From Flexibacter flexilis DSM 6793 (GTDB taxonomy: Bacteria; Bacteroidota; Bacteroidia; Cytophagales; Flexibacteraceae), in the NCBI RefSeq assembly GCF_900112255.1, contig NZ_FOLE01000005.1, forward strand, positions 186,001 through 250,000: a stretch of DNA of 64,000 nt, read 5' to 3'. The translations under genes were made by a program, and so were the position numbers. The notes below the pieces were generated by a model. That model was not told the DNA's origin, ran no database searches, and worked only from the letters and a program-made list of their open reading frames with translations. Shown here in pieces: positions 1 through 64,000 of the stretch; within the stretch, counting starts at the first letter, position 1; every line of letters starts with the position of its first letter.

Positions 1-366
1 TATATTTCCCCATGGCTCATAATACGTGAGGTCTCCAGCGGAAGGATCAAAACCAGAAGCCGCACTTTCAGAGGTAAGCGGCGAGGCCAAGACCACGATT
101 TTTTCGGTTTTGTTGTAGTCTTCCATGTGTAAGGTAAGCGGAAGCCTTGCGGCAAAATCCCTGCTGGTGGGATTGTCGTACAAAACGGCAGTAGCTACCG
201 CATTCCCGACCGTGATTTTAATTTTCATTTCATTGTTATTGGTCAAATGATTGCTGGGAAAGGCCGCAGAGTTATTTTCTTTGCAGGCCACAAGGCCGAA
301 CAAAAACATTAATGCGTACCAAAGTCTTGCTTTGTAACGGAATAAATCATTTCGAAAGACGCTCAT
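1..366 (-). CDS. Cyclophilin-like fold lipoprotein (3' end outside window)
   Basis: The reading frame is open from the left edge to an ATG at 366, giving 122 codons without the C-terminus. The N-terminus has a basic segment, a hydrophobic stretch and a lipobox (FGLVAC, Cys at residue 28), so it should be a lipoprotein. From about residue 47 (MKIKITVGNAVATAVLYDNP) it reads like the small cyclophilin-like beta-barrel family (COG2164-type), with the characteristic SAASGFDPSAGDLTYYEPWG segment just before the edge. The start overlaps the end of the acetyltransferase gene upstream by 20 bp, so the two are translationally linked in one operon. Biochemical function of these small cyclophilin-like proteins is not established. 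A methionine at 309 is a less likely internal start because it would lose the basic N-region. Confidence 0.8.
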   Translation of the reverse strand, partial: MSVFRNDLFRYKARLWYALMFLFGLVACKENNSAAFPSNHLTNNNEMKIKITVGNAVATAVLYDNPTSRDFAARLPLTLHMEDYNKTEKIVVLASPLTSESAASGFDPSAGDLTYYEPWGNI

Positions 367-934
367 CTGATATGGTTTTTATGATTTTAGCGGGTATTCC
401 CGCCACGACTACATTGTCTGGCACATCCTTAGATACCACAGCACCAGCTGCCACCACGGCATTTTCGCCCACCGTAACACCGCCCAATACAGTTGCACCT
501 GCGCCAATCCATGCCCCTTTTTTGATGATAATTGGCGTAGAAATCGTGGCTTTACGGTCGGCGGGGTTTAATGGATGATTCGTGGTGATTAAATTCACTT
601 TTGGCCCAATTAAAACATTGTCTTCCAGCGTAATGCCGCCTCTGTCCATAAACGTACAAGCGTGATTTACAAACACATTTTTTCCAATACGAATATTCTC
701 TCCAAAATCAGTGTAAAATGGTGGAATTAGAAAAAACGCCTCATCTACTTTTTGGCCAATAAGCTCTTCAAACACTTGGTTGATTTGAGTTGCGTCATCA
801 GTAACCAGTGTGTTTAATTTGGCTATTGTGCGCATCGCTTTTTTAATTACCTGCAACAATTCAGGATATTGAGCGTCGTCGAGCCGAATCATTTCCCCTA
901 ATTTATCCCTTTCAAAAATGCTTTTATTACTCAT
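347..934 (-). CDS. Sugar O-acetyltransferase, left-handed beta-helix (maltose/galactoside acetyltransferase family)
   Basis: A 195-residue protein of the usual length for the LacA/Maa family of acetyl-CoA-dependent sugar O-acetyltransferases. Residues about 1-60 form the N-terminal maltose-acetyltransferase cap, followed by hexapeptide repeats (for example IGPKVNLITTNHPLN, KGAWIGAGATVLGGVTVG, AVVAAGAVVSKDVPDNVVVA). The NH motif in TTNHPL matches the catalytic-histidine region of the family. It is the first gene of a minus-strand pair with the cyclophilin-like lipoprotein and is divergent from the AraC-type regulator at 1128, which is the likely controller. Substrate cannot be told from sequence. 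In related genomes such genes often travel with AraC regulators, cyclophilin-like proteins and small oxidoreductases, which suggests a detoxification or stress role rather than lactose metabolism (inference). Confidence 0.88.
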   Translation of the reverse strand: MSNKSIFERDKLGEMIRLDDAQYPELLQVIKKAMRTIAKLNTLVTDDATQINQVFEELIGQKVDEAFFLIPPFYTDFGENIRIGKNVFVNHACTFMDRGGITLEDNVLIGPKVNLITTNHPLNPADRKATISTPIIIKKGAWIGAGATVLGGVTVGENAVVAAGAVVSKDVPDNVVVAGIPAKIIKTISDERLSK

Positions 935-1066
935 TGATATTCAAGCAAGTACTGGTTATGCTATTTCCTTTTTGAAAAGAAATAATGCGTTGATTTTCTA
1001 TATCACAAAGTTCTTTATTAACTGTTAGAGTACTTTTATACAGAATACAGTATTATTTACCAGTTT

Positions 1067-1126
1067 TACGGATTGTAATTATTAAGAAAATCCGTATTGC
1101 TACCTTTGTGCTGTAACTAATACGGA
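1067..1126. promoter_or_regulatory. Divergent control region with repeated TACGGATT-type operator half-sites
   Basis: TACGGATT at 1067-1074 and its exact complement AATCCGTA at 1089-1096 form an inverted repeat with a 14-bp spacer. The half-site TCCGTATT (1091-1098) also pairs with AATACGGA at 1119-1126, two bases before the regulator's ATG. Between them lies TACCTTTG (1101-1108), a Bacteroidota -7 box, so bound protein would cover the regulator's own promoter. This fits autoregulation by the AraC-type protein and control of the divergent acetyltransferase operon. Binding is inferred. Confidence 0.5.
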
Positions 1127-1127
1127 C

Positions 1128-2033
1128 ATGGAACAGCAAGTAATAAGAATTGATAGCGTAAAAGATTATAACAGCCGTTTGGGTGTGGACACGCTGCATC
1201 CGCTGGTAAGTATCGTGGATTTTGACAAGCTCCCCGAAATACAGAGTTATCGGTTGTACATGGGCGTATATGCCATTTTTCTGAAAAATGTCAAGTGCGG
1301 CAATATGATATACGGCAACAGTTATTACGACTACGAAGACGGCACGTTGGTATTCATTTCGCCAGGGCAATTGTACGGCGTGGATAGCAACGGACTGAAA
1401 GCCAAACCGTCGGGTATGGCCTTGATTTTTCACCCAGATTTGTTGGCGGGCACGGCTTTAAACAAGGGCATCAAATCGTATTCGTTTTTTTCGTATGAGG
1501 TAAAAGAAGCCCTCCACATGTCCAAAAAGGAAAGAAAAATGGTGGAAGATTGCTTTAAGAAAATCGCCTTTGAAATGAGTCAGAACATTGACAAGCACAG
1601 CAAAACGCTGATTGTTTCAAATATTGAATTGCTTTTAAATTACAGTATGCGTTTTTATGACCGCCAATTCATCACGCGCAGCAACGTCAACAAAGATATT
1701 TTGGTACGTTTTGAAAATCTCCTGAACGATTATTTTCAGTCGGGCAAATCAGGTGATTTGGGTTTGCCTACGGTGACGTGGTGCGCCGAACAACTTTGCC
1801 TGTCGTCCAATTATTTTGGTGACCTTATCAAGAAAGAAACAGGCACGACGGCCTTAGAATATATTCAAAACAAGCTCATCGACGAGGCCAAAGTAAAGAT
1901 ATTCGACTCGTCCAAAAGCCTCAACGATGTGGCCACCGAGTTGGGGTTCAAATATCAGCAACATTTCACGCGGCTATTCAAGCAAAAAACAGGTTCTACG
2001 CCCAACGAATTTCGCAGCCTGAATCTGAATTAG
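1128..2033 (+). CDS. AraC-family transcriptional regulator
   Basis: The 301-residue protein has an N-terminal cupin-like sensory region (about 1-180, with SPGQLYGV in the barrel) and a C-terminal pair of helix-turn-helix motifs (about 200-300). The second recognition region, NDVATELGFKYQQHFTRLFK followed by TGSTPNEFR, is the AraC signature. The first HTH covers WCAEQLCLSSNYFGDLIK. It is transcribed divergently from the acetyltransferase/cyclophilin-like operon, with only 193 bp between starts, and carries repeated half-sites just upstream of its ATG. It is therefore probably the local regulator of both units. The effector is unknown. Its transcript ends at a strong hairpin at 2161-2199, after an intergenic composite repeat. 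Confidence 0.93.
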   Translation: MEQQVIRIDSVKDYNSRLGVDTLHPLVSIVDFDKLPEIQSYRLYMGVYAIFLKNVKCGNMIYGNSYYDYEDGTLVFISPGQLYGVDSNGLKAKPSGMALIFHPDLLAGTALNKGIKSYSFFSYEVKEALHMSKKERKMVEDCFKKIAFEMSQNIDKHSKTLIVSNIELLLNYSMRFYDRQFITRSNVNKDILVRFENLLNDYFQSGKSGDLGLPTVTWCAEQLCLSSNYFGDLIKKETGTTALEYIQNKLIDEAKVKIFDSSKSLNDVATELGFKYQQHFTRLFKQKTGSTPNEFRSLNLN

Positions 2034-2054
2034 TGTTTTTATTTCAATTTCTTT

Positions 2055-2133
2055 ACTACAAATATTTCAATCCTAACGGATTTGAAATTAGTCGTATCAA
2101 TCACAAAGCCTTTAGGCTTGGTATCTTTGTAGT
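2055..2133 (+). repeat. Composite hairpin element, copy 1 (Y-shaped, 79 bp)
   Basis: An outer inverted repeat ACTACAAA (2055-2062) / TTTGTAGT (2126-2133) encloses two mini-hairpins: AATCC-TAAC-GGATT (2069-2082) and AAGCC-TTTA-GGCTT (2106-2119). Folded as RNA or single-stranded DNA this gives a three-way junction. Related copies occur at 48489-48632, 52169-52716 and 56240-56305. It lies between the convergent AraC and dihydroorotase genes and has no coding capacity. Confidence 0.7.
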
Positions 2134-2160
2134 TAAATCACATAAAATCTCAACCAAAAA

Positions 2161-2199
2161 CGCCTGACAGATTCGTATTTCTATCAGGCGTTTTTTATT
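2161..2199. terminator. Bidirectional rho-independent terminator
   Basis: CGCCTGA / TCAGGCG stem (2161-2190) is followed by a T-run (2191-2197) on the plus strand and preceded by an A-run on its left side. It can therefore end transcription of both the AraC gene and the convergent dihydroorotase gene. Confidence 0.8.
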
Positions 2200-2213
2200 G
2201 TTAAAAAAACGTT

Positions 2214-3554
2214 TTAGGCTCTATCAAAAAGAAGTCGTTTGCCTGTTTGGCTCATGTCGAATGCGCCATCAGAGTACGCCAAATGTCCCGAAACAATCGT
2301 GTGGCGCACGCTCGAAGAGAAGGTATGACCTTGCAGCGGCGACCAACCACATTGATAATAAATATTGTCTGCGCCAACGGTATAAGGTTTGTTCAAGTCC
2401 ACCAACACCAAATCTGCCCAATAACCTTCGCGAATAAAGCCACGTTCGCGCACCTGAAAACATTGCGCTGGAGCATGTGCCATTTTCTCAACTACACGCG
2501 GCAAACTAATGCGGCCTTGTTGGGCGGCTTCGAGCATCATTAGCAACGAATGTTGCACCAAAGGCAGCCCCGACGGAGCTTGCAAATAGGGTTGTTGTTT
2601 TTCGGCGAGTGTGTGTGGCGCGTGGTCGGTGGCCACGATGTCGAGGCGGTCGTCGGTCAATGCTTGCCAAAGTGCTTCGCGGTTAAAGGCCTCTTTGATA
2701 GCAGGATTGCATTTAATCAGGTTGCCGAGCGTGTCGTAATCTTCCGACGAAAACCACAAGTGATGCACGCAGACTTCCGCCGTGATTTTCTTTTCCGAAA
2801 GTGGCAGTTTGTTGTCGAACAAAGTCAATTCTTTGGCCGTGCTGATATGCAAAATGTGCAACCTTGTGCCGTGTTTTTTGGCCAAGTCCACGGCCAGCGA
2901 CGAAGACAACCAACAGGCTTCTGTATCGCGGATAATGGGGTGAAATTTGGCGGTCAGTGGCTCAGTGGCTGTATCTTGGTAATGTTGTAGATGTCTGCGG
3001 ATAGTGGCTTCGTCTTCGCAGTGTGTGGCGATGAGCATGGGCGAAGCGGCAAAAAGTTGCTCTAAAGTCTGGGCATTGTCCACGAGCATATTGCCCGTAG
3101 AAGAACCCATAAACACTTTAATTCCGCATACATTTTCGGTATTGGTTTTCAAAACTTCCTCCAAATTGTCGTTGGAAGCCCCCATAAAAAACGAATAATT
3201 GGCCAGAGAACCCGCCGCCGCCGTTTGGTATTTTTGTTCCAAAAGCTCTTGCGTAAGCGTTGCGGGCTGTGTGTTGGGCATTTCCATGAAAGAAGTAACG
3301 CCGCCAGCTACTGCCGCGCGTGCTTCGCTGGCGATGGTGGCTTTGTGCGTAAGGCCAGGTTCCCGAAAATGCACTTGGTCGTCGATGCAACCCGCCAACA
3401 AATGCAAGCCTGTCGCGTCTATGACTTTGCGGGCAGACAAATGCGAAAGATTGCGGCCTATTTGTTCAATGCGGCCATTTTTTACCAAAACGTCGGCGGG
3501 TTTTACTTCGCCTTCGTTTACCATCAAAGCATTAAGAATCAGAATGTCAGACAT
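2214..3554 (-). CDS. pyrC: Dihydroorotase
   Basis: A 446-residue amidohydrolase of the class I dihydroorotase type, which closes N-carbamoyl-aspartate to dihydroorotate in pyrimidine synthesis. The N-terminus (ILILNALMVNEGEVKPADVL) and the metal-site region DDQVHFREPGLTHKATI are diagnostic. The position that is usually His in HxH is Gln here (DQVH). I recognise this as the variant typical of Bacteroidota dihydroorotases. Further metal ligands fit HILHIST, VCVHHLWF and DIVATDHAPHT near the C-terminal half. The ATG at 3554 is chosen because the protein then begins right at the beta-sandwich domain. A longer in-frame reading to 3590 needs a non-ATG start. The gene stands alone, convergent with the AraC regulator. 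Confidence 0.92.
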   Translation of the reverse strand: MSDILILNALMVNEGEVKPADVLVKNGRIEQIGRNLSHLSARKVIDATGLHLLAGCIDDQVHFREPGLTHKATIASEARAAVAGGVTSFMEMPNTQPATLTQELLEQKYQTAAAGSLANYSFFMGASNDNLEEVLKTNTENVCGIKVFMGSSTGNMLVDNAQTLEQLFAASPMLIATHCEDEATIRRHLQHYQDTATEPLTAKFHPIIRDTEACWLSSSLAVDLAKKHGTRLHILHISTAKELTLFDNKLPLSEKKITAEVCVHHLWFSSEDYDTLGNLIKCNPAIKEAFNREALWQALTDDRLDIVATDHAPHTLAEKQQPYLQAPSGLPLVQHSLLMMLEAAQQGRISLPRVVEKMAHAPAQCFQVRERGFIREGYWADLVLVDLNKPYTVGADNIYYQCGWSPLQGHTFSSSVRHTIVSGHLAYSDGAFDMSQTGKRLLFDRA

Positions 3555-3640
3555 ATACGCTAAAAAGTTTGAAAAATAATACACCGACAAAGGTATTCAA
3601 ACTTTTGGTACAAAAAGGGTGAAACCCCGAAAAACAAAAA

Positions 3641-3664
3641 GCGATACCGTTGGATTGGTATCGC
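3641..3664 (-). terminator. Terminator of the Rpn-family gene
   Basis: Perfect 8-bp stem GCGATACC / GGTATCGC with an 8-nt loop, followed on the minus strand by TTTTTGTTTTT. It lies 17 bp beyond the stop of the gene at 3681-4505. Confidence 0.8.
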
Positions 3665-3680
3665 AGTGCAATAGTTGCGG

Positions 3681-4505
3681 TTAAAGCCTTTCGATTTCTT
3701 CTTTCGTGAGGCCAGTTGCTTGAATAATGGTATCAATAGAAGCCCCTGCCTTTTTGAATGCCCTAATCATTTCAAGTTTTCCTTCGTCAAAAGCAGACTC
3801 AATCACACTTTTCAAATCCCTGTAAACCTTCAGGCTATTTTCATAATTTGCCAGCTCTGTTTGCCCAAACTTTGCCAATTCTGCTTTTTCAAATGCCTGA
3901 CTAAACACTTCATCTGAAAATATATTGGGCATTGTCTGGAAATCTTCCAAGTGCTTGATAAAATACAACCACTTGTCTAAGCGTGTGTTAAGTTCGCTGT
4001 CTGTCTTCAGAAAATTGGGAACTTCAATGTAAATAAAAGTAAGTTTATCATAAAATATTTTGCCGTGCTGATTTTTTAGTTTGATGGTGTGAACCACTTC
4101 ATTTTTTTCTGGTTCTGTTTCGTAGTCGTCAAAAGTAAAATCTAAAATACCAATGCAATAAACAGCTTTTAAATTATAATTCCATTCTCCTTTTTCGGCT
4201 TGTTCTCTAATCGGAAACGTTGAATAATAAACAGTTCTTTCTTTAAAATAATTTTGCTTGGCTTTCTGAAGCTCTACGATAAATTTTTCACCTTTTTCGT
4301 TTTCGCAATAAATATCATAAATAGCTTTTCTGTCAAGGTCTGTTTGGCCAAGTTGTTCGTTATTTTTGAAGGTTAAATCAACTATTTTATATGTGTTAGG
4401 CAATAGGGCATTTAAGAAATCAATAAGCAGTGGCTTACTGGCTTCCTCACCAAAGATTTTTTTAAATCCGAAGTCCGTAAATGGATTCAAATATTTAGCT
4501 TTCAT
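3681..4505 (-). CDS. Rpn-family PD-(D/E)XK nuclease (recombination-promoting nuclease / putative transposase)
   Basis: A 274-residue protein beginning with NPFTDFGFKKIFGEEASKPL, the hallmark start of Rpn/PDDEXK_2 proteins. A nuclease core follows: the acidic residue in RKAIYDIYCENEKGEKFIVELQ gives the D...ExQ pattern of the PD-(D/E)XK fold. The C-terminal tail (AGASIDTIIQATGLTKEEIERL) is the small helical end domain shared by many Bacteroidota members, and by two other loci in this window (9445-10314 and the remnant at 16957-17091). Family members cut DNA and promote RecA-independent recombination in E. coli, and recent work links some to phage defence. No terminal repeats surround it, so it is not an IS. 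It lies 68 bp downstream of the RT gene on the same strand, without an obvious terminator between, so co-transcription is possible. Confidence 0.88.
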   Translation of the reverse strand: MKAKYLNPFTDFGFKKIFGEEASKPLLIDFLNALLPNTYKIVDLTFKNNEQLGQTDLDRKAIYDIYCENEKGEKFIVELQKAKQNYFKERTVYYSTFPIREQAEKGEWNYNLKAVYCIGILDFTFDDYETEPEKNEVVHTIKLKNQHGKIFYDKLTFIYIEVPNFLKTDSELNTRLDKWLYFIKHLEDFQTMPNIFSDEVFSQAFEKAELAKFGQTELANYENSLKVYRDLKSVIESAFDEGKLEMIRAFKKAGASIDTIIQATGLTKEEIERL

Positions 4506-4573
4506 ATTGTTGTTAAATCAGAAATGGAAATTGCAGCATTATTTCACAGAAATATGTGTTATAAGTATTGCTA

Positions 4574-6103
4574 TCATTCGTCAGCTTCCTTATTTATCTT
4601 TTTTTCTAGATAACTCTTTATGGTTGTATCTACGTTATTAATATCCCTAATTAAAGTATTATTAGAGACGATATTATCTTTATAAAAATTTATATAATTT
4701 TCTTTTTGTTTTTCTTTTTTACATGATTTTGGCACTAGATATTTCGTTATACTTTCTGTTAAATTATTACGTAAATCATTCTTAAATATAATTAAATGAT
4801 AGTTTTGAAACCAGAATTTTTCATCTTTAAAGCTTTGTAAAAAACTTAAATCTTCCTCTGAAAATAGGTTCTCTTTTAGATAGTAAGATATTAAAACTTG
4901 ATTTTCAGATTTAATAACTAATTCTTTCATTGGCTGTAATAGGTCATCAAAACCATAAATTTTAATTGCAAAATAATAATATAATTGTTCGTCATGATAT
5001 AAATCTTTTAGTGATTCTTCATACCTTATCTCAAAAAATAATTTAAATTTATTGTAATCAAATTTATTCATTTGTCTAAATTTAGAAATAGAATAAAGTA
5101 ATGCCTCTGGAGATAGCTTATATAGATACAACAATTGATGATTATTATAATCTGTTACCATAAATTTTGACAAGTCTAATTGTACAAAATAAATATTTTT
5201 AAAAAAATTATTAATAAAAGTTTTTTTCATTTTATCATCTTGAATATTTGCAATTCTATAGATAATTTGATTTATAAAAACTAATTTATTTTTACTCGAT
5301 TCAGCTTTTATTTTTTCATTACAATACGATACAATTTTTCTCCAATATCGTTCGATAATATTGTAACTATTGAACGTTTCATATGTCCAAATTTCTACTT
5401 TCAAATCATTTCTTTCTAATTCATAATTATCTAGTATTTTTTCGTACAATGATATTATGTCTTTATGGTCTCTCTTATTACAAAAGAAATAAAAATCATC
5501 AGAAAAGTAAGAAAATTTGCAGTTAATACCTTTTTCTTCTATATTTTTTTCTATTTCTTTGCTTATTTTACTTAAATATTTTTCAGCAAAATATAATGAT
5601 AAATAATTGCCCATTAATAGACCATTAGTAGCCCCTATATTTAAGTTTGATAAAAATCTTTCATCATCACTATGGGCAAAGTCTAATTTATGTGTGTATA
5701 TCCTTCCGTAATATTCTTTTATATCTACTTTTAATAAAGTATCAAAAGTAGATAGATTGTTAAAATCTAAAGCTAATTGTCGTTCAAATTCACCTGTTTT
5801 AAATTCACCTATTTCCAAATCGGCAGATAATCTTTTATGCTTATCATCAGATTCTTGTATATTGTCAAAATGAGGGTAATTTTTAAACTTATAATACGCA
5901 GCATTAAAATTTAATATGTTAGGTATTTTTAGTGTTCTTTTACTATCATTTGTTTTTTTTATTCTAAATTTAAAAGGCTCACTCCATGCTAAATAATCTA
6001 TTGGCATATTTTCTATATTACGAGGATATTGTAGATTATCTATCTGAATGAAGTATCGTATTGGATTTTTGAAATTATATAAATAATTGATATTGGCTGG
6101 CAT
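4574..6103 (-). CDS. Abi-like (defence-type) reverse transcriptase
   Basis: A 509-residue protein with a reverse transcriptase core in the N-terminal half and no recognisable endonuclease or maturase domain. Motif A is LLKVDIKEYYGRIYTHKLDF (Asp127). The YTH stretch after it is typical of AbiA/AbiK/Abi-P2 and related 'unknown group' RTs. A motif-B-like segment TNGLLMGNYLSLYFAEKYL lies at about 159-177, and the catalytic box is YFSDDFYFF (Asp202, Asp203), FSDD replacing YADD. All three catalytic aspartates are present. Residues about 260-509 are helical, hydrophobic and Lys/Asn-rich, like the HEAT-type C-terminal region of Abi RTs. Codons are extremely AT-rich (13 of 60 bases G+C at 5281-5340, against 32 of 60 in pyrC at 2641-2700), indicating recent transfer. 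Abi RTs stop phage growth by abortive infection; the subgroup here is unknown. Confidence 0.83.
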   Translation of the reverse strand: MPANINYLYNFKNPIRYFIQIDNLQYPRNIENMPIDYLAWSEPFKFRIKKTNDSKRTLKIPNILNFNAAYYKFKNYPHFDNIQESDDKHKRLSADLEIGEFKTGEFERQLALDFNNLSTFDTLLKVDIKEYYGRIYTHKLDFAHSDDERFLSNLNIGATNGLLMGNYLSLYFAEKYLSKISKEIEKNIEEKGINCKFSYFSDDFYFFCNKRDHKDIISLYEKILDNYELERNDLKVEIWTYETFNSYNIIERYWRKIVSYCNEKIKAESSKNKLVFINQIIYRIANIQDDKMKKTFINNFFKNIYFVQLDLSKFMVTDYNNHQLLYLYKLSPEALLYSISKFRQMNKFDYNKFKLFFEIRYEESLKDLYHDEQLYYYFAIKIYGFDDLLQPMKELVIKSENQVLISYYLKENLFSEEDLSFLQSFKDEKFWFQNYHLIIFKNDLRNNLTESITKYLVPKSCKKEKQKENYINFYKDNIVSNNTLIRDINNVDTTIKSYLEKKINKEADE

Positions 6104-6224
6104 TTTGTATTTATTTTTAGATTTTATATGATTTTATTTATTTTTCAAACTCAAGATAAATATAATCATAGTTACTCAGGCAAACACCTTGTTTGTCATT
6201 CTTCTGCAAAATCCGAAACATAGC

Positions 6225-6265
6225 AAAAACTTGCAAATAAAATATGAAATTATTTGCAAGTTTTT
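6225..6265. terminator. Bidirectional terminator between the RT and the T9SS protein gene
   Basis: Perfect 16-bp stem AAAAACTTGCAAATAA (6225-6240) / 6250-6265 with a 9-nt loop and T-runs at both outer ends. It lies 23 bp beyond the stop of the minus-strand gene at 6289, so it terminates that gene and insulates the RT gene. Confidence 0.8.
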
Positions 6266-6288
6266 GTATCGTCTATTTCCGTACTGAC

Positions 6289-8511
6289 CTACTGCTTCAT
6301 AAACTTCAAAACGCTGTGTTGCGCCGCGTCCGTGAGTCGCAGAAAATATATTCCTTCGGCCAAATCGCTGATGGGTAGTTGCGCGTCGGGCATCAGCGTA
6401 TCTTGCTTCAATACGCGGCCTTGCGCATCGGTGAGTTGGTACGTGGTCGGGCGCGTAATACCTGCCACCCGAATATTATCGTAGCTCGGATTGGGGGCAA
6501 TTTGCCATACGGTTTTGGGTAACTGATTGTTGGCCGAAAGCGGGACATTCGTGGTATTGCGGCGATACGCCAAACCGCCCGTTTTCAAACCCAAAAACAA
6601 GTCGGGGAAAGAGTCGCCGTCGAGATCTGCCGCCGCAGGGTAGGCCAACGTCCCGAAATATTCTTGCGTGTACGCAGGGCTGAGAGTCGTCTCAAACAAG
6701 GTTGTATCGGCCACTAGTGCAGGCACATTCAGGAAGTCGGCATATAGTTTTAGGTAGCCGTCCGCATCGCAAACCAACAAATCTTGTTGGCCGTTTTGGT
6801 CAAAATCCGCAACGGCAGTCGTAGCACTGTACGCCAAAGTCCCTTGCAAATTCCCGAAGTTGGTAGAGGTTTGTGTAAAAGCTAAATTATTGCCAACACT
6901 TTGATTTATAATGGAATAAATAGAGCCGTTGGCCTTGCCAATCAACAAATCAGAAAGCGCATCGCCATTTAGGTGCGTAAAATTAGGTGCATCACCCGCC
7001 GAACAGGTTACTGGTAGCACACTCGGCGAAGTGCTGGCCGTGTAAGCTAATGGAGCACTCGCTGCGGCGGTGTTTTGGTAATAAAAAATTTGGGTTGTGC
7101 CGCTGGCCGTTGAGCCTATAAAAGCAAAATCCAGTGCCGCATCGTCGTTCAAATAACCAAAAAGCGGTTTGATGTTTCGCAGACCTAAACTTCTGATTGT
7201 CAAAAAATTATCGTTGTATAATCTGAAAATGGGTTGCGTGCTGCTGCCAATATTTTCATACACCACTACCGTTCCTGCAAAAACATTGTTAGAAAGCGTG
7301 CCTCTGTGTCCCACGAAAAGGTCAAGGTCGCCGTCTGCGTCCATGTCCGCGAACGCTGGCGCGGCTTCTTCGCCCAGATCAATGCCCAAATGCTGCAAAA
7401 AATTGTTGCGTTGCCACACGAAATTAGGCGCGGCATCTGTTCCCGTATTTTCGTAGAGCCATACGGAAGCCGACAAATCCATTAGGTTTTCGTCGTTGGT
7501 GTAGGTACTGGGGCTTACGAGCAAATCACGCTTGCCATCGGCGTTAATGTCCTGATAATAAGCTGTCGGGAAAACATAATAATCTACTGGATTGGCCGCA
7601 GGATAGCCGTAAGTTACAGTTTCGATGGCTGCATTTGCGGGATTTGCGCCGCCGCCATTGATTAAAGCCGTCAGCTTTTGACAATGAAATTCACCCGCCA
7701 ATACGTCATAATCGTTGTCGCCGTCGAGGTTTAGTACCAACGCCGTCGCGCCGTTGTGGTTGATGTTTTGAGGCGCGGCCAAGCGGCCACCGCCGTCGCT
7801 TTTGCACACGATGCCCGTCATGTAGTCGCCGCAGTCAGTGGATTTGGCAGTTTCGCCCCAACAACCATTTTTCTGGTAAGTCAGTCCCGCTGTGCCTGTG
7901 GTTTCGATGGACGTATTTTTGTGCCATTCGAGCGTAGAACCCGCAAATTCAAAATTGATAAAATCCAAATCGCCGTCGTTGTCTATGTCAATAATGGACG
8001 GGTAGTCCGTGCCGTCCACGGTGAGCAACAGCGGGTTGCCCGAAAATGACGTGGACATCAGGCCGTTAGATACCTGCGTGAAAGAGGGTTGCCCTGTCGT
8101 AAGTGTGGTATTTCTATACACTTTTATCCCAAGTGTTCCCCACATGAAAATATCTTTTTTGCCGTCGCCGTCGTAGTCGCGCAGTGCCATCCAATGTTGC
8201 ATGGATGGAAAACATACCTCATATTCAGGGTGATAGGTGTACGAAAATGTTCCGTCTGTGTTCTGGTGCGTGATGAGCGTGTAGAGTTTGGAGTTGCTGC
8301 GGTCAAAAACGACTAAGTCTTCCCAGTCGTCGGCGTTGAGTTTGATGGTCGAAAATTGGGGCGAGTTTAGGCCGCCAAGCCACGCCAACGGCAACGCGTT
8401 GTTGTTGGCATCAACTAAGTTTGGGGCGTTTTCGGGACGAAATGAAACGCCTTGCGCCATTGTTTTTATTCCCAACAAAAAAAGAAAAGCAGTCGTAAAC
8501 CAGTATTTCAT
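6289..8511 (-). CDS. Secreted FG-GAP/VCBS-repeat protein with T9SS C-terminal sorting domain
   Basis: A 740-residue protein from the ATG at 8511, which opens a clear signal peptide (MKYWFTTAFLFLLGIKTMAQ). A longer frame to 8568 lacks a signal and is not used. The body contains repeated FG-GAP/VCBS units with calcium-binding-like loops: DYDGDGKKDIF, DIDNDGDLDFI, NLDGDNDYDVL, DINADGKRDLL, DMDADGDLDLF, DFDQNGQQDLL, DLDGDSFPDLF. These predict a seven-bladed integrin-like beta-propeller. The last ~75 residues (IAPNPSYDNIRV...GIYFLRLTD...VLKFMKQ) form a type A T9SS sorting domain, so the mature protein should be exported through the outer membrane and held at the surface or released. Ligand unknown. 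It ends at the terminator at 6225-6265. Confidence 0.9.
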   Translation of the reverse strand: MKYWFTTAFLFLLGIKTMAQGVSFRPENAPNLVDANNNALPLAWLGGLNSPQFSTIKLNADDWEDLVVFDRSNSKLYTLITHQNTDGTFSYTYHPEYEVCFPSMQHWMALRDYDGDGKKDIFMWGTLGIKVYRNTTLTTGQPSFTQVSNGLMSTSFSGNPLLLTVDGTDYPSIIDIDNDGDLDFINFEFAGSTLEWHKNTSIETTGTAGLTYQKNGCWGETAKSTDCGDYMTGIVCKSDGGGRLAAPQNINHNGATALVLNLDGDNDYDVLAGEFHCQKLTALINGGGANPANAAIETVTYGYPAANPVDYYVFPTAYYQDINADGKRDLLVSPSTYTNDENLMDLSASVWLYENTGTDAAPNFVWQRNNFLQHLGIDLGEEAAPAFADMDADGDLDLFVGHRGTLSNNVFAGTVVVYENIGSSTQPIFRLYNDNFLTIRSLGLRNIKPLFGYLNDDAALDFAFIGSTASGTTQIFYYQNTAAASAPLAYTASTSPSVLPVTCSAGDAPNFTHLNGDALSDLLIGKANGSIYSIINQSVGNNLAFTQTSTNFGNLQGTLAYSATTAVADFDQNGQQDLLVCDADGYLKLYADFLNVPALVADTTLFETTLSPAYTQEYFGTLAYPAAADLDGDSFPDLFLGLKTGGLAYRRNTTNVPLSANNQLPKTVWQIAPNPSYDNIRVAGITRPTTYQLTDAQGRVLKQDTLMPDAQLPISDLAEGIYFLRLTDAAQHSVLKFMKQ

Positions 8512-8644
8512 AAAGGCAGTGTTTTTTCTATAAAACTCCAAAATAACGAGTTTTAGTTTATAGGACAATCAGGATTTTTTACAATTATTTTTGGCATCAT
8601 AATTGTCTTGAAGCAATAAAATAACAATCTCCTCTCCTACTCGC

Positions 8645-8956
8645 ATGAATAAAATATACCTGCTTTTCGTGTTGTTATGCTTGAGCTGTAACGTTCGCAA
8701 ATCGCTTTTAAAAACATGGCAAGGCCAAACCAAACAATCCTTAATTTTGGCCGAAGGGCCGCCAAGTTGGAAAGCTCCCGACGAAAACGGCGGAGAAATT
8801 TATATCTACGAAGCCAACACCAAGCGCGAAGAATCCAGAACCACTGACGGCAAAACCTCCACCCGATGGGTTTTGTACAGAAGCAAAAAAATGTATTTTA
8901 TTAACCCTTCCAATCAAATTTATAACGTACTTTTCAAGATTGAACCGCTGGAATAA
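8645..8956 (+). CDS. Small hypothetical lipoprotein
   Basis: A 103-residue protein with a lipoprotein signal (MNKIYLLFVLLCLSC, lipidated Cys at residue 15). The mature part (GQTKQSLILAEGPPSWKAPD, then GGEIYIYEAN and a C-terminal aromatic strand MYFINPSNQIYNVLF) has the G-x-L-x-x-x-x-G-x-P pattern of small SmpA/BamE-like folds, which is only a fold-level hint. It is transcribed in the same direction as the next genes, which begin after a 56-bp gap containing a TACCTTTG box (8959-8966). I do not recognise a specific family and assign no function. Confidence 0.7.
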   Translation: MNKIYLLFVLLCLSCNVRKSLLKTWQGQTKQSLILAEGPPSWKAPDENGGEIYIYEANTKREESRTTDGKTSTRWVLYRSKKMYFINPSNQIYNVLFKIEPLE

Positions 8957-9012
8957 CTTACCTTTGAACATTATAATTCAAACAAAAGTCATTCATTGTC
9001 AAGCAATTCTGT

Positions 9013-9387
9013 ATGAACAAATCTATTTCTTTGGCTGGCATCATTGGCCCTTCGCTCCTTGTGATGGTAGGGTCAGAAACACGTTTTTGGAATCCAAGCC
9101 TTTATGACACCCAAATCACGCCTTTAGTGTATATGTCTGGTACACTGCTTTTTATCGCGGGGTTGGCCATCGTTCGGCAGCATTCGGTTTGGGTTTGGAA
9201 ATGGCCAGTGCTTATCACCATGACGGGCTGGTTAGGAATGTTATTGGGCATAGCCAGAATGTTTTTTCCACAAACCTACCAACGCCAGTTTCACAACGAC
9301 AATTCCGCACTGGCCGTAGAATTGCTGCTCATCGCCATTGGTATCTTGCTGACTTACAAAGCGTATTTTGGCAAACGCTCGGACTAA
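9013..9387 (+). CDS. Hypothetical integral membrane protein
   Basis: A 124-residue protein with four predicted membrane segments: about 5-20 (SLAGIIGPSLLVMVG), 37-55 (PLVYMSGTLLFIAGLAIV), 63-83 (WKWPVLITMTGWLGMLLGIA) and 100-117 (ALAVELLLIAIGILLTY). It ends in a short basic tail. No catalytic motif is visible. The length and topology resemble small uncharacterised membrane proteins common in Bacteroidota. It sits between a small lipoprotein gene and an Rpn-family gene. There is no sign of translational coupling to either. Confidence 0.7.
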   Translation: MNKSISLAGIIGPSLLVMVGSETRFWNPSLYDTQITPLVYMSGTLLFIAGLAIVRQHSVWVWKWPVLITMTGWLGMLLGIARMFFPQTYQRQFHNDNSALAVELLLIAIGILLTYKAYFGKRSD

Positions 9388-9444
9388 AAAGAAAACCAAT
9401 TACACGTATTTTCGTATCTTTGAGGCCGAAAATCTACAAAGCTG

Positions 9445-10314
9445 ATGAGCAAAAAACTAATTCATTTTGATTGGGCAGTGAAGAAATTGCTTCGCAACAA
9501 AGCTAATTTTGTGGTGCTGGAAGGCTTTTTGTCTGAGCTGCTTTTTGATGATATTAAAATCCAAGAAATTCTGGAAAGCGAAGGAAATCAGGAATTTGAC
9601 GACGACAAATACAACCGCGTGGACCTTCTGACCCAAAATTCCAAAAACGAATTAGTCATTATTGAAATTCAGAACACCTACGAAATTGACTATTTTCATC
9701 GTATGGCTTATGGCGCATCTAAAGTTTTGACCGAAAATCTAACGTTAGGACAGCCCTACTCCGACATCAAAAAAGTGATTTCCGTAAACATTGTCTATTT
9801 TGATTTGGGACAAGGCAAAGACTACGTTTACAGAGGCACGACCAATTTTGAGGGCTTGCACCAAAAAGATATTTTGCAACTTTCGGGCAAACAGAAAGAG
9901 ACTTTTTCTAAACAAAACATCTCGGACATTTTCCCCGAATACTACATTATCAAAGTAAATCAGTTTGACGACGTGGCCAAAGACCGACTCGACGAATGGA
10001 TTTATTTCTTGAAAAATAGCGAAGTAAAAGACGAGTTTCAGGCCAAAGGGCTGGCCGAAGCCAAAGAGGTTTTGGACGTAATGCGTTTGGATAAAGAGGA
10101 TTATTACGGTTACAATCGCTATTTGGATTATCTGCACGTGAAAGCCAGTGAAGCCCTGACACTCAAGCTGGAAGCAGAAGAACGTGTGAGAAAAGACGAA
10201 AGAATCAAATTTGCCAAAAGCCTTTTTTCTACGCATCTGGCAGATGCAGAAATTGCCAAACACACTGGCCTAAGCCCTGAACAAATAGCGCAATTGCGTG
10301 CCGAAAATCCCTAA
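9445..10314 (+). CDS. Rpn-family PD-(D/E)XK nuclease, second locus
   Basis: A 289-residue protein of the PDDEXK_2/Rpn family, from a different branch than the one at 3681. It begins FDWAVKKLLRNKANFVVLEGFLSELLFDDI and has the nuclease core around RVDLLTQNSKNELVIIEIQ (D...ExQ). It ends with the helical tail ADAEIAKHTGLSPEQIAQL, homologous in layout to the tails of the other Rpn loci here. The start ATG at 9445 follows a TATCTTTG box (9415-9422), a likely -7 element. Family members are DNA nucleases with a role in recombination or genome defence. No flanking repeats mark it as a transposon. Composition is like its neighbours, unlike the RT. Confidence 0.85.
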   Translation: MSKKLIHFDWAVKKLLRNKANFVVLEGFLSELLFDDIKIQEILESEGNQEFDDDKYNRVDLLTQNSKNELVIIEIQNTYEIDYFHRMAYGASKVLTENLTLGQPYSDIKKVISVNIVYFDLGQGKDYVYRGTTNFEGLHQKDILQLSGKQKETFSKQNISDIFPEYYIIKVNQFDDVAKDRLDEWIYFLKNSEVKDEFQAKGLAEAKEVLDVMRLDKEDYYGYNRYLDYLHVKASEALTLKLEAEERVRKDERIKFAKSLFSTHLADAEIAKHTGLSPEQIAQLRAENP

Positions 10315-10383
10315 AAACCAAGCGATTGTTTTTAAATTTACCAATCGGTTATTTGTATTTTGACAGGTTGGCATTTCAAATGC

Positions 10384-10412
10384 TTGTCCTATCAAATCTC
10401 TGCTTATATTTG
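10384..10412 (+). promoter_or_regulatory. Bacteroidota-type promoter
   Basis: TTG (10384-10386), 18-bp spacer, TATATTTG (10405-10412), matching the TTG/TAnnTTTG consensus. Transcription would begin near 10418, which favours the ATG at 10474 as the start of the downstream gene. Confidence 0.6.
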
Positions 10413-10473
10413 TGCCGAATTGAAGATTTTACTTCAAGAAACAATCCAATATCTTATTTCTTTAGCCAAAAAA

Positions 10474-11034
10474 ATGCAAAACAAAGGCTTTGACCCCCAA
10501 GAAATTGCACTGGTTCGTGAGCAAATTAAACACACGGGCTATTCTTTTATTTATAATGACGACGAAATTCAGAGCGAAGAACTGGAATTTGCGCACGTTC
10601 TCTTTGTAGGCCAACACAATGGCAAAGACGTAATTTTTGATGCCGTGATTTATACGCTACAATTGGCGCACAGCAGCAAACTTTATGAAATAGCCGAAGA
10701 AAAAGCCATGAAGCAGTTTCCAAGCTACAAACCTTTTGATTATGAGGAAGATGAAGACGGAAACATCATTGAACCTGCCGAAGTAAACGAAGAAGTAGAG
10801 CTTTTCAAAGCTGAAATAATGGACGAGTTGGAGGAAGAAGAATCTGTGAAAGTGCGCGAAGAAGTGGTACTTGATACGGATTTTGAATACGGCATCGGTC
10901 TTGAAGCCAGCTTGAACGTGGACGAAATTACGGAAGAAGTAATTGATGAGTTCGTGAAAGACTACACGTCGGGCAACTTGAAATTAGACCCAACTTATTA
11001 TTCGTTCCGCCACGACGACGAGGACGAAGAGTAA
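10474..11034 (+). CDS. Hypothetical acidic protein
   Basis: A 186-residue protein from the ATG at 10474, preceded by an A-rich leader (GCCAAAAAA). The frame stays open upstream, but the promoter at 10384-10412 leaves no room for an upstream ATG. A TTG at 10419 would be almost leaderless. The first half is a compact alpha/beta region (FDPQEIALVREQIKHTGYSF, EFAHVLFVGQHNGKDVIFDAVIYTLQLAHSSKLYEIAEEKA). The rest is strongly acidic, with Glu/Asp runs and a DDEDEE C-terminus. I do not recognise the family. Such acidity suggests a soluble protein binding a basic partner or cations, but this is speculation. It is followed by a strong terminator. Confidence 0.7.
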   Translation: MQNKGFDPQEIALVREQIKHTGYSFIYNDDEIQSEELEFAHVLFVGQHNGKDVIFDAVIYTLQLAHSSKLYEIAEEKAMKQFPSYKPFDYEEDEDGNIIEPAEVNEEVELFKAEIMDELEEEESVKVREEVVLDTDFEYGIGLEASLNVDEITEEVIDEFVKDYTSGNLKLDPTYYSFRHDDEDEE

Positions 11035-11044
11035 TTCATTCTTA

Positions 11045-11090
11045 CCCAGACTTTTACAGGCCTTACCGCCCACAAAGTCTGGGTTTTATT
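11045..11090 (+). terminator. Rho-independent terminator after the acidic protein gene
   Basis: 10-bp stem CCCAGACTTT (11045-11054) / AAAGTCTGGG (11074-11083), followed by TTTTATT. It separates the acidic protein gene from the ccm genes. Confidence 0.8.
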
Positions 11091-11136
11091 CTTGTACAAT
11101 AAATGGCCGCATTTCAGGCTTTACTTTATTTTTTTG

Positions 11137-11799
11137 ATGATGAAACAACATTGGTGGAAGGCTTTGGCCATCGTGCTTTTGCTCTATACAGTAACAATGG
11201 GTTTTTTGGGCAATGTGCCACATTTACCAATCCTGAACGAAACGATTCGCAACCTATATTTTCACGTGGCCATGTGGTTTGCGATGATGATTTTGCTTAC
11301 GGTTTCGGTCGTTTATTCTGTTAAATATTTGCGTTCCAATATTTTAGACCACGATACGGTAGCCGTCGAAATGGCCAACATGGGCATTTTGTGCGGTGTG
11401 CTGGGACTGACGACAGGCAGTGTTTGGGCGCGTTTTACGTGGGGCGACTGGTGGACCAACGATCCAAAACTCAATGCGGCAGCCATCGGAATGCTGATTT
11501 ATTTGGCGTATTTGGTGCTGCGCAACTCTTTAGAAGACGAACAACAACGCGCACGCATTGCGGCGGTTTATAATATTTTTGCGTTTGCGGTCTTCATTCC
11601 GCTTATTTTCATTTTGCCGCGCCTAACCGACTCGCTGCACCCAGGCAATGGCGGAAACCCTGGCTTTAACAGCTACGACCTTGACAGTCAGTTGCGTAAA
11701 GTGTTTTATCCTGCCGTGTTGGGCTGGACGCTCTTGGGCGTTTGGATTGCTTCGTTGCGCATTCGGGTGCGTCGTTTGGAACAAAAATTAAAATCTTAG
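11137..11799 (+). CDS. ccmC: Cytochrome c biogenesis haem-handling protein CcmC
   Basis: A 220-residue protein with six hydrophobic segments and the tryptophan-rich haem-handling signature WARFTWGDWWTNDPKL at about 107-122 (the WWD domain). Two conserved histidines flank it: LYFHVAMW near residue 52 and SLHPGNGG near residue 168. CcmC passes haem to the chaperone CcmE at the outer face of the inner membrane in system I cytochrome c maturation. The start is one of two adjacent ATGs (11137, 11140); an upstream ATG at 11092 falls beside the preceding terminator and is not used. ccmD begins 3 bp after its stop and ccmE follows, forming a short haem-delivery operon. The rest of the pathway (CcmA, B, F, G, H) is not in the window. 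Confidence 0.9.
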   Translation: MMKQHWWKALAIVLLLYTVTMGFLGNVPHLPILNETIRNLYFHVAMWFAMMILLTVSVVYSVKYLRSNILDHDTVAVEMANMGILCGVLGLTTGSVWARFTWGDWWTNDPKLNAAAIGMLIYLAYLVLRNSLEDEQQRARIAAVYNIFAFAVFIPLIFILPRLTDSLHPGNGGNPGFNSYDLDSQLRKVFYPAVLGWTLLGVWIASLRIRVRRLEQKLKS

Positions 11800-11802
11800 T
11801 GT

Positions 11803-12033
11803 ATGAAAAAAGTATTCTTACTGTTGCTGCTCAATCTGGTAGTGTTCGGGCAAAACGTGTGGGCGCAAATGCCAAATGCTCAGGTAGAAATGGCCGATAA
11901 ATTCCGTGCCGATGGCAAAATTTATGTCGTAATTACGGTGGCATCTATCATTATTTTGGGAATGGCTGCTTACATGGCCACCCTCGACCGCAAGATTAGC
12001 AAATTGGAAAAAGAAATCGGACAGCAGAACTAA
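11803..12033 (+). CDS. ccmD: CcmD-family small membrane protein
   Basis: A 76-residue protein with a signal-like N-terminus (FLLLLLNLVVFGQNVWAQ), one further membrane segment (IYVVITVASIIILGMAAYMA, about 44-63) and a charged coiled C-terminus (LDRKISKLEKEIGQQ). Small CcmD proteins help release haem-loaded CcmE from the CcmC complex. Identification rests on size, topology and its place directly between ccmC (3-bp gap) and ccmE (47-bp gap), because CcmD sequences are poorly conserved. The cleavable-looking N-terminal segment is a Bacteroidota-style variation. Confidence 0.75.
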   Translation: MKKVFLLLLLNLVVFGQNVWAQMPNAQVEMADKFRADGKIYVVITVASIIILGMAAYMATLDRKISKLEKEIGQQN

Positions 12034-12080
12034 TTGGTTGCATCGCAAGTTCTTTTGTTAGTTATATTTTATTCATTGTT

Positions 12081-12524
12081 ATGAAAATAACCCATATCAT
12101 AGGTATCGTTGTTATTGCTATTGCCATTGGCGTAATCATCTCGACCACAGGCAATGCCAGTTCGTATGTGTCGTTTGGGCAAGCCAAAGAAATGGCCGCC
12201 AACGGCAACAACTCCAAAATCCACGTAGTAGGCAAGTTGCCTAAAAGTGGCGATGGTAAAATTGCAGGCATGGTTTATGACCCGCAACTCGACCCCAACT
12301 ATTTTTCGTTTGACCTGACCGACCAAAACGGCCTGACGCAAAAAGTAGTGTACGCCAACCCAAAACCACAGGATTTTGAGCGTAGCGAGCAAATCGTAAT
12401 TATTGGCGGTTATAACGAAAAAAACGTGTTTATCGCCGACAAAATTTTGATGAAATGCCCGTCCAAATACCAAGACGAAGAGTTTAGAGAAGCTCCCAAA
12501 ACACAGGCAACTGCCAACTTATAA
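12081..12524 (+). CDS. ccmE: Cytochrome c maturation haem chaperone CcmE (Cys-type)
   Basis: A 147-residue protein with an N-terminal membrane anchor (about 4-21) and an OB-fold periplasmic domain (KIHVVGKLPKS, YFSFDLTDQNG, QKVVYANPKPQDF, QIVIIGGYNEKNVFIADKIL). CcmE binds haem covalently and carries it to the ligation machinery. In the best-studied proteins the haem ligand is His in HxxxY. Here the equivalent motif is CPSKY (Cys126, Tyr130), the CxxxY variant known from some bacteria and archaea. Position, spacing and the conserved Tyr make the match clear. It is the last gene of the ccmCDE unit and is followed by a terminator at 12531-12557. Confidence 0.92.
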   Translation: MKITHIIGIVVIAIAIGVIISTTGNASSYVSFGQAKEMAANGNNSKIHVVGKLPKSGDGKIAGMVYDPQLDPNYFSFDLTDQNGLTQKVVYANPKPQDFERSEQIVIIGGYNEKNVFIADKILMKCPSKYQDEEFREAPKTQATANL

Positions 12525-12530
12525 AAAACC

Positions 12531-12557
12531 AAAGCCGCCCCAACAAGGCGGCTTTTT
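12531..12557. terminator. Terminator between ccmE and the convergent oxidoreductase gene
   Basis: 9-bp stem AAAGCCGCC / GGCGGCTTT with a 7-nt loop, flanked by an A-run and a T-run. It therefore works in both directions. Confidence 0.85.
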
Positions 12558-12605
12558 TGTTGCCAAATTTACAAGGTTTAAAACTTTAATTTTCAGCTAT
12601 TTAAG

Positions 12606-13646
12606 CTACAACTGAACCACTTGTTTGGTTTGGCTGCTGCGCATGGCCGCTTCTATCACGTGCATCACTTGCAGGCCTTCGGCGGCGGTTACGGGTTCGG
12701 GTACGTTTTGGGTAATGGATTGATAAACACCCTCAAACAAATCGTAATAGTTGCCTTGCTGGGTCGGGACGGTTTGGCGCAGCACCTGCCCGTTTATTTC
12801 CGTATACAGCAAACCTGCTTTTTCTGGCGGCTCTGTTCCCCAGTCCGTTAGGTTGGGTTTTGCACCCGTTTTGAGCGTATCTTCCTGCACGTCGGCGCGG
12901 TGTTTCAAAAACGTACCTTTCCGACCTTGCAACACATACGAAGGGGTCATTTCTCTGTTAAAAAATCCTGCGTGTAGTCGTACACGTTTGTCGGTGTAGT
13001 ACAGCAAAATATCAATATTATCATCAATTTGAGAGTTTTCGCGCAGGCGGCGAATGTCCGCAAACACGGCTTGCGGATAACCAAACAAATACAAGGCTTG
13101 GTCTATTAGGTGCGAACCCAAATCCATGAGCACACCCGCCCCCGCGTTGTCGGACTCTTTCCAGAGCTTCGGACTCAACGCAGGATTATAACGGTCAAAT
13201 CGGATTTCGGCTTCTACAATTTCACCCAAAACACCATCTTCCAACACTTTCTTGACGGTTTTCAGGTCGCTGTCCCAACGCCTATTTTGATAAACCGTTA
13301 ATTTCAAGCCTTTTTCTTGGGCAAGTTGCTGCAACGCTTCGGCTTGTGCGGCTGTCGTGGTAAAAGCCTTTTCTACCAAAGCATGTTTGCCCGCCAACAG
13401 CACTTGTTTGGTATAATCAAAATGCGTGTCGATGGGCGTATTTACCACCACCAAATCCACTTCGTCGGCCAACAATTCGTCTAAAGAATCATAACTTTTT
13501 ACGGTTGGATAATCTTGTTGAATAAGTTTTTTGCTCCTCTCCCACGCCCCCATTAGCTCAAAACCCTGATGCAGCGTCAGGAAAGGCGCATGAAACACTT
13601 TGCCCGACATTCCGTAGGAAAGCAACGCCGTTTTTATTTTTTTCAT
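12606..13646 (-). CDS. Gfo/Idh/MocA-family NAD(P)-dependent oxidoreductase
   Basis: A 346-residue protein from the ATG at 13646. The N-terminal Rossmann domain begins KIKTALLSYGMSGKVFHAPF, with the glycine-rich dinucleotide loop. The family EKP-like motif appears as KHALVEKAFTTT near residue 97. The C-terminal alpha/beta substrate domain contains GAGVLMDLGSHLIDQALYLFGYPQAV, the GxxxDxGxHxxD signature that carries the catalytic His/Asp. Members oxidise or reduce sugars, inositols or related small molecules; substrate not identifiable here. It is a single minus-strand gene, convergent with ccmE across a shared terminator. A longer reading to 13652 needs a TTG start. Confidence 0.9.
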   Translation of the reverse strand: MKKIKTALLSYGMSGKVFHAPFLTLHQGFELMGAWERSKKLIQQDYPTVKSYDSLDELLADEVDLVVVNTPIDTHFDYTKQVLLAGKHALVEKAFTTTAAQAEALQQLAQEKGLKLTVYQNRRWDSDLKTVKKVLEDGVLGEIVEAEIRFDRYNPALSPKLWKESDNAGAGVLMDLGSHLIDQALYLFGYPQAVFADIRRLRENSQIDDNIDILLYYTDKRVRLHAGFFNREMTPSYVLQGRKGTFLKHRADVQEDTLKTGAKPNLTDWGTEPPEKAGLLYTEINGQVLRQTVPTQQGNYYDLFEGVYQSITQNVPEPVTAAEGLQVMHVIEAAMRSSQTKQVVQL

Positions 13647-13742
13647 TTCCAAAATGGTTTATTGAAAGTTTTTACCAATGCTCAAAATAGCAGATTTGTT
13701 TGTGGAATTATATAAAATATATTTATTCAATACACAATAAAA

Positions 13743-13773
13743 AACCGATAAGGTTTTATGTTCCTTATCGGTT
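13743..13773 (-). terminator. Terminator of the large amidohydrolase gene
   Basis: 11-bp perfect stem AACCGATAAGG / CCTTATCGGTT with a 9-nt loop. On the minus strand it is followed by TTTTTTATTG. Confidence 0.85.
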
Positions 13774-13785
13774 CGGGAGGCTGAA

Positions 13786-16700
13786 TTATTCGCCTTCGTA
13801 ATGGTCGAGGTCTTCGCAGTGCCAACGATGCTTAGGCGATGAGGCAGGGGCTTGCGTTGCGCCGCCTTGTTGCTTGGCTTTGAGCATTTTTTGTATGAGT
13901 CGTTGGCGTTCTTTGGCAATAAGTGCTTGACCTTCTTTATCTTTTTCTTGGTCAAACAAACATTTGCCTTCTACGAAAGTCTGTTCGGGACGTGCATAAA
14001 TCGAAACGGGTGAGTTATTCCACACCACCAAATCCGCATCTTTCCCAACGGCAATGCTGCCCATGCGCTTGTCTAAGTGCAGCAATTTGGCGGGATTGAG
14101 CGTTACCATTTTGAGGGCATCTTCTTCGCTTACGCCGCCATATTTCATGGTTTTGCCTGCTTCTTGGTTGAGGCGACGCGCCATTTCGGCATCGTCGGAG
14201 TTGATGGCCGTCGTGATACCGACTTTGTGCATAATGGCCGCATTGTACGGAATGGCATCTTTTACTTCCATTTTGTAGGCCCACCAATCGGCGAAAGTTG
14301 AGCCGCCCACGTTGTGTTTTTTCATTTTGTCGGCCACTTTATAGCCTTCCAAAATATGCGTAAACGTATTGACTTTGAAGCCCATCGAGTCGGCCACGTG
14401 CATGAGCATATTAATTTCGGATTGCACGTAAGAGTGACACGTAATGAAACGTTTGCTATTCAAAATCTCGGCCAGCGTTTCTAATTGCAAACTTCTGTAC
14501 GGGGCAGGGGCTTTTTTGTTTTTGGCTTGCGCAAATTTTTGCCAAGTGGCATTGTATTCTTTGGCGCGGCCAAAAGCGTCCAGATAAACTTGTTCTACGC
14601 CCATGCGTGTTTGCGGAAAACGAACCGTATTGAAATCGCCCCAATTGGATTGTTTTACGTTTTCGCCCAACGCAAATTTGATAAAACCGTCTGCGCCCTC
14701 AATTTTGAGTTGTTCGGGAGCGTTGCCCCAACGCAATTTGATAAGAGCCGATTGGCCGCCCACAGGATTGGCCGAACCGTGCAAAAGTTGCGAGGCTACC
14801 ACGCCGCCCGCCAATTGGCGATAAATGTCCATGTCATCGCCGTCCAACACATCACCGATGCGCACTTCGGCGGTTACGGCGTTTGAGCCTTCGTTTACGC
14901 CGCCGCTAATGGCAATGTGCGAGTGTTCGTCTATAATGCCAGCCGTCAAGTGTTTGCCTTGTGCATTGATTACGCGCACGCCCGAACCAGCCGAAAGGCC
15001 TTTTCCGATTTTGCTAATCTTGCCGTTTTCTACCAACACATCTGTATTTTCCAGTTTGCCGTCGGCCTCGTTTGTCCAGACTGTTGCATTGGTAATCAAT
15101 ACGTTATTGCTCAAATCTTTTTGGACGTAAGGCAAAAAGTAAGAGGACGTAAGCGGCTCGCTTTTTTGTTCGGGCTTGGGGGCTTGCGGTTTGGCGGGTG
15201 CAGCCTCTTTATAGCGTGCTTGCCATTTTACCCAAGATCCGTCTGGCAACTGTCCATCGCCTTTGAAGGAACTGGCTGCAAACCAACCCGACAGGCGAAT
15301 ATCGCCGCTGCTGTCTTTGGGCGTAAGGTCAAAAGAAAGTGTTACATCTTTTTGCTTTACGTTGGCTTTTACGCGCACGGGCATGGTGTCCGAAGGCTGT
15401 GTTATTTTAAAATTAGGTTGCTCCAACTTGCCCGAAACTTCGAGTTTGAGCGTTGGCAATTGCCCCAAAGTCAGTTCGTAAATGCCGCGCATATCAGGCG
15501 TTTCTACGTCCGTGAACGTGTAACGCTCGCCTTGCACCACATTTTCCAAAATACTGGTTTCGTCTTTAAAAATATTGCCTGAAGCAATGAAAAAGTTGGC
15601 AAAAGAACCTTTATTTAGGTTGCCCAATTCGTTGTATTTCAGGATGTTGGCGGGTGTAAGTGTCAGGGCTTTGAGTGCGTCGGCTTCCGAAAGTCCGCTG
15701 CTGACTGCTTTACGCAATTGCGCCAAAAATGCTTTTTTATCTTTCAACCCTGCGGCAGTCAGGCAAAACGGCACTTGTTTTTGGGCTAAAAGCGCGGGAT
15801 TTTTGGGTGCGTTTTCCCAATGCAACATTTCGGCAAGGCCAACGGATTGCGCCTCAAATGGATTTTCTACATCGTAAGCATCAGGAAAATTGATAGGCAA
15901 AATAAGCGTTGCTTGTGTGGCTTTTATTTCCTCAATTCGCTGATATTCATTGCCTTTGCCTTTTATTACAAATTGTACCCCAAACTCATCGCCCACGCGG
16001 TCGGCACGCAACACATTGTATTTGTCGCCAGCCTCAAAAATGGCAGGCAAGGCCGCGTTTTGATTAAGAGCTTCCAACGACAAATTGCGCTCAACGCTCG
16101 GATTTTGCTTGTAATACTGCGCGTCCAAAAACGTTTGGCGCAAAAGTGCGATGCTGCCCATCAGCGACGAAGGATATTCTTGGCCGCTTGTGCCTTTGCT
16201 GAAACTGTAACCTGTGGCGGCTTTGGCGCGGAGCAAACTTTGTTGTGGTTTTTGGTCGGCCAAACTCACCAGTGCCGATGTGCCTCGCGCGATGCCGTTG
16301 GCTTGCTGCGTAAGCACTGTCCCGAATCCTAAGCGGCGCAACTCGTCGGCGGCTTGGCCGTTGGGGTTGAACTGGTCGGCGGCGTTATTTTCGGCTCTGA
16401 TGGCCTCATTCCAGTAATACGCACCTTCTTTGTTGGAATTGAATTGTGGGGCAAAGGAATGTTGCTCGGTGCGTTTGACGGCTGGCATACCGTATTCGCT
16501 GACCAAATCTATGAACGAAGGATAAATAAATTTCCCTTTTAAATCAATGGTTTTGAGTCCGTTGGGAACAGAAATGCCTTGCCCTGCGGCTTCCACGCGG
16601 CCATTACGCACAATAATAGTAGCGTTGGTAAGGCTGGTTTTGTAGTCCAAGTACAAAGTGGCGTTGGTGAAAGCGTACGCGTTGGGGCGTTTGTCCTGTA

Positions 16701-16791
16701 CGCCATTTTCGGGAACAGGCAACTGGGCTTGAGCAACGTGGGCAAACCCTGCAAACAGGCTGGCCAATAAAAAGTAACGTATATTTTTCAT
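13786..16791 (-). CDS. Large two-domain amidohydrolase, exported
   Basis: A 1001-residue protein from the ATG at 16791, with a signal peptide (MKNIRYFLLASLFAGFAHVAQAQ). It carries two amidohydrolase-superfamily units. The first (about 25-430) has the composite beta-sandwich and LTPANILKYNELGNLNKGSFANFF but lacks HxH (YPSFIDLVSEYGMP), so it looks catalytically dead. A linker beta region follows (about 430-560). The second (about 570-960) keeps the metal motif GIIDEHSHIAISGG, later histidines (ITCHSYVQSE, NTFTHILEG) and the Asp in TAINSDDAEMARRL, and closes with VTLNPAKLLHLDKRMGSIAV. It should be a periplasmic or surface metal-dependent hydrolase, with cyclic amides or dipeptide-like compounds possible. 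Large double amidohydrolases of ~1000 residues recur in Bacteroidota. The gene stands alone on the minus strand. Confidence 0.88.
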   Translation of the reverse strand: MKNIRYFLLASLFAGFAHVAQAQLPVPENGVQDKRPNAYAFTNATLYLDYKTSLTNATIIVRNGRVEAAGQGISVPNGLKTIDLKGKFIYPSFIDLVSEYGMPAVKRTEQHSFAPQFNSNKEGAYYWNEAIRAENNAADQFNPNGQAADELRRLGFGTVLTQQANGIARGTSALVSLADQKPQQSLLRAKAATGYSFSKGTSGQEYPSSLMGSIALLRQTFLDAQYYKQNPSVERNLSLEALNQNAALPAIFEAGDKYNVLRADRVGDEFGVQFVIKGKGNEYQRIEEIKATQATLILPINFPDAYDVENPFEAQSVGLAEMLHWENAPKNPALLAQKQVPFCLTAAGLKDKKAFLAQLRKAVSSGLSEADALKALTLTPANILKYNELGNLNKGSFANFFIASGNIFKDETSILENVVQGERYTFTDVETPDMRGIYELTLGQLPTLKLEVSGKLEQPNFKITQPSDTMPVRVKANVKQKDVTLSFDLTPKDSSGDIRLSGWFAASSFKGDGQLPDGSWVKWQARYKEAAPAKPQAPKPEQKSEPLTSSYFLPYVQKDLSNNVLITNATVWTNEADGKLENTDVLVENGKISKIGKGLSAGSGVRVINAQGKHLTAGIIDEHSHIAISGGVNEGSNAVTAEVRIGDVLDGDDMDIYRQLAGGVVASQLLHGSANPVGGQSALIKLRWGNAPEQLKIEGADGFIKFALGENVKQSNWGDFNTVRFPQTRMGVEQVYLDAFGRAKEYNATWQKFAQAKNKKAPAPYRSLQLETLAEILNSKRFITCHSYVQSEINMLMHVADSMGFKVNTFTHILEGYKVADKMKKHNVGGSTFADWWAYKMEVKDAIPYNAAIMHKVGITTAINSDDAEMARRLNQEAGKTMKYGGVSEEDALKMVTLNPAKLLHLDKRMGSIAVGKDADLVVWNNSPVSIYARPEQTFVEGKCLFDQEKDKEGQALIAKERQRLIQKMLKAKQQGGATQAPASSPKHRWHCEDLDHYEGE

Positions 16792-16892
16792 TCGCAAATA
16801 TTCCGAAAGTTGAATGATAAGAATTTGCCAAAAGTTTCCAAAAATAAGGGATTCTGCGTATTTGCCTAAAATTTAGGGCTTTTAAATCAAAA

Positions 16893-16936
16893 AATCCGTA
16901 AATGCTGCCGCCATAAAAGGGCAGAACTTACGGATT
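16893..16936 (-). terminator. Hairpin terminator following the Rpn remnant
   Basis: AATCCGTAA (16893-16901) pairs with TTACGGATT (16928-16936), with an inner CTGCC/GGGCAG pairing. On the minus strand ATTTTTTGA follows. Confidence 0.7.
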
Positions 16937-16956
16937 ATCAAGGTATTTTTGCTTTT

Positions 16957-17091
16957 TTAGAGCTTTTCAATCTCTTGTTCGGAGAGTCCCGTTAGCGTGA
17001 TAATATCAGCAACGGAAAGCCCCATTTGTTTGGCTTGCGTGGCCATATTGGGGTCTTTTTTCTCATAAAAAATGCCACAGGAAAATCCCAT
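16957..17091 (-). pseudogene. Remnant of an Rpn-family nuclease gene (C-terminal tail only)
   Basis: A 44-codon frame from an ATG at 17091 to TAA at 16957. Its last 26 residues (QAKQMGLSVADIITLTGLSEQEIEKL) match the helical C-terminal tail of Rpn proteins, as in the intact gene at 3681-4505 (AGASIDTIIQATGLTKEEIERL). The nuclease core is absent; upstream sequence runs directly into the end of the LamG protein gene 28 bp away. A normal terminator still follows it. The simplest reading is a decayed gene whose 5' part was deleted. A functional micro-protein cannot be excluded. Confidence 0.65.
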
Positions 17092-17119
17092 GGCATTTTG
17101 TTAGCAAAGAAGCAATTAT

Positions 17120-20100
17120 TTATTCTATTACAATCTTCTTAATACTCACCCCTTCTTTACTACGAACTTGTACAAAGTAAAGGCCTCGTGTTAAGTTTAT
17201 TTCGGTGATGTTGTCGGTGGCAGTATGCGCCTGAATCTGGCGACCTAACTGGTCTAACACTATCACACTTACTTCCGATAACTCCGATGTTTCGACCATG
17301 ACACGGCCTGCACTCGGATTCGGATATACTTTCACTTGTGAATCTATCACATCTTTTATAGAAACAGTCGTAATCATTTTGTCAAAAGACATTGCAGCAC
17401 AGCCATTTAAAGTAATTCGTACCATATAAACACCATTGGCCACAGCGGTATAAGTCGCTTGTGTTGCACCAATAATTGGGTTATTATTCAAATACCATTG
17501 GTAAATCGCATTTGGCGTTGGCGTAACACTCAAGACCAAACCATTAACGGAAACGGTCGTTGCGGGCATTGGCTTTACCGTAATGGCGATGGCCTGCGAT
17601 ACTGCCGACGTACAACCCGCTGCGCTAATGGCTTGCACAGTATAGCTACCTGAAGTATAGGCAGTGTATGCCCAATCGCTGCCCGCTTGTACTACACCGT
17701 CTTTTTTCCAAAGATAACTCGAACCACCCGTAGCAGAAAACACAATGCCTTGTCCCTGACAAACTTCTGTGGCTGAGGAAATTACGTTTACACTTGGCAC
17801 AGAATTTACAGAAATAGACACCGCCTGCGATACTGCCGAGGTACAACTACCCACAATCGTTCTTACGGTATAATTGCCAGACTGAGTAATAGTTATACTG
17901 GAACCAGTTGCATTATTGCTCCACAAATACGTAACTCCCTCCACAGGATTGCTCACTGACAGTGTGGTTGAATTACCGCATATCGAGCCTGAAGAAGTCG
18001 AAATAACAGGAGCAGCAGCAGAAGCAGAGATTATAGTATATGATGCGCCTGTCAATTTCATTGAACAAGAACCTTTCACCGCATATACATCAAAAGTGGA
18101 AGTAGCCGTAATATTACCTGTACTCAAAATCAGGCTATCTTCGACACTTGCTGTTGCGCTAGCCACAACTGTTGAACCATTGCGCAACTGATAAGTTACT
18201 TGATTTTGAGGATTTTTTACGACAATGTTTGTAGAACCTGACCCACAAACGGCTGTCGTTTGCGCGTATGCCGACAATACTTTTCCTTCTTTGAGTAGCG
18301 CATTAATTTCACTGATATTCAAAGCTCTGCGATAAATACGAATATCGTCAAATACTCCTTTAGACAATGGGTCTGAATAATTACTCTTGGCGATATAATT
18401 GCTTGTACGAGCAATATCAGCATAAGTAACACTTTCATCAAATGCCACTTGTACTCCATTCAAATACACTTTACCCATTCCATTGGAGTTATTATCTACT
18501 TGTAGCGTAAGCATTGCCCATTCATTCAGGGCAAAACCTGTGGCAGTAGAAGCCATCGCACCAGTAGTAACATTGCCATTCACAATCGTACCATTAGGGG
18601 TGTTGAGTGTGCCAGCTCCATTGTTCAATGCAAAAATAATTCCATTAGATGGGCCAACTCCAAAATCAATCAAACGTGAATAATTACGTCTTTCGCTCAA
18701 CTTCACCCAAGCATTTACGGTAAAGGCTTTACCGAAATAATTAGCCGAAGGAAGGGATACATAATCATCTCCTCCATCAAAATTGATGGCTTTATTCGCT
18801 TGTCCCAAACGATTGGTAGTATAAATCGGATTACCGAAGGCCGTACCATTGCGACCATTTCCGCTTGCGTCTGTTACATCGCCATCAAAAGGCAAGTAAA
18901 GAGCCAAACTGTCAGTAGCAGGCATGGGAATAGGCTGACCAATATCCACAATGCCTTCTACCGTAACAGGTACTGCCTGCGATACTGCCGAGGTACAACC
19001 CGCCGAAGTAACCGCTTTTACCGTATAACTACCTGAATAATTGGCAGCAAAAGTAGCTCCATTACCCGACTGTAACACACCATCTTTATACCAAACATAA
19101 CTTACAGCATTTGCCGCAGAAGCAACCAACGTACTCTTTGCACAATTAGATGAAGATACAGCGATTGTTGGTAATGCAGCGGCAGGAGCCATGCTCACAC
19201 TGTAAGAACCCGTCAATTGTTGCGTTGTAGTGCCCTGTACCGCATACAGCGTAAAAGTAGTGTTTGCCGTTACGTTACCAGTATTCAACACCAAACTATC
19301 CTCAACGGCAGCAGTGGCACTTGCCACAATCGTAGAGCCATTGCGCAACTGATACGTTACTTGATTTTGTGGGTTTTTAACGATGATATTAGTCGAGCCT
19401 CCTCCACAAAGCAAGGAAGATTGCACATAAGCAGACAATACTTTTCCTTCTTTGTGCAGCGCATTGATTTCACTTATGCTCAATACGCGACGGTAAATAC
19501 GAATATCATCAAACGCTCCTTTTGCGATAGAATCGCCATAGGTACTTTTACCAATAAGGTTAAAATTACGAACCACATTGGCGTAAGTAACGCTTTCGTC
19601 GAATGCCACTTGTACGCCATTCAGGTACACACGACCGATGCCATCCACATTGCCATCTACCTGCATAGTAAGCATGGCCCATTCGTTTAGGGCAAAACCT
19701 ACGGTAGAAGATGCCATGTTCGCCGTAGTAGTTGTACCATTCACAATCGTACCATTAGGGGTGTTTAGTGTGCCAGCTCCATTGTTTAGAGCCAAAATAA
19801 TGGTTTCGGAAGTTGAGCCAGCCCCAAATTGCATGAAACGAGCATAAGGACGGCGTTTGGCTAATTTCACCCAGCCATTAATCGTAAATCCTGTACCGAA
19901 ATAGTTACCAGCCACAGGCACAGAAACATAATCATCTCCTCCATCAAAATTGATGGCTTTATTTGCCTGTCCCAAACGGTTCGTTGTATAGACAGGATCG
20001 CCAAAGGTCATTCCATTTCGACCATTACCGCTTGCATCTGTTACGTTACCATCAAATGGCAAATAAAGTGTCAAACTATCATTAGAAGGCATAGGAATAG

Positions 20101-20296
20101 GTTGTCCAATGTCCACAATATTAATAGCGGCGGTTTGCGCAACAGTATTCAAACTACTTGCGTTTGGCTTTGTATGTCCATTTCCGCTAGCATTGTTATT
20201 TTGCTTAGAGCCCGTAGAATTACTTAATGGCCTAGCGTAGGCAATCGAAGTAACAGCCAGAGCAACAAGCCAGAACGATAAAGTTTTCTTTTTCAT
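17120..20296 (-). CDS. Large secreted LamG-domain protein with T9SS sorting domain
   Basis: A 1058-residue protein from the ATG at 20296, which opens a signal peptide (MKKKTLSFWLVALAVTSIAYA). Two LamG/concanavalin-like modules are present, at about 57-285 and 447-670, each starting DIGQPIPMP and containing YLPFDG, DASGNGRNG and NFDGGDDYVS. They are followed by Ig/PKD-like repeats that share SAVSQAV (about 290-445 and 670-960). The final ~75 residues (VYPNPSAGRVMVETSEL, LTRGLYFVQVRSKEG, IKKIVIE) form a type A T9SS sorting domain. It should be a surface-exposed or released protein that binds carbohydrate or another cell surface (inference from LamG). The LamG-Ig block is duplicated at DNA level with ~1.16 kb offset. 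It is a single gene with a 357-bp leader region. Confidence 0.9.
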   Translation of the reverse strand: MKKKTLSFWLVALAVTSIAYARPLSNSTGSKQNNNASGNGHTKPNASSLNTVAQTAAINIVDIGQPIPMPSNDSLTLYLPFDGNVTDASGNGRNGMTFGDPVYTTNRLGQANKAINFDGGDDYVSVPVAGNYFGTGFTINGWVKLAKRRPYARFMQFGAGSTSETIILALNNGAGTLNTPNGTIVNGTTTTANMASSTVGFALNEWAMLTMQVDGNVDGIGRVYLNGVQVAFDESVTYANVVRNFNLIGKSTYGDSIAKGAFDDIRIYRRVLSISEINALHKEGKVLSAYVQSSLLCGGGSTNIIVKNPQNQVTYQLRNGSTIVASATAAVEDSLVLNTGNVTANTTFTLYAVQGTTTQQLTGSYSVSMAPAAALPTIAVSSSNCAKSTLVASAANAVSYVWYKDGVLQSGNGATFAANYSGSYTVKAVTSAGCTSAVSQAVPVTVEGIVDIGQPIPMPATDSLALYLPFDGDVTDASGNGRNGTAFGNPIYTTNRLGQANKAINFDGGDDYVSLPSANYFGKAFTVNAWVKLSERRNYSRLIDFGVGPSNGIIFALNNGAGTLNTPNGTIVNGNVTTGAMASTATGFALNEWAMLTLQVDNNSNGMGKVYLNGVQVAFDESVTYADIARTSNYIAKSNYSDPLSKGVFDDIRIYRRALNISEINALLKEGKVLSAYAQTTAVCGSGSTNIVVKNPQNQVTYQLRNGSTVVASATASVEDSLILSTGNITATSTFDVYAVKGSCSMKLTGASYTIISASAAAPVISTSSGSICGNSTTLSVSNPVEGVTYLWSNNATGSSITITQSGNYTVRTIVGSCTSAVSQAVSISVNSVPSVNVISSATEVCQGQGIVFSATGGSSYLWKKDGVVQAGSDWAYTAYTSGSYTVQAISAAGCTSAVSQAIAITVKPMPATTVSVNGLVLSVTPTPNAIYQWYLNNNPIIGATQATYTAVANGVYMVRITLNGCAAMSFDKMITTVSIKDVIDSQVKVYPNPSAGRVMVETSELSEVSVIVLDQLGRQIQAHTATDNITEINLTRGLYFVQVRSKEGVSIKKIVIE
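18095..18955 (-). repeat. Internal duplication of the LamG block, copy B
   Basis: Nucleotide-level repeat of 19260-20125, offset by 1161-1167 bp. Anchors such as GGAATAGG next to CCAATATCCAC and the TTGCGCAACTGATA motif occur in both. Both copies stay in frame. Confidence 0.75.
19260..20125 (-). repeat. Internal duplication of the LamG block, copy A
   Basis: Partner of 18095-18955. Long runs of near-identical coding sequence, including the segment encoding TTNRLGQANKAINFDGGDDY, show a fairly recent in-frame duplication within the gene. Confidence 0.75.
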
Positions 20297-20653
20297 GGAG
20301 TATTTGACTTTTGTTGTAAGAAAATTGAATAGTATATGAAATATCACTTCATTGATTTTCACAAAAGTATCTTACATGCACACCGTATATTATAGCGTCT
20401 TAACCAAAAGCCATTTCAACTTTATCAAAATACGTTTTTATCTTACTAAACTAATTGTTTAACTTAAAAGGCCACAAATATTAAAATTCCAATAAAATAA
20501 TTCGGTTAGTAGTTATGTCTTTTTATTACAGCCAGCAAATCCCACACACCATTCTTTTACTTAACACTCCACACATCAAAATTTTTCAGGGCAAAGGTTA
20601 CTTTAGGCCAAATAAATTATTAAGCACAACGAATTACTAAAATCACAATTACA
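20297..20653. other. Intergenic region between divergent secreted-protein genes
   Basis: 357 bp, AT-rich, with no ORF, stable hairpin or composite repeat. It separates the divergent LamG protein and DUF4349 lipoprotein genes and must hold both promoters, but I see no full TTG-N19-TAnnTTTG match. Confidence 0.5.
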
Positions 20654-21604
20654 ATGAAAAAAATACATTTTTTCGCATGGATAACTATGCTCTTTTTGGT
20701 AACCTCTTGCGGCCAAGCTCACAAATCAGGGGCACCGGCTCTTGACGAACAACGTGCAGAATCCGCCGCCAGTGCCACCGATTCCGCCAGTGCAGTAGCA
20801 GCCAATCAGCCAGAAGCCTCTGGTATAGCAGGTCAAGAAGGCATTAAAGGAAAGCCTTTTATTTTGCAGTCGAATACCCGCGCACAAGTCAAAAACCTGC
20901 GCCAAACCAACACACAAATCGAACGCCTAACGCATCAGCTTGGCGGCTACCTCACGGTTTCTAACCTGACCAGCAATGTACTGTATCAGGACGAAACGCC
21001 CGTAAGTGCTGATTCTTTGCTGGTTACCAAGCATTTCCAATCCGAACTAAACATTACGATTCGCGTGCCCGTCCAGCATTTCGATACAATCATGGCAAGC
21101 CTCGACAAGCTGTATTTTTTCATTGATAGCCGCAACATCACCGCCGACGATGCCAGTTTGGATTTGTTAGCTACCCAATTGAGCAGCAAACGATTAGCGA
21201 AATATTCCAAGCGCATCAGTAGCGCAGTGGACAAGGCCAACCAAAAAGACAGGACGAACGTAGCAGACATTACAGCAGCCGAAGAAAGTAACCTTAGTGC
21301 AGGCCAAAGCCAAGACCAAAATCAGATCAATGCCTTGCGTCTCAAAAATCAAATCGAATTGGCCACCATTAACCTGAATTTGTACCAAGAACAAAGCATA
21401 CAACGCTACCTCAAAGCCAATGAAAATAATATCAAGGCTTATCAGCCAAGTTTCTTCTCGCGCGTGAGCGATGCCTTGGGAGAAAGTATTGATAGCTTAC
21501 TTAACTTTATTATTGGCTTTGTAACTACATGGTGGGTTTGGGTGATTCTTGGTCTTATCGCTTGGGGCATTTGGCGAGGCTTTAAGCGAAAAAAAGCAGA
21601 ATAA
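20654..21604 (+). CDS. DUF4349-family lipoprotein
   Basis: A 316-residue protein with a lipoprotein signal (ending LFLVTSC, Cys at about 19), an Ala/Ser-rich linker (about 25-60) and a long helical periplasmic domain. Within it NIEVPV-like strands appear as ELNITIRVPVQHFDTIMASL and helices as ATQLSSKRLAKYSKRI. One C-terminal membrane segment follows (about 284-307, IIGFVTTWWVWVILGLIAWG) and a basic tail (KRKKAE). This order (lipobox, helical hairpin, C-terminal membrane anchor) is the DUF4349 layout. Function is unknown; being anchored at both ends suggests an envelope scaffold. It is monocistronic, with a terminator at 21628-21667. Confidence 0.85.
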   Translation: MKKIHFFAWITMLFLVTSCGQAHKSGAPALDEQRAESAASATDSASAVAANQPEASGIAGQEGIKGKPFILQSNTRAQVKNLRQTNTQIERLTHQLGGYLTVSNLTSNVLYQDETPVSADSLLVTKHFQSELNITIRVPVQHFDTIMASLDKLYFFIDSRNITADDASLDLLATQLSSKRLAKYSKRISSAVDKANQKDRTNVADITAAEESNLSAGQSQDQNQINALRLKNQIELATINLNLYQEQSIQRYLKANENNIKAYQPSFFSRVSDALGESIDSLLNFIIGFVTTWWVWVILGLIAWGIWRGFKRKKAE

Positions 21605-21627
21605 TAGATTTATTTTCAGTGAATTAT

Positions 21628-21667
21628 AAAATGTTTGATGCGGCTCTAATGCGGTATCAAACATTTT
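21628..21667 (+). terminator. Terminator after the DUF4349 gene
   Basis: AAAATGTTTGAT (21628-21639) pairs with ATCAAACATTTT (21656-21667), ending in a T-run. Confidence 0.75.
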
Positions 21668-21771
21668 ACTTTTGAGCGATTCGCTTTGTTAGCAATATAA
21701 AAATGCTGTAAGTCGTAAGATTTTGTACTAATTTAGCGGCTTGATATTTTGTTTATTGTACCTTCAAAAAC

Positions 21772-22500
21772 ATGACCAGCTTAGGGCATTATTTTATTTT
21801 TTTGGGAAGTCTTTTTCGCAACCGTGAGCCGTTGCGCGTGTATCCCAAACTCATCCTCGACGAGATGGTAACCATTGGCACAGAATCTTTTGTGTTGGTA
21901 GCCATCGTATCGAGTTTTATCGGGGCGGTTACTGCCGTCCAAACGGCACATAATATGGTGAGTCCGCTTATTCCTAACTACGTGATTGGCACTATCGTGC
22001 GCGACATGACTTTGTTGGAACTGGCCACGACCTTTACTTGCGTGATTCTTTCGGGCAAAGTGGGTTCGAGCATTGCGGGCGGTTTGGGCACGATGCGCAT
22101 TACAGAACAAATTGACGCACTGGAAGTTATGGGCGTAAATTCAGCTTCTTATTTGGTTTTGCCAAAAGTAATTGCGGCTTTGATTACTTTCCCGATGTTG
22201 GTGGTAATGGCTGGATTTTTGTCCCTGATGGGCGGTTATTTGGCGGGTACGTTATCGGGTTTGCTTACCGAAACCGAGTATATTTATGGTATTCGCTCCA
22301 CGTTCGATCCCTACAACATTACTTTTGCACTTATCAAAAGTTTTGTTTTTGCCTTCCTAATTTCCTCTATATCAGCCTATAAAGGTTATTTTACGCGCGG
22401 TGGAGCTTTGGAAGTAGGACGTGCCAGTACGGAAGCTGTAACAAATAGCTGTATTGCTGTGTTATTAGCCGACTACGCATTGGCTCAACTGCTACTGTAA
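21772..22500 (+). CDS. mlaE: MlaE/YrbE-type ABC transporter permease
   Basis: A 242-residue membrane protein with five to six hydrophobic segments and the family signature LATTFTCVILSGKVGSSIAG plus GTMRITEQIDALEVMGVN, the cytoplasmic coupling helix of MlaE/YrbE permeases. These permeases move phospholipids (or related lipids) across the periplasm between inner and outer membranes, in complex with an MlaF ATPase and an MCE-domain protein. The ATPase gene follows 22 bp downstream. The MCE-domain partner is not next to the pair, so it must be encoded elsewhere. Start ATG is preceded by CAAAAAC, a typical A-rich leader. Confidence 0.9.
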   Translation: MTSLGHYFIFLGSLFRNREPLRVYPKLILDEMVTIGTESFVLVAIVSSFIGAVTAVQTAHNMVSPLIPNYVIGTIVRDMTLLELATTFTCVILSGKVGSSIAGGLGTMRITEQIDALEVMGVNSASYLVLPKVIAALITFPMLVVMAGFLSLMGGYLAGTLSGLLTETEYIYGIRSTFDPYNITFALIKSFVFAFLISSISAYKGYFTRGGALEVGRASTEAVTNSCIAVLLADYALAQLLL

Positions 22501-22522
22501 GCCTTTAATTAGAGTTAGAAAA

Positions 22523-23287
22523 ATGATTGAAATAAAAAATATAAAAAAGTCGTTCAACGGCAAAACCGTACTTGATGGCATTTCTGGCCGTTTCGAGAAC
22601 GGAAACAATAGCCTTATCATTGGTTCGAGCGGTACGGGCAAAAGCGTTTTGCTCAAATGTATCGTGGGGCTTATCAAACCCGACGAAGGCCAAATTCTGT
22701 ACGATGGCCGCGACCTTATCAACGGCACGATTCAGGAACGCAAAGCCATTCGCCGCGAAATCGGAATGTTATTTCAAGGAAGTGCGCTTTTCGACTCCAA
22801 AACCGTAGAAGAAAACGTACGTTTTCCGCTGGACATGATGACGGAAATGACACCAGAAGAAAAAGCCGACCGCGTACATTTTTGTCTCAAACGTGTAGGC
22901 TTGGAAGCTGCCGCCACCAAAAAACCATCAGAAATTAGTGGTGGTATGCAAAAACGTGTGGGCATTGCGCGGGCTATCGTCCTGAATCCCAAGTATTTGT
23001 TTTGCGACGAACCGAACTCTGGCCTCGACCCGCAAACTTCCATCAAAATCGACGAACTAATTTCTGAAATTACGGACGAATACAAAATGACGACCATCGT
23101 CGTAACCCACGACATGAACTCGGTGGTAGGCATCGGCGAATACATCATGTTCTTGTATCAAGGCCGCAAAGTGTGGGAAGGCGATAATCAGTCTATTCTG
23201 AACAGTGATGTTACTTCGCTGCAAGACTTTATTTTTGCCAGCAAAATGATGCGCAGCATGAAAACACTCCACGACAAAGGCTTTTAA
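22523..23287 (+). CDS. mlaF: MlaF-type ABC transporter ATP-binding protein
   Basis: A 254-residue ATPase with all ABC motifs: Walker A GSSGTGKSVLLKCIVGL (about 34-50), Q-loop MLFQGSALFDS, signature ISGGMQKRVGIARAI, Walker B YLFCDEPNSGLDP and switch His in VTHDMNS. The SGGMQKR form of the signature and the FQGSALFDS Q-loop are typical of the MlaF/YrbF branch. It pairs with the permease encoded 22 bp upstream and supplies energy for lipid movement between membranes. rsmG follows after 39 bp and may be in the same transcript. Confidence 0.92.
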   Translation: MIEIKNIKKSFNGKTVLDGISGRFENGNNSLIIGSSGTGKSVLLKCIVGLIKPDEGQILYDGRDLINGTIQERKAIRREIGMLFQGSALFDSKTVEENVRFPLDMMTEMTPEEKADRVHFCLKRVGLEAAATKKPSEISGGMQKRVGIARAIVLNPKYLFCDEPNSGLDPQTSIKIDELISEITDEYKMTTIVVTHDMNSVVGIGEYIMFLYQGRKVWEGDNQSILNSDVTSLQDFIFASKMMRSMKTLHDKGF

Positions 23288-23326
23288 TTCTTTAGTATTT
23301 AAAAATAACAAAACACAATATAACAC

Positions 23327-23950
23327 TTGGAAATTCTACTCAAATATTTTCCTGAGCTAACGGCAGCGCAGCAAGCGCAATTTGCTCGTTTGCAGCCTCT
23401 TTACGAAGAATGGAATAGCAAAATCAATGTTATTTCTCGCAAAGACATGGAGCATTTTTACGAACGCCACGTATTGCATTCGTTGGGCATAGCCAAAGTA
23501 ATGGACTTTAAAGAAGATACCCACGTATTAGACTTAGGCACGGGCGGCGGCTTTCCAGGTATTCCGCTCGCGATTATGTATCCGAAAGTACAATTTCATT
23601 TGGTAGATTCTATTGGCAAAAAAATTACGGTGGTGCAAGCCATAGCCGAAGCCCTCGCCCTGCCCAACGTAAAAGCAGAGCAAGCACGTGTGGAAAGTTT
23701 GCGCGATCATTATGACTTTGTGGTGAGCCGTGCCGTAGCTCCCATGACGGATTTGCAACGCTGGACGCACAATAAATTCAACAAACATTACAATAATAAG
23801 CTCAAAAACGGCATTATTTGTTTGAAAGGTGGCGACCTTGCCGAAGAGTTGGCCGCTACGGGCAAAAAATCTCGTGTATTTCCGCTTAATTCTTTTTTTG
23901 AAGAAGAATTTTTTGAAACGAAAAAAGTGGTCTATATGGCCATGATTTAG
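23327..23950 (+). CDS. rsmG: 16S rRNA (guanine-527-N7)-methyltransferase RsmG
   Basis: A 207-residue SAM-dependent methyltransferase of normal length. It has the N-terminal ILLKYFPELTAAQQAQF, WNSKINVISRKD and HSLGIAKV motifs and the SAM-binding loop VLDLGTGGGFPGIPLAI (about 68-84). FVVSRAVAPM and ICLKGGDLAEEL complete the family pattern. RsmG methylates G527 of 16S rRNA; its loss gives low-level streptomycin resistance. No ATG fits the N-terminus, so the start is the TTG at 23327, which leaves only the expected first residues. It follows the mlaEF pair by 39 bp. Confidence 0.92.
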   Translation: MEILLKYFPELTAAQQAQFARLQPLYEEWNSKINVISRKDMEHFYERHVLHSLGIAKVMDFKEDTHVLDLGTGGGFPGIPLAIMYPKVQFHLVDSIGKKITVVQAIAEALALPNVKAEQARVESLRDHYDFVVSRAVAPMTDLQRWTHNKFNKHYNNKLKNGIICLKGGDLAEELAATGKKSRVFPLNSFFEEEFFETKKVVYMAMI

Positions 23951-23998
23951 TTTTTAACAACGATTGTGCGCTATTCAACTTCAATTCCCTAACCGTTT

Positions 23999-25480
23999 AT
24001 GCTTCCACTACGCAATTTCACGCTGGCTTGTGCTTGCTTGGCGGCTACCACTTTTTCGAGTGTGGCACTGCAAGCCCAAAACGCCAAAAATTTAGAAGCT
24101 GTATTTCAAAGAATTAACACAGAAATCAATACACATGCCGAAGGTTACGAGCAACTCCAAAAAGCAACGAGCACCATTGGCCACCGCCTGAGCGGCACAG
24201 AAAATGGCGCAAAAGCCGAACAATTCGTGTACGACCTTCTCAAAAGTTATGGCCTGAGCAACGTACATTTTGAATCGTTCCAAATGAAAACGTGGCAACG
24301 CGACACAATGGACTTGGAAATTGTGCCTGAAGACAGCGACAATTTTGAGCCATTCAAGGCCGTAGCCCTTGCCCATTCGCCCATTAGTGCCGATGTGAGT
24401 GCGGCTATCGTGGACGTTGGCAATGGACTTGCCGTTGATTTTGAGAAAGTTGGAACAAAAGTAAAAGGCAAAACCGCTTTGTGTAACATTGGTTTAGATG
24501 CCAGTGCGGCAGCGGGTGCTGTCAATTTGCATCGTTCCGAAAAAGTGGCGTTGGCGATTAAAAGCGGCGCGATAGCCGTCATTATGGTCAATCAAGCACC
24601 TGGCGATATTTTACTTACGGGAACGGCTTCGGTTACGGGCGAACTTATCCCGATTCCCGCCGTGTGCGTGTCGGCCAACAGCGGCAAAGCCATTCGTCAG
24701 TGGATGAAAGAAGAAAAGCTAATTGCGTCCGTGCAAATGACCAACCATTTCCAGACCGTAACCGCACGCAACGTAGTGGCGACACTCAAAGGCGAAACGC
24801 GCGAAAAAATCGTAGTGGGCGGCCACCTCGACTGCTGGGACTTAGCAACGGGTGCGATAGACAACGGCATCGGCAGTTTTTCGGTGTTGGAAATTGCTCG
24901 CACGCTCAAAGCCCTGAAAATAAAACCAAAACGCAGCATTGAATTTGTATTTTTTATGGGAGAAGAACAAGGTTTGCACGGCTCAGAAAGCTATGTAGCC
25001 GCCTTACACAAACGCCCAAAAAAATTAGCCAAAATCAAATACATGATGAATATCGACATGGCAGGCAACGCCATTGGTTTTGATGCGGGAGGCCGCGACG
25101 AAGCCCTAAAATTCTTTGAAACGACAGGCAAACTCATTGCCGCAACGGATACGGCGTTCCAGAATCGCGTGAGCAGTGGCGCAGGGCTGCACAGCGACCA
25201 CCAAGCCTTTATGCTCGAAGGTATCCCGACCGCCTCGCCGATTGCCAATCTTCCGCGCAGCATTTATAATTGCTATCATGCTGATTGTGATGACTTTAAA
25301 TTGGTAGAAAAAAAACACATCAACAATACGGCAAAGTTTGCGTCCATGATGTTGTACGCGTTGGCCAATGCAAAAGATTTGCCAGCCTCGCGCCAAACAG
25401 AAGCCGAAATCGGAGCATTTCTTACAAAAAATAAACTCCGCGAAAAGCTTGAAATACACGGACAATGGCGTTGGAAATAA
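23999..25480 (+). CDS. M28-family metallopeptidase, exported (carboxypeptidase Q-like)
   Basis: A 493-residue protein with an N-terminal signal (LPLRNFTLACACLAATTFSSVALQAQ). A PA-type insert lies at about 125-270 (AALCNIGLDASAAAGAVNLH, IKSGAIAVIMVNQAPGDILL). The di-zinc peptidase core follows: VVGGHLDCWDLATGAIDNGIG (His and Asp ligands), VFFMGEEQGLHGS (catalytic and ligand Glu), MNIDMAGN and a late His in CYHADCDDF. Domain order matches the plasma glutamate carboxypeptidase/CPQ branch of M28. It should hydrolyse small peptides in the periplasm or outside the cell. It is followed by a terminator at 25505-25543. Confidence 0.9.
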   Translation: MLPLRNFTLACACLAATTFSSVALQAQNAKNLEAVFQRINTEINTHAEGYEQLQKATSTIGHRLSGTENGAKAEQFVYDLLKSYGLSNVHFESFQMKTWQRDTMDLEIVPEDSDNFEPFKAVALAHSPISADVSAAIVDVGNGLAVDFEKVGTKVKGKTALCNIGLDASAAAGAVNLHRSEKVALAIKSGAIAVIMVNQAPGDILLTGTASVTGELIPIPAVCVSANSGKAIRQWMKEEKLIASVQMTNHFQTVTARNVVATLKGETREKIVVGGHLDCWDLATGAIDNGIGSFSVLEIARTLKALKIKPKRSIEFVFFMGEEQGLHGSESYVAALHKRPKKLAKIKYMMNIDMAGNAIGFDAGGRDEALKFFETTGKLIAATDTAFQNRVSSGAGLHSDHQAFMLEGIPTASPIANLPRSIYNCYHADCDDFKLVEKKHINNTAKFASMMLYALANAKDLPASRQTEAEIGAFLTKNKLREKLEIHGQWRWK

Positions 25481-25504
25481 TTTAATTAAAAATTCCATCC
25501 TTTT

Positions 25505-25547
25505 TGCCTTTAGGTATCTGAAAAGATATTTAAAGGCATTTTTATTT
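25505..25547 (+). terminator. Probable terminator after the M28 peptidase gene
   Basis: TGCCTTTA..TATC (25505-25518) pairs with GATA..TAAAGGCA (25525-25538) with two central mismatches, followed by TTTTTATTT. Confidence 0.65.
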
Positions 25548-25708
25548 GAAATCAACTTATTAGGATTCATTACCAAAAAAAATAAAGTTGGCTTAACTTA
25601 GAATCCGATGGAAAGCACTAATTTTGTCGAGTTTAGCGCAATCGTTCTCTTTCGCCATTTTTGAAAGGAATAATGAAAGATGCGTTTGTTATTTTTATCA
25701 ATGATTTT

Positions 25709-28525
25709 ATGACAAAATACCTACATTACTTCACCTACTTACTGTTGTTGTTGTGTGCGCCTGTTTGGGGATTGGCACAGAATGGCACGCTCAAAGGGAC
25801 AGTTAAAGACAAAACAACCAAAGAGCCTCTTATCGGGGCAACCATTTTTATCGTCGGCACGTACAAAGGTGCAGCCACCGACTTCGACGGTAATTATGAA
25901 ATAAAAGACATCAAACACGGCGACTATACGGTAAAAGTTTCGTTTGTGGGCTATACCGAAAAGCTCTACAACGGTATTCGTATTACCAAAGACCAAACGA
26001 CGCAACTCAACATTGAGCTAAGCGAACAAGGCAAAACGCTTGACGCTGTGGAAGTTGTGGGCGAGAAAAACGTCGTAGATTTGGAAAGTGGCAAAAGCGA
26101 AGTTCGTATCACTTCTGCCGACATCAAAGAAATGAACGTGCGCAACGTGCAAGGCGTTGTGGCCATGCAAGCGGGTGTTTCGCAGTCGCCAGACGGTCTG
26201 CAAATTCGCGGCGGTCGTGTCTATGAAACCCAATTCGTAGTGGACGGCGTAAACGCGCAAGATCCATTGGCGGGTACGGGTTTCGGTACGGAAGTTTCCA
26301 GCGGTTCGGTACAAGATTTGGCCGTGATTACGGGCGGTTCGGATGCCGAATACAACGGCACTTCAGGTATTATCGTTACCAAAATCAAAGAAGGCGGCGA
26401 CCAACTCAAAGTATATGGCAACTGGCAACGCGACAATTTAGGTTTCAATAAAATGAAAGGCAGTGCTTGGAATACTGACATTGCGGAATTAGCGATTGGT
26501 GGTCCAGTGCCTTTCACCAACAAAAAGCTTAAATTCTTTACCAGCCTTAACGTAGGCCTAAGCGACCAATATTATCGCCTTACAGCCAATCAGTTAAAAA
26601 GTTCTATCCTGCCAGATAGTACATTATTCTCGCCGCGCCAAGACAACAAATGGTCGCATACACTCAAGTTGAGCTACGAGATTGCCAGAGGTTCTAAAAT
26701 CTCGTTTACCAACCAACACAGTATTTTGGTAAACCAAAACTCACGCACCCTGCAAGTAGTTGGTTTTAGTAATATCATGGCTCCAGGTTTGCAATACGGC
26801 TTTGCCAATAGCCTCGACAACGCCACTACTTACACGCACCGCAGCAATTTGAGCGTTTTGAATTTTCAACAATTGCTCAATAAAAATTTAACGCTTGATG
26901 TGGCCGTAGGTCGTTTGTTTACTAACCTTCGCGCCGATGCCAATGGCCGTGCGTTCCGCGACGAAACAATCAACAAAATTTATGACCCTGCCTCTATCGT
27001 TACAAACCCTGTGGTAGTTTATAACCCAGGTTCAGATACTTCATTCGTTCTTCCTGGCGACGGGCTTTACAACAACGGCGGTATTTCTACCGTGTGGCAC
27101 GATCACTATGTAAATGAGCTTACACTTAAATACAAATTCAATTATTTTTCGCCAAACAAACGCCATTTCGTAACCTTCGGCCAAGAGCACAAACACCAAG
27201 ATTTGCAATGGGCAGACGTGAGCAGCCCTTGGGTGGGTGCGCCTATCAAATTGCCTGATGGTACTTACATTGCTTCGCGCAGCATCGGTACGAGCAGCGA
27301 TTTGTGGCACGTAAAACCATCGTCGGGCGGTTTCTTCGTACAAGACGAAATTCGTTACAAAGGTATTTCGGCAGTAATCGGTACGCGTTTGGAATATTGG
27401 GCACCTGGCAAATTTGCAGATGATGCCGTAGATAATCCAGATGCCCTTGTACTTCAGTCGGTTAGAGATGATTACAAAAAGCAAACGACTAAACTTTTCG
27501 GCTTGCGTTGGAAAGCGCGTTTGCTACCAAAATTGCGCGTTTCGTTCCCTGTAACCGAAAACAATGTATTGTATTTCAATTACGGTCACTCAATGCGTTT
27601 GCCGCACCCTCGCTTCGTGTATGCGGGTCTTGATCCTAAATACCAATCGCGTTCGGCTCTCTCGGATTTGGGTAACCCGAACCTGAACCCAGAAGTAGCC
27701 GTGTCTTACGAATTGGGTATCAAATCACAAATCACACGCGATTTTGGCGTTACGTTTACGGCCTTCTACAAAGATTATTTCGATTTTATCGTAAATAGAA
27801 CCCTTACTTTCACGGGCGACCCTACGCGCCGCGCCTTTGCCATCAACCAAGATTACGCGCGTATCAGAGGTTTAGAAGTAATGTTAAACTACCGTTTGAA
27901 CAAAAACTTGCGTGCTACTTTCAACGCGGCTTATCAAGTGGCCACGGGCAAATCGAACACGGCAGCAGAATCTCGTTTACAAATCGAGAAAAACGGTTCG
28001 GTAAACACGACCAAAGAACAATATTTGGCTTGGGACAGACCTTTCGACCTCAAAGGTTCATTGATTTATACGCCAGATACTTCAGCAATATTTTTCGGTG
28101 TGCCGCTCAAAGGTTTCCGTTTCTTCTTGAGTGCAACTTACAAATCTGGTTTGCGCTACACGCCTCAACGTTTTGCTGGCTACGATTTGCAAGGTCGTCC
28201 GAAATATGAATCTATTGACACAGACCCTTATAGCAAAATTGGTAGCGCATGGTTCTGGAGTGATTTGAAAATTACACGTGATTTCCGTTTTGGCAAAAAA
28301 CAATTTATTTCGCTTTCTGTGGAAATTAATAACATTTTCAATAACAAAAACGCACAGATTATCAACCCAGTAACAGGCACAGCATACAGCTACGGCGACG
28401 CATTGCCATACACGCAACGCGACCCAGTTTATGCCAACCCACAAAGCAGCGGTTTGCCTCCAACCAACCCTGCGCGTTATATGCAGCCTCGCCAAATTTT
28501 GTACGGTGTGAGCTTCTCATTCTAA
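25709..28525 (+). CDS. TonB-dependent receptor with CarboxypepD_reg-like N-terminal domain
   Basis: A 938-residue outer-membrane protein from the ATG at 25709, which starts the signal peptide (MTKYLHYFTYLLLLLCAPVWGLAQ). Residues about 25-110 are the CarboxypepD_reg-like beta-sandwich (GTLKGTVKDKTTKEPLIGAT, DFDGNYEIKDIKHGDYTVKV, FVGY). A plug domain follows (about 125-230: RNVQGVVAMQAGVSQSPDGL, IRGGRVYETQFVVDGVNAQD), then a 22-strand barrel ending in GVSFSF with the terminal aromatic. The substrate is not identifiable, and no SusD partner follows, which argues against a standard glycan-uptake pair. Instead a PorV/PorQ-like gene (38-bp gap) and a beta-propeller lipoprotein gene (30-bp gap) follow in one apparent operon. 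The longer frame to 25661 lacks a signal and is rejected. Confidence 0.92.
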   Translation: MTKYLHYFTYLLLLLCAPVWGLAQNGTLKGTVKDKTTKEPLIGATIFIVGTYKGAATDFDGNYEIKDIKHGDYTVKVSFVGYTEKLYNGIRITKDQTTQLNIELSEQGKTLDAVEVVGEKNVVDLESGKSEVRITSADIKEMNVRNVQGVVAMQAGVSQSPDGLQIRGGRVYETQFVVDGVNAQDPLAGTGFGTEVSSGSVQDLAVITGGSDAEYNGTSGIIVTKIKEGGDQLKVYGNWQRDNLGFNKMKGSAWNTDIAELAIGGPVPFTNKKLKFFTSLNVGLSDQYYRLTANQLKSSILPDSTLFSPRQDNKWSHTLKLSYEIARGSKISFTNQHSILVNQNSRTLQVVGFSNIMAPGLQYGFANSLDNATTYTHRSNLSVLNFQQLLNKNLTLDVAVGRLFTNLRADANGRAFRDETINKIYDPASIVTNPVVVYNPGSDTSFVLPGDGLYNNGGISTVWHDHYVNELTLKYKFNYFSPNKRHFVTFGQEHKHQDLQWADVSSPWVGAPIKLPDGTYIASRSIGTSSDLWHVKPSSGGFFVQDEIRYKGISAVIGTRLEYWAPGKFADDAVDNPDALVLQSVRDDYKKQTTKLFGLRWKARLLPKLRVSFPVTENNVLYFNYGHSMRLPHPRFVYAGLDPKYQSRSALSDLGNPNLNPEVAVSYELGIKSQITRDFGVTFTAFYKDYFDFIVNRTLTFTGDPTRRAFAINQDYARIRGLEVMLNYRLNKNLRATFNAAYQVATGKSNTAAESRLQIEKNGSVNTTKEQYLAWDRPFDLKGSLIYTPDTSAIFFGVPLKGFRFFLSATYKSGLRYTPQRFAGYDLQGRPKYESIDTDPYSKIGSAWFWSDLKITRDFRFGKKQFISLSVEINNIFNNKNAQIINPVTGTAYSYGDALPYTQRDPVYANPQSSGLPPTNPARYMQPRQILYGVSFSF

Positions 28526-28563
28526 GGGCTGATTCATTGATTTAACAGAAGATTTTACACGAA

Positions 28564-29598
28564 ATGAACTATAAAATTTTAACACTTTCGGTTTGTTTGT
28601 CGCTGGGAACAATAGCGGCAAGTCAGGCACAAATTTTTCCAAATTTGGGTGGCCAACGTGCTGGTATTTCGGGGCTTACGTTTCTGAAAAACGACTTAAA
28701 TCCGCGTTCTGTGGGTATGTCGGGGGCAAGTGCAGCCATCAACGGCGACGCATACAGCATTTACAACAACCCTGCCGCAGCCGTCGATTTGAAAGCAACT
28801 TCGTTTGCCGTGTCGGGCTTGCGCTATGGCGCGGGCATTACGCATTCGCTGGCTTCAGGTATTATTGCTCAAAATGAATACAACGCCTTTTTGGTGTCGG
28901 CTAATGTACTGAGTTCGGGAGCAATGGACGTGCGCACCGAATTTCAACCCGACGGAACTGGCGAGAAATTTTATGCCACCAACACTGCGTTAGGTTTTGG
29001 TTATGCGCGTGCGCTTTCCCAGATGTTTAGCTTCGGGATTTACGGAAAATATATTCATGAGCAATTGGCCGAATACAAAGCCAATACCATCGCCGTGGAC
29101 ATGGGTTTCATGTATCGCACCGACTACAAGGACTTGCGCTTCTCAGCAGTATTACAACACTTTGGTTCTGATTCTAAATTGGCAGGAAGTACCTTGCCCA
29201 ACAGCTACAACCGCAACGGTGTTTCGTTGGAATCGTACCCAGCACCAACGCTTTTCAAGATGGGAGTTTCGATGCGTCCTTACCAAGATGGTGCGCATTC
29301 TTTGCTTACATCTGTGCAACTCAATCACCCGAACGACAACGCCGAAAACATCCGTTTGGGCGTAGAATATTCGTGGAATGATCTATTTTTTGCACGCACT
29401 GGCGCGAAAATCAACGTAAAAGGCGAAAAATGGCCTAGTTTTGGCGTAGGTTACCGTCAGCGTGTGGGTTATCATTTGTTGCGCATTGATTACGGTGCCA
29501 ACCCTACGGATTACTTGGGCTTTATGCACAGCGTGGGTGTTTCGTTTACGCTTGGCAAACCAGCCACCGACCCCACTCCTGCCCCAGCAGCACAATAA
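28564..29598 (+). CDS. PorV/PorQ-family outer-membrane protein
   Basis: A 344-residue protein with a signal peptide (cleaved after ASQAQ) and the family motif FLKNDLNPRSVGMSGASAAI followed by YSIYNNPAA. These place it in the PorV/PorQ (UPF0164-type) group of FadL-like barrels. Repeating amphipathic strands and a terminal SVGVSFTLG strand support an outer-membrane barrel. PorV shuttles cargo from the T9SS translocon to the attachment complex, and PorQ is also needed for T9SS output. Which role applies here is unclear, since many paralogues of this family exist in Cytophagales. It lies between a TonB receptor and a beta-propeller lipoprotein gene, with gaps of 38 and 30 bp, so the three probably act together at the outer membrane. 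Confidence 0.82.
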   Translation: MNYKILTLSVCLSLGTIAASQAQIFPNLGGQRAGISGLTFLKNDLNPRSVGMSGASAAINGDAYSIYNNPAAAVDLKATSFAVSGLRYGAGITHSLASGIIAQNEYNAFLVSANVLSSGAMDVRTEFQPDGTGEKFYATNTALGFGYARALSQMFSFGIYGKYIHEQLAEYKANTIAVDMGFMYRTDYKDLRFSAVLQHFGSDSKLAGSTLPNSYNRNGVSLESYPAPTLFKMGVSMRPYQDGAHSLLTSVQLNHPNDNAENIRLGVEYSWNDLFFARTGAKINVKGEKWPSFGVGYRQRVGYHLLRIDYGANPTDYLGFMHSVGVSFTLGKPATDPTPAPAAQ

Positions 29599-29628
29599 TT
29601 TGACCAAACAATTTTGATTTAGAAGAAG

Positions 29629-30849
29629 ATGAATTTTATAAAAAATAAATATTTGGCTTTGCTAATGGGCGGTTCGATGGCTGCGCTTTCGGCTTGTGAT
29701 GGCTTTTTTGGCAAAAAAACAGACCTTTCGTTCATTGACATTCCCGACCAAAGTGCCAGCCGCGTGGCGTATGTGCCTGTTTTGCCTGAAATAAAAGGCT
29801 TTACGCGTCCTGTGCAAGTGGCTACGGGTTTCGACAACCTGATTTATGTGGTCGATTCGGCGCAGGCTATCGTGGCTTTCGATGAGGCAGGCAACCAAGT
29901 AGGCCGTTTTACGGGCGTGCCTAACGTTACTTATGTAACCCAAGACCGCCGTTTGGATTTGTTGGCTATTGGCCGATTCGATACCGTGATTAACGGGCAA
30001 AGCTATTCGCTTAGCTCCATCTATCGTATTGATATGAAGAAAAGCGGAGAGAATAATAATACGGTTTTAGACCTGAATACGGCTCGTATTACGCGCCAAA
30101 TTCGTCACCCGTTTTACTATAACAAAAGCTCTCCTACCAACCCAACGTATTTGAATGGTGTTAGCTTGAATGGCATTGCGGTTTTGTACGACAATCGTTA
30201 TTACGTTACGCGCACGGGTTCGGATAACAATCCGCAAAAAATCGGAGGGCCAGACGATGCCGTTTTGTTGTTTGACAAAAATGATAATTTCGTTTCGCCA
30301 ATTTCGATGCAAGGATTGGGCGGTTCGAGTGTAACCAACTTCTTTACTTCGCCTTTCGACATCACGACGCTGGCCAAACCGCCACAGTCTTACTCACTGC
30401 CGAGCGGTACGAAAGAAGATTTTATCGTTACGTCTCTGGACACGAGCCGCACGCTACAAGTGCAATACATTGAGGTAAATGCCACCGAAAACGGAACGGA
30501 TTATTCGGTTAAATACTTCGATTATGGCGATACGACCAAAGCAAGTGGATTCTTCTATATGCCCAAACGCTTTAGCAAACCGTATGGCGTAACCTATAGC
30601 GGCGACAGCAAAAACTATATTTTTGTAATAGACCGCGACAGCTTGTACCAATTCACGAACACGGGTTACGAAGGTGTACCGTTTGGTACTTACACTAAGT
30701 TGCAAAAAGTGTCATTTGGTGGGACGGGCAACAGCGTGTTACAGTTCCGTCATGCCAAGTCGGTGGCGTATTTTAACAGAACTTTATACGTAGCCGACGC
30801 GGGCAATGGCCGTTTGTTGCGCTTTAAGCTCAGCGACGATTATCGCTAA
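29629..30849 (+). CDS. Beta-propeller (NHL-like) lipoprotein
   Basis: A 406-residue lipoprotein (signal ending AALSAC, Cys at about 23). The mature part has repeated propeller-type blades: FTRPVQVATGFDNLIYVVDS, IVAFDEAGNQVGRF, KPYGVTYSGDSKNYIFVIDR and a last blade AKSVAYFNRTLYVADAGNGR followed by LLRFK. These match NHL/6-bladed propeller repeats, which bind proteins, peptides or glycans. Its fixed place behind the TonB receptor and PorV-like genes, together with its anchor, suggests it is the outer-membrane-associated binding partner of that cluster, as SusD-like lipoproteins are in other systems (inference). The operon ends at a strong terminator at 30869-30912. Confidence 0.8.
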   Translation: MNFIKNKYLALLMGGSMAALSACDGFFGKKTDLSFIDIPDQSASRVAYVPVLPEIKGFTRPVQVATGFDNLIYVVDSAQAIVAFDEAGNQVGRFTGVPNVTYVTQDRRLDLLAIGRFDTVINGQSYSLSSIYRIDMKKSGENNNTVLDLNTARITRQIRHPFYYNKSSPTNPTYLNGVSLNGIAVLYDNRYYVTRTGSDNNPQKIGGPDDAVLLFDKNDNFVSPISMQGLGGSSVTNFFTSPFDITTLAKPPQSYSLPSGTKEDFIVTSLDTSRTLQVQYIEVNATENGTDYSVKYFDYGDTTKASGFFYMPKRFSKPYGVTYSGDSKNYIFVIDRDSLYQFTNTGYEGVPFGTYTKLQKVSFGGTGNSVLQFRHAKSVAYFNRTLYVADAGNGRLLRFKLSDDYR

Positions 30850-30868
30850 TTCGGATTAAATTTTCTAT

Positions 30869-30912
30869 AAAAAAGCTGTGCTTACTACCAAAAATGTAAT
30901 CACAGCTTTTTT
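30869..30912 (+). terminator. Terminator of the TonB receptor / PorV-like / propeller operon
   Basis: 12-bp perfect stem AAAAAAGCTGTG / CACAGCTTTTTT with a 20-nt loop and terminal T-run. Confidence 0.85.
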
Positions 30913-30938
30913 ATTTGCAAAAGTGTAATATTGGCTAT

Positions 30939-30968
30939 TTGTTTTTGCGATTATCGTACATATATTTG
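30939..30968 (+). promoter_or_regulatory. Bacteroidota consensus promoter of the thioredoxin-like gene
   Basis: TTG (30939-30941), 19-bp spacer, TATATTTG (30961-30968): a full match to TTG-N19-TAnnTTTG. It places the transcript start about 25 bp before the ATG at 30999. Confidence 0.8.
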
Positions 30969-30998
30969 AGTTTATTTTTATTACAAATTGCACTCAAG

Positions 30999-32207
30999 AT
31001 GATTCAAGAAACATTAAGAAAAGGTTTTGTATTAGGAGCAGGTTTATTGCTGAGTATCAGCAGTTTTGCTCAAAAAGGCATTGCGTTTGAAACAGGTACG
31101 TTTGCACAAGTGCTAGAAAAGTCTAAGCAAACAGGCAAGCCCATTTTCATGGACGCTTATACGACTTGGTGCGGCCCGTGCAAAGCCATGGCCAGAAGCG
31201 TATTTACCAATGACACGGTGGCCGCTTATTACAACAAAAACTTTGTGTGCTATAAATCGGACATGGAAAAAGGCGAAGGCCTTGATCTTGCTAAAAAGTA
31301 CGAAGTACGCGCATACCCGAACTTACTGTACATCAGCGCAGAAGGAAATATTTTGCACCGTGTGGCAGGTTTTCGTAATGCCTCAGATTTTGTAAAACTC
31401 GGCCAAACGGCACTGAATCCAGATGCGCGTTTTGAAGCCATTAAGAAGCAATATGAGGCCGCTTCTAACGAAGCCGCCAAAGCAAGTGCTTATATGTTGG
31501 CTTTGGCAGATGCTGCTCTTCCTTACGAAAAAGTTTCGGAAAACTACTTTAATAGCATTACCGAAACAGAATTCACGACACCAAGCAACTGGGAGATTAT
31601 CAAGAACTTGGAAGAAAATTTAAATTCAAAAGTATTCCAGTATTTTATCAAAAACAGAGATAAATACGCCAGCTTGTACGGCAAAGAATCAGTAGAAAAA
31701 CGCATCAATCAAGTGTATTTGCAAGCTTTGGAGCGTACCGTAGAACGCACTCCCGAAGCTTACGACAAATTATTTGCTGAATATTCTGCGCTGAATCTTG
31801 CCAAAGATAAAGAAACAGATATGACCCTAATTCAGCTCGAATTAGTAGTGCTAAAACACAAACAGAATTGGGCTAAATACGACGAAGTAGCGAGCAATTT
31901 GGTAAGTAAATACATTTCTAAAAATGCTTATGCACTCAATAGTATCGCTTGGGACGCATACGAACACATTAGTGATGCGAAAGTAATGGCGAAAGCCGAA
32001 CAATGGGCAGCATCTTCTTGCAAAATTTCACCAGAATATGCCAATTTGGACACTTATGCTTGCATTCTATTCAAAAATGGTAAATCTGCACTAGCAAAGA
32101 AAACAGCACAAGAAGCCATCGCTAAAGGCAAAAAAGCAGGCGAAGACACAGCTGAAACAGAGGCATTATTAGCCAAAATTAATGACAAACTAAAAGTTAA
32201 AAAATAA
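30999..32207 (+). CDS. Exported thioredoxin-domain protein with helical-repeat C-terminus
   Basis: A 402-residue protein from the ATG at 30999, which begins a signal peptide (MIQETLRKGFVLGAGLLLSI, cleaved after SSFAQ). The promoter position excludes the longer frame. Residues about 30-145 form a thioredoxin domain with active site TTWCGPCKAM (Cys58, Cys61) and the cis-proline in EVRAYPNLLY. The remaining ~250 residues are helical, with TPR-like segments near the end (NSIAWDAYEHISDAKVMAKA, ANLDTYACILFKNGKSALAK). It should be a periplasmic thiol reductase or disulphide-handling protein using helical repeats to hold a partner. This DUF255/thioredoxin-plus-TPR arrangement is common in Bacteroidota. 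Monocistronic, with its own terminator. Confidence 0.85.
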   Translation: MIQETLRKGFVLGAGLLLSISSFAQKGIAFETGTFAQVLEKSKQTGKPIFMDAYTTWCGPCKAMARSVFTNDTVAAYYNKNFVCYKSDMEKGEGLDLAKKYEVRAYPNLLYISAEGNILHRVAGFRNASDFVKLGQTALNPDARFEAIKKQYEAASNEAAKASAYMLALADAALPYEKVSENYFNSITETEFTTPSNWEIIKNLEENLNSKVFQYFIKNRDKYASLYGKESVEKRINQVYLQALERTVERTPEAYDKLFAEYSALNLAKDKETDMTLIQLELVVLKHKQNWAKYDEVASNLVSKYISKNAYALNSIAWDAYEHISDAKVMAKAEQWAASSCKISPEYANLDTYACILFKNGKSALAKKTAQEAIAKGKKAGEDTAETEALLAKINDKLKVKK

Positions 32208-32219
32208 TACAAACTCCCC

Positions 32220-32266
32220 AAAAGAACCACAGTTAATATATCTCAAGGCTGTGGTTCTTTTTTTGA
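32220..32266 (+). terminator. Terminator after the thioredoxin-like gene
   Basis: 12-bp stem AAAGAACCACAG (32221-32232) / CTGTGGTTCTTT (32249-32260) followed by a T-run. Confidence 0.85.
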
Positions 32267-32329
32267 AAACAAGCTCTCCAAATTTGTAATTAATTACATC
32301 ACACACATTTACACTACCAATACTTCTTT

Positions 32330-34297
32330 ATGTGCGGAATTTCAGGTATTGCCCATTATAACGGACTGGCTGTCCCAACAGAAGCAATACAAACACTTAC
32401 AAATGCCATTGCTCATCGCGGGCCGAACGGACAAGGCATTTGGTTTAACAACAACAACACTATTGCTTTAGGGCACAGACGATTAGCTATTTTAGACCTT
32501 AGTGAGGCTGGCTCACAGCCCATGACCACAGCGGAGCAACGTTTTCATATTGTATTCAATGGCGAAGTTTTTAATTTCATAGAAATAAGAGAAGAGCTTA
32601 ATAAAAAATATAATCTTGAATTTGTAACAGACTCGGACACAGAGGTAATACTTCGTGCCTATGAGGTGTGGGGCAAAGAAATGCTACACCGCTTCAACGG
32701 TATGTGGGCTTTGGCTATTTACGACACACACACCGACGAGCTTTTCTTGGCACGCGACCGCTTCGGCATCAAACCTTTGTATTATAGCTTTGAAAATCAA
32801 GAATTTATCTGGGCATCAGAAGTACAAGCCATCGCCAAACTTCAACCAAGCATCAGCCCTTGCAAAGAGGCCGTAGAAAATTTGGCCAAAGGTGGTTTTG
32901 ATGCGCATGGCTCAGGCAAGACATATTTAGAAAAAATCTATACCTTACCCGCAGGCCATTGCATCAAGCTTGATCCACAAGGCCAAATGACCATCGAACA
33001 ATGGTATTTTTTGCGTCAGGTTCACGTACCTGCCACTTTGGAGGCGCAAGCACTGCACTTACGCGAACTTATTTTTGATGCCTGCAAATTGCGCTTGCGC
33101 AGCGATGTACCCGTAGCTACGTGCCTTTCGGGGGGCGTGGACAGTGGCAGTATTACGGCAGTCATCAATCAACTCAATACCGCCAGCGGGACTTTAGATG
33201 CACAATACGCCCAAAATTACAAGCACATCGGTTTTTGTGCCAGTTTTGAAGGCACGCCGTTAGATGAAAAAGACCAAGCCTTGCGCCTGACCGAAACACT
33301 CGATTTGAGCTTAGAAGTATGCAATGTTACCGAACCTACTATTGCCGAGTTAGAAGAAGCCATGCACTCTTGCGATGGTCCCATGCATGCACTGGCCTTT
33401 TTCCCTATCTGGAAACTCTACAAACATATTCGTAGCAAAGGCATTACCGTAACCCTCGATGGGCAAGGCCCCGACGAAATGCTTGGTGGCTATCAGCCTA
33501 TACACGAAGCTCTTAGCACTGCCCTTGCCCAACATGATTGGCATTGGTTTGATGAAATAATCGAGGCCTATCAGCATCAGGGCGAAAGCAAGCAAGTTAG
33601 CTCAAAGCGCAACGTCAAGAAAGCGAAACAACGCATTTTGCGCCAGCATTTCCGACAAATACTGCTTTGGCCGCGCCTACAAGCAGGCAAGATTCTGCGC
33701 AATATGGGCATTTTGAAAGTACAAGATCTGGCCGAAAATAATTTATCTAACGTACTAAAACCTGCCATAGACCGACCTGCGTTTATTAGCACACCCATAG
33801 ACAAATCACTTTTTAACCAATTTTTTTTCAATCCGTTGCCTGCTATTTTGCAGCAATACGACCGCTGCTCTATGGCGCACGGTATCGAATGCCGTATGCC
33901 GTTTATGGATTATAGAATTGTGGAATTTATCTTTTCGCTTCCTGCTCAATCCAAAATCGGCAAAGGTTATACAAAACTCGTACTGCGCGAAGCCATGAAC
34001 GGCATTTTGCCTGACTTCATTCGCCTGAATCGTACTAAAATCGGGTTTAATGCCCCTATCGTGGATTGGTTCAGAGGCGGCCTTAAAGATTGGATGCTCT
34101 CGCAAATGAGTACGTCGTCTTTCCTTGCCAATCCGTATTTTGATGGCAAAGACCTAAAGCAACGTTTTGAAGATTTCGTGGCCACCGACAACCAATCTTG
34201 GGCGGAAGCGTGGGCGTTTTGGCCAGCCGTACACCTGAACTGGTGGCTACAGCAGCAACCCAATTTCAAGCCGCAAGAAGTGCTTGCAAAGCCATAA
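32330..34297 (+). CDS. asnB: Asparagine synthase (glutamine-hydrolysing)
   Basis: A 655-residue protein that starts MCGISGIAHY, giving the N-terminal nucleophile Cys of class II glutamine amidotransferases. The N-domain continues with AIAHRGPNGQGIW, LGHRRLAILD and FNGEVFNF. The synthetase domain holds the ATP PP-loop VATCLSGGVDSGSITAVI (about 262-279), TLDGQGPDEMLGGYQ and CRMPFMDYRIVEF. It makes asparagine (or amidates another acid) from glutamine and ATP. At 655 residues it is of AsnB-3-like length, and such longer forms occur both in asparagine synthesis and in envelope or capsule loci. No polysaccharide genes surround it, so plain asparagine synthesis is the default. It is monocistronic. 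Confidence 0.9.
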   Translation: MCGISGIAHYNGLAVPTEAIQTLTNAIAHRGPNGQGIWFNNNNTIALGHRRLAILDLSEAGSQPMTTAEQRFHIVFNGEVFNFIEIREELNKKYNLEFVTDSDTEVILRAYEVWGKEMLHRFNGMWALAIYDTHTDELFLARDRFGIKPLYYSFENQEFIWASEVQAIAKLQPSISPCKEAVENLAKGGFDAHGSGKTYLEKIYTLPAGHCIKLDPQGQMTIEQWYFLRQVHVPATLEAQALHLRELIFDACKLRLRSDVPVATCLSGGVDSGSITAVINQLNTASGTLDAQYAQNYKHIGFCASFEGTPLDEKDQALRLTETLDLSLEVCNVTEPTIAELEEAMHSCDGPMHALAFFPIWKLYKHIRSKGITVTLDGQGPDEMLGGYQPIHEALSTALAQHDWHWFDEIIEAYQHQGESKQVSSKRNVKKAKQRILRQHFRQILLWPRLQAGKILRNMGILKVQDLAENNLSNVLKPAIDRPAFISTPIDKSLFNQFFFNPLPAILQQYDRCSMAHGIECRMPFMDYRIVEFIFSLPAQSKIGKGYTKLVLREAMNGILPDFIRLNRTKIGFNAPIVDWFRGGLKDWMLSQMSTSSFLANPYFDGKDLKQRFEDFVATDNQSWAEAWAFWPAVHLNWWLQQQPNFKPQEVLAKP

Positions 34298-34314
34298 AAT
34301 ATTTGTAGGTTTGG

Positions 34315-34350
34315 GCGTGCCAAATGTCATAACATTGGCATTTGGCACGC
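34315..34350 (+). terminator. Hairpin after asnB (probable terminator)
   Basis: 12-bp perfect stem GCGTGCCAAATG / CATTTGGCACGC with a 12-nt loop, 17 bp after the stop. Only a weak T-tract follows, so it may attenuate or protect the 3' end rather than fully terminate. Confidence 0.55.
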
Positions 34351-34390
34351 AAATCAAAAACAACATATTGATTACCAAACATCAAGCTAC

Positions 34391-35632
34391 ATGAAAAGTA
34401 TCTTTGCAGAAATAATCACCATCGGCGACGAGATTCTTCTCGGACAAATCACCGATACCAATTCGCAATGGATGAGTGCCAGCTTGGCGGCTATTGGCGT
34501 GCGTGTGGTACACCGGACTGCCGTCGGAGACGATGCCCAACACATTGTCCAAGCCTTGCGCCTTGCAGAGCAACGCGCCGATGTAATCCTGATTACGGGC
34601 GGACTCGGCCCCACCAAAGACGATATTACCAAGAAAACACTGGCCGAATATTTTGGCGATACACTCCTGCTCAACCCACAAGCCGAAGCCGATTTGGCCG
34701 CACTCATGGCCAGCAGAGGCCGCACCCTCAACGAACTGACACGCCTACAATCTATGTTGCCGTCGCGGGTGATTTACGTCAAAAATCCCGTAGGAACAGC
34801 CCCAGCCATGTGGTTTGCCGAACACGGAAAAGTGTTTGTTTCGATGCCGGGCGTGCCTTACGAGATGAAACAAATCATGAATACGGGCGTGTTGCCGAAG
34901 CTCAAAGAAACCTTCCAACTCCCTGCCATTCAACACAAAATAGTTCGGACGATCGCCTACGCGGAGTCGGCCATCGCCCAGAAAATAGAAACGTGGGAAG
35001 ATGCCCTGCCGCCCTACCTGAAACTGGCCTATTTGCCATCGGCGGGCGCAGTAAAACTCCGCCTAACGGGTACGGGAGCAGATGCGCAAGTTTTAGAAAC
35101 GGAAATGCAGGCGCAAATAGACGCGCTTTTGCCGCTACTCGAACAGCACGCCTACGCCGCCGACGATGTGGAAATAGAAGAAGCCGTAGGGCGTTTGCTC
35201 AAACAAAAAGGCCTGACGCTGGCCGCCGCCGAAAGCTGCACAGGCGGACAGTTTGCCACCATGATTACGAATGTGGCGGGCAGTAGCAGTTATTTCAAAG
35301 GGAGTTTTGTGTGCTATGTCACAGAGCTGAAAAGCAGTGTTTTGGGAATAAAACCCGAAGTAATACAGGCGCACGGCGTAGTGAGCGAGCAGGTAGTAAA
35401 AGAAATGGCCGAAAATGCACGTCGCCTTGCCCAAACGGATATTGGTGTAGCCTGTACGGGGATTGCGGGACCTGCCACGCCCCACGACGAAGCCCCCGTC
35501 GGGACTATCTGGATTGCCTACGCCGACCAGCACCGCACCATTACCAAAAAATTGCAACTCACTGCCGAGCGCGGCCTTAACCGCCACCTGACGGCCATGT
35601 CTATGCTCAACCTGATACGTTTGTCGGTGTAA
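34391..35632 (+). CDS. cinA: CinA-family protein (NMN amidohydrolase / ADP-ribose pyrophosphatase)
   Basis: A 413-residue two-domain protein. Residues about 1-170 form the MoCF/COG1058 domain (AEIITIGDEILLGQITDTNS, LITGGLGPTKDDITKKTLAE, PGVPYEMKQI). Residues about 255-413 form the CinA_C/PncC domain (TLAAAESCTGGQFATMITNV, GSSSYFKGSFVCY, VACTGIAGP). The C-terminal domain deamidates nicotinamide mononucleotide; the N-terminal domain cleaves ADP-ribose in characterised homologues, so the protein recycles pyridine nucleotides. The old name refers to competence in Streptococcus. It is of standard full length and ends before a 33-bp inverted repeat at 35671. Confidence 0.92.
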   Translation: MKSIFAEIITIGDEILLGQITDTNSQWMSASLAAIGVRVVHRTAVGDDAQHIVQALRLAEQRADVILITGGLGPTKDDITKKTLAEYFGDTLLLNPQAEADLAALMASRGRTLNELTRLQSMLPSRVIYVKNPVGTAPAMWFAEHGKVFVSMPGVPYEMKQIMNTGVLPKLKETFQLPAIQHKIVRTIAYAESAIAQKIETWEDALPPYLKLAYLPSAGAVKLRLTGTGADAQVLETEMQAQIDALLPLLEQHAYAADDVEIEEAVGRLLKQKGLTLAAAESCTGGQFATMITNVAGSSSYFKGSFVCYVTELKSSVLGIKPEVIQAHGVVSEQVVKEMAENARRLAQTDIGVACTGIAGPATPHDEAPVGTIWIAYADQHRTITKKLQLTAERGLNRHLTAMSMLNLIRLSV

Positions 35633-35670
35633 ATAGCTGTTTTTATTATTTACAACTATCTTTTTTAGCC

Positions 35671-35703
35671 AAACCTTATAGGTTTTGAAAACCTATAAGG
35701 TTT
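35671..35703. terminator. 16-bp perfect inverted repeat after cinA
   Basis: AAACCTTATAGGTTTT (35671-35686), one base, then its exact complement (35688-35703). It lies between convergent cinA and the KAP NTPase gene. It could act as a bidirectional terminator, though T-runs are short, and the AACCTTATAGGTT core resembles dispersed intergenic palindromes of Cytophagales. Confidence 0.55.
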
Positions 35704-35762
35704 AAAATCATGCAGACCTTTTTTTATTCATTCGGATAAATTATTGCTTAATAAAATAGGAA

Positions 35763-38378
35763 TTATTCTGTATCTAAATAAGTCGCGTGATTTTTGAGAA
35801 TTTGATTAGTAGGAATAGTATCAAATCTAAATGCAATAGGTTCAAAATTATTTGCTTTTATCGCATTATAAAATTTTTCAAACTCTTCTATATATTTCCA
35901 CCCTTTATCTTTTTGAGCAAAAATCCTTGATAAGAATTCTTCTTCATGTATTACTCCATCATATCCACAATTCCCATAATTATAAAAAATAGTACCAGCA
36001 TGTTTTCTATTTTTTTCAATAGAATCTAAGATAAAATTGTCAAGATTTTTATTGATAATATAATCCTGTAAGATTTTCTTGGCAGGCTCATAAATAACTT
36101 TCGTGTTAGTTTCATTATAATAAAAACAAGAATAAAACAACGATACAATTGTATCATCATGACGCTTATGCTCTGCTACACTTTCTAAGTATCTTTGCAG
36201 ATGTTTGACTATTATATTTAACAATTCTTCTTTAGAAAAAATATCTTTTTCAATAAGTAAAAAATATTTATATTTAAAAATATGCCGAATATAACCAGAT
36301 TCTACAATACCATCATATTCTGTATTACTAAATATTTCTAAAAATAAATCTTTTAATTTATCAATATTATTACTTTTTGCGTATTTGTAGAGTATATTAT
36401 TTATATTATCATACTCCCATATTTTACTAAAACCATCGTTATTTTTTCGTGCAATTAATAAAACAGCACGAATTATCTTTTCTAAATCATCAATGTTTTG
36501 GATATTATCTATAATTTCAAAATATTCACAAAGAGTATTGTGAGCTATACGTCCATACTTATTTAATAAATCTTCTATATTCTGCAAATAAATATCAACA
36601 GAAAAATCTCTCATTTTATTTACTTCAAATATTGATTCTCCTTTTAATACTCGATACCCAAAGTATCTATGAAATTTACTTGGATATATAATAGAATTAG
36701 GATTATAGTTAAATATTATGTGCGTTTCATTTTTACTGAATAATTCTTTAAATATTGCATACGCAACAATATCATATCTATTATTTTCTTGTAATTTAAT
36801 TGAATAATATGGACGGCCATTACTATCATTATCTTCTTTTAAATGCTCTGATATATTCCAAAAAATACTTTTATATAAAACAATATCTTTCATACGCAAA
36901 AATTCAATAAATATAAATTCTTTTAAATTAACATCATTGTAAATATTCGCTATATTTAATGATATACTATTGACAACTCTTGTAACATCTCTAAGTGAAT
37001 TTAGATATTGCTTAAGCTTACTTCTAATATTTATATTTTTAGATAAAATCAATAAATCATTCTCAATATAATATTCATTATAACTAAAACTATGTTTTAA
37101 TTTTTCAAAAAAAACATTTACCAACACATCTCTCTCATACGCGGGCAAATTAATTTCTAATTGAAATATTTTTTCGAGGTATTGAGCGGCACCATGAAAA
37201 TCACTTTTTTCTAAAGCATTGACGATATAATCGCGGTCGTAGGCCACCACAAAAAAGGTATTTTGGAAGTTGGCGGTATTGCGAATCAGGCGCAATACTT
37301 CCACGATTTCGGCTTTGTCGAGCCTGTCCAAATCGTCTATAAAAATCATGATTTTGCGGCCAATACGCGCTATGGAATCGTTGATGCGCTCGTGTAGCTG
37401 TTGCGTGGACTCAAAGCCCGTAAAAGCCGCCGACACACTTTGTATGATTTGGGTGGTGGGATTGTCTTTGAGCTTTACCAATTGGTTGGCGTAATTGGTC
37501 AGCAAAGAGGCTGTTTGGTCGTGGTATTGGCTCATTTCGGCCTGCAAAGTCTGGAAAAAATCCTGCACAATGGCTTGCGGTGTTTGGCTGTTCCAAGCCG
37601 CAAAATCCAAGAGTATATAATTCTCTTTTTTAAGCTCGGTTCTGAGCAAATTCATAAACGAGGTTTTGCCCGAACCCCATTGCCCATGTACGCCGATGGC
37701 AATGGCGCGTTTGGAGGCCGTCGTAACGTGTATTTTCTGGGCAATTTGCTGAGCATAAGTACCATAGCCCAACGTATCGCCTCCATCTTCCAGCGGCAAA
37801 TCATCTAAAATCGGCGCGACATTCGGAAACTGATTAGGTAATGTAGGAATATGATTTCTTCTAATTTTTTTATTTATTTTACGGCGTATAAATCTATAAT
37901 AGACATAAATTACATGTAAAGATTTGTTTAAAAATGTTTTTATATTTTTAAACAGTAAAATTATTTTTACACCCAAAAATGATTGATAATTATACGACAA
38001 TATCCATAAAAGCACTTGTAACCACAACACGCCAGCCAGCGCATCAGCGTATTTAATGTTTTCGGCAAAAGTAAAATGTTGAAATTTCCAAACTGTTCCG
38101 TCCAAGCGATAATACACATAAAAACACAGCAACACCAAAGCCACAAAGCTCTGACGGTCGGAAGGAACATAGCGGCGAACAACCCGCGATACCAACACAC
38201 CAGTAGCCAGCAAGATTACCCCGATAAAAATAAAATCGTTGGTTGCAGACGACTGCACTAACATCAATACATTGTTTACCAGTATGTTATTGATTTGTTT
38301 TTCCCAAAAAAGGTGAAAAATAATGGCGGCGGCCACCGCGCCCAAAAGTAGGCCGTAGCGTTGTAGTAGGTTTTTCAT
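35763..38378 (-). CDS. KAP-family P-loop NTPase, membrane-anchored, with AT-rich variable C-terminus
   Basis: An 871-residue protein from the ATG at 38378; the frame further upstream runs into holB and is not used. Residues 1-165 contain about four hydrophobic segments. The KAP NTPase core follows: Walker A GVHGQWGSGKTSF (about 229-241) and Walker B KIMIFIDDLDRLD (about 342-354), with VVAYDRDYIVNAL sensor-like sequence. From about residue 405 to the end the protein is Ile/Asn/Lys/Tyr-rich with no motif I know. DNA composition changes there: 26 of 60 bases G+C at 37321-37380 but 10 of 60 at 36301-36360. KAP NTPases include PifA of plasmid F, which excludes phage T7, and often carry membrane segments within or beside the P-loop domain. 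A defence or membrane-signalling role is plausible but unproven. Confidence 0.85.
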   Translation of the reverse strand: MKNLLQRYGLLLGAVAAAIIFHLFWEKQINNILVNNVLMLVQSSATNDFIFIGVILLATGVLVSRVVRRYVPSDRQSFVALVLLCFYVYYRLDGTVWKFQHFTFAENIKYADALAGVLWLQVLLWILSYNYQSFLGVKIILLFKNIKTFLNKSLHVIYVYYRFIRRKINKKIRRNHIPTLPNQFPNVAPILDDLPLEDGGDTLGYGTYAQQIAQKIHVTTASKRAIAIGVHGQWGSGKTSFMNLLRTELKKENYILLDFAAWNSQTPQAIVQDFFQTLQAEMSQYHDQTASLLTNYANQLVKLKDNPTTQIIQSVSAAFTGFESTQQLHERINDSIARIGRKIMIFIDDLDRLDKAEIVEVLRLIRNTANFQNTFFVVAYDRDYIVNALEKSDFHGAAQYLEKIFQLEINLPAYERDVLVNVFFEKLKHSFSYNEYYIENDLLILSKNINIRSKLKQYLNSLRDVTRVVNSISLNIANIYNDVNLKEFIFIEFLRMKDIVLYKSIFWNISEHLKEDNDSNGRPYYSIKLQENNRYDIVAYAIFKELFSKNETHIIFNYNPNSIIYPSKFHRYFGYRVLKGESIFEVNKMRDFSVDIYLQNIEDLLNKYGRIAHNTLCEYFEIIDNIQNIDDLEKIIRAVLLIARKNNDGFSKIWEYDNINNILYKYAKSNNIDKLKDLFLEIFSNTEYDGIVESGYIRHIFKYKYFLLIEKDIFSKEELLNIIVKHLQRYLESVAEHKRHDDTIVSLFYSCFYYNETNTKVIYEPAKKILQDYIINKNLDNFILDSIEKNRKHAGTIFYNYGNCGYDGVIHEEEFLSRIFAQKDKGWKYIEEFEKFYNAIKANNFEPIAFRFDTIPTNQILKNHATYLDTE

Positions 38379-38442
38379 AAAAATAGAATGAGATACAAAA
38401 AGCAATATATCATTTCTGGCACAGAAACGCAAAGGAATATTA

Positions 38443-38470
38443 TTGTGGTCTGTGAAGACACAGACCACAA
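38443..38470 (-). terminator. Hairpin terminator after holB
   Basis: 12-bp perfect stem TTGTGGTCTGTG / CACAGACCACAA with a 4-nt loop, 21 bp beyond the holB stop on the minus strand. Only a weak T-tract follows. Confidence 0.6.
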
Positions 38471-38491
38471 ACACAATACCACCTAAAAACG

Positions 38492-39631
38492 CTATTCTTT
38501 TCGCTGCTTGACGGCCTCCAAACAGCCCATCATTTTCAGAGAAGTGTCCAAGTACACGATTTTGGCGGCGGCGTTGCGCTCTATATGAAAACAAGCATCG
38601 GAAAGCAAACGCACCATTTCTTGTACGTTGTCGTCGGCCACGAAAGGCGAAAAATTACGGATAAATTCAGCTTCCGCTTCGGGCAAACGTATCAGCGCAT
38701 CGCCTGCCAAACGCCAAACCAACGCTTCGCGCACCAAATGCAACGCGTACAAGAAAAATGATTTTTGGCCTTCGCGCCCCAACTTCTGAAACTCGTCGGT
38801 TTGCTCGACTACCTGCTGAATACGACGACCATAACACAGCCTTACCCAGTCCCGAAACGCCACAAAATGGTCGGAAGTCGGTTCGTTGAGCAGCCGCAAA
38901 GCCCTTTGCATACTGCCTTCCGACAGCGCGGCCAACTGCTGGGCTTGCGTATGGCTTGCACCTGCTTTTTGTTCCAAATACACGGCAATTTCGTCGTTGT
39001 CGAAAGGCCGCACGCCCACAATTTGGGTGCGCGACAAAATCGTGGCCATGAGTTTTTCGCGGCTGTTGCTGGCCAACAAAAACAAGGTTTTTTCGGGTGG
39101 TTCTTCCAAAATCTTCAGAATGGCATTAGAAGCCTGCATATTCATTAGTTCTGGTAACCAAATGATTAGGACTTTATATGGCGACTCGTAAGCCTTCAGC
39201 GAGAGCACGCGTACAATGTTGCGACTTTCTTCTACCCCAATATTTAATTGCTTATTTTCTGCCCCAAAAAAGCTCGCCCAGTCCTGCATATTGCCGTAAG
39301 GCTGCTCGGCCACGAAGCGGCGAAAATCGGCCAAGAATTTCTCGGAAGTTACGTCTTTGGTTATTTTGGCTGTGCCCGCCACTGGAAACACCAAATGCAA
39401 GTCTGGGTGTACGAGTTTGGCGTATTTCTGGCACGAAGCACACACGCCGCAAGCGTCCTGCGGCTGGCGGTTTTGGCAATTCAGGTACGTGGCATAAGCC
39501 AACGCCAACGGCAAAACGGGCGTTCCTTCTGCTCCCACAAACAACTGCGCATGCGCCACTTGCCCACGCGAAATGGCTTGCGTAAGCGTTTGTTTCAAAT
39601 CCTCAAAACCTGTTATTTGCTCAAAAAGCAT
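38492..39631 (-). CDS. holB: DNA polymerase III delta' subunit
   Basis: A 379-residue AAA+ protein of the clamp-loader family. The N-terminus (FEQITGFEDLKQTLTQAISRGQVAHAQLF) and four zinc-ligand cysteines (NCQNRQPQDACGVCASCQKY) are diagnostic. The P-loop position reads VGAEGTPVLPLA, lacking the GKT lysine, so ATP is not bound, as expected for delta' rather than gamma/tau. SRE-like sequence (ANSREKLMATILSRTQ) and the DPDLH-type motif VHPDLHLVFPV support the call. Delta' is the rigid stator of the clamp loader that places the beta clamp on primed DNA. It lies in a minus-strand run, 48 bp downstream of the LytS-type kinase gene. Confidence 0.9.
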   Translation of the reverse strand: MLFEQITGFEDLKQTLTQAISRGQVAHAQLFVGAEGTPVLPLALAYATYLNCQNRQPQDACGVCASCQKYAKLVHPDLHLVFPVAGTAKITKDVTSEKFLADFRRFVAEQPYGNMQDWASFFGAENKQLNIGVEESRNIVRVLSLKAYESPYKVLIIWLPELMNMQASNAILKILEEPPEKTLFLLASNSREKLMATILSRTQIVGVRPFDNDEIAVYLEQKAGASHTQAQQLAALSEGSMQRALRLLNEPTSDHFVAFRDWVRLCYGRRIQQVVEQTDEFQKLGREGQKSFFLYALHLVREALVWRLAGDALIRLPEAEAEFIRNFSPFVADDNVQEMVRLLSDACFHIERNAAAKIVYLDTSLKMMGCLEAVKQRKE

Positions 39632-39679
39632 ATTTTTTACAGATAAATTTTTTTTGCTAAAAAATTGAAAATGTGCGGT

Positions 39680-40735
39680 TTATTGCAATTTTGTCGGGAT
39701 TTGCAGTTTTGCCAATACTACGCCTTCTTTTTCTTGCAAAATATCAAACGTTGCCTGACGCACGCCGTAAATAAGCTCCAAACGTTGGCGCGTGTTCAGT
39801 ATCCCGAAGCCCGTCGAGTTGGAGTCGGGTTGCCCCAAATTCCCCGAATTGCGTATCTCTATCACCAACATATTTTTATCCGTGTAAGTGGTCAGGTCAA
39901 TGAAACCGTCGCTTACTTGCTTGGAAACGCCATGTTTAATGGCATTTTCTACGATGGTTTGTATCATCATGGGCGGTACTTGCACGCCCAACGTGCCCTC
40001 GTCGATGTGTGTGGCCACGCACATACGCTCCTCATAGCGCAATTTTTCAAGATTTAGGTAGTCGTTTACGGTGCGTAATTCTTCGCCCAGCGTAACAGTT
40101 TTGGCGCGGTCGGCCAGCAACGAATTACGCAAAATATTAGACATTTGGGTAATGGCGGTTTTGGCACGATTGGGGTCTTCGTCCACCAAAGACCGAATTC
40201 CATTGAGCGCATTAAACATAAAATGCGGATTAAGTTGTGAGCGTAACTTATTGAGTTCAAAGTCTTTAATAGCACCTTCCCATTTCAAGCGTTCTATTTC
40301 TTCTTGTTTATAATTTCTAAAAAAATACATAGAAAAATACGCCAACGACCACAGCAAAAATATCAGTGAAGCATTGGACATGGCCACAAAAATAATATTC
40401 CATTGAAAGTCTAATTGCTCACTAATCCCGATAACGCGTTCAGAAATTGAAGACAGTGTAACATACGCCGCCCCCATCACGATATTGGCTATCAGCACTT
40501 GCGGAATGAGGCGTATTAACGGCAATTTTACCCAATTCCAATATTTGACCACCGCCCGAAACAAGTGCGTAATCACAAATCCAAAAACGCACATTAGCAA
40601 AATAGACACCAATTCGCGCAATCCAAAATGGAGGCTATCGCCCAAAACATACATATAATAAGTGGCCACAATCAGGCCATACGCGCCCCAGCCGCCTGCC
40701 TGACTTATCCAATACGCTCTATCTTTTGACATCAT
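39680..40735 (-). CDS. LytS/YehU-type sensor histidine kinase
   Basis: A 351-residue protein with four to five N-terminal membrane segments (about 9-145) and no extracytoplasmic sensor domain. A His_kinase domain of the LytS class follows: KLRSQLNPHFMFNALNGIRS with phosphoryl His at about 171, and an ATPase domain containing VPPMMIQTIVENAIKHGVSK and STGFGILNTRQRLELIYG. Kinases of this class normally signal to LytTR-domain response regulators. None is encoded next to it, so it is an orphan within this window. Two adjacent ATGs (40735, 40732) can serve as start. Confidence 0.9.
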   Translation of the reverse strand: MMSKDRAYWISQAGGWGAYGLIVATYYMYVLGDSLHFGLRELVSILLMCVFGFVITHLFRAVVKYWNWVKLPLIRLIPQVLIANIVMGAAYVTLSSISERVIGISEQLDFQWNIIFVAMSNASLIFLLWSLAYFSMYFFRNYKQEEIERLKWEGAIKDFELNKLRSQLNPHFMFNALNGIRSLVDEDPNRAKTAITQMSNILRNSLLADRAKTVTLGEELRTVNDYLNLEKLRYEERMCVATHIDEGTLGVQVPPMMIQTIVENAIKHGVSKQVSDGFIDLTTYTDKNMLVIEIRNSGNLGQPDSNSTGFGILNTRQRLELIYGVRQATFDILQEKEGVVLAKLQIPTKLQ

Positions 40736-40834
40736 ATTTTTTCTGCGAATCAATGGGCAAAGCTAAGGGAAAAACGCTGCCATTGCGCTAAATTCTTGAT
40801 AAAAGCCCGCAATTTGCAATGTTAAGGCCGTATT

Positions 40835-43800
40835 TTAGTACGAAAGCACCTCTACGCGGCTTCTGCCGTTGCGCTGCTTGGAGACGTGTATGCGCGTGGG
40901 GAAGCGTTCGGTAAGCTCCTGCACGTGCGAAATAATACCCACTTTTCGCCCCTGATTGTGCAAACGTTCCAGCGCGTCCACCGCCACAGCCAACGTAACG
41001 GGGTCGAGCGAACCAAAACCCTCGTCTATAAACAACGACTCCACTTTCATGCGATTGGACGAGAGCGAAGCCAGCCCCAACGCCAAAGCCAACGACACCA
41101 AAAACGACTCGCCACCCGACAACGAATGCACCGAACGCACCTCGTCGCCCATGTCTTGGTCGTGTACCTGCAAGCCCAAAGCCTCTTTCGTGCGCGAAAG
41201 TCTGTAACGGCTCGTCAGTTCATTCAGGTGCACATTGGCGTAGCCCAGCAAAATATCCAGTGTATATTCTTGGGCAATTTGTCGGAAGCGTTTACCGTCT
41301 GCACTCCCCAACAAGCTGTTAAGTTTTGCCCATTTTTCGGATACAATCATCTGGTTATCAATTTTTTGCCTCAAATCACCTGCGCGTTTTTCGGCTTCTT
41401 CGTTTTGGCGCAAAAGCAATTCGGTTTCTGTGCGTTGGGTCTGTACTTGCCCGATTTCTGCCACTTTTTCCGCATGTAACACTTGGAGTTCTTCTTCTGT
41501 GTATGCGGTGTTTTTGGCTTGCAAATGCTTTTCCTGTTGCTGCTGGCGTTCGGTCAGGACGGTTTGGGCATCGCGCAACTGCTCACTGGCCTGCTGCTGG
41601 CGTTGGCGCGTCTGCTGCTGCCATTGCTCGGAATGTCCCAGCAACTCGGCCAATTTTTCGGCATTCATTTCAGTTGTATTTTTGGACTGATAATCAGCGC
41701 ACCAGCCCGTAATTTGAGTTTCGAGGTCGGCAATTTCGGCCACGATTTGCGCCTGTTGCTGCTGCCAATTGTGCGTATTTTGGTCGGCTTGCACCTGCTC
41801 CAAATGCGCCGCATCGTAGCGGTTTTGGGCTTGCTCCCAAGCGGTTTTGGCTTGGCTCACGCGCTGCCGCAAATCGGCTTCCACTTGTGCCACAGGCTGC
41901 CCACCAAACAAATTTTGGCGTTGTTCTAGTGCATCAGATAGTTTTTTCTGGCACTTAAACGTATGCGTTACGGCCTCGTTGTATTTTTTGGCTATGCTTT
42001 CGGTGTTGAGTTTGTATTGCGTTAGCTCAAATTCTTGCTGTTCAAGTTGTTTTTCCAAGTCTTCTACTTCTCGCTTGGCATCTTTCCATTTTTTGGCAAA
42101 TTGTTTTATTTGCTCAATAAAATTTGTAGGATTTTGAATAAAATTATCAAACCAAGTTTCCGACACAAAATATTTTGATAAAGCTCTTTGTATGCCTTCT
42201 ATTTCTTCCTCAAAACCCGCAATTTTTTCGGTTGCATTATTGATTTGTAGATTCAAATTTTCGATTTCACTCTCTACGTTTTGCGCTCTTAATTGTGTGG
42301 TTTGTAATTGCTTTTCGGTTTGCCTCAAATCCTCTTTTGCTTGCGTTAATTTTTCTTGTTTTTCTAAGAAAAATTGTAGCTGATTTTCTATTTTTTCCAA
42401 ATCTGAACTGACGACAAGTGTTTGGGTTTGCCAGTAGTTTTCCGAAAGGTCAGCTTCTTGCACGGCCAAGGCTTGCGCCAGCGGCAGCCACTGCGTTTGA
42501 AGTTGTACCGCTTCTTGTTCCAATGTCGCAAGACGCGTTTGTAGGCTTTCTTGTTCGGGGACAAGGGTTTTGAGTCGTGCTTCGCAATCGGCCTTTTGTT
42601 GTTGCAAATTCAGCACAGCCGTTTTGCATTTTTTCAACTCAACTTCCAATGTATCAAATATTTGCAAAACTACGGGACTACTTTCCGCGTAAGGATGATG
42701 CACGCTTCCGCACACAAGGCAAGGCGTGCCGTCGGTCAGGTGTGCGCGTAACTGCTCAGTGGTGGGGCTGGCGGCAAGGCGTGCCGCTTCCAAAATCTTT
42801 TGGGCTTGCGCTTCGGCGGCTTGCGCTTGCTCGTAGGCTGGCATCGTGGCGGCCAACTGCTTTTGTGCTTGGGCAATTGCCTGCGCATTTTCGGCTACTT
42901 TGTCGGCTATTTCTTGTTTATTTTTCTGGAAAGAATAACGTTTTTGCCAAATATTTTCCGCCTTAATCAACAATTCTTTGGTTTGATTTTTGGCTTTCTC
43001 TTCCGCTTTTAATTGCTGAAAATCAATATTTTTAACCTGTTTTTCTAACGCATTTATTTCTTTTTGTTTTTCCTTAATTTCGGATTCATATTTTTGTATT
43101 TCTGCTTGTAATTGTGATAAATTAGGTACATTTTCTAAGTTTTTTTTCAGCCTTAATAATTCATTATTTTGCGTGATTTGTTGCTGGTGTAGTTTGCCCA
43201 CCTGTTCCAATTTGGACGTAATAAGTCCGTCGTTATCGGCTACATTTTCGCGGTTTTTATTCCCCACAATCCACGCATTTTTTTCTTCTATTTTTTGCAG
43301 CATCATTTTTACTTTTTCTTCTGCTGCCGCAATGGTTTTTGCGTTATTTTCTTGCTCCGTAAGCAATGTTTCTTGGGCTGCTTTGGCTTGCGAAAGCGTA
43401 TTTTCGTGTTCGGTGAGCAGCGCATCCAAAGCGCGTGCTTCGCCAAGTGGCTCGGCGGCAGCCTGCTGTTCCTTTTGCGCTTGGGTATAATGCGCTTGCG
43501 CGGCTTGCTGCTGTGTTTGGAGGGCTTGCGCTTGCGCGGCCAACGTCGCGGCTTTGCTTTGCGCTTGACTTAACGCTTGGCCGATTCGTTCGGCTTGTTG
43601 GTTGGCTTTCAGGCGATTATCCAAAAGCGGCTTGGCCGTTTGTACCGATTCCACCAACGCCAAAAGTTGCGTTTCGGAGGCCATCGCCTGCCATTGCGCC
43701 TGCGCCAATTCGAGTTTTTGGGTGGCTTGCGTCAAACCGTTTTCGAGTTCGTGGGCGGTTTTGTACCAAATTTGTTGGCTTTCAAGCTGTGTTTTTTGCT

Positions 43801-44539
43801 GTTCCAGTTCTTTTATTTGCGCCAAAAGCTGCGTTTTTTGCGCCTCCAACACCTGTTTTTGCTCCGAATCCAGCAACTGGATTTCTTGGCTGCGGGCTTT
43901 AAGTAGGTCTAATTGGTCACTATGTTGCGTATGATGTTTATATATTTTGATAGAAACCTGCGAATAAATATCCGTACCCGTGAGCTTTTCGAGCAACGCG
44001 GATTTCTCGTCTTTGTCCGCCTTCAGGAAAGCCGTAAAATCGCCCTGCGCCAACAGTACCGAGCGCGTAAATTGCTCAAAACTAAGGCCTACCAGTTGTT
44101 CGATTCGCTTTTGTGTTTCTTTCTTTTTTTCGGGAAAATGCACGCCATCGGCCAAGTTGGTAAGCAACATGGTATCGGCTTGCAACGTCCCCGTTTTGGC
44201 ACGGCGAGCCGCCCAACGCGCCCTGTATTGGCCGCCTTCTACGCCCACAAAATCCACTTCCGCAAAACATTCGCTTGTGCCTTTGCGCAAAATATTGCGT
44301 GCGTCGCCTTGCCCAGTGCCGTCAGGCAATGTTACGCCTGTTTCGCGGGCTTTGTCGTGGCGCGGCGTTTTGCCGAACAGTGCCAGGCACAGCGCATCCA
44401 ATATCGTGGATTTGCCCGCGCCCGTCTGTCCCGTAATGGCAAAAATGCCCGCTGATTGTAGCGGTTCTTGCGTAAAATCTATGGTGGTTGTGCCTTCCAA
44501 AGAGGCCAAATTGTGGAGGCGAATGGCGAGTATTTTCAT
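40835..44539 (-). CDS. sbcC: Exonuclease subunit SbcC (SMC-like ATPase)
   Basis: A 1234-residue Rad50-type protein. The N-terminal ATPase half starts MKILAIRLHNLASLEGTTTI, with Walker A AITGQTGAGKSTILDALCLA (about 34-53) and VLLAQGDFTAFLKADKDEKS. Long Gln/Ala/Glu-rich coiled coils flank a zinc hook CLVC at about 606-609. The C-terminal half has the signature LSGGESFLVSLALALGLAS and Walker B SLFIDEGFGSLDP. With SbcD it forms a nuclease that opens hairpins and protein-blocked DNA ends. That makes it relevant to the palindromes in this genome, because long perfect palindromes are targets of SbcCD. It starts 6 bp after the sbcD stop, a coupled pair. Confidence 0.95.
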   Translation of the reverse strand: MKILAIRLHNLASLEGTTTIDFTQEPLQSAGIFAITGQTGAGKSTILDALCLALFGKTPRHDKARETGVTLPDGTGQGDARNILRKGTSECFAEVDFVGVEGGQYRARWAARRAKTGTLQADTMLLTNLADGVHFPEKKKETQKRIEQLVGLSFEQFTRSVLLAQGDFTAFLKADKDEKSALLEKLTGTDIYSQVSIKIYKHHTQHSDQLDLLKARSQEIQLLDSEQKQVLEAQKTQLLAQIKELEQQKTQLESQQIWYKTAHELENGLTQATQKLELAQAQWQAMASETQLLALVESVQTAKPLLDNRLKANQQAERIGQALSQAQSKAATLAAQAQALQTQQQAAQAHYTQAQKEQQAAAEPLGEARALDALLTEHENTLSQAKAAQETLLTEQENNAKTIAAAEEKVKMMLQKIEEKNAWIVGNKNRENVADNDGLITSKLEQVGKLHQQQITQNNELLRLKKNLENVPNLSQLQAEIQKYESEIKEKQKEINALEKQVKNIDFQQLKAEEKAKNQTKELLIKAENIWQKRYSFQKNKQEIADKVAENAQAIAQAQKQLAATMPAYEQAQAAEAQAQKILEAARLAASPTTEQLRAHLTDGTPCLVCGSVHHPYAESSPVVLQIFDTLEVELKKCKTAVLNLQQQKADCEARLKTLVPEQESLQTRLATLEQEAVQLQTQWLPLAQALAVQEADLSENYWQTQTLVVSSDLEKIENQLQFFLEKQEKLTQAKEDLRQTEKQLQTTQLRAQNVESEIENLNLQINNATEKIAGFEEEIEGIQRALSKYFVSETWFDNFIQNPTNFIEQIKQFAKKWKDAKREVEDLEKQLEQQEFELTQYKLNTESIAKKYNEAVTHTFKCQKKLSDALEQRQNLFGGQPVAQVEADLRQRVSQAKTAWEQAQNRYDAAHLEQVQADQNTHNWQQQQAQIVAEIADLETQITGWCADYQSKNTTEMNAEKLAELLGHSEQWQQQTRQRQQQASEQLRDAQTVLTERQQQQEKHLQAKNTAYTEEELQVLHAEKVAEIGQVQTQRTETELLLRQNEEAEKRAGDLRQKIDNQMIVSEKWAKLNSLLGSADGKRFRQIAQEYTLDILLGYANVHLNELTSRYRLSRTKEALGLQVHDQDMGDEVRSVHSLSGGESFLVSLALALGLASLSSNRMKVESLFIDEGFGSLDPVTLAVAVDALERLHNQGRKVGIISHVQELTERFPTRIHVSKQRNGRSRVEVLSY

Positions 44540-44545
44540 GGTGTG

Positions 44546-45793
44546 TTAGGCTTGGGTTTCGTTAATTTCTCTGCAAACTTGCTCAAAAAGTTCGGCGATT
44601 TCGGCAGGCGGCAACTGGTCGTATTGTTTCTGATACACTTTTTCAAAAAGGATGTGCGGTTGCAAATTCTTTAGCTCATCAAAACTACTGATTGCCAGAT
44701 TGTTTTGTTCGGAAATACTTTGAGTACGGGCATCAATTCGCGCCAATCGCACGGCTTTATTTTCCAAAACGGTTTCTATTTTGTGGCGTAAAGCAGGTTC
44801 TGGCGCATCCAAACGCACGCGTATTTCCAAGTACGGCAACGCCGTATTTTCGTCTGTTTTTTCGGGCAAATCGGCCAATTTTTCCAACACATCGGCCAGT
44901 GGCTCATATTGCTGCGGCACGCGTTTTAGTTCCACCAACACAGGTATTTCGAGCGGCTCAATGCGCGTGCATTTTTCCCCGTCCAGCTCCAGTATTACGA
45001 CCTGATGTTTGTAATTTATTTCGGAAAAAGACATAGGCAAAGGGCTTCCCGAATAACGTACATTGTCGCGGCCAGCCACTTTTTGGGCTTTGTGGATATG
45101 GCCTAATGCCGTGTAAGCCAGTCCCGTATCAAAGGCGGCGGCGGAAACACATTCCACGCCTCCCATGATGAGCCGTTCGCTTTTGTCGTCGGTAAGTACC
45201 TGCGCGTCAGCCGTATGCAAATGTCCCATCGCCACAATGGCCTGCCCAGACGCGCGGCGCGAAAGCGCAAATTGATAGGCTTGCGTATATACGTCGGCCA
45301 CGTCGGCGGCGTAGTCAGTGGATTTGGTGGAATGGCTCGGATAGTCGCCCACACGCAAATACGGCACAGCCAAACACCAAGCCTGCGTGCGGCGGCTGCG
45401 GTCTTGCAAAGGAATCAGGAGTTTATCAAAATCAATATGGCCGTCAGCATCGCGCACCACGTGCCCCACAATACTTGTGCGGAAGCGCGACAAAAGCGCG
45501 TGCGGAGCTTGCAATCGTGAAGCCGAATCGTGATTTCCTGCCGTGATGACTATCTGTAAATCAGGATTTTGAAGCGTACATTTATCCAGAAAATCATAAA
45601 AAAGCCCCATCGCCACCGCCGACGGATTGGCCACGTCGAACACATCGCCACTGACCAAGAGCACGTCCACGCCCTGCGCCTCAATGGTTGCCGTGAGCCA
45701 TTGCAAAAAATGTGCGTGTTCGGCGGTACGGTCATAATCGTAAAACATCTGGCCTATGTGCCAGTCGGCAGTGTGGAGTATTTTTAGCGGCAT
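44546..45793 (-). CDS. sbcD: Exonuclease subunit SbcD (Mre11-like phosphoesterase)
   Basis: A 415-residue metallophosphoesterase with all Mre11-type motifs near the N-terminus: LHTADWHIGQ (Asp10, His12), LLVSGDVFD, VITAGNHDSASRL and later MGHLHTADAQV and ALGHIHKAQKV. The C-terminal cap domain is present (SFDELKNLQPHILFEKVY). It is the nuclease partner of SbcC, encoded just upstream with a 6-bp gap. The complex cleaves DNA hairpins and processes double-strand ends. Confidence 0.95.
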   Translation of the reverse strand: MPLKILHTADWHIGQMFYDYDRTAEHAHFLQWLTATIEAQGVDVLLVSGDVFDVANPSAVAMGLFYDFLDKCTLQNPDLQIVITAGNHDSASRLQAPHALLSRFRTSIVGHVVRDADGHIDFDKLLIPLQDRSRRTQAWCLAVPYLRVGDYPSHSTKSTDYAADVADVYTQAYQFALSRRASGQAIVAMGHLHTADAQVLTDDKSERLIMGGVECVSAAAFDTGLAYTALGHIHKAQKVAGRDNVRYSGSPLPMSFSEINYKHQVVILELDGEKCTRIEPLEIPVLVELKRVPQQYEPLADVLEKLADLPEKTDENTALPYLEIRVRLDAPEPALRHKIETVLENKAVRLARIDARTQSISEQNNLAISSFDELKNLQPHILFEKVYQKQYDQLPPAEIAELFEQVCREINETQA

Positions 45794-45860
45794 TTTTTTT
45801 AGAATTAATCTTATAATTTAGATTCAGTATCAATCATTTACCCCAAAAAGGAATTGTTAT

Positions 45861-46622
45861 TTACTGACGCTTCACGATGGTCGCACTGGCTTGCGCCGTC
45901 GGCAACAGCAACATATCGGCAACCACCACGTGCGCGGGTCTGGTTACGGCATACAAAATCGCGTCGGCTACATCGGCAGCCGAAAGCGGCGTAAGTCCTT
46001 TATAAACAGCGTCGGCGCGTGCCTCATCGCCTTTGAAGCGCACCAACGAAAATTCCGTTTCGACCATACCAGGGTCTATGGCCGTTACTTTGATGCCGTA
46101 AGGGTTGAGGTCTTGGCGCATTCCTTCCGTAAGCGAAGCTACCGCACTTTTGGAAGCACAATACACGTTGCCGTTCGGGTAGGCTGCACGCCCCGCAATC
46201 GAACCAATATTGACAATATGTCCGCTTTGGCGGTTTACCATTGTCGGAATGATGGATTTGCTCACGTATAACAATCCTCGCACGTTAATATCTAACATCG
46301 CGTCCCAGTCGTCCAAGTCGCCGTCCTGAATAGGCGAAAGTCCGTGTGCATTTCCTGCATTATTTATCAGAATATCAATGTTTTGCCAAGCCTCTGGAAG
46401 CGATTCAAAGGCTTTTGTTACTTCGGCACGGTCGCGCACATCAAAACAAAGCGTTTGTACTTGCACTTGCTGCGAAAGCTCTTGTTTGATGCTTTGCAGA
46501 CGGTTGGCGCGACGGCCACACAAAATAAGGTTGATGCCCTGCGCGGCAAATGCTTGCGCCGTAGCCAAGCCAATGCCCGAAGTTGCTCCCGTAATGACGG
46601 CGATACGTTGCGATTGATTCAT
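45861..46622 (-). CDS. Short-chain dehydrogenase/reductase
   Basis: A 253-residue classical SDR. The Rossmann glycine loop is VITGATSGIGLATAQAF, followed by LILCGRRANRL, NNAGNAHGL and catalytic residues Ser in NIGSIAG, Tyr and Lys in VYCASKSAVASL, and IDPGMVETEFSLVRF. The pattern is that of the YdfG-like branch, whose E. coli member oxidises 3-hydroxy acids with NADP. The ATG at 46622 is chosen because the upstream in-frame extension is AT-rich and lacks protein-like character. A perfect FNR-type box lies 122 bp upstream, so regulation by oxygen or another Crp/Fnr signal is possible. Confidence 0.92.
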   Translation of the reverse strand: MNQSQRIAVITGATSGIGLATAQAFAAQGINLILCGRRANRLQSIKQELSQQVQVQTLCFDVRDRAEVTKAFESLPEAWQNIDILINNAGNAHGLSPIQDGDLDDWDAMLDINVRGLLYVSKSIIPTMVNRQSGHIVNIGSIAGRAAYPNGNVYCASKSAVASLTEGMRQDLNPYGIKVTAIDPGMVETEFSLVRFKGDEARADAVYKGLTPLSAADVADAILYAVTRPAHVVVADMLLLPTAQASATIVKRQ

Positions 46623-47032
46623 AGCTGAAATAATAGAATATTTAAAATATCGTTTGAGAAAACAGTACAAAAATAAAAGAACAGAAACAAGATAATTTAC
46701 TTTCAAATAATGTAATTATCAATTAGTTAATCAAACAAAAACATTGATTTTTATCAAAAATATTAGCCCTGCAAAATCACTATTTCCGTTCCAGACCTCA
46801 ATATTAAACAAATTGTGGTAAAAATCAGGTCAAAGAAAGTTGCGGGAATTATTCTATGTGTGTTTAGTGTTTTGTCAGAGTATTGAATTTTAACAATAAA
46901 TCAATCAAATATTCAATCTTGGTGAATTAATCAATCCATAAGAACCTAAATATTGAAATTCTATTTTTTTGTAAAAACGCTTTTATTCATCTTTGTTGCG
47001 GTAGCCGTCATAAAGCTGCCATGTAATGCGCC
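46623..47032. other. AT-rich divergent intergenic region
   Basis: 410 bp between the divergent SDR and MBL-hydrolase genes. It contains a perfect FNR-type palindrome at 46744-46757 and, near the MBL gene, a TTG followed 18 bp later by CATCTTTG, a near match to the Bacteroidota promoter. I see no ORF, repeat or RNA structure. Confidence 0.5.
46744..46757. promoter_or_regulatory. Perfect FNR/Crp-family box
   Basis: TTGAT-TTTT-ATCAA matches the FNR consensus TTGATnnnnATCAA at every defined base. It lies 122 bp from the SDR start and 276 bp from the MBL-hydrolase start. A Crp/Fnr-family regulator is encoded 1.1 kb away at 47827. In such an AT-rich region a chance match is possible. Confidence 0.45.
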
Positions 47033-47794
47033 ATGAAAATTACTTTTTTAGGAACAGGCACTTCGCAAGGCGTACCCGTGATTGCTTGCCACTGTCCTGT
47101 TTGTACTTCGCTGGATTTCAGAGATAAACGCCTTCGCACGTCGGTCATGATAGAGACGCAAGGCAAAAATTTTGTGATAGATACCGGCCCAGATTTTCGC
47201 CAACAAATGTTGCGCGAACGTGTCGGGCAGCTTGATGCCGTGCTTTTTACGCACGAACACAAAGACCATACCGCAGGCCTCGACGAGGTGCGTGCCTATA
47301 ATTTCAAACAACAAATGGACATGCCCGTTTATGCGCACCCGCGCGTAGTGGCGCAGCTCAAACGCGAATTTGCCTACATTTTTGCGGAAGAAAAATACCC
47401 TGGTATTCCTAAAATTACTGTTCAAGAAATTGACAATCAGCCATTTTTGGCGGAAGGCGTGCCGTTTATGCCCATACAAGTAATGCACTACCGTTTGCCT
47501 GTGTTTGGGTTTCGGGTCGAGAATTTTACTTACATCACCGACGCGAACTATATCGCCCCTGCCGAAATGGACAAAATCAGGGGTTCGGAAGTGGTCGTGC
47601 TCAATGGTTTGCAGGCCGAGCCACATATTTCGCATTTTACGTTGGCGCAGGCCATCGAGGTACTGGAAGAACTTCAGCCCAAAGTGGCCTATCTCACACA
47701 CATTAGCCACCGATTAGGCCGCCATGCCGACGTAGAAAAACACTTGCCTTCGTTTATCAAATTAGCTTACGACGGCTTACAGTTATCTTTGTAA
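47033..47794 (+). CDS. MBL-fold metallo-hydrolase (PhnP-like)
   Basis: A 253-residue metallo-beta-lactamase-fold protein. It begins MKITFLGTGTSQGVPVIACH, with a Cys cluster CHCPVC (about 19-24) as in PhnP-type phosphodiesterases. The metal motif THEHKDHTAGLDEVR (HxHxDH) follows, then ITDANY, and a C-terminal His in YLTHISHRLGRH. PhnP removes phosphate from cyclic ribose phosphates, but close relatives without phn genes have unknown substrates, and no phn genes are present here. It is probably co-transcribed with the Crp/Fnr-family regulator that starts 32 bp downstream. Confidence 0.88.
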   Translation: MKITFLGTGTSQGVPVIACHCPVCTSLDFRDKRLRTSVMIETQGKNFVIDTGPDFRQQMLRERVGQLDAVLFTHEHKDHTAGLDEVRAYNFKQQMDMPVYAHPRVVAQLKREFAYIFAEEKYPGIPKITVQEIDNQPFLAEGVPFMPIQVMHYRLPVFGFRVENFTYITDANYIAPAEMDKIRGSEVVVLNGLQAEPHISHFTLAQAIEVLEELQPKVAYLTHISHRLGRHADVEKHLPSFIKLAYDGLQLSL

Positions 47795-47826
47795 TAAATT
47801 GATTATTAGCCACTAATTATTGTTGT

Positions 47827-48420
47827 ATGTTTACCCCAAACCAGCAAATAATTCTTGACAACGTGATGCGACACATCTTGCTGAGCGAAGACGAAAAGCA
47901 GTTTTTTGTGTCGTTGCTTCGCGAAAAAAAGGTGCGTAAAAAGCAGTTTATTCTGGAAGCTGGCGAAATGTCCAACGATTCTATTTTCGTTTGTAGCGGT
48001 TGTTTGCGGGGGTTCAGTGCCAACAAAAATGGTTTTGAACATATTCTGGCTTTTGCTCCGCCTAATTGGTGGATTGCCGACCTTTACAGTAACATTATGC
48101 ACCAACCAGCCTCTTTGTACATTGAGGCCATCGAGGAAACGCAAGTGTTGCTTTTGAGCATTCAAGACAAAGAACATTTGTACCTGAAAGTGCCCGCATT
48201 TGAGCGTTTTTTTAGAATTATCGCCGAAAAATCGTTGGCGGCACATCAGCAACGTTTGTTGGACAGCCTCAGCCTGAACGCCGAAGAGCGTTATGCGCGT
48301 TTTTGTCAGCGTTACCCGATGCTCATCGACCATTTGCCCCAAAAATATATTGCGGCTTATATTGGCGTTACGCCCGAATTTTTCAGCACCATGCGCAGCC
48401 GACTATTAAGAGCCAAATAA
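47827..48420 (+). CDS. Crp/Fnr-family transcriptional regulator
   Basis: A 197-residue protein with an N-terminal cyclic-nucleotide-binding-like domain (about 10-120: FILEAGEMSNDSIFVCSGCL, EAIEETQVLLLSIQDKE). A C-terminal helix-turn-helix of the short Bacteroidota type follows (ERYARFCQRYPMLIDHLPQK, YIAAYIGVTPEFFSTMRSRL). There is no N-terminal Cys cluster, so it is unlikely to carry an Fe-S centre like true FNR. It follows the MBL hydrolase by 32 bp. Possible local targets include genes beside the FNR-type box at 46744. Its 3' side holds a composite repeat cluster. Confidence 0.9.
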   Translation: MFTPNQQIILDNVMRHILLSEDEKQFFVSLLREKKVRKKQFILEAGEMSNDSIFVCSGCLRGFSANKNGFEHILAFAPPNWWIADLYSNIMHQPASLYIEAIEETQVLLLSIQDKEHLYLKVPAFERFFRIIAEKSLAAHQQRLLDSLSLNAEERYARFCQRYPMLIDHLPQKYIAAYIGVTPEFFSTMRSRLLRAK

Positions 48421-48488
48421 TTGATTTACAAAACATTATACAAGTGATATTATTTAAAGGCTATTAGAAAAAGTTTACCTAAGATACC

Positions 48489-48632
48489 ACACCTACGGTG
48501 TTGCAATTTTTGTGGCACCGTCTTATACTACTAATATTTCAATCCTAACGGATTTTTCACTACACAAAGCCATTCGGCTTGGCATCTTGGTAGTTTTTAG
48601 AACGGCTTCTTTCCCAAAAACGCCATAGGCGT
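48489..48632 (+). repeat. Composite hairpin element, copy 2, with extra flanking modules
   Basis: Four mini-hairpins in a row: ACACC-TAC-GGTGT (48489-48501), AATCC-TAAC-GGATT (48541-48554), AAGCC-ATTC-GGCTT (48567-48580) and ACGCC-ATA-GGCGT (48620-48632). The middle two are enclosed by ACTACTAA (48527-48534) / TTGGTAGT (48587-48594), which pair with one wobble. It fills the gap between the Crp/Fnr gene and the YedE-type gene. Confidence 0.7.
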
Positions 48633-48711
48633 GAAATCTTAATTTCCTATAGCACTATAAATAATTTTGCATCCTCCTTATCTTTGTATTTTTTAATTCA
48701 ACAAGACACTG

Positions 48712-49161
48712 ATGTCTGAAACTCAAAAAACTAAATCTTCTTCCATTTGGCTTGGCCAATTGCGTTATGTGGTGGTCGGGATGCTATTCGGGATTGTTTT
48801 CATTAAAGCCGAAATCGCCTCTTGGTACAGAATCCAAGAAATGTTTCGTTTCCAATCGTTTCACATGTACGGCGTGATTGGTAGTGCGGTGGCCGTTGCG
48901 ATGCTTTCGCTGTGGCTGATTCGTAAATTTGATATTCGGAGCATGAGCGGCGAAAAAATCACGGTTGCGCCCAAAGAATGGAGCATTGGCCAAGTGTATG
49001 GCGGCTTGTTTTTTGGTTGCGGCTGGGCTATTACGGGAGCGTGCCCTGGCCCTTTGTACGCACAAATTGGCGCGGGTTCGGTGGCTACGATTGTAACACT
49101 GCTTAGCGCGATACTGGGCACTTGGACGTACGGTTATTTTCGCGACCGTCTGCCACATTAA
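48712..49161 (+). CDS. YeeE/YedE-family (DUF6691-type) sulphur-compound half-permease
   Basis: A 149-residue membrane protein with four hydrophobic segments and the family signature GGLFFGCGWAITGACPGPLY (about 102-121), whose cysteines define YeeE/YedE transporters. YeeE carries thiosulphate into the cell by passing it between conserved cysteines. Split versions are normally encoded by two adjacent genes, but only this half is present. The next gene is an RsmI-like methyltransferase 28 bp downstream. Either the partner lies elsewhere or this half works as a homo-oligomer. Confidence 0.87.
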   Translation: MSETQKTKSSSIWLGQLRYVVVGMLFGIVFIKAEIASWYRIQEMFRFQSFHMYGVIGSAVAVAMLSLWLIRKFDIRSMSGEKITVAPKEWSIGQVYGGLFFGCGWAITGACPGPLYAQIGAGSVATIVTLLSAILGTWTYGYFRDRLPH

Positions 49162-49189
49162 TTTTATTTCTTTGATTTGATAAACCGAA

Positions 49190-49909
49190 ATGTCTGAAGC
49201 TATTTTATATCTGATTCCCACCACGCTGGCCGACCAAACCGCCGCGCAAGTACTTTCCCCGCAGGTGCTGGACGTAGTGGCCAATACCGATTGTTTTTTG
49301 GTGGAAAATTTGCGCACGGCGCGTCGCTTTATTTCAGGCCTCAAGCTGGGAAAAGTAATTGACAGCCTGCATTTTCAGGAGCTACATAAAGACACGCCCG
49401 ACGAAGATTGGCAACCCTTTGCACACCAAAAAATGTTGCAAGAAGGCCAAAATATTGGCATAATTTCCGAAGCTGGTTGCCCCGGTGTGGCCGACCCAGG
49501 CGCGAAGGCGGTGGCGTGGGCGCATCGCAACGGCCTGCGCGTAGTGCCTTTGGTGGGGCCTTCGTCTATTTTGTTAGCTTTGATGGGTTCGGGTTTTAAT
49601 GGCCAATCGTTTTGTTTTCATGGCTATTTACCCATCGAAGCGCAGGCGCGCGCCAAATTCATTAAGCAAATGGAAAAAGAAATGGTACAGACAGGCCGCA
49701 CGCAATTGTTTATGGAAACGCCTTACCGCAACAAAAAATTGTTGGAAGACGTGTTACAGCAGGCCAGCCCGAATACGTTGTTGTCGGTGGCGGCGGGCAT
49801 TACGTCCGAACAAGAAATTATTCAGACCAAAACCGTAGCGCAATGGCGCAAAACAACGCTAAACATTGACAAAATTCCTGCGATATTTTCGTTTGGGAAA
49901 ACAGTGTAG
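49190..49909 (+). CDS. RsmI-like tetrapyrrole-methylase-family SAM methyltransferase
   Basis: A 239-residue protein of the tetrapyrrole methylase fold. Family motifs are LYLIPTTLAD at the N-terminus, FLVENLRTARRFI, GIISEAGCPGVADPGA (about 92-107), RVVPLVGPSSILLALMGSG and LFMETPYRNKKLL. Together they match RsmI, which 2'-O-methylates C1402 of 16S rRNA. The N-terminus is shorter than in E. coli RsmI, and many Bacteroidota have both a standard RsmI and this shorter paralogue. The exact target is therefore left open. It is followed by a small terminator at 49941. Confidence 0.85.
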   Translation: MSEAILYLIPTTLADQTAAQVLSPQVLDVVANTDCFLVENLRTARRFISGLKLGKVIDSLHFQELHKDTPDEDWQPFAHQKMLQEGQNIGIISEAGCPGVADPGAKAVAWAHRNGLRVVPLVGPSSILLALMGSGFNGQSFCFHGYLPIEAQARAKFIKQMEKEMVQTGRTQLFMETPYRNKKLLEDVLQQASPNTLLSVAAGITSEQEIIQTKTVAQWRKTTLNIDKIPAIFSFGKTV

Positions 49910-49940
49910 TGGTTAGAAATCTTTTTCATCATAAACTTTT

Positions 49941-49967
49941 AGCCGCCCATCAAGCGGCTTTTATTTT
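49941..49967 (+). terminator. Terminator after the RsmI-like gene
   Basis: 6-bp stem AGCCGC / GCGGCT with a 7-nt loop, followed by TTTATTTTT. Confidence 0.7.
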
Positions 49968-50119
49968 TGCCCTGCACATTGATTTTTGCGGCAGCTTTAG
50001 CCATATTGCCAAAACATTGACCAATATTTTCAAAACCTAATGGCTCAACAGAGCTTTGTTTGTTATATTTTCAATTGAAATACTAAAACTTTTATTTACG
50101 TCATTTACATACAAGTATT

Positions 50120-51319
50120 ATGAACCCATCATCTGATTATTTGGTAGATAAAAGAGGCTATTACGGCGAGTTTGGCGGCGCATTTATTCCCGAAATGCTT
50201 TTCCCTAACGTGGAAGAGTTGCGCCAAAACTACCTGAGCATCATCGCTGAGCCGAGTTTTAAAGCCGAATTTGAGGCGTTACTTACCGACTACGTGGGCC
50301 GGCCTACGCCTTTGTATTTTGCCAAACGTCTTTCCGAAAAATATGGCGCACAGATTTATCTCAAGCGCGAAGACCTTTGCCACACAGGCGCACATAAAGT
50401 AAACAACACGATTGGGCAAATATTGGTAGCTCGCAAACTGGGCAAACAACGCATCGTAGCCGAAACAGGCGCAGGACAACACGGCGTGGCAACGGCCACC
50501 GTCTGCGCACTGATGGGTATGGAATGTATTGTGTATATGGGTGAGTTGGATATTGCACGCCAAAAGCCTAATGTGGACAGAATGAAGATGTTAGGCGCGA
50601 AAGTTGTACCCGCTACATCGGGCAGCCGCACGCTCAAAGATGCCACCAACGAGGCCATGCGCCATTGGATTAACAACCCCACAGACACGCATTATATTAT
50701 TGGGTCGGTGGTCGGGCCGCACCCGTACCCCGACATGGTGGCGCGTTTTCAGTCGGTTATTTCTGCCGAAATACGCCAGCAACTCTCCGAAAAAACAGGT
50801 TCGCCCCTCCCCGACTACGTAGTCGCTTGTGTGGGCGGCGGTAGCAATGCGGCAGGTGCGTTTTATCATTTCGTGGACGATGTCAGCGTAAAATTAGTGG
50901 CCGTAGAAGCCGCAGGACAAGGCGTAAGCTCTGGCCATTCTGCCGCTACCACGGCACTGGGCAAAGTGGGCGTGTTGCATGGCAGCAAATCCATTTTGAT
51001 GCAAACAGCTGACGGACAAGTAATTGAGCCTTATTCTATTTCGGCAGGCCTCGACTACCCCGGCATTGGCCCCATGCACGCGCATTTGTTCGCCTCTGGG
51101 CGCGGAACGTTTTTGTCGGCAACCGATGCGCAGGCCTTGGCCGCAGGCTTTGAGCTTTGCAAACTCGAAGGCATTATTCCAGCGTTAGAATCGGCGCACG
51201 CGCTGGCCGCTTTGCCGATGCTCGGCGCGACAGCCAACCAAACCGTTGTCGTGAATCTTTCGGGGCGCGGCGACAAAGATTTGGCGACTTATTCGGCTCA
51301 TTTACCCAATCAAGACTAA
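50120..51319 (+). CDS. trpB: Tryptophan synthase beta chain
   Basis: A 399-residue PLP enzyme of usual length. It begins with [16 protein letters not shown] and has the PLP lysine in [14 protein letters not shown] (Lys93), [20 protein letters not shown] and the phosphate-binding loop [13 protein letters not shown]. It joins indole to serine to make tryptophan, in complex with TrpA, whose gene starts 9 bp downstream. The other trp genes are not in the window, so this is a separate trpBA unit or the end of a split operon. Confidence 0.96.
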
Positions 51320-51328
51320 CCCTTTGCC

Positions 51329-52114
51329 ATGCTCACAACGACACGATTAAAATCGCTTTTTTCCGATAAAAAAAACAATCTCCTTTCCGTATATTTTACG
51401 GCTGGGTTCCCACAACTCACTGACACACTGCCCATTTTGGAAGCACTGGAAGCGGCAGGCGCAGACATCGTGGAAATAGGAATGCCTTATTCTGACCCCG
51501 TAGCAGACGGCGAAACCATTCAGCAAAGCAACGGCACGGCTTTAGACAACGGCATGAGTGTAGCCTTGCTTTTTGAGCAATTGGCCGCCATGCGCCAAAC
51601 TGTGACGCTGCCCGTGTTGCTGATGGGTTATATCAATCCTGTATTGCAATTTGGGATAGAAAAATTTTGTGCGCAATGCCAAGCCGTCGGGGTGGACGGA
51701 CTCATTTTGCCCGATTTGCCGTTGCAGGTGTACGAAGAAGAATACAAGGCTATTTTTGAAAAATACGGCCTTTGCAATGTGTTTTTGATTACGCCCCAAA
51801 CCTCCGAGCAGCGTATTCAGCTCATCGACCAATTGTCTGATTCGTTCGTCTATATGGTTTCGTCGGCGAGCGTAACAGGCACAAAAACAGGCATTAGCCA
51901 CGAACAAGAACATTATTTTGAACGTATTGAGGTCATGCAGTTGCGCAACCCGCGTTTGATTGGTTTCGGGATTTCTAATCACGAAACTTTCGCGACAGCC
52001 AGCCGCCATGCCAACGGCGCGATTATTGGGAGTGCGTTTATCAAACTTTTGCAAAAACATGGCGCATCTGCCGAGGCTATCAAGACTTTTGTAAAAGAAA
52101 TAAAAGGATTATAG
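51329..52114 (+). CDS. trpA: Tryptophan synthase alpha chain
   Basis: A 261-residue TIM-barrel protein with catalytic Glu49 and Asp60 in ADIVEIGMPYSDPVADGETI, plus VDGLILPDLPL and FVYMVSSASVTGTK. It cleaves indole-3-glycerol phosphate and passes indole to TrpB. It starts 9 bp after trpB. No terminator hairpin is seen right after the stop; the 3' region is instead occupied by the composite/tandem repeat array. Confidence 0.96.
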   Translation: MLTTTRLKSLFSDKKNNLLSVYFTAGFPQLTDTLPILEALEAAGADIVEIGMPYSDPVADGETIQQSNGTALDNGMSVALLFEQLAAMRQTVTLPVLLMGYINPVLQFGIEKFCAQCQAVGVDGLILPDLPLQVYEEEYKAIFEKYGLCNVFLITPQTSEQRIQLIDQLSDSFVYMVSSASVTGTKTGISHEQEHYFERIEVMQLRNPRLIGFGISNHETFATASRHANGAIIGSAFIKLLQKHGASAEAIKTFVKEIKGL

Positions 52115-52168
52115 TTTTGTAATAAATTGAATCTGAAAGAGGCATTATGTTAGTGAAAAAGAGATATC

Positions 52169-52716
52169 ACGCCTACGGCGTTCTTCTTGATGCTAAAATA
52201 ACATTCTACAAAGATGACAAGCCTAAAGGCTTTGAGTTGCACAAAACTGCCAGTATTGAAATTTTGGCAAAAATTAACGGCGGAAATATTTTTGAGCTAT
52301 AAAAAATCCATTAGGATTGGAATATTGGCAAAAATTAACGTAACAAAAAGGCTAAAGGCTTTGAGTTGCGCAAAACCGCCAGTATCGGAATATTAGCAAC
52401 ACTAACGAGGCAAAAAGATTTTGAGCTATAAAAATCCGTTAGGATTGAAATATTGGCAAAAATTAACGTAACAAAAAGGCTAAAGGCTTTGAGTTGCGCA
52501 AAACCGCCAGTATCGGAATATTAGCAACACTAACGAGGCAAAAAGATTTTGAGCTATAAAAATCCGTTAGGATTGAAATATTGGCAAAAATTAACGTAAC
52601 AAAAAGGCTAAAGGCTTTGAGTTGCGCAAAACCGCCAGTATCGGAATATTAGCAACACTAACGAGGCAAAAAGATTTTGAGCTATAAAAAATCCTTTAGG
52701 ATTGAAATATTGGTAG
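52169..52716 (-). repeat. Composite hairpin element, copy 3, expanded by tandem duplication
   Basis: Read on the minus strand, the locus begins with CTACCAATA (52708-52716) and AATCC-TAAA-GGATT (52690-52703). It ends with AAGCC-TTTA-GGCTT (52219-52232), ATCTTTGTAGA (52205-52215) and ACGCC-GTA-GGCGT (52169-52181). This is the same order as copies 1 and 2, but the interior has grown from about 25 to about 460 bp through the tandem repeat at 52219-52707. Confidence 0.65.
52219..52707. repeat. 128-bp tandem repeat, about four copies
   Basis: TATTGGCAAAAATTAACG recurs at 52323, 52451 and 52579, giving a 128-bp period. Units 52323-52450 and 52451-52578 appear identical; 52579-52707 differs only near its end. 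A diverged, shortened first unit (52219-52322) keeps an intact AAGCC/GGCTT hairpin, whereas the three later units share a C-to-G change that breaks it. There is no significant ORF. Confidence 0.85.
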
Positions 52717-52848
52717 CAGCAAGCCCGATACGATGCGTTTGGAACGCTGTTAGGCGTGACATCTGAAACATCGGTTGGGCAAATGACCAAACCTCATCTC
52801 TAAGGTTTAATTTTATTGAAATAAACTTCTAATTATCAATAATTTAGA

Positions 52849-53322
52849 ATGAAAAAAGACTTAGCATTTATGAATGAAGCCGTCGCCCAATCCCTGAAGG
52901 GAATGTTGGCAGGCGAAGGCGGCCCGTTTGGGGCAGTGGTGGTAAAAGATGGCCAAATCGTGGGGCGTGGCAACAACCGCGTAACCTCCAGCAACGACCC
53001 CACCGCACACGCTGAAGTAGAGGCGATTCGGGACGCATGCCGTAACCTCAACACCTTTCAGCTCGACGGCTGTGTACTTTATACGTCCTGCGAACCTTGC
53101 CCCATGTGTTTGGGCGCGATTTATTGGGCCAGACCCGACAAAGTATATTACGCCAACACGCGCGAAGACGCCGCCGACATTGGTTTTGATGACAACATGA
53201 TTTATGAAGAACTCAATGTGCCGATGAGTGGCCGCCGCATTCCGTTTGCACAAATTGGCAGGGAATTTGCTATGGATGTGTTCAGGCAATGGACAGAGAA
53301 AACCAATAAAATTCAATATTAA
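52849..53322 (+). CDS. guaD: Guanine deaminase (CDA-superfamily)
   Basis: A 157-residue zinc deaminase with ligands in DPTAHAEVEAI (His54, proton-shuttle Glu56) and CEPCPMCLGAIYWA (Cys84, Cys87). The later segment DIGFDDNMIYEEL is the signature that separates the small bacterial guanine deaminases (GuaD, Bacillus type) from tRNA adenosine deaminase TadA. It converts guanine to xanthine in purine salvage. It has no operon partner; upstream lies the repeat array. Confidence 0.88.
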   Translation: MKKDLAFMNEAVAQSLKGMLAGEGGPFGAVVVKDGQIVGRGNNRVTSSNDPTAHAEVEAIRDACRNLNTFQLDGCVLYTSCEPCPMCLGAIYWARPDKVYYANTREDAADIGFDDNMIYEELNVPMSGRRIPFAQIGREFAMDVFRQWTEKTNKIQY

Positions 53323-53530
53323 AATTACGTGTAGCGACCCAAAAATACGCCTGCAATACATAGAAACAATGTATTGTTAAGCAAAAATATTTTATCTTTC
53401 AACCAAACACAACGCATTGAAAATCATACAATTTATTATGTAGAAGTTGCAGTGTACAAAGGAAAGAATAAAACATTACACAACATTTGTACTGGTACAT
53501 GAGTTATATTACCAATAAAGCAAAAAAAAC

Positions 53531-53559
53531 TTGCTTATTCAATAGTTTTCATATCTTTG
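53531..53559 (+). promoter_or_regulatory. Bacteroidota-type promoter
   Basis: TTG (53531-53533), 18-bp spacer, TATCTTTG (53552-53559), 49 bp before the lipoprotein gene at 53609. Confidence 0.65.
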
Positions 53560-53608
53560 CCAAGCATTTAGAAAATTTTTCTTTCACACTAAAAACGTTA
53601 AAAAAACA

Positions 53609-54169
53609 ATGAAAAAGTTCGCAATTTATGCCTTCGCTCTTTTCGCTTCTGCAACAACTCTTACAAGCTGCGGCGATGACGATGAAACTACACCAAAAGT
53701 AGCTACCAACCTTTACACAGCTAAAATCGTAGGTGCACAAACAGCAACAGCAGGCTCATTCCTTTCTACATCAAAAGGAGAAGTATATTTGACAAGCGAT
53801 TCGGCAAACTTCACTGCAAACAAAGTAGATGTTAGCTTTGCACAAATCGGCGGAGACTTTACTCCTACTTTTATTTCTCTTGATTCAAGAGCAGGAAAAG
53901 GCTTGACTAAAGTTGTAACTAACACAGCTACTACTTATTTCCGTGAAAGTACTTTGACTAAAGCTCAATTTGATACAGCTGCTGCTTATATCAAAGGCAT
54001 TACTTCATCTGCTTCTAAAACTCAGTCAGTAGCACAAGGTAAAGTATATGAAGTAGTTTCTAGTGTAGGTGGTACTACTACAAAAGCATTGCTTTATGTA
54101 TCTAACTTGACTACAACAAGTTCTAACACTACAGGTTCTGTTACTGTTGATGTTAAGACTGTAAAATAA
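53609..54169 (+). CDS. Hypothetical lipoprotein, paralogue A
   Basis: A 186-residue lipoprotein (signal ending TTLTSC, Cys at 21, followed by GDDDE). The mature part is Thr/Ser/Ala-rich with beta-strand character: GSFLSTSKGEVYLTSDSANF, NKVDVSFAQIGG, FISLDSRAG, LYVSNLTTTS. I know no family for it. Its nearest relative is the next gene (54272), which shares the signal type, the G-x-F-L-S motif, the NKV strand and the SLDSR motif in the same order. The gene has a good promoter and a strong terminator, so it is likely expressed on its own. Confidence 0.8.
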   Translation: MKKFAIYAFALFASATTLTSCGDDDETTPKVATNLYTAKIVGAQTATAGSFLSTSKGEVYLTSDSANFTANKVDVSFAQIGGDFTPTFISLDSRAGKGLTKVVTNTATTYFRESTLTKAQFDTAAAYIKGITSSASKTQSVAQGKVYEVVSSVGGTTTKALLYVSNLTTTSSNTTGSVTVDVKTVK

Positions 54170-54197
54170 TCTGAATTAAATTTCAGTTATGACATAT

Positions 54198-54237
54198 AAA
54201 AAAGCCGCGTTGCCGTTGGGTAGCGCGGCTTTTTTTA
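54198..54237 (+). terminator. Terminator of lipoprotein gene A
   Basis: 12-bp stem AAAAAAGCCGCG / CGCGGCTTTTTT. The loop region contains TTGCCGTTGGGTA, also found in the terminator of gene B. Confidence 0.85.
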
Positions 54238-54271
54238 TTATAATTGCAATGTTTAATCCTAATATAAAACA

Positions 54272-54841
54272 ATGAAAAAAACATTACTGTACGCCCTTTT
54301 CTGTACGATGGGCTTGGCTGCCACCTCCTGCGGTGATGATGCTACTCCCGAACCAACACTCAATCCTGCTGATACTTTAGGAAGGATTAGTTACGACATC
54401 ACTTTGGGTAAAAAAGCACCCCAAACAGGGAATTTTTTGTCTATTAAGAACGGGATTGCTTATAAAGCAGCCGATTCGACCAGTTTCGTTGAGAATAAAG
54501 TAAATTTATGCTTTGATACTGATGGTTATGGATTCCCGTATTTTGTTTCGCTTGATTCACGATTTAATAACAATACAGCCACATACTTCAACTTAAGCAA
54601 ACTCACCGCTAAGCAGTTTAATAACGTTTCGACCAATTATCTCCGCAAGTTAAAACCATCGCAAGACAAACATCAGACACTTCTATCCTCGGGAAATGGC
54701 TCGTTTGTTTTGGAGGTTGTTTCGGTTTCGGGAACCGATACAACCAAAGCACTTGTACAGGTACTCATGGTATTTGGTGCGATTCAGTTCGGCGATACGA
54801 CCAACGCTGGTAAGGCAATATTAAAAATAAAGACGTATTAG
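54272..54841 (+). CDS. Hypothetical lipoprotein, paralogue B
   Basis: A 189-residue lipoprotein (signal ending LAATSC, then GDD). It aligns with paralogue A over most of its length: GNFLSIKNGIAYKAADSTSF with GSFLSTSKGEVYLTSDSANF, NKVNLCF with NKVDVSF, FVSLDSRF with FISLDSRA, and SKLTAKQFNNV with STLTKAQFDTA. Divergence is large, so the duplication is old or the pair evolves quickly. No function can be assigned. The gene is followed by a terminator that also resembles that of A, so the whole gene-plus-terminator unit seems duplicated. Confidence 0.8.
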   Translation: MKKTLLYALFCTMGLAATSCGDDATPEPTLNPADTLGRISYDITLGKKAPQTGNFLSIKNGIAYKAADSTSFVENKVNLCFDTDGYGFPYFVSLDSRFNNNTATYFNLSKLTAKQFNNVSTNYLRKLKPSQDKHQTLLSSGNGSFVLEVVSVSGTDTTKALVQVLMVFGAIQFGDTTNAGKAILKIKTY

Positions 54842-54872
54842 CAATAAAATATGGACTACACCAGAAGCCACC

Positions 54873-54910
54873 ACAAAAGCCGCGTTGCCGTTGGGTAATG
54901 CGGCTTTTGT
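54873..54910 (+). terminator. Terminator of lipoprotein gene B
   Basis: 11-bp stem ACAAAAGCCGC / GCGGCTTTTGT with GTTGCCGTTGGGTAAT inside, nearly the same loop as at 54198-54237. The T-run is weaker. Confidence 0.7.
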
Positions 54911-55068
54911 ATTTAGGAAAGTTACGATTGTAAAGAATGTTATTTTTTGTGAGTATTGTTTTTGATAAAAATGATTTAGCTTTCATAAAAAAATGGGCTG
55001 TATCATAGTATAGGTTTGGTATTTTTTATATAATTACAGCAAAATTACCAAACCATATATAAATACTT

Positions 55069-56166
55069 ATGAAAAAGACCTATAAGTCCTTGTTGTCGTT
55101 GGCTTGCTCGGTAGTATTGGCAGGCACGGCCATGGCTACACCACCTTCCAACCTTAGTAGAGTTTTGTGGAAATACAAAACCAAAGCCGCTATTCACGCT
55201 TCGCCATTGGTGGCTGAAGGAGTGGTATATGTCGGCGGCTTGGATAGCACTTTGTATGCTGTGGATACAGCAGGCCGCGAAGTGTTCAAATTCCGCACAG
55301 CTGGCGCGATTTACTCTAAACCAGCTGTTTTAAATGGCGTTGTTTTCGTAGAAAGCAACGACGGGTATTTGTATGCCCTCGACAAAGCGGGAAAACAAAA
55401 ATGGAAATCGCGTATCGGCGAAAAAGGCCATTTGCATTATTATGACTATTGGGACTTTTATCATTCTTCACCGCTCGTACACGACGGCTTAGTATATGTG
55501 GGCAGTGGCGATGGCCATTTGTACGCATTTGAGGCCACCACAGGCAAGGAAAAATGGAAATTCAAAACAGGTAGCGTAGTGCGTTCGTCTCCAAAATTGC
55601 ACAACAACGCCATTTTCTTTGGTGGGTTTGATGGCACATTCTACGCCGTAGATGCCAAAACAGGTAAAGAAAAATGGAAATTCAAGACCAAAGGCGAAAT
55701 CCAATCGTCGGCGGCATTCCATGGCGGTAACGTATATTTCGGTAGCCGCGACCACAACGTTTATGCCCTCGAAGCCGAAACAGGCAAATTCGTTTGGATT
55801 TACAGCAGCCCAGAATCTTGGATTGTTTCCACGCCTATCATCAACCACGACTTGGTAATCGTAGGCTCAGCAGATGCCAGCAAAGTGGTAGCCATTGATG
55901 CGGCATCAGGCAAAGAGAAATGGATGTTCAAAACCGAGAAAAATGTATTCTCTTCGATGGTTTACAGCGAAGGTGTGATTTATTTCGGGGAAGGCAATGC
56001 TTATAACTTAGCTGATGAGCCGTCGTTTGTGTATGCACTGGACGCAACTTCTGGCCAAGAAAAAGGCCGCGTAAAAGTAGGCGGACAAGTTTGGTCTTCG
56101 CCAATGGTATCTAATGGCGTGGTGTTCTTTGGCTCAAATGATGGCCATATTTACGCCGTAAAATAA
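55069..56166 (+). CDS. Exported PQQ-type beta-propeller repeat protein
   Basis: A 365-residue protein with a signal peptide (cleaved near TAMA). It has about seven repeats of the PQQ/BamB-like blade: VYVGGLDSTLYAVDTAGREV, VYVGSGDGHLYAFEATTGKE, IFFGGFDGTFYAVDAKTGKE, VYFGSRDHNVYALEAETGKF and VFFGSNDGHIYAVK at the end. Most blades carry the KWKFKT/KWKSR segment. No PQQ-cofactor residues or dehydrogenase parts are seen, so it is a scaffold or binding propeller rather than a quinoprotein enzyme. It is not the BamB of a known operon here. A composite hairpin remnant and a 22-bp-stem terminator follow. Confidence 0.88.
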   Translation: MKKTYKSLLSLACSVVLAGTAMATPPSNLSRVLWKYKTKAAIHASPLVAEGVVYVGGLDSTLYAVDTAGREVFKFRTAGAIYSKPAVLNGVVFVESNDGYLYALDKAGKQKWKSRIGEKGHLHYYDYWDFYHSSPLVHDGLVYVGSGDGHLYAFEATTGKEKWKFKTGSVVRSSPKLHNNAIFFGGFDGTFYAVDAKTGKEKWKFKTKGEIQSSAAFHGGNVYFGSRDHNVYALEAETGKFVWIYSSPESWIVSTPIINHDLVIVGSADASKVVAIDAASGKEKWMFKTEKNVFSSMVYSEGVIYFGEGNAYNLADEPSFVYALDATSGQEKGRVKVGGQVWSSPMVSNGVVFFGSNDGHIYAVK

Positions 56167-56239
56167 TTATTGTATTGAGAGAGTAGATGCCGCCGACATT
56201 GGTAGTTATCTACTCTTTTCTAAAATTTATAAAGATGCC

Positions 56240-56305
56240 ACGCCCACAGGCGTTGGAAATAGCTGATATCGCCTTTACCCACAAAGATTACAATCCTAAC
56301 GGATT
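56240..56305 (+). repeat. Composite hairpin element, copy 4 (rearranged, partial)
   Basis: ACGCC-CACA-GGCGT (56240-56253) and AATCC-TAAC-GGATT (56292-56305) are intact. A decayed AAGCC module may remain as CACAAAGGCTTT near 56325-56336. The outer ACTAC/GTAGT stem is absent. It lies between convergent genes. Confidence 0.6.
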
Positions 56306-56372
56306 TAATTTTCAGGACAATATCACAAAGGCTTTAAAAGTTTTTTTTCTCAAAAAAATAAAGTTTATTTCG

Positions 56373-56425
56373 ATAAAACAGGCGAGGCGAAAAATTTTTT
56401 AAGTTTTTCGCCTCGCCTGTTTTAT
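56373..56425. terminator. Bidirectional terminator with 22-bp perfect stem
   Basis: ATAAAACAGGCGAGGCGAAA and two further bases (56373-56394) pair perfectly with 56404-56425 across a 9-nt loop. It separates the beta-propeller gene from convergent icd and can serve both. Confidence 0.85.
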
Positions 56426-56448
56426 TTTCACTAAAAACAAATTCTCAA

Positions 56449-57906
56449 TTACTCACCTTGTCCGAGTGAATAGCCTTTTACGCCATCGAACATATACAAG
56501 TTTTCCGTTTTGATAAAATCGAAACCAGCTTTTTGGATTCTGTCGAGCAAAGCCACAATTTCAGAATGTTTCACAGGTGCAACACCAGGATTTACTTCTG
56601 CTTTGTAGCGTGCGCGCCAGTGGCGAGTACAGAATGTTTCTGGCAAGCCGTCAGGCCATACCTTCACACCTCTGTTGCTCACAAGCGTAAGCGTAATGCC
56701 GTCGCCATTCAATTTAGATAAAGCGTTACCCAAATCGTTAGGAGAACCTTTATAGTCCAAGAACACGTCCACACCCATCAATTCTTTTTTCGCATCCACT
56801 TCTTTCGGAGGTGTAAGTTTAAAAGCGTGTTCCGCCTCCACAGAAGCCGAGTAATCAGCAGCTTTAAGGGTAGTTGGGCGTTGGCCTAAGCGTGCGATAA
56901 CTGCATCGGCGAAAGCAGCACAACCCACTTTTTCTTTGCTAAAACCTTCTGTGTAAACGTCGCCTGTATGGATACCGTCTTCAAGGGTTTTAAGCCACGC
57001 ATTTTGAATTTTTTCGGCAACGTCTGGCTGATTGATATGCACAAGCATCATAATCGCGCCGTTAAGCAAGCCCGAAGGGTTAGCGATGCCTTTACCCGCG
57101 ATGTCTGGCGCAGAACCGTGAATCGCTTCAAACATAGCGCATTGATCGCCGATGTTTGATGAGCCACACAAACCAACAGAGCCAGCCACTTGCGCTGCAA
57201 TGTCAGAAATAATGTCGCCGTATAGGTTAAGCGTTACGATTACGTCAAATTTTTCGGGAGTATCTGCCAAAAGAGCCGAGCCAATATCAATAATGCGGTG
57301 GTCTTTTTCGATTTCTGGATATTCTTCGCCAATTTCGTTGAACACTCTATGGAAAAGACCATCGGTCATTTTCATAATATTGTCTTTGGAGAAGCAAGTT
57401 ACTTTTTTGCGGCCATAAGCGCGAGCGTATTCAAAAGCGTAGCGTACGATGCGTTCGCAGCCTGGGCGGCTAATCAATTTAAGACATTGTACTACATCTG
57501 GTGTTTGTTGGTGTTCGATACCAGCGTAAAGGTCTTCTTCGTTTTCGCGGACAATTACCAAGTCCATGTGGTGCTTAGAAGCAACGTAAGGCGTAAGGGT
57601 CTGTACTGGGCGAACGTTGGCATAAAGACCAAGTGCTTTGCGAGCCGTAACGTTCAAACTTTTATAACCGCCGCCTTGTGGCGTTGTAATCGGAGCTTTC
57701 AAAAACACTTTGTTGGTGCGGAGTGAATCCCAAGCTTCAGGTCTGATACCAGAGGAAACACCACTTTTATAAACTTTTTCACCAATTTCGATTACTTCTG
57801 TTTCAATACGTGCGCCTGCCGCTTCTAAGATTCTAAGAGTTGCCTCCATGATTTCGGGGCCAATGCCATCACCATAGGCCACCGTAATTTTACGTTTATC
57901 TGACAT
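56449..57906 (-). CDS. icd: NADP-dependent isocitrate dehydrogenase (long, Thermus-type)
   Basis: A 485-residue enzyme. The N-terminus is KITVAYGDGIGPEIMEATLR; substrate-binding arginines lie in TPQGGGYKSLNVTARKALGLYANVRPV, and VRENEEDLYAGIE follows. The metal-binding segment LNLYGDIISDIAAQVAGSVG and the AIHGSAPDIAGKGIANP motif complete the beta-decarboxylating dehydrogenase core. The extra C-terminal domain of ~140 residues (from about 345, GVDVFLDYKGSPNDLG) marks the long Thermus/Rickettsia-type IDH. It converts isocitrate to 2-oxoglutarate in the TCA cycle. It is a single gene, ending at the long-stem terminator. Confidence 0.93.
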   Translation of the reverse strand: MSDKRKITVAYGDGIGPEIMEATLRILEAAGARIETEVIEIGEKVYKSGVSSGIRPEAWDSLRTNKVFLKAPITTPQGGGYKSLNVTARKALGLYANVRPVQTLTPYVASKHHMDLVIVRENEEDLYAGIEHQQTPDVVQCLKLISRPGCERIVRYAFEYARAYGRKKVTCFSKDNIMKMTDGLFHRVFNEIGEEYPEIEKDHRIIDIGSALLADTPEKFDVIVTLNLYGDIISDIAAQVAGSVGLCGSSNIGDQCAMFEAIHGSAPDIAGKGIANPSGLLNGAIMMLVHINQPDVAEKIQNAWLKTLEDGIHTGDVYTEGFSKEKVGCAAFADAVIARLGQRPTTLKAADYSASVEAEHAFKLTPPKEVDAKKELMGVDVFLDYKGSPNDLGNALSKLNGDGITLTLVSNRGVKVWPDGLPETFCTRHWRARYKAEVNPGVAPVKHSEIVALLDRIQKAGFDFIKTENLYMFDGVKGYSLGQGE

Positions 57907-58336
57907 TTATATTGTTGTTTGGTAAGATAAAAATTATTTACTGTACGTTGTAATTTAGTGCTATAAGTTGAAATCTATGCCACACACAAACTACATTACA
58001 CGCCAACGCTACCATATCCCAAGACAAAAAAGAGACACGCTCTCTCAAATGCAAACCTCCTTGTCGGGTTGGGAAAGATAAGGAATTTATATAAAATATA
58101 TTTGTGTGTTTGCTTCACAAATTTTCCAAATAAATTGTTTGGCCTGAAATGACTAATCTCATTAAATCGCGATTTTTTGAGAAAAAATTTTTGTAGAAAG
58201 TATTTGAGCCACGACTTATTTTGAAAAAAACAAACCTACCAAAATACTTTCAGCATACAAGACACGTTCTAGAGATAGTTTACTGCGTATGATATTTTTA
58301 ATAAAGCAATTTTCAACCTTAAAATTTAAAGAAACA
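57907..58336. other. Intergenic region between icd and the lysine-rich protein gene
   Basis: 430 bp of AT-rich sequence between divergent genes. TATATTTG at 58097-58104 could be a -7 box, but no TTG lies at the proper distance. No ORF, repeat module or strong hairpin is seen. The region is long enough to hide a small RNA, but nothing in it shows one. Confidence 0.4.
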
Positions 58337-58627
58337 ATGAAAAAATTTGTTTTAATGCTTGCCCTTGCTGTGGCTTGCTCTTCTTCTATCGCTTACGCAC
58401 AAAACGACGAAAAAAAACAAGAAGACCGTCCGAAAAAAGAACACGCTAAAAAAGATGGCGAAAAACCGAAAGATGGCAAAGCCCCCAAAGACGGAGAGAA
58501 ACCAAAAGACGGTAAAGCCCCTAAAAATGGCGAGAAACCGAAAGACAGCAAACGTCCAAGCAAAAAAGATGGTGAAAAACCAAAAGATGGAGAGCAAAAG
58601 CCTGCTGAATCTACAGAGGCCAACTAA
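58337..58627 (+). CDS. Small exported lysine-rich repeat protein
   Basis: A 96-residue protein from the ATG at 58337. The signal peptide (MKKFVLMLALAVACSSSIAY) is followed by an extremely basic, low-complexity mature part made of 6-7-residue units such as EKPKDGKAPKDG, repeated about six times with small changes. It has no cysteines after the signal and ends in an acidic tail (ESTEAN). The Lys-Pro-Asp-Gly pattern suggests an extended, disordered, cationic envelope peptide that might bind polyanions (inference). Its signal peptide closely resembles that of the next gene, so the two belong to one family of tiny exported proteins. A perfect 56-bp palindrome lies 29 bp after the stop. Confidence 0.75.
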   Translation: MKKFVLMLALAVACSSSIAYAQNDEKKQEDRPKKEHAKKDGEKPKDGKAPKDGEKPKDGKAPKNGEKPKDSKRPSKKDGEKPKDGEQKPAESTEAN

Positions 58628-58656
58628 TCCGCTCAATCTATTACAATCAATATAAA

Positions 58657-58712
58657 GCTATAAAACAACGACATGAGTCCATTATAATGGACTCATGTCG
58701 TTGTTTTATAGC
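58657..58712. repeat. Perfect 56-bp palindrome
   Basis: Two 28-bp arms, centre between 58684 and 58685, no mismatch and no spacer. The central twelve bases are CCATTATAATGG. It lies downstream of the lysine-rich protein gene and may act as a terminator, since GTTGTTTTATAGC ends the right arm, but no T-run follows outside it. A spacer-less palindrome of this length is unusual for a terminator. Confidence 0.85.
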
Positions 58713-58833
58713 ATACAAATAAAAAAATCATACAGACCACTTCTCTCCTATTTGAATTGCTTCTGAATTTTGTTTTATGGCACGATTTTGGAATAAAACT
58801 ACTACGCGGGCACTATTTCATACTAAAATCCGT

Positions 58834-58841
58834 TATATTTG
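58834..58841 (+). promoter_or_regulatory. Probable -7 box (TATATTTG) of the small Cys/Lys-rich protein gene
   Basis: TATATTTG matches TAnnTTTG and lies 66 bp before the ATG at 58908. No clear TTG is found at -33, so the call rests on the -7 box alone. Confidence 0.5.
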
Positions 58842-58907
58842 AGGCGGACATCAGAATGTTGGTGGCCACTACAAACTAATTTTCAATATCTAAAATTTCT
58901 GAGAACC

Positions 58908-59129
58908 ATGAAAAAAGTTGTTTTAATGCTTGCTTTGGTTGCTACTGTAGCTTCTGCTTATGCACTTGGCGGTGACGACAAGAAAAAAGAAACTAAAAAA
59001 GCTTGTTGTGCTTCTAAAGAAGCTAAAGCTTGCTCTGGTGAAAAATCAAAAGCTTGCCACGCTAAAAAAGAAGGCGAAGCTAAAGCTACTGAAGCTAAGC
59101 CAGCCGAAAAAGCTACTGAAGCAAAATAA
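58908..59129 (+). CDS. Small exported Cys/Lys-rich protein
   Basis: A 73-residue protein from the ATG at 58908, where a signal peptide begins (MKKVVLMLALVATVASAYAL). The mature part is Lys/Ala/Glu-rich and carries four cysteines and a histidine in KKACCASKEAKACSGEKSKA followed by CHAKK. The end is AEKATEAK. The signal is nearly the same as that of the gene at 58337, and both mature parts are lysine-rich repeats, so they are distant paralogues that differ by gain or loss of cysteines. Metal binding or disulphide cross-linking is possible (inference). It ends at a clear terminator. The longer frame to 58839 has no signal and overlaps the promoter. Confidence 0.78.
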   Translation: MKKVVLMLALVATVASAYALGGDDKKKETKKACCASKEAKACSGEKSKACHAKKEGEAKATEAKPAEKATEAK

Positions 59130-59161
59130 TTTTACCGCGTTAGTGAGTCCCTTCGCTAACC

Positions 59162-59202
59162 AAAAACGGCAATCTTTCTCACGAGAGATTGCCGTTTTCT
59201 TT
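59162..59202 (+). terminator. Terminator of the Cys/Lys-rich protein gene
   Basis: 13-bp stem AAAACGGCAATCT / AGATTGCCGTTTT with a 10-nt loop, ending in TTTTCTTTT. It may also serve the convergent PBP1A gene. Confidence 0.85.
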
Positions 59203-59220
59203 TGATACTTGCGACATCTT

Positions 59221-61701
59221 TTAGGGTACTGCGATTTCGGTGGTAACCGCAGGAGTAGTCGCAGAATCCGTGCTTGTCGTATCCACTACTTTTTTAGGAT
59301 ATGGTGTCGGGCATTTATATTTCTGTCTGATTACAATGCCTGCTTTTTTCTCTGTCGGGAAAAAGCCTGGCTTGATACCCAACGATTTATCTTCATAAAT
59401 TCTTTCCATGAAAAGCCCATAAATCGGCAAAGCTGTTTTTGAGCCTTCGCCTTGGCGCAACTCACGGAAGTGAATACTGCGCTCGTCCGCTCCTACCCAC
59501 ACGCCCGTAACCAAATTGTGCGTTACACCCATAAACCAACCATCAGACTGATTGGAAGAAGTACCCGTTTTGCCTGCCAACTCGTTGCCGCGCGTGATGT
59601 GATAGCCCCACAAACCTTGTGCAGTGCCGCCCGGTTCTTGCAAAGTACCTTTGAGCATATACACCATCAAAAAGGCCGTTTCGGGCGAAACTGCTTGCTT
59701 GGTATAGGCGTTAAACTGCTTGATTACGTTACCGTTGCGGTCTTCGATGCGGCTCACCATCATTGGGCGCGTCCACATGCCATTGTTCACAAACGAAGCG
59801 TAAGCCCCTACCATTTCGTACAAAGTTACGTCATTAGAGCCCAAGCCAATAGAAGGCGTAATACGCAATGGGCTACTAATACCTAGCTTTTGGGCATAAT
59901 GGCGCACCACTGACGCACCGTACAAAATCTCAGGGAATGGCTCTAAATATTCTAATTTATGTAGCTCCTTCGTAATGGTGTCATGGTTCAAATCTGTTGG
60001 GAATTTAGCCCCTAACATTTCGGTCAGTTGTACGGCAATAGAGTTAATCGAACGCCCCATCGCATAGCGCAAGGTCATCATTCCTCCCGAATTACTACGC
60101 GCTGCGTTTTGTGGCGACCAGTCTATGGTTGTATCTGCGCCTGTTTTGTGGCTCTTTTCGCGGTATTGATACGAACGTCTTACGTCCTGAATCTTAAAAC
60201 AAGGCGACTGGCCTTGGTCAATGGCAGCAGCATACACAAATGGTTTAAAAGTAGAACCAGGTTGGCGGCGCGATTGCTTCACGTGGTCATATTTGAAAAA
60301 ATGGTAGTCAATGCCACCTTGCCACGCTTTAATATGTCCCGTGAATGGGTCGATGGTCATCAGACCTGCGTGCAAAATCCGTTTGTAATAGCGCAAAGAA
60401 TCCATAGCACTCATTTCTACGGTATCGCCTTCGGGCTTAGACCAATTGAATACCACCATTTTATGCGGGCGATTCAGTACAGCATTGACCGAATCTAAAT
60501 TGTTATCATAGCGTTTGACCAACATTTTGTAATACGGCGTTTTGGCCATTTGGTCTTCTATAAAGTGCGGGATTTCTTCCCAAGAATTACCTTTCGGACT
60601 TACCCACGGGTTGCGGCCTTTCCAATGGCGGTCAAACTTCTTTTGCAAGTCCTTCATGTGTTCGGCAATGGCTTCTTGAGCGTGCTGTTGCATACGCGAA
60701 TCCACTGTTAAGTAAATTTTGAGGCCATCGGTATAAATATCCGCGTTATTACCTTCGCCCCAAGTTTTCAAAACACCCGTCAGATAGTTGCCATAATAGT
60801 CAAGAGGACCGTCAAAGTGGCCAGACTCCGTGATTTTGAGCGTAATCGGCAATTTGGTCAGCGAATCATAACTTTTCTGGCTTACAAAATTGTATTTGAG
60901 CATTTGCCCCAATACGGTATTGCGGCGGCGCATGGCATTTTCATAGTTTTTGCGTGGGTTGTAAGAAGTGGTGGCTTTGAGCATACCCACGAGCATGGCG
61001 GCTTCTTCCACGCGCAAGCTGTCGGGCGATGTATTGAAAAAAGTTTTGGCGGCAGCTTTTATCCCAAACGAATTACTTCCGAAGTCCACCGTATTAAGGT
61101 ACATGGTCATTACTTCTTCTTTCGTGTAGGTATTTTCGAGCTTTACGGACGTAATCCACTCTTTTGTTTTGGCAATAATTGTACTCAAACCTTTGATATT
61201 GGCCAGCATACCTTGCGAGGCTTCCGTACGAATTTTATACAAGTTTTTGGCTAACTGTTGCGTAATGGTACTTCCTCCGCGATTGTCGCCTCTGAGAGCC
61301 GAATACAGCACAGAAACTAAAGCTTCGGGGTCTATGCCCGTATGTTCGTAGAAACGAATATCTTCGGTAGCTAACAATGCTTTTACGACAAATGGAGAAA
61401 TTTTGTTGTATTCGACAGGTGTGCGGTTTTCTTTGAAATATTTGCCTACCAACTTGCCGTCGGCGGTATAAACTTCTGAAGGAATGTCAAATTTGGGGCG
61501 TTGCAAACTCTCCATGCTCGGCGAGCCTCCAAACAACCACAAAAAATTATGTTCGACAGCCTTGATATAGCCCACTACTCCAATCATTAAAAATATTGCT
61601 GCTTTCCACAAACGTCTTGCGTTACGTTGAGGTTTAGACATCTGCTTATATTTTTCACGCTTACTTTTTCGGTAAGCCACAAATTTGTCCCACAATTGCA
61701 T
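59221..61701 (-). CDS. mrcA: Penicillin-binding protein 1A (bifunctional transglycosylase/transpeptidase)
   Basis: An 826-residue class A PBP from the ATG at 61701; the longer frame uses a TTG. A membrane anchor (about 30-50) follows a basic cytoplasmic tail. The glycosyltransferase domain has the catalytic Glu in LATEDIRFYEHTGIDP (about Glu113) and RGGSTITQQLAKNLY. The transpeptidase domain has the active-site Ser in QPGSTFKPFVYAAA, RSINSIAVQL (SxN) and LAGKTGTSSNQSDGWF (KTG). It builds and cross-links peptidoglycan from lipid II at the outer face of the inner membrane. It is a single gene on the minus strand. The C-terminal tail is rich in Thr/Val/Ala. Confidence 0.94.
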   Translation of the reverse strand: MQLWDKFVAYRKSKREKYKQMSKPQRNARRLWKAAIFLMIGVVGYIKAVEHNFLWLFGGSPSMESLQRPKFDIPSEVYTADGKLVGKYFKENRTPVEYNKISPFVVKALLATEDIRFYEHTGIDPEALVSVLYSALRGDNRGGSTITQQLAKNLYKIRTEASQGMLANIKGLSTIIAKTKEWITSVKLENTYTKEEVMTMYLNTVDFGSNSFGIKAAAKTFFNTSPDSLRVEEAAMLVGMLKATTSYNPRKNYENAMRRRNTVLGQMLKYNFVSQKSYDSLTKLPITLKITESGHFDGPLDYYGNYLTGVLKTWGEGNNADIYTDGLKIYLTVDSRMQQHAQEAIAEHMKDLQKKFDRHWKGRNPWVSPKGNSWEEIPHFIEDQMAKTPYYKMLVKRYDNNLDSVNAVLNRPHKMVVFNWSKPEGDTVEMSAMDSLRYYKRILHAGLMTIDPFTGHIKAWQGGIDYHFFKYDHVKQSRRQPGSTFKPFVYAAAIDQGQSPCFKIQDVRRSYQYREKSHKTGADTTIDWSPQNAARSNSGGMMTLRYAMGRSINSIAVQLTEMLGAKFPTDLNHDTITKELHKLEYLEPFPEILYGASVVRHYAQKLGISSPLRITPSIGLGSNDVTLYEMVGAYASFVNNGMWTRPMMVSRIEDRNGNVIKQFNAYTKQAVSPETAFLMVYMLKGTLQEPGGTAQGLWGYHITRGNELAGKTGTSSNQSDGWFMGVTHNLVTGVWVGADERSIHFRELRQGEGSKTALPIYGLFMERIYEDKSLGIKPGFFPTEKKAGIVIRQKYKCPTPYPKKVVDTTSTDSATTPAVTTEIAVP

Positions 61702-61943
61702 AACAATACTTTTTCTCGTAATACTTTTATCCAATAAAAATATGCTTTCTCTAAGAAGCTAATTTTACTTTTTTAAACCTCTAAAATTGGCTCAAAAAAA
61801 CAAAACCTTCAACTAATAACGAAAGATTTTGTACAAAATTCGCCCCAAAAGAAAGCATATTTCAAATGTTATTGTCCACTAAAAATCTATTTTTCAGCAA
61901 CTTACCAATTTGATTTTAACCAAAAAAATATTTGCGTTTTAGT

Positions 61944-64000
61944 TTAGTGTTGAATGTAAAGCGGCAGTGTTTTTTGGGTTTTGTCTCCCCAAACCCGCAT
62001 ATAATAACAGCCATCAGGCAAAGCAGGCAATATAATTTGTTCTTGCTCCTGTTTGGTTGCCCCAACAGCCAGTTCTTTGCCCTGCAAATCGTAAATTGTC
62101 CAGCGGAACGGCATCACATTGGGCGGAAGCACCAATGTAAAAATGCCCGTATTGGGATTTGGATAAATTTTAAGAGAATTTTCAAAAGGTGAATCGGTCG
62201 CTGTAATGTCGTTAATTACTTGATAATTCAGCGTTACCGTATCTATACAACCCGTTGTATTTTGGACAGCCAAACGAATTGGGTAAGTCCCCGTTTGGGT
62301 GAAAGTGCGCGTTACTTGCGTTTGAGTTTGCGCAAAACCCGTCCCCAAATCCCAAGTACGCGAATTAGTTTGTGCGGTTAGGTCTGTGAAAGTAGCCGTA
62401 GTATGAAAAGCCAAATTTAGTGTGGACGGGTTTGTTCCAATTTGGCCGTTGGCTTTGTCCCAGCGCACGGTAATCGGCTGCGCATAGCTCTCAAACAACG
62501 AATCGGCGCAAGTAATGTACAGCTTGGTGCTATCTCCCGTAAATGCGATGTTATAAAACGAGCCTTCGTGTATAAGCGTATTGAGTGAAGCATCCGAATA
62601 AAATCGAAATTTAGAACCATTCGTGGGCAGCACCGTTACATTATACGGCTGACAAACTGCCATATTAGCCACCGACGGCACAGGACTCATATTGCGTATT
62701 TTAAAATTGGCTTTTATTTGTAACGCACTACTTTTCAAATCATTATAATTATTTCCAACCACAAAAGAAAACGCTACTTTTCGTTTTTCGTTTGGCAAAA
62801 AGTTACGAAGTTTTGCGCCATTAACTTGCAGCACATCAGAGCCAGTCGGTTTCAAAAAACCTGCGTGCTGGCGATACACGCCGCGCGAAAGTGTAATGTA
62901 TTTTTCTTGGTCAGAGAATCCATCTACCATATAAATATTATTGCTATCTACCGCATTGGCATTGTCGATGGCATAAAAAGAAGGCTCTTGTGGCGAGAGC
63001 AATTGCACGCCCACGTAAGGCGTGTTCGCCGCCAACGCATAGCTATACCCCAAATTCAACTCACTGTTCCACTCTGTACGGTTATGCGTCGGAATCATAA
63101 TATCAAAATCCGTAAATACGCCAACGTGCAAACTATCATAGGTTTGCCCCGAAAGGTTCTGCAACTCATATTCTACAACAAAGTTCTTATCCTGAGGAGC
63201 TTGCTTGTATTCGTAGGCAGTTTGTTTGATACGAATACGAAGTGGCAATACCGCCGCAGAATCGGCCATCACCGCCGAAACTTGTTGTTTACTGGAAGTA
63301 TTAATATCATATCGTACGGGTTTGAGGGGTACAAAATCCTTTTCTTGTTCGGAGAGCACCCCGCGCAAACAATCAGAAACCCTTGTTTGTGAGTAGCCCA
63401 GCACCAAGCCCGATTCATAAATAAAATTAAAATTGCCCCACTTCATTCCTTTTCCTTTTTGGGAATTATCATCAACATATCCCAATCGGCCATTTGCGCC
63501 AACGCTTGTAGCAATTTGGTTGAGGTCAAGATTCGCATATCCATTATTTATGGTTACTTTAACATGTTGATAATCGCTGTAATTAGCCCCCTGAAATTTA
63601 ACCGTAAACCACACATCTAAGTTTGTGAGCGTATCATTTACGACCAAAAATTTGAAAGGAGTAGCCGTGTTCGAGTAGCTGGCGAGTGTAGCTAATGAAT
63701 TGACGGTACAGCTATTATTCAATAGCGATATATAAGAAGATTCTGTGCTAATAGATACATTGAGATTAGCGACAGGGCTTAAATAATTAGTAAAAGTAAG
63801 CACCAATTTGGCCGTGTCAGGGCTAAGAATAACTGCTCCATTTTTTCCCGTCAATTTTTGATTGGTAACTCTTACGGCTGTATTAAATGTTTTATTCATC
63901 GCCTTTTGCATATTGAGTCGCCCTGTTCCCATTTTGCCCGCATACGGCACATTGGCAGGAATTTGGTCAATATTATCCGAATTAACGCGCAACAGTTCAG
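61944..64000 (-). CDS. Large secreted protein with T9SS sorting domain; C-terminal part of a probable subtilase (5' end outside window)
   Basis: The frame is open to the right edge, so only the last ~685 residues are seen. The first visible segment, ELLRVNSDNIDQIPAN followed by GKMGTGRLNMQKAM, reads like the end of an S8 subtilisin-type catalytic domain (the GxGRLN segment), but the catalytic triad lies outside the window. A long beta-rich region follows (about residues 45-470). Then comes a PKD-like domain (SLNLAFHTTATFTDLTAQTN, RTWDLGTGFAQTQTQVTRTF) and a type A T9SS sorting domain (LKIYPNPNTGIFTLVLPPNV, LPDGCYYMRVWG). It is therefore exported to or beyond the cell surface. The subtilase call is moderate. 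Confidence 0.75.
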   Translation of the reverse strand, partial: ELLRVNSDNIDQIPANVPYAGKMGTGRLNMQKAMNKTFNTAVRVTNQKLTGKNGAVILSPDTAKLVLTFTNYLSPVANLNVSISTESSYISLLNNSCTVNSLATLASYSNTATPFKFLVVNDTLTNLDVWFTVKFQGANYSDYQHVKVTINNGYANLDLNQIATSVGANGRLGYVDDNSQKGKGMKWGNFNFIYESGLVLGYSQTRVSDCLRGVLSEQEKDFVPLKPVRYDINTSSKQQVSAVMADSAAVLPLRIRIKQTAYEYKQAPQDKNFVVEYELQNLSGQTYDSLHVGVFTDFDIMIPTHNRTEWNSELNLGYSYALAANTPYVGVQLLSPQEPSFYAIDNANAVDSNNIYMVDGFSDQEKYITLSRGVYRQHAGFLKPTGSDVLQVNGAKLRNFLPNEKRKVAFSFVVGNNYNDLKSSALQIKANFKIRNMSPVPSVANMAVCQPYNVTVLPTNGSKFRFYSDASLNTLIHEGSFYNIAFTGDSTKLYITCADSLFESYAQPITVRWDKANGQIGTNPSTLNLAFHTTATFTDLTAQTNSRTWDLGTGFAQTQTQVTRTFTQTGTYPIRLAVQNTTGCIDTVTLNYQVINDITATDSPFENSLKIYPNPNTGIFTLVLPPNVMPFRWTIYDLQGKELAVGATKQEQEQIILPALPDGCYYMRVWGDKTQKTLPLYIQH

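Follow-up and report, generated by a model that had tools for sequence, protein, structure and literature searches.

Short, multicopy and mostly intergenic palindromes that form inverted dimers and arrays are known from the GTAG REPs, BIMEs and REPINs with their class 2 TnpA_REP enzymes (RAYTs), in which unlike subtypes are also paired and the Y1 gene is flanked by its cognate repeats. The elements reported here resemble these systems in all these respects, but they differ in a CTAY tag placed 9 nt from the stem, where GTAG REPs carry GT[AG]G at the stem foot, in their 5-bp stems, in a second, untagged hairpin about 51 nt off, and in an enzyme assigned by its motifs to subclass 1.2 and not to class 2. 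In IS200/IS605 elements (IS608, ISDra2), the ends carry a hairpin near a short motif, which is a likeness to the tagged units of the present study, and the enzyme fold is also alike; the differences concern the inverted double-hairpin halves, the absence of a shared interior and the enzyme signature Y---Q--HH found here. For class 2, the text of PMC8266576 describes TnpA_REP as an enzyme that binds REPs in single-stranded form and cuts them at CT dinucleotides, GTAG being crucial, and states that E. coli REPs pair as y-z1 or y-z2; unlike units also make up some GTAG dimers, as described in the text of PMC3733652.

The signature Y---Q--HH is given by Quentin et al. 2018 (PMC6006769) as that of TnpA_Y1 subclass 1.2, which has REP 'no' in a table of that paper and is described in its text as generally without typical terminal IS200 hairpins and as lacking IS properties. 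The REP search reported there was centred on a 5' GT[AG]G foot, and the tagged units described below are without that foot. With subclass 1.2, as set out in the main text of PMC6006769, our system shares the enzyme motifs, the Bacteroidota centre and the one to few copies, but in many of the members studied here tagged hairpins lie next to the gene. Inverted, in part palindromic, repeats also flank the tyrosine transposases known as TIRYT, with double palindromic TIRs (Di Nocera et al. 2013, PMC3733652); compared by text description only, they differ by the GGGGWSAS motifs named there, none of which was seen here. In the running text of the open-access papers searched, including PMC6006769, PMC3733652, PMC8266576 and PMC8040213, we found no link made between subclass 1.2 and repeats, although a member may be shown in Figure 9 of PMC3733652.

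The window, that is, the whole stretch of 64,000 nucleotides analyzed here, corresponds to C5:186001-250000 of the Flexibacter flexilis DSM 6793 genome (4.25 Mb in 48 contigs, with contig C5 comprising 293 kb). The hairpins that the original prediction had named at four loci were all found where it had placed them. The inner unit consists of a CTAY tag, 9 nt and a 5-bp hairpin with a loop of 3-4 nt, and an untagged hairpin (outer unit) lies about 51 nt 5' of it. Inner stems occur as two subtypes, namely T-type (AATCC, loop mostly TAAC) and G-type (AAGCC, loop mostly TAAA). The copies in the window are composed as follows:

2056..2083, + strand: copy 1, inner unit, T-type; CTAC tag, 9 nt, AATCC-TAAC-GGATT; hairpin 2069-2082
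2105..2132, - strand: copy 1, inner unit, G-type; CTAC tag, 9 nt, AAGCC-TAAA-GGCTT; hairpin 2106-2119
48481..48502, + strand: copy 2, outer unit, untagged; ACACC-TAC-GGTGT; hairpin 48489-48501
48528..48555, + strand: copy 2, inner unit, T-type, CTAC tag; AATCC hairpin 48541-48554
48566..48593, - strand: copy 2, inner unit, G-type, CTAC tag; AAGCC hairpin 48567-48580
48619..48640, - strand: copy 2, outer unit, untagged, fourth hairpin of the element; ACGCC-TAT-GGCGT; hairpin 48620-48632
52161..52182, + strand: copy 3, outer unit; ACGCC-TAC-GGCGT; hairpin 52169-52181
52206..52233, + strand: copy 3, inner unit, G-type, CTAC tag; AAGCC hairpin 52219-52232
52304..52587, - strand: copy 3, three T-type inner hairpins with the decayed tag TTGC; stems 52305-52318, 52433-52446 and 52561-52574
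52689..52716, - strand: copy 3, terminal inner unit, T-type, CTAC tag; match C5:238687-238767 of the half-element model R1, E 5e-9
56232..56254, + strand: copy 4, outer unit, 4-nt loop; ACGCC-CACA-GGCGT; hairpin 56240-56253
56279..56306, + strand: copy 4, inner unit, T-type, tag CCAC; AATCC hairpin 56292-56305

A convincing outer hairpin was absent on both sides of copy 1, where R1, a model built from 18 sequences of the source genome, gave only weak extensions with stretched linkers (E 4e-5 and 2e-7). In copy 3, AATCC hairpins number four between 52305 and 52703, the three with the decayed tag sitting in a local tandem repeat with 128 bp spacing, and the terminal R1 match extends to 52767 across a mismatched outer hairpin. 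Copy 4 is an isolated half-element, and other isolated half-elements are present elsewhere in the genome.

In order to define the units, a finder was employed that selected on an AAAGAT stretch, CC/GG and pairing, with neither tag nor loop among the selection criteria; in 569 kb of stretches around model matches plus contig C5, it returned 186 candidate units, among them necessarily some chance hits. In profiles made from 67 of 93 inner and 46 of 60 outer units (three arrays left out), conservation of the inner unit spanned positions -13 to +14, with CTAC, 9 nt (AAAGATNNC), AANCC, a 4-nt loop, GGNTT and T, and that of the outer unit only -8 to +13, with AAGATNNC, mostly ACGCC, usually a 3-nt loop, GGCGT and T, and without CTAC. 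Inner-to-outer distances were 49-57 nt in 52 of the 53 neighbouring pairs under 100 nt, and half-element linkers measured 21-29 nt (n = 52). Among the 38 half-elements outside arrays, the mean linker identity between copies was 0.414 compared to 0.390 in shuffled linkers, and three pairs exceeded 0.7 identity compared to none in the shuffles; linker length is kept and linker sequence is free. A full element is made up of two halves in inverted orientation; between the inner stems, a distance of 31 nt was the most frequent (10 of 35). Since inner units with CTAC tags face each other, the outer stem ACTACAAA/TTTGTAGT, which had been described as enclosing the two inner hairpins, corresponds to a pair of inverted tags. 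It is present in this form, but the compensating difference claimed for it is a T.G wobble in copy 2, where copy 1 has A-T, and not a Watson-Crick pair.

At the genome level, R1 gave at least 108 matches (E up to 0.1) in at least 46 clusters in 4.25 Mb, so that the genome-wide search suggested in the original prediction returned many further copies instead of few or none. The counts for R1 and for the unit model R2 (see below) are lower bounds because only part of the first-look candidates was scored, namely 150 of 3494 with R1 in the source genome, up to 150 per genome with R2 in the family and 51 per genome with R2 in the class sample. The inner-unit pattern, with one mismatch allowed, was present at 83 sites in the source genome, at none in 22 other genomes and at none when reversed. 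Bare CC..GG hairpins were not clearly enriched in the window (20, compared to 5-19 with a mean of 12.2 in ten first-order shuffles), whereas hairpins with a AAAGATNNC-like stretch 5' of the stem numbered 37 in contig C5 compared to 13, 10 and 6 in three shuffles; hence, it is this context that marks the units. With regard to neighbouring genes, 37 clusters were classified on rough gene calls as tandem (15), convergent (12), divergent (9) and perhaps intragenic (1). Copy 3, whose right neighbour in the rough calls was an antisense ORF, is better read as tandem than as convergent because a deaminase gene on the + strand is supported as its right neighbour. The position directly after genes that had been claimed for all copies applies to the four loci of the window, but not to the whole genome, given the 9 of 37 clusters between divergent genes. 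The elements are thus short, multicopy, mainly intergenic palindromes, and they occur as inverted dimers (35 facing inner pairs) and as arrays (beside tnpA); the GT[AG]G foot of GTAG REPs was not found, the tag being CTAC/CTAY at -13, 9 nt from the stem.

Facing inner units of the source genome were unlike in 35 of 35 pairs (25 of 25 without the three arrays), each pair combining one T-type and one G-type unit or a compensated variant of either (AACCC/GGGTT, AAACC/GGTTT). Stems were likewise unlike in all five Flavobacterium stretches with two tagged units (L213, L214, L216, L217 and L218). A strict unlike-stem rule beyond the source genome was discarded, with the stems in tnpA flanks being unlike at 13 of 20 loci and alike at 7. 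In 81 tagged sites of the source genome chosen by the left arm alone, the middle stem pair was G-C (33), T-A (40), C-G (4) or A-T (1), and the non-Watson-Crick states were G-T (2) and A-C (1). Pair counts on A1 and A3 (A3 comprising 62/63 three-nt-loop units) were set aside, as their rows had been picked for pairing. The stem covariation originally read from the window reflects there mostly two fixed subtypes that face each other, but truly compensated variants do occur genome-wide, as seen at the 81 sites; together with the CTAY offset at 80 loci described below, these sites speak against an absence of covariation.

Two intact Y1_Tnp genes and one broken match scored above the Pfam cut-off in the source genome. 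One of the intact genes, tnpA of contig C10 (L002; 1489-1950, 153 aa), has the same hairpins upstream (1128-1450) and downstream, from right after the stop codon, where the first is mismatched, to 3118. This gene between arrays is the kind of partner, a Y1 transposase flanked by the same hairpins, for which a search had been proposed. No such hairpin lies near the second intact subclass 1.2 gene (L001). L002 is single-copy, with one 39% paralogue, and the near-identical gene-plus-ends copies by which IS200/IS605 elements are recognized were not found for it. The protein reached 69.4 bits as an IS200/IS605 transposase (cut-off 55) and 38.7 bits with the NCBIfam model for REP-associated tyrosine transposases, which is below the cut-off of 80 and places it outside class 2. 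Y---Q--HH is common to L002 and 12 homologues, with Y115, Q119, H122, H123, W95 and Q96 invariant in 13 of 13 rows. The subclass 1.2 motifs Y---Q--HH, DH[IV]H and WQ were present, L002's own HUH motif being DHTH; by this signature, L002 is a putative TnpA_Y1 of subclass 1.2. An AlphaFold model of the protein (30-row alignment, pLDDT 88.1, pTM 0.83) was nearest to ISDra2, IS608 and other IS200-type transposases (Z 12-13, about 105-121 residues aligned, rmsd 2.7-3.4), followed by the E. coli REP transposase 4er8 (Z 10.6, rmsd 3.3, 121 aligned).

A class 2-like Y1 gene is located at G000:C1:420872-421360 (L054, L096), matching the NCBIfam REP model below its cut-off and carrying the motifs NHVH and YIIQNPVKW; beside it lies a gene which we take to encode a restriction-modification specificity subunit. 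This class 2-like gene was dismissed as a partner, with no cluster of these units in the stretch around it (L096). The broken Y1_Tnp match (G000:C13:38239-38568, L003) contains eight in-frame stops and is adjoined by a different hairpin, TCCGCC-ATT-GGCGGA.

We also analyzed the flanks of 80 tnpA loci kept from at least 580 relatives; most of these are from Bacteroidota, but Ignavibacteria, Verrucomicrobia, Neomarinimicrobiota and Desulfonema are also represented by record title. Within 300 nt outward of the gene, 106 of 462 CTAY had a perfect 5-bp hairpin (loop 3/4) at offset 13, compared to 1-6 at each other offset from 5 to 24. Flanks read inward gave 34 of 313 at offset 13 compared to 0-5 elsewhere, and stretches at least 1 kb from tnpA 37 of 2454 compared to 2-13 elsewhere. 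As for other tags at offset 13, TTAC was followed by a hairpin in 20 of 198 cases and GTAG in few (4 of 126). Stems at the tnpA flanks include GCTCC, ATCCC, GCCCC, GTCCC, ACCCC and AGGGC. At least one distinct, strictly defined tagged unit was found within 300 nt at 52 of the 80 loci, and none at the other 28, one of which, L168, repeats the unit of L160. Among 65 tagged units at most 120 nt from the gene, 48 had another hairpin 36-69 nt nearer the gene, in 36 cases at 49-52 nt, and 19 had a hairpin on the far side, as arrays with a period of about 50 nt occur. That 0 of 48 H1 carry CTAY was set aside as proof, because H1 was defined by a search ahead of the first tagged unit, which makes the argument circular.

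Within the family, where 9 of 11 genomes have a homologue, six of seven flanks inspected by eye displayed a tagged hairpin, about 50 nt, an untagged hairpin, the gene and then the mirror order, with letters that differ from those of the source genome; L107 differs from this arrangement. With R2, a unit model made from 62 units of tnpA loci, the seven family genomes in which the best homologue reached 40% identity or more yielded at least 11-39 matches; the remaining four (0, 0, 0 and 1 matches) include the two that lack a homologue. An F. segetis-type flank pattern was present in 5 of 7 Flavobacterium genomes and in 0 of 9 others, in two Flavobacterium only beside tnpA, and two 400-kb Flavobacterium stretches contained few units. 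Direct tandem arrays of tagged units with a period of about 47-56 nt were seen beside tnpA at L200, L188, L176, L164, L136, L134 and L196. Outside Bacteroidota, Desulfonema magnum (L189, G019) has long direct arrays with a period of about 50-52 nt, both beside tnpA and elsewhere, and at least 153 R2 matches.

Co-occurrence was examined in 149 genomes drawn evenly from the class, with tnpA called by the A2 profile (E up to 1e-12) and R2 at E up to 1; some genomes behind R2 may be part of this sample. tnpA was found in 93 of the 149 genomes and R2 matches in at least 77. Three or more matches were present in 61 of 93 genomes with tnpA compared to 4 of 56 without it (Fisher p 3e-13, the genomes not being independent by descent), and the remaining 32 genomes with tnpA had fewer than three. 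Sorted by best tnpA E value, genomes with at least three matches were 47 of 49 at 1e-60 or better, 7 of 16 between 1e-50 and 1e-60, and 7 of 28 among the weaker ones. The exceptions without tnpA were G083 (25 matches), G134 (6), G089 (5) and G115 (4). In the 16 families where the listed rows show both states (36 of the genomes lacking tnpA and 52 of those with no R2 match being outside this listing), members with tnpA averaged more matches in 12 families, equal numbers in 3 and fewer in 1.

At a Chryseobacterium site compared by eye between C. candidae and 29 relatives (the best 30 of 148 matching genomes), none to three units were present, and about one unit of 60-70 nt was missing from the close relatives L231, L233 and L234. 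Orthologous stems showed C-G to T-A changes and G.T states, and also mismatches (L222, L233). At a Flavobacterium site, the four-hairpin element was found in F. foetidum and L273 and another tagged element in L277, and other Flavobacterium carried different palindromes or none; a clean junction could not be read because other repeats sit there. This comparison shows that units are gained and lost at orthologous sites, and such whole-unit gain and loss could stem from recombination between repeats. The site orthologous to L213:1290-1680 holds, across Flavobacterium species (L251-L280), at least four palindromic repeat families, among which there is a second four-hairpin composite (CCTCCAGCTTTAGCTGGAGG .. 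GGGCTTTAGCC).

Single-strand copies folded better than shuffles (z -3.1 to -5.5). The predicted three-way junction was recovered only as the RNA minimum-energy fold of copy 2; the DNA of copy 2 and both the RNA and the DNA of copy 1 gave other folds. No Rfam 15 family reached its gathering score in the window, and only a tRNA did so in 8 further loci; a described RNA family was therefore rejected for the window and these loci. A terminator scan marked hairpin 2106-2119 of copy 1 as itself terminator-like, and at copy 4 a strong terminator-like hairpin stands apart from the units, at 56376-56422. By eye, a strong inverted repeat with T's after it (ACGCCTGA..TCAGGCGTTTTTT) was also seen at 2158-2198; it seems to exceed the loop limit of the scan, which did not list it. 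A 3'-end RNA element, one of the readings offered originally, is not supported as the main one in view of the 9 of 37 divergent clusters, the terminator of copy 4 and the Rfam result, but such a role may be secondary.

The REP/BIME-like family suggested from the window is supported by the genome-wide copies and by a Y1 transposase with the same hairpins. We consider it likely that the elements are REP-type non-autonomous DNA, present or past substrates of a Y1/HUH enzyme of subclass 1.2. The best reading is a new REP-transposase (REPtron-like) class whose mobility we infer, REP-like in working, yet not a GTAG REP. The enzyme would bind the folded hairpin on an exposed single strand, with the tag at its fixed distance serving as a cleavage or guide sequence, a role for CTAY suggested by analogy with class 2; cutting and rejoining would then add, move or exchange units, which would yield arrays of about 50 nt next to tnpA and, at other places, inverted pairs. 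What the enzyme reads would be pairing, tag and spacing, and these would persist for that reason, with the stem letters free to change in matched pairs. A wider reading, which we put forward only tentatively, is a phylum-wide REP system of subclass 1.2 TnpA that follows a grammar of its own (a CTAY tag 9 nt before a hairpin; another hairpin about 51 nt off; inverted halves; inner stems always unlike in the source genome). Here, units would be maintained in place by the enzyme through the addition or exchange of single hairpin-plus-tag units, with the result that stems change in matched pairs and spacing is fixed, whereas linkers drift freely.

Where hairpin, tag and spacing are conserved but linkers drift, either upkeep by an enzyme or long-term host use may be the reason, and the persistence of units over genus-level divergence in Chryseobacterium also fits the latter. 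The elements might accordingly be host-maintained RNA or DNA structures, selected as 3'-end stabilizers, attenuators or weak terminators, with the transposase link as a relic of their origin. The pairing kept through compensated and G.T states, the units at orthologous sites of many Chryseobacterium species, the fixed spacing, the position of the four window loci after genes and the terminator-like hairpin 2106-2119 agree with this explanation. We nevertheless regard it as unlikely, since it predicts neither the sharp CTAY offset nor the tie to tnpA, the neighbouring genes are functionally unrelated, copy 4 has a strong terminator-like hairpin of its own, and 9 of 37 clusters (rough calls) lie between divergent genes, although 28 do not.

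MITEs of an ordinary IS200/IS605 insertion sequence, moving as a unit with hairpin ends, would account for hairpins bordering the tnpA gene and for an enzyme that scores as an IS200/IS605 transposase (69.4 bits, cut-off 55) and is modelled nearest to those structures. However, the hairpins are inverted on both sides of the gene and come in double sets, linkers and interiors differ between copies, and the enzyme signature is that of subclass 1.2, described in the text of PMC6006769 as without IS properties, which makes this origin quite improbable. Least of all do the elements look like chance palindromes in AT-rich intergenic DNA, an explanation of negligible probability: bare 5-bp CC..GG hairpins are indeed not clearly enriched in the window (20 compared to 5-19), but the shuffles of contig C5, the 83 pattern sites compared to 0 reversed and the single sharp CTAY offset over 80 loci contradict it.

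With REP-type substrates of a subclass 1.2 enzyme as the preferred reading, HUH enzymes described in 2018 as neither IS nor REP partners gain a candidate DNA substrate with exact rules. This would explain a class of short repeats that is common in the genomes of Bacteroidota, and would provide a second enzyme-repeat pairing, besides that of the class 2 RAYTs, for asking why bacteria keep domesticated transposases.
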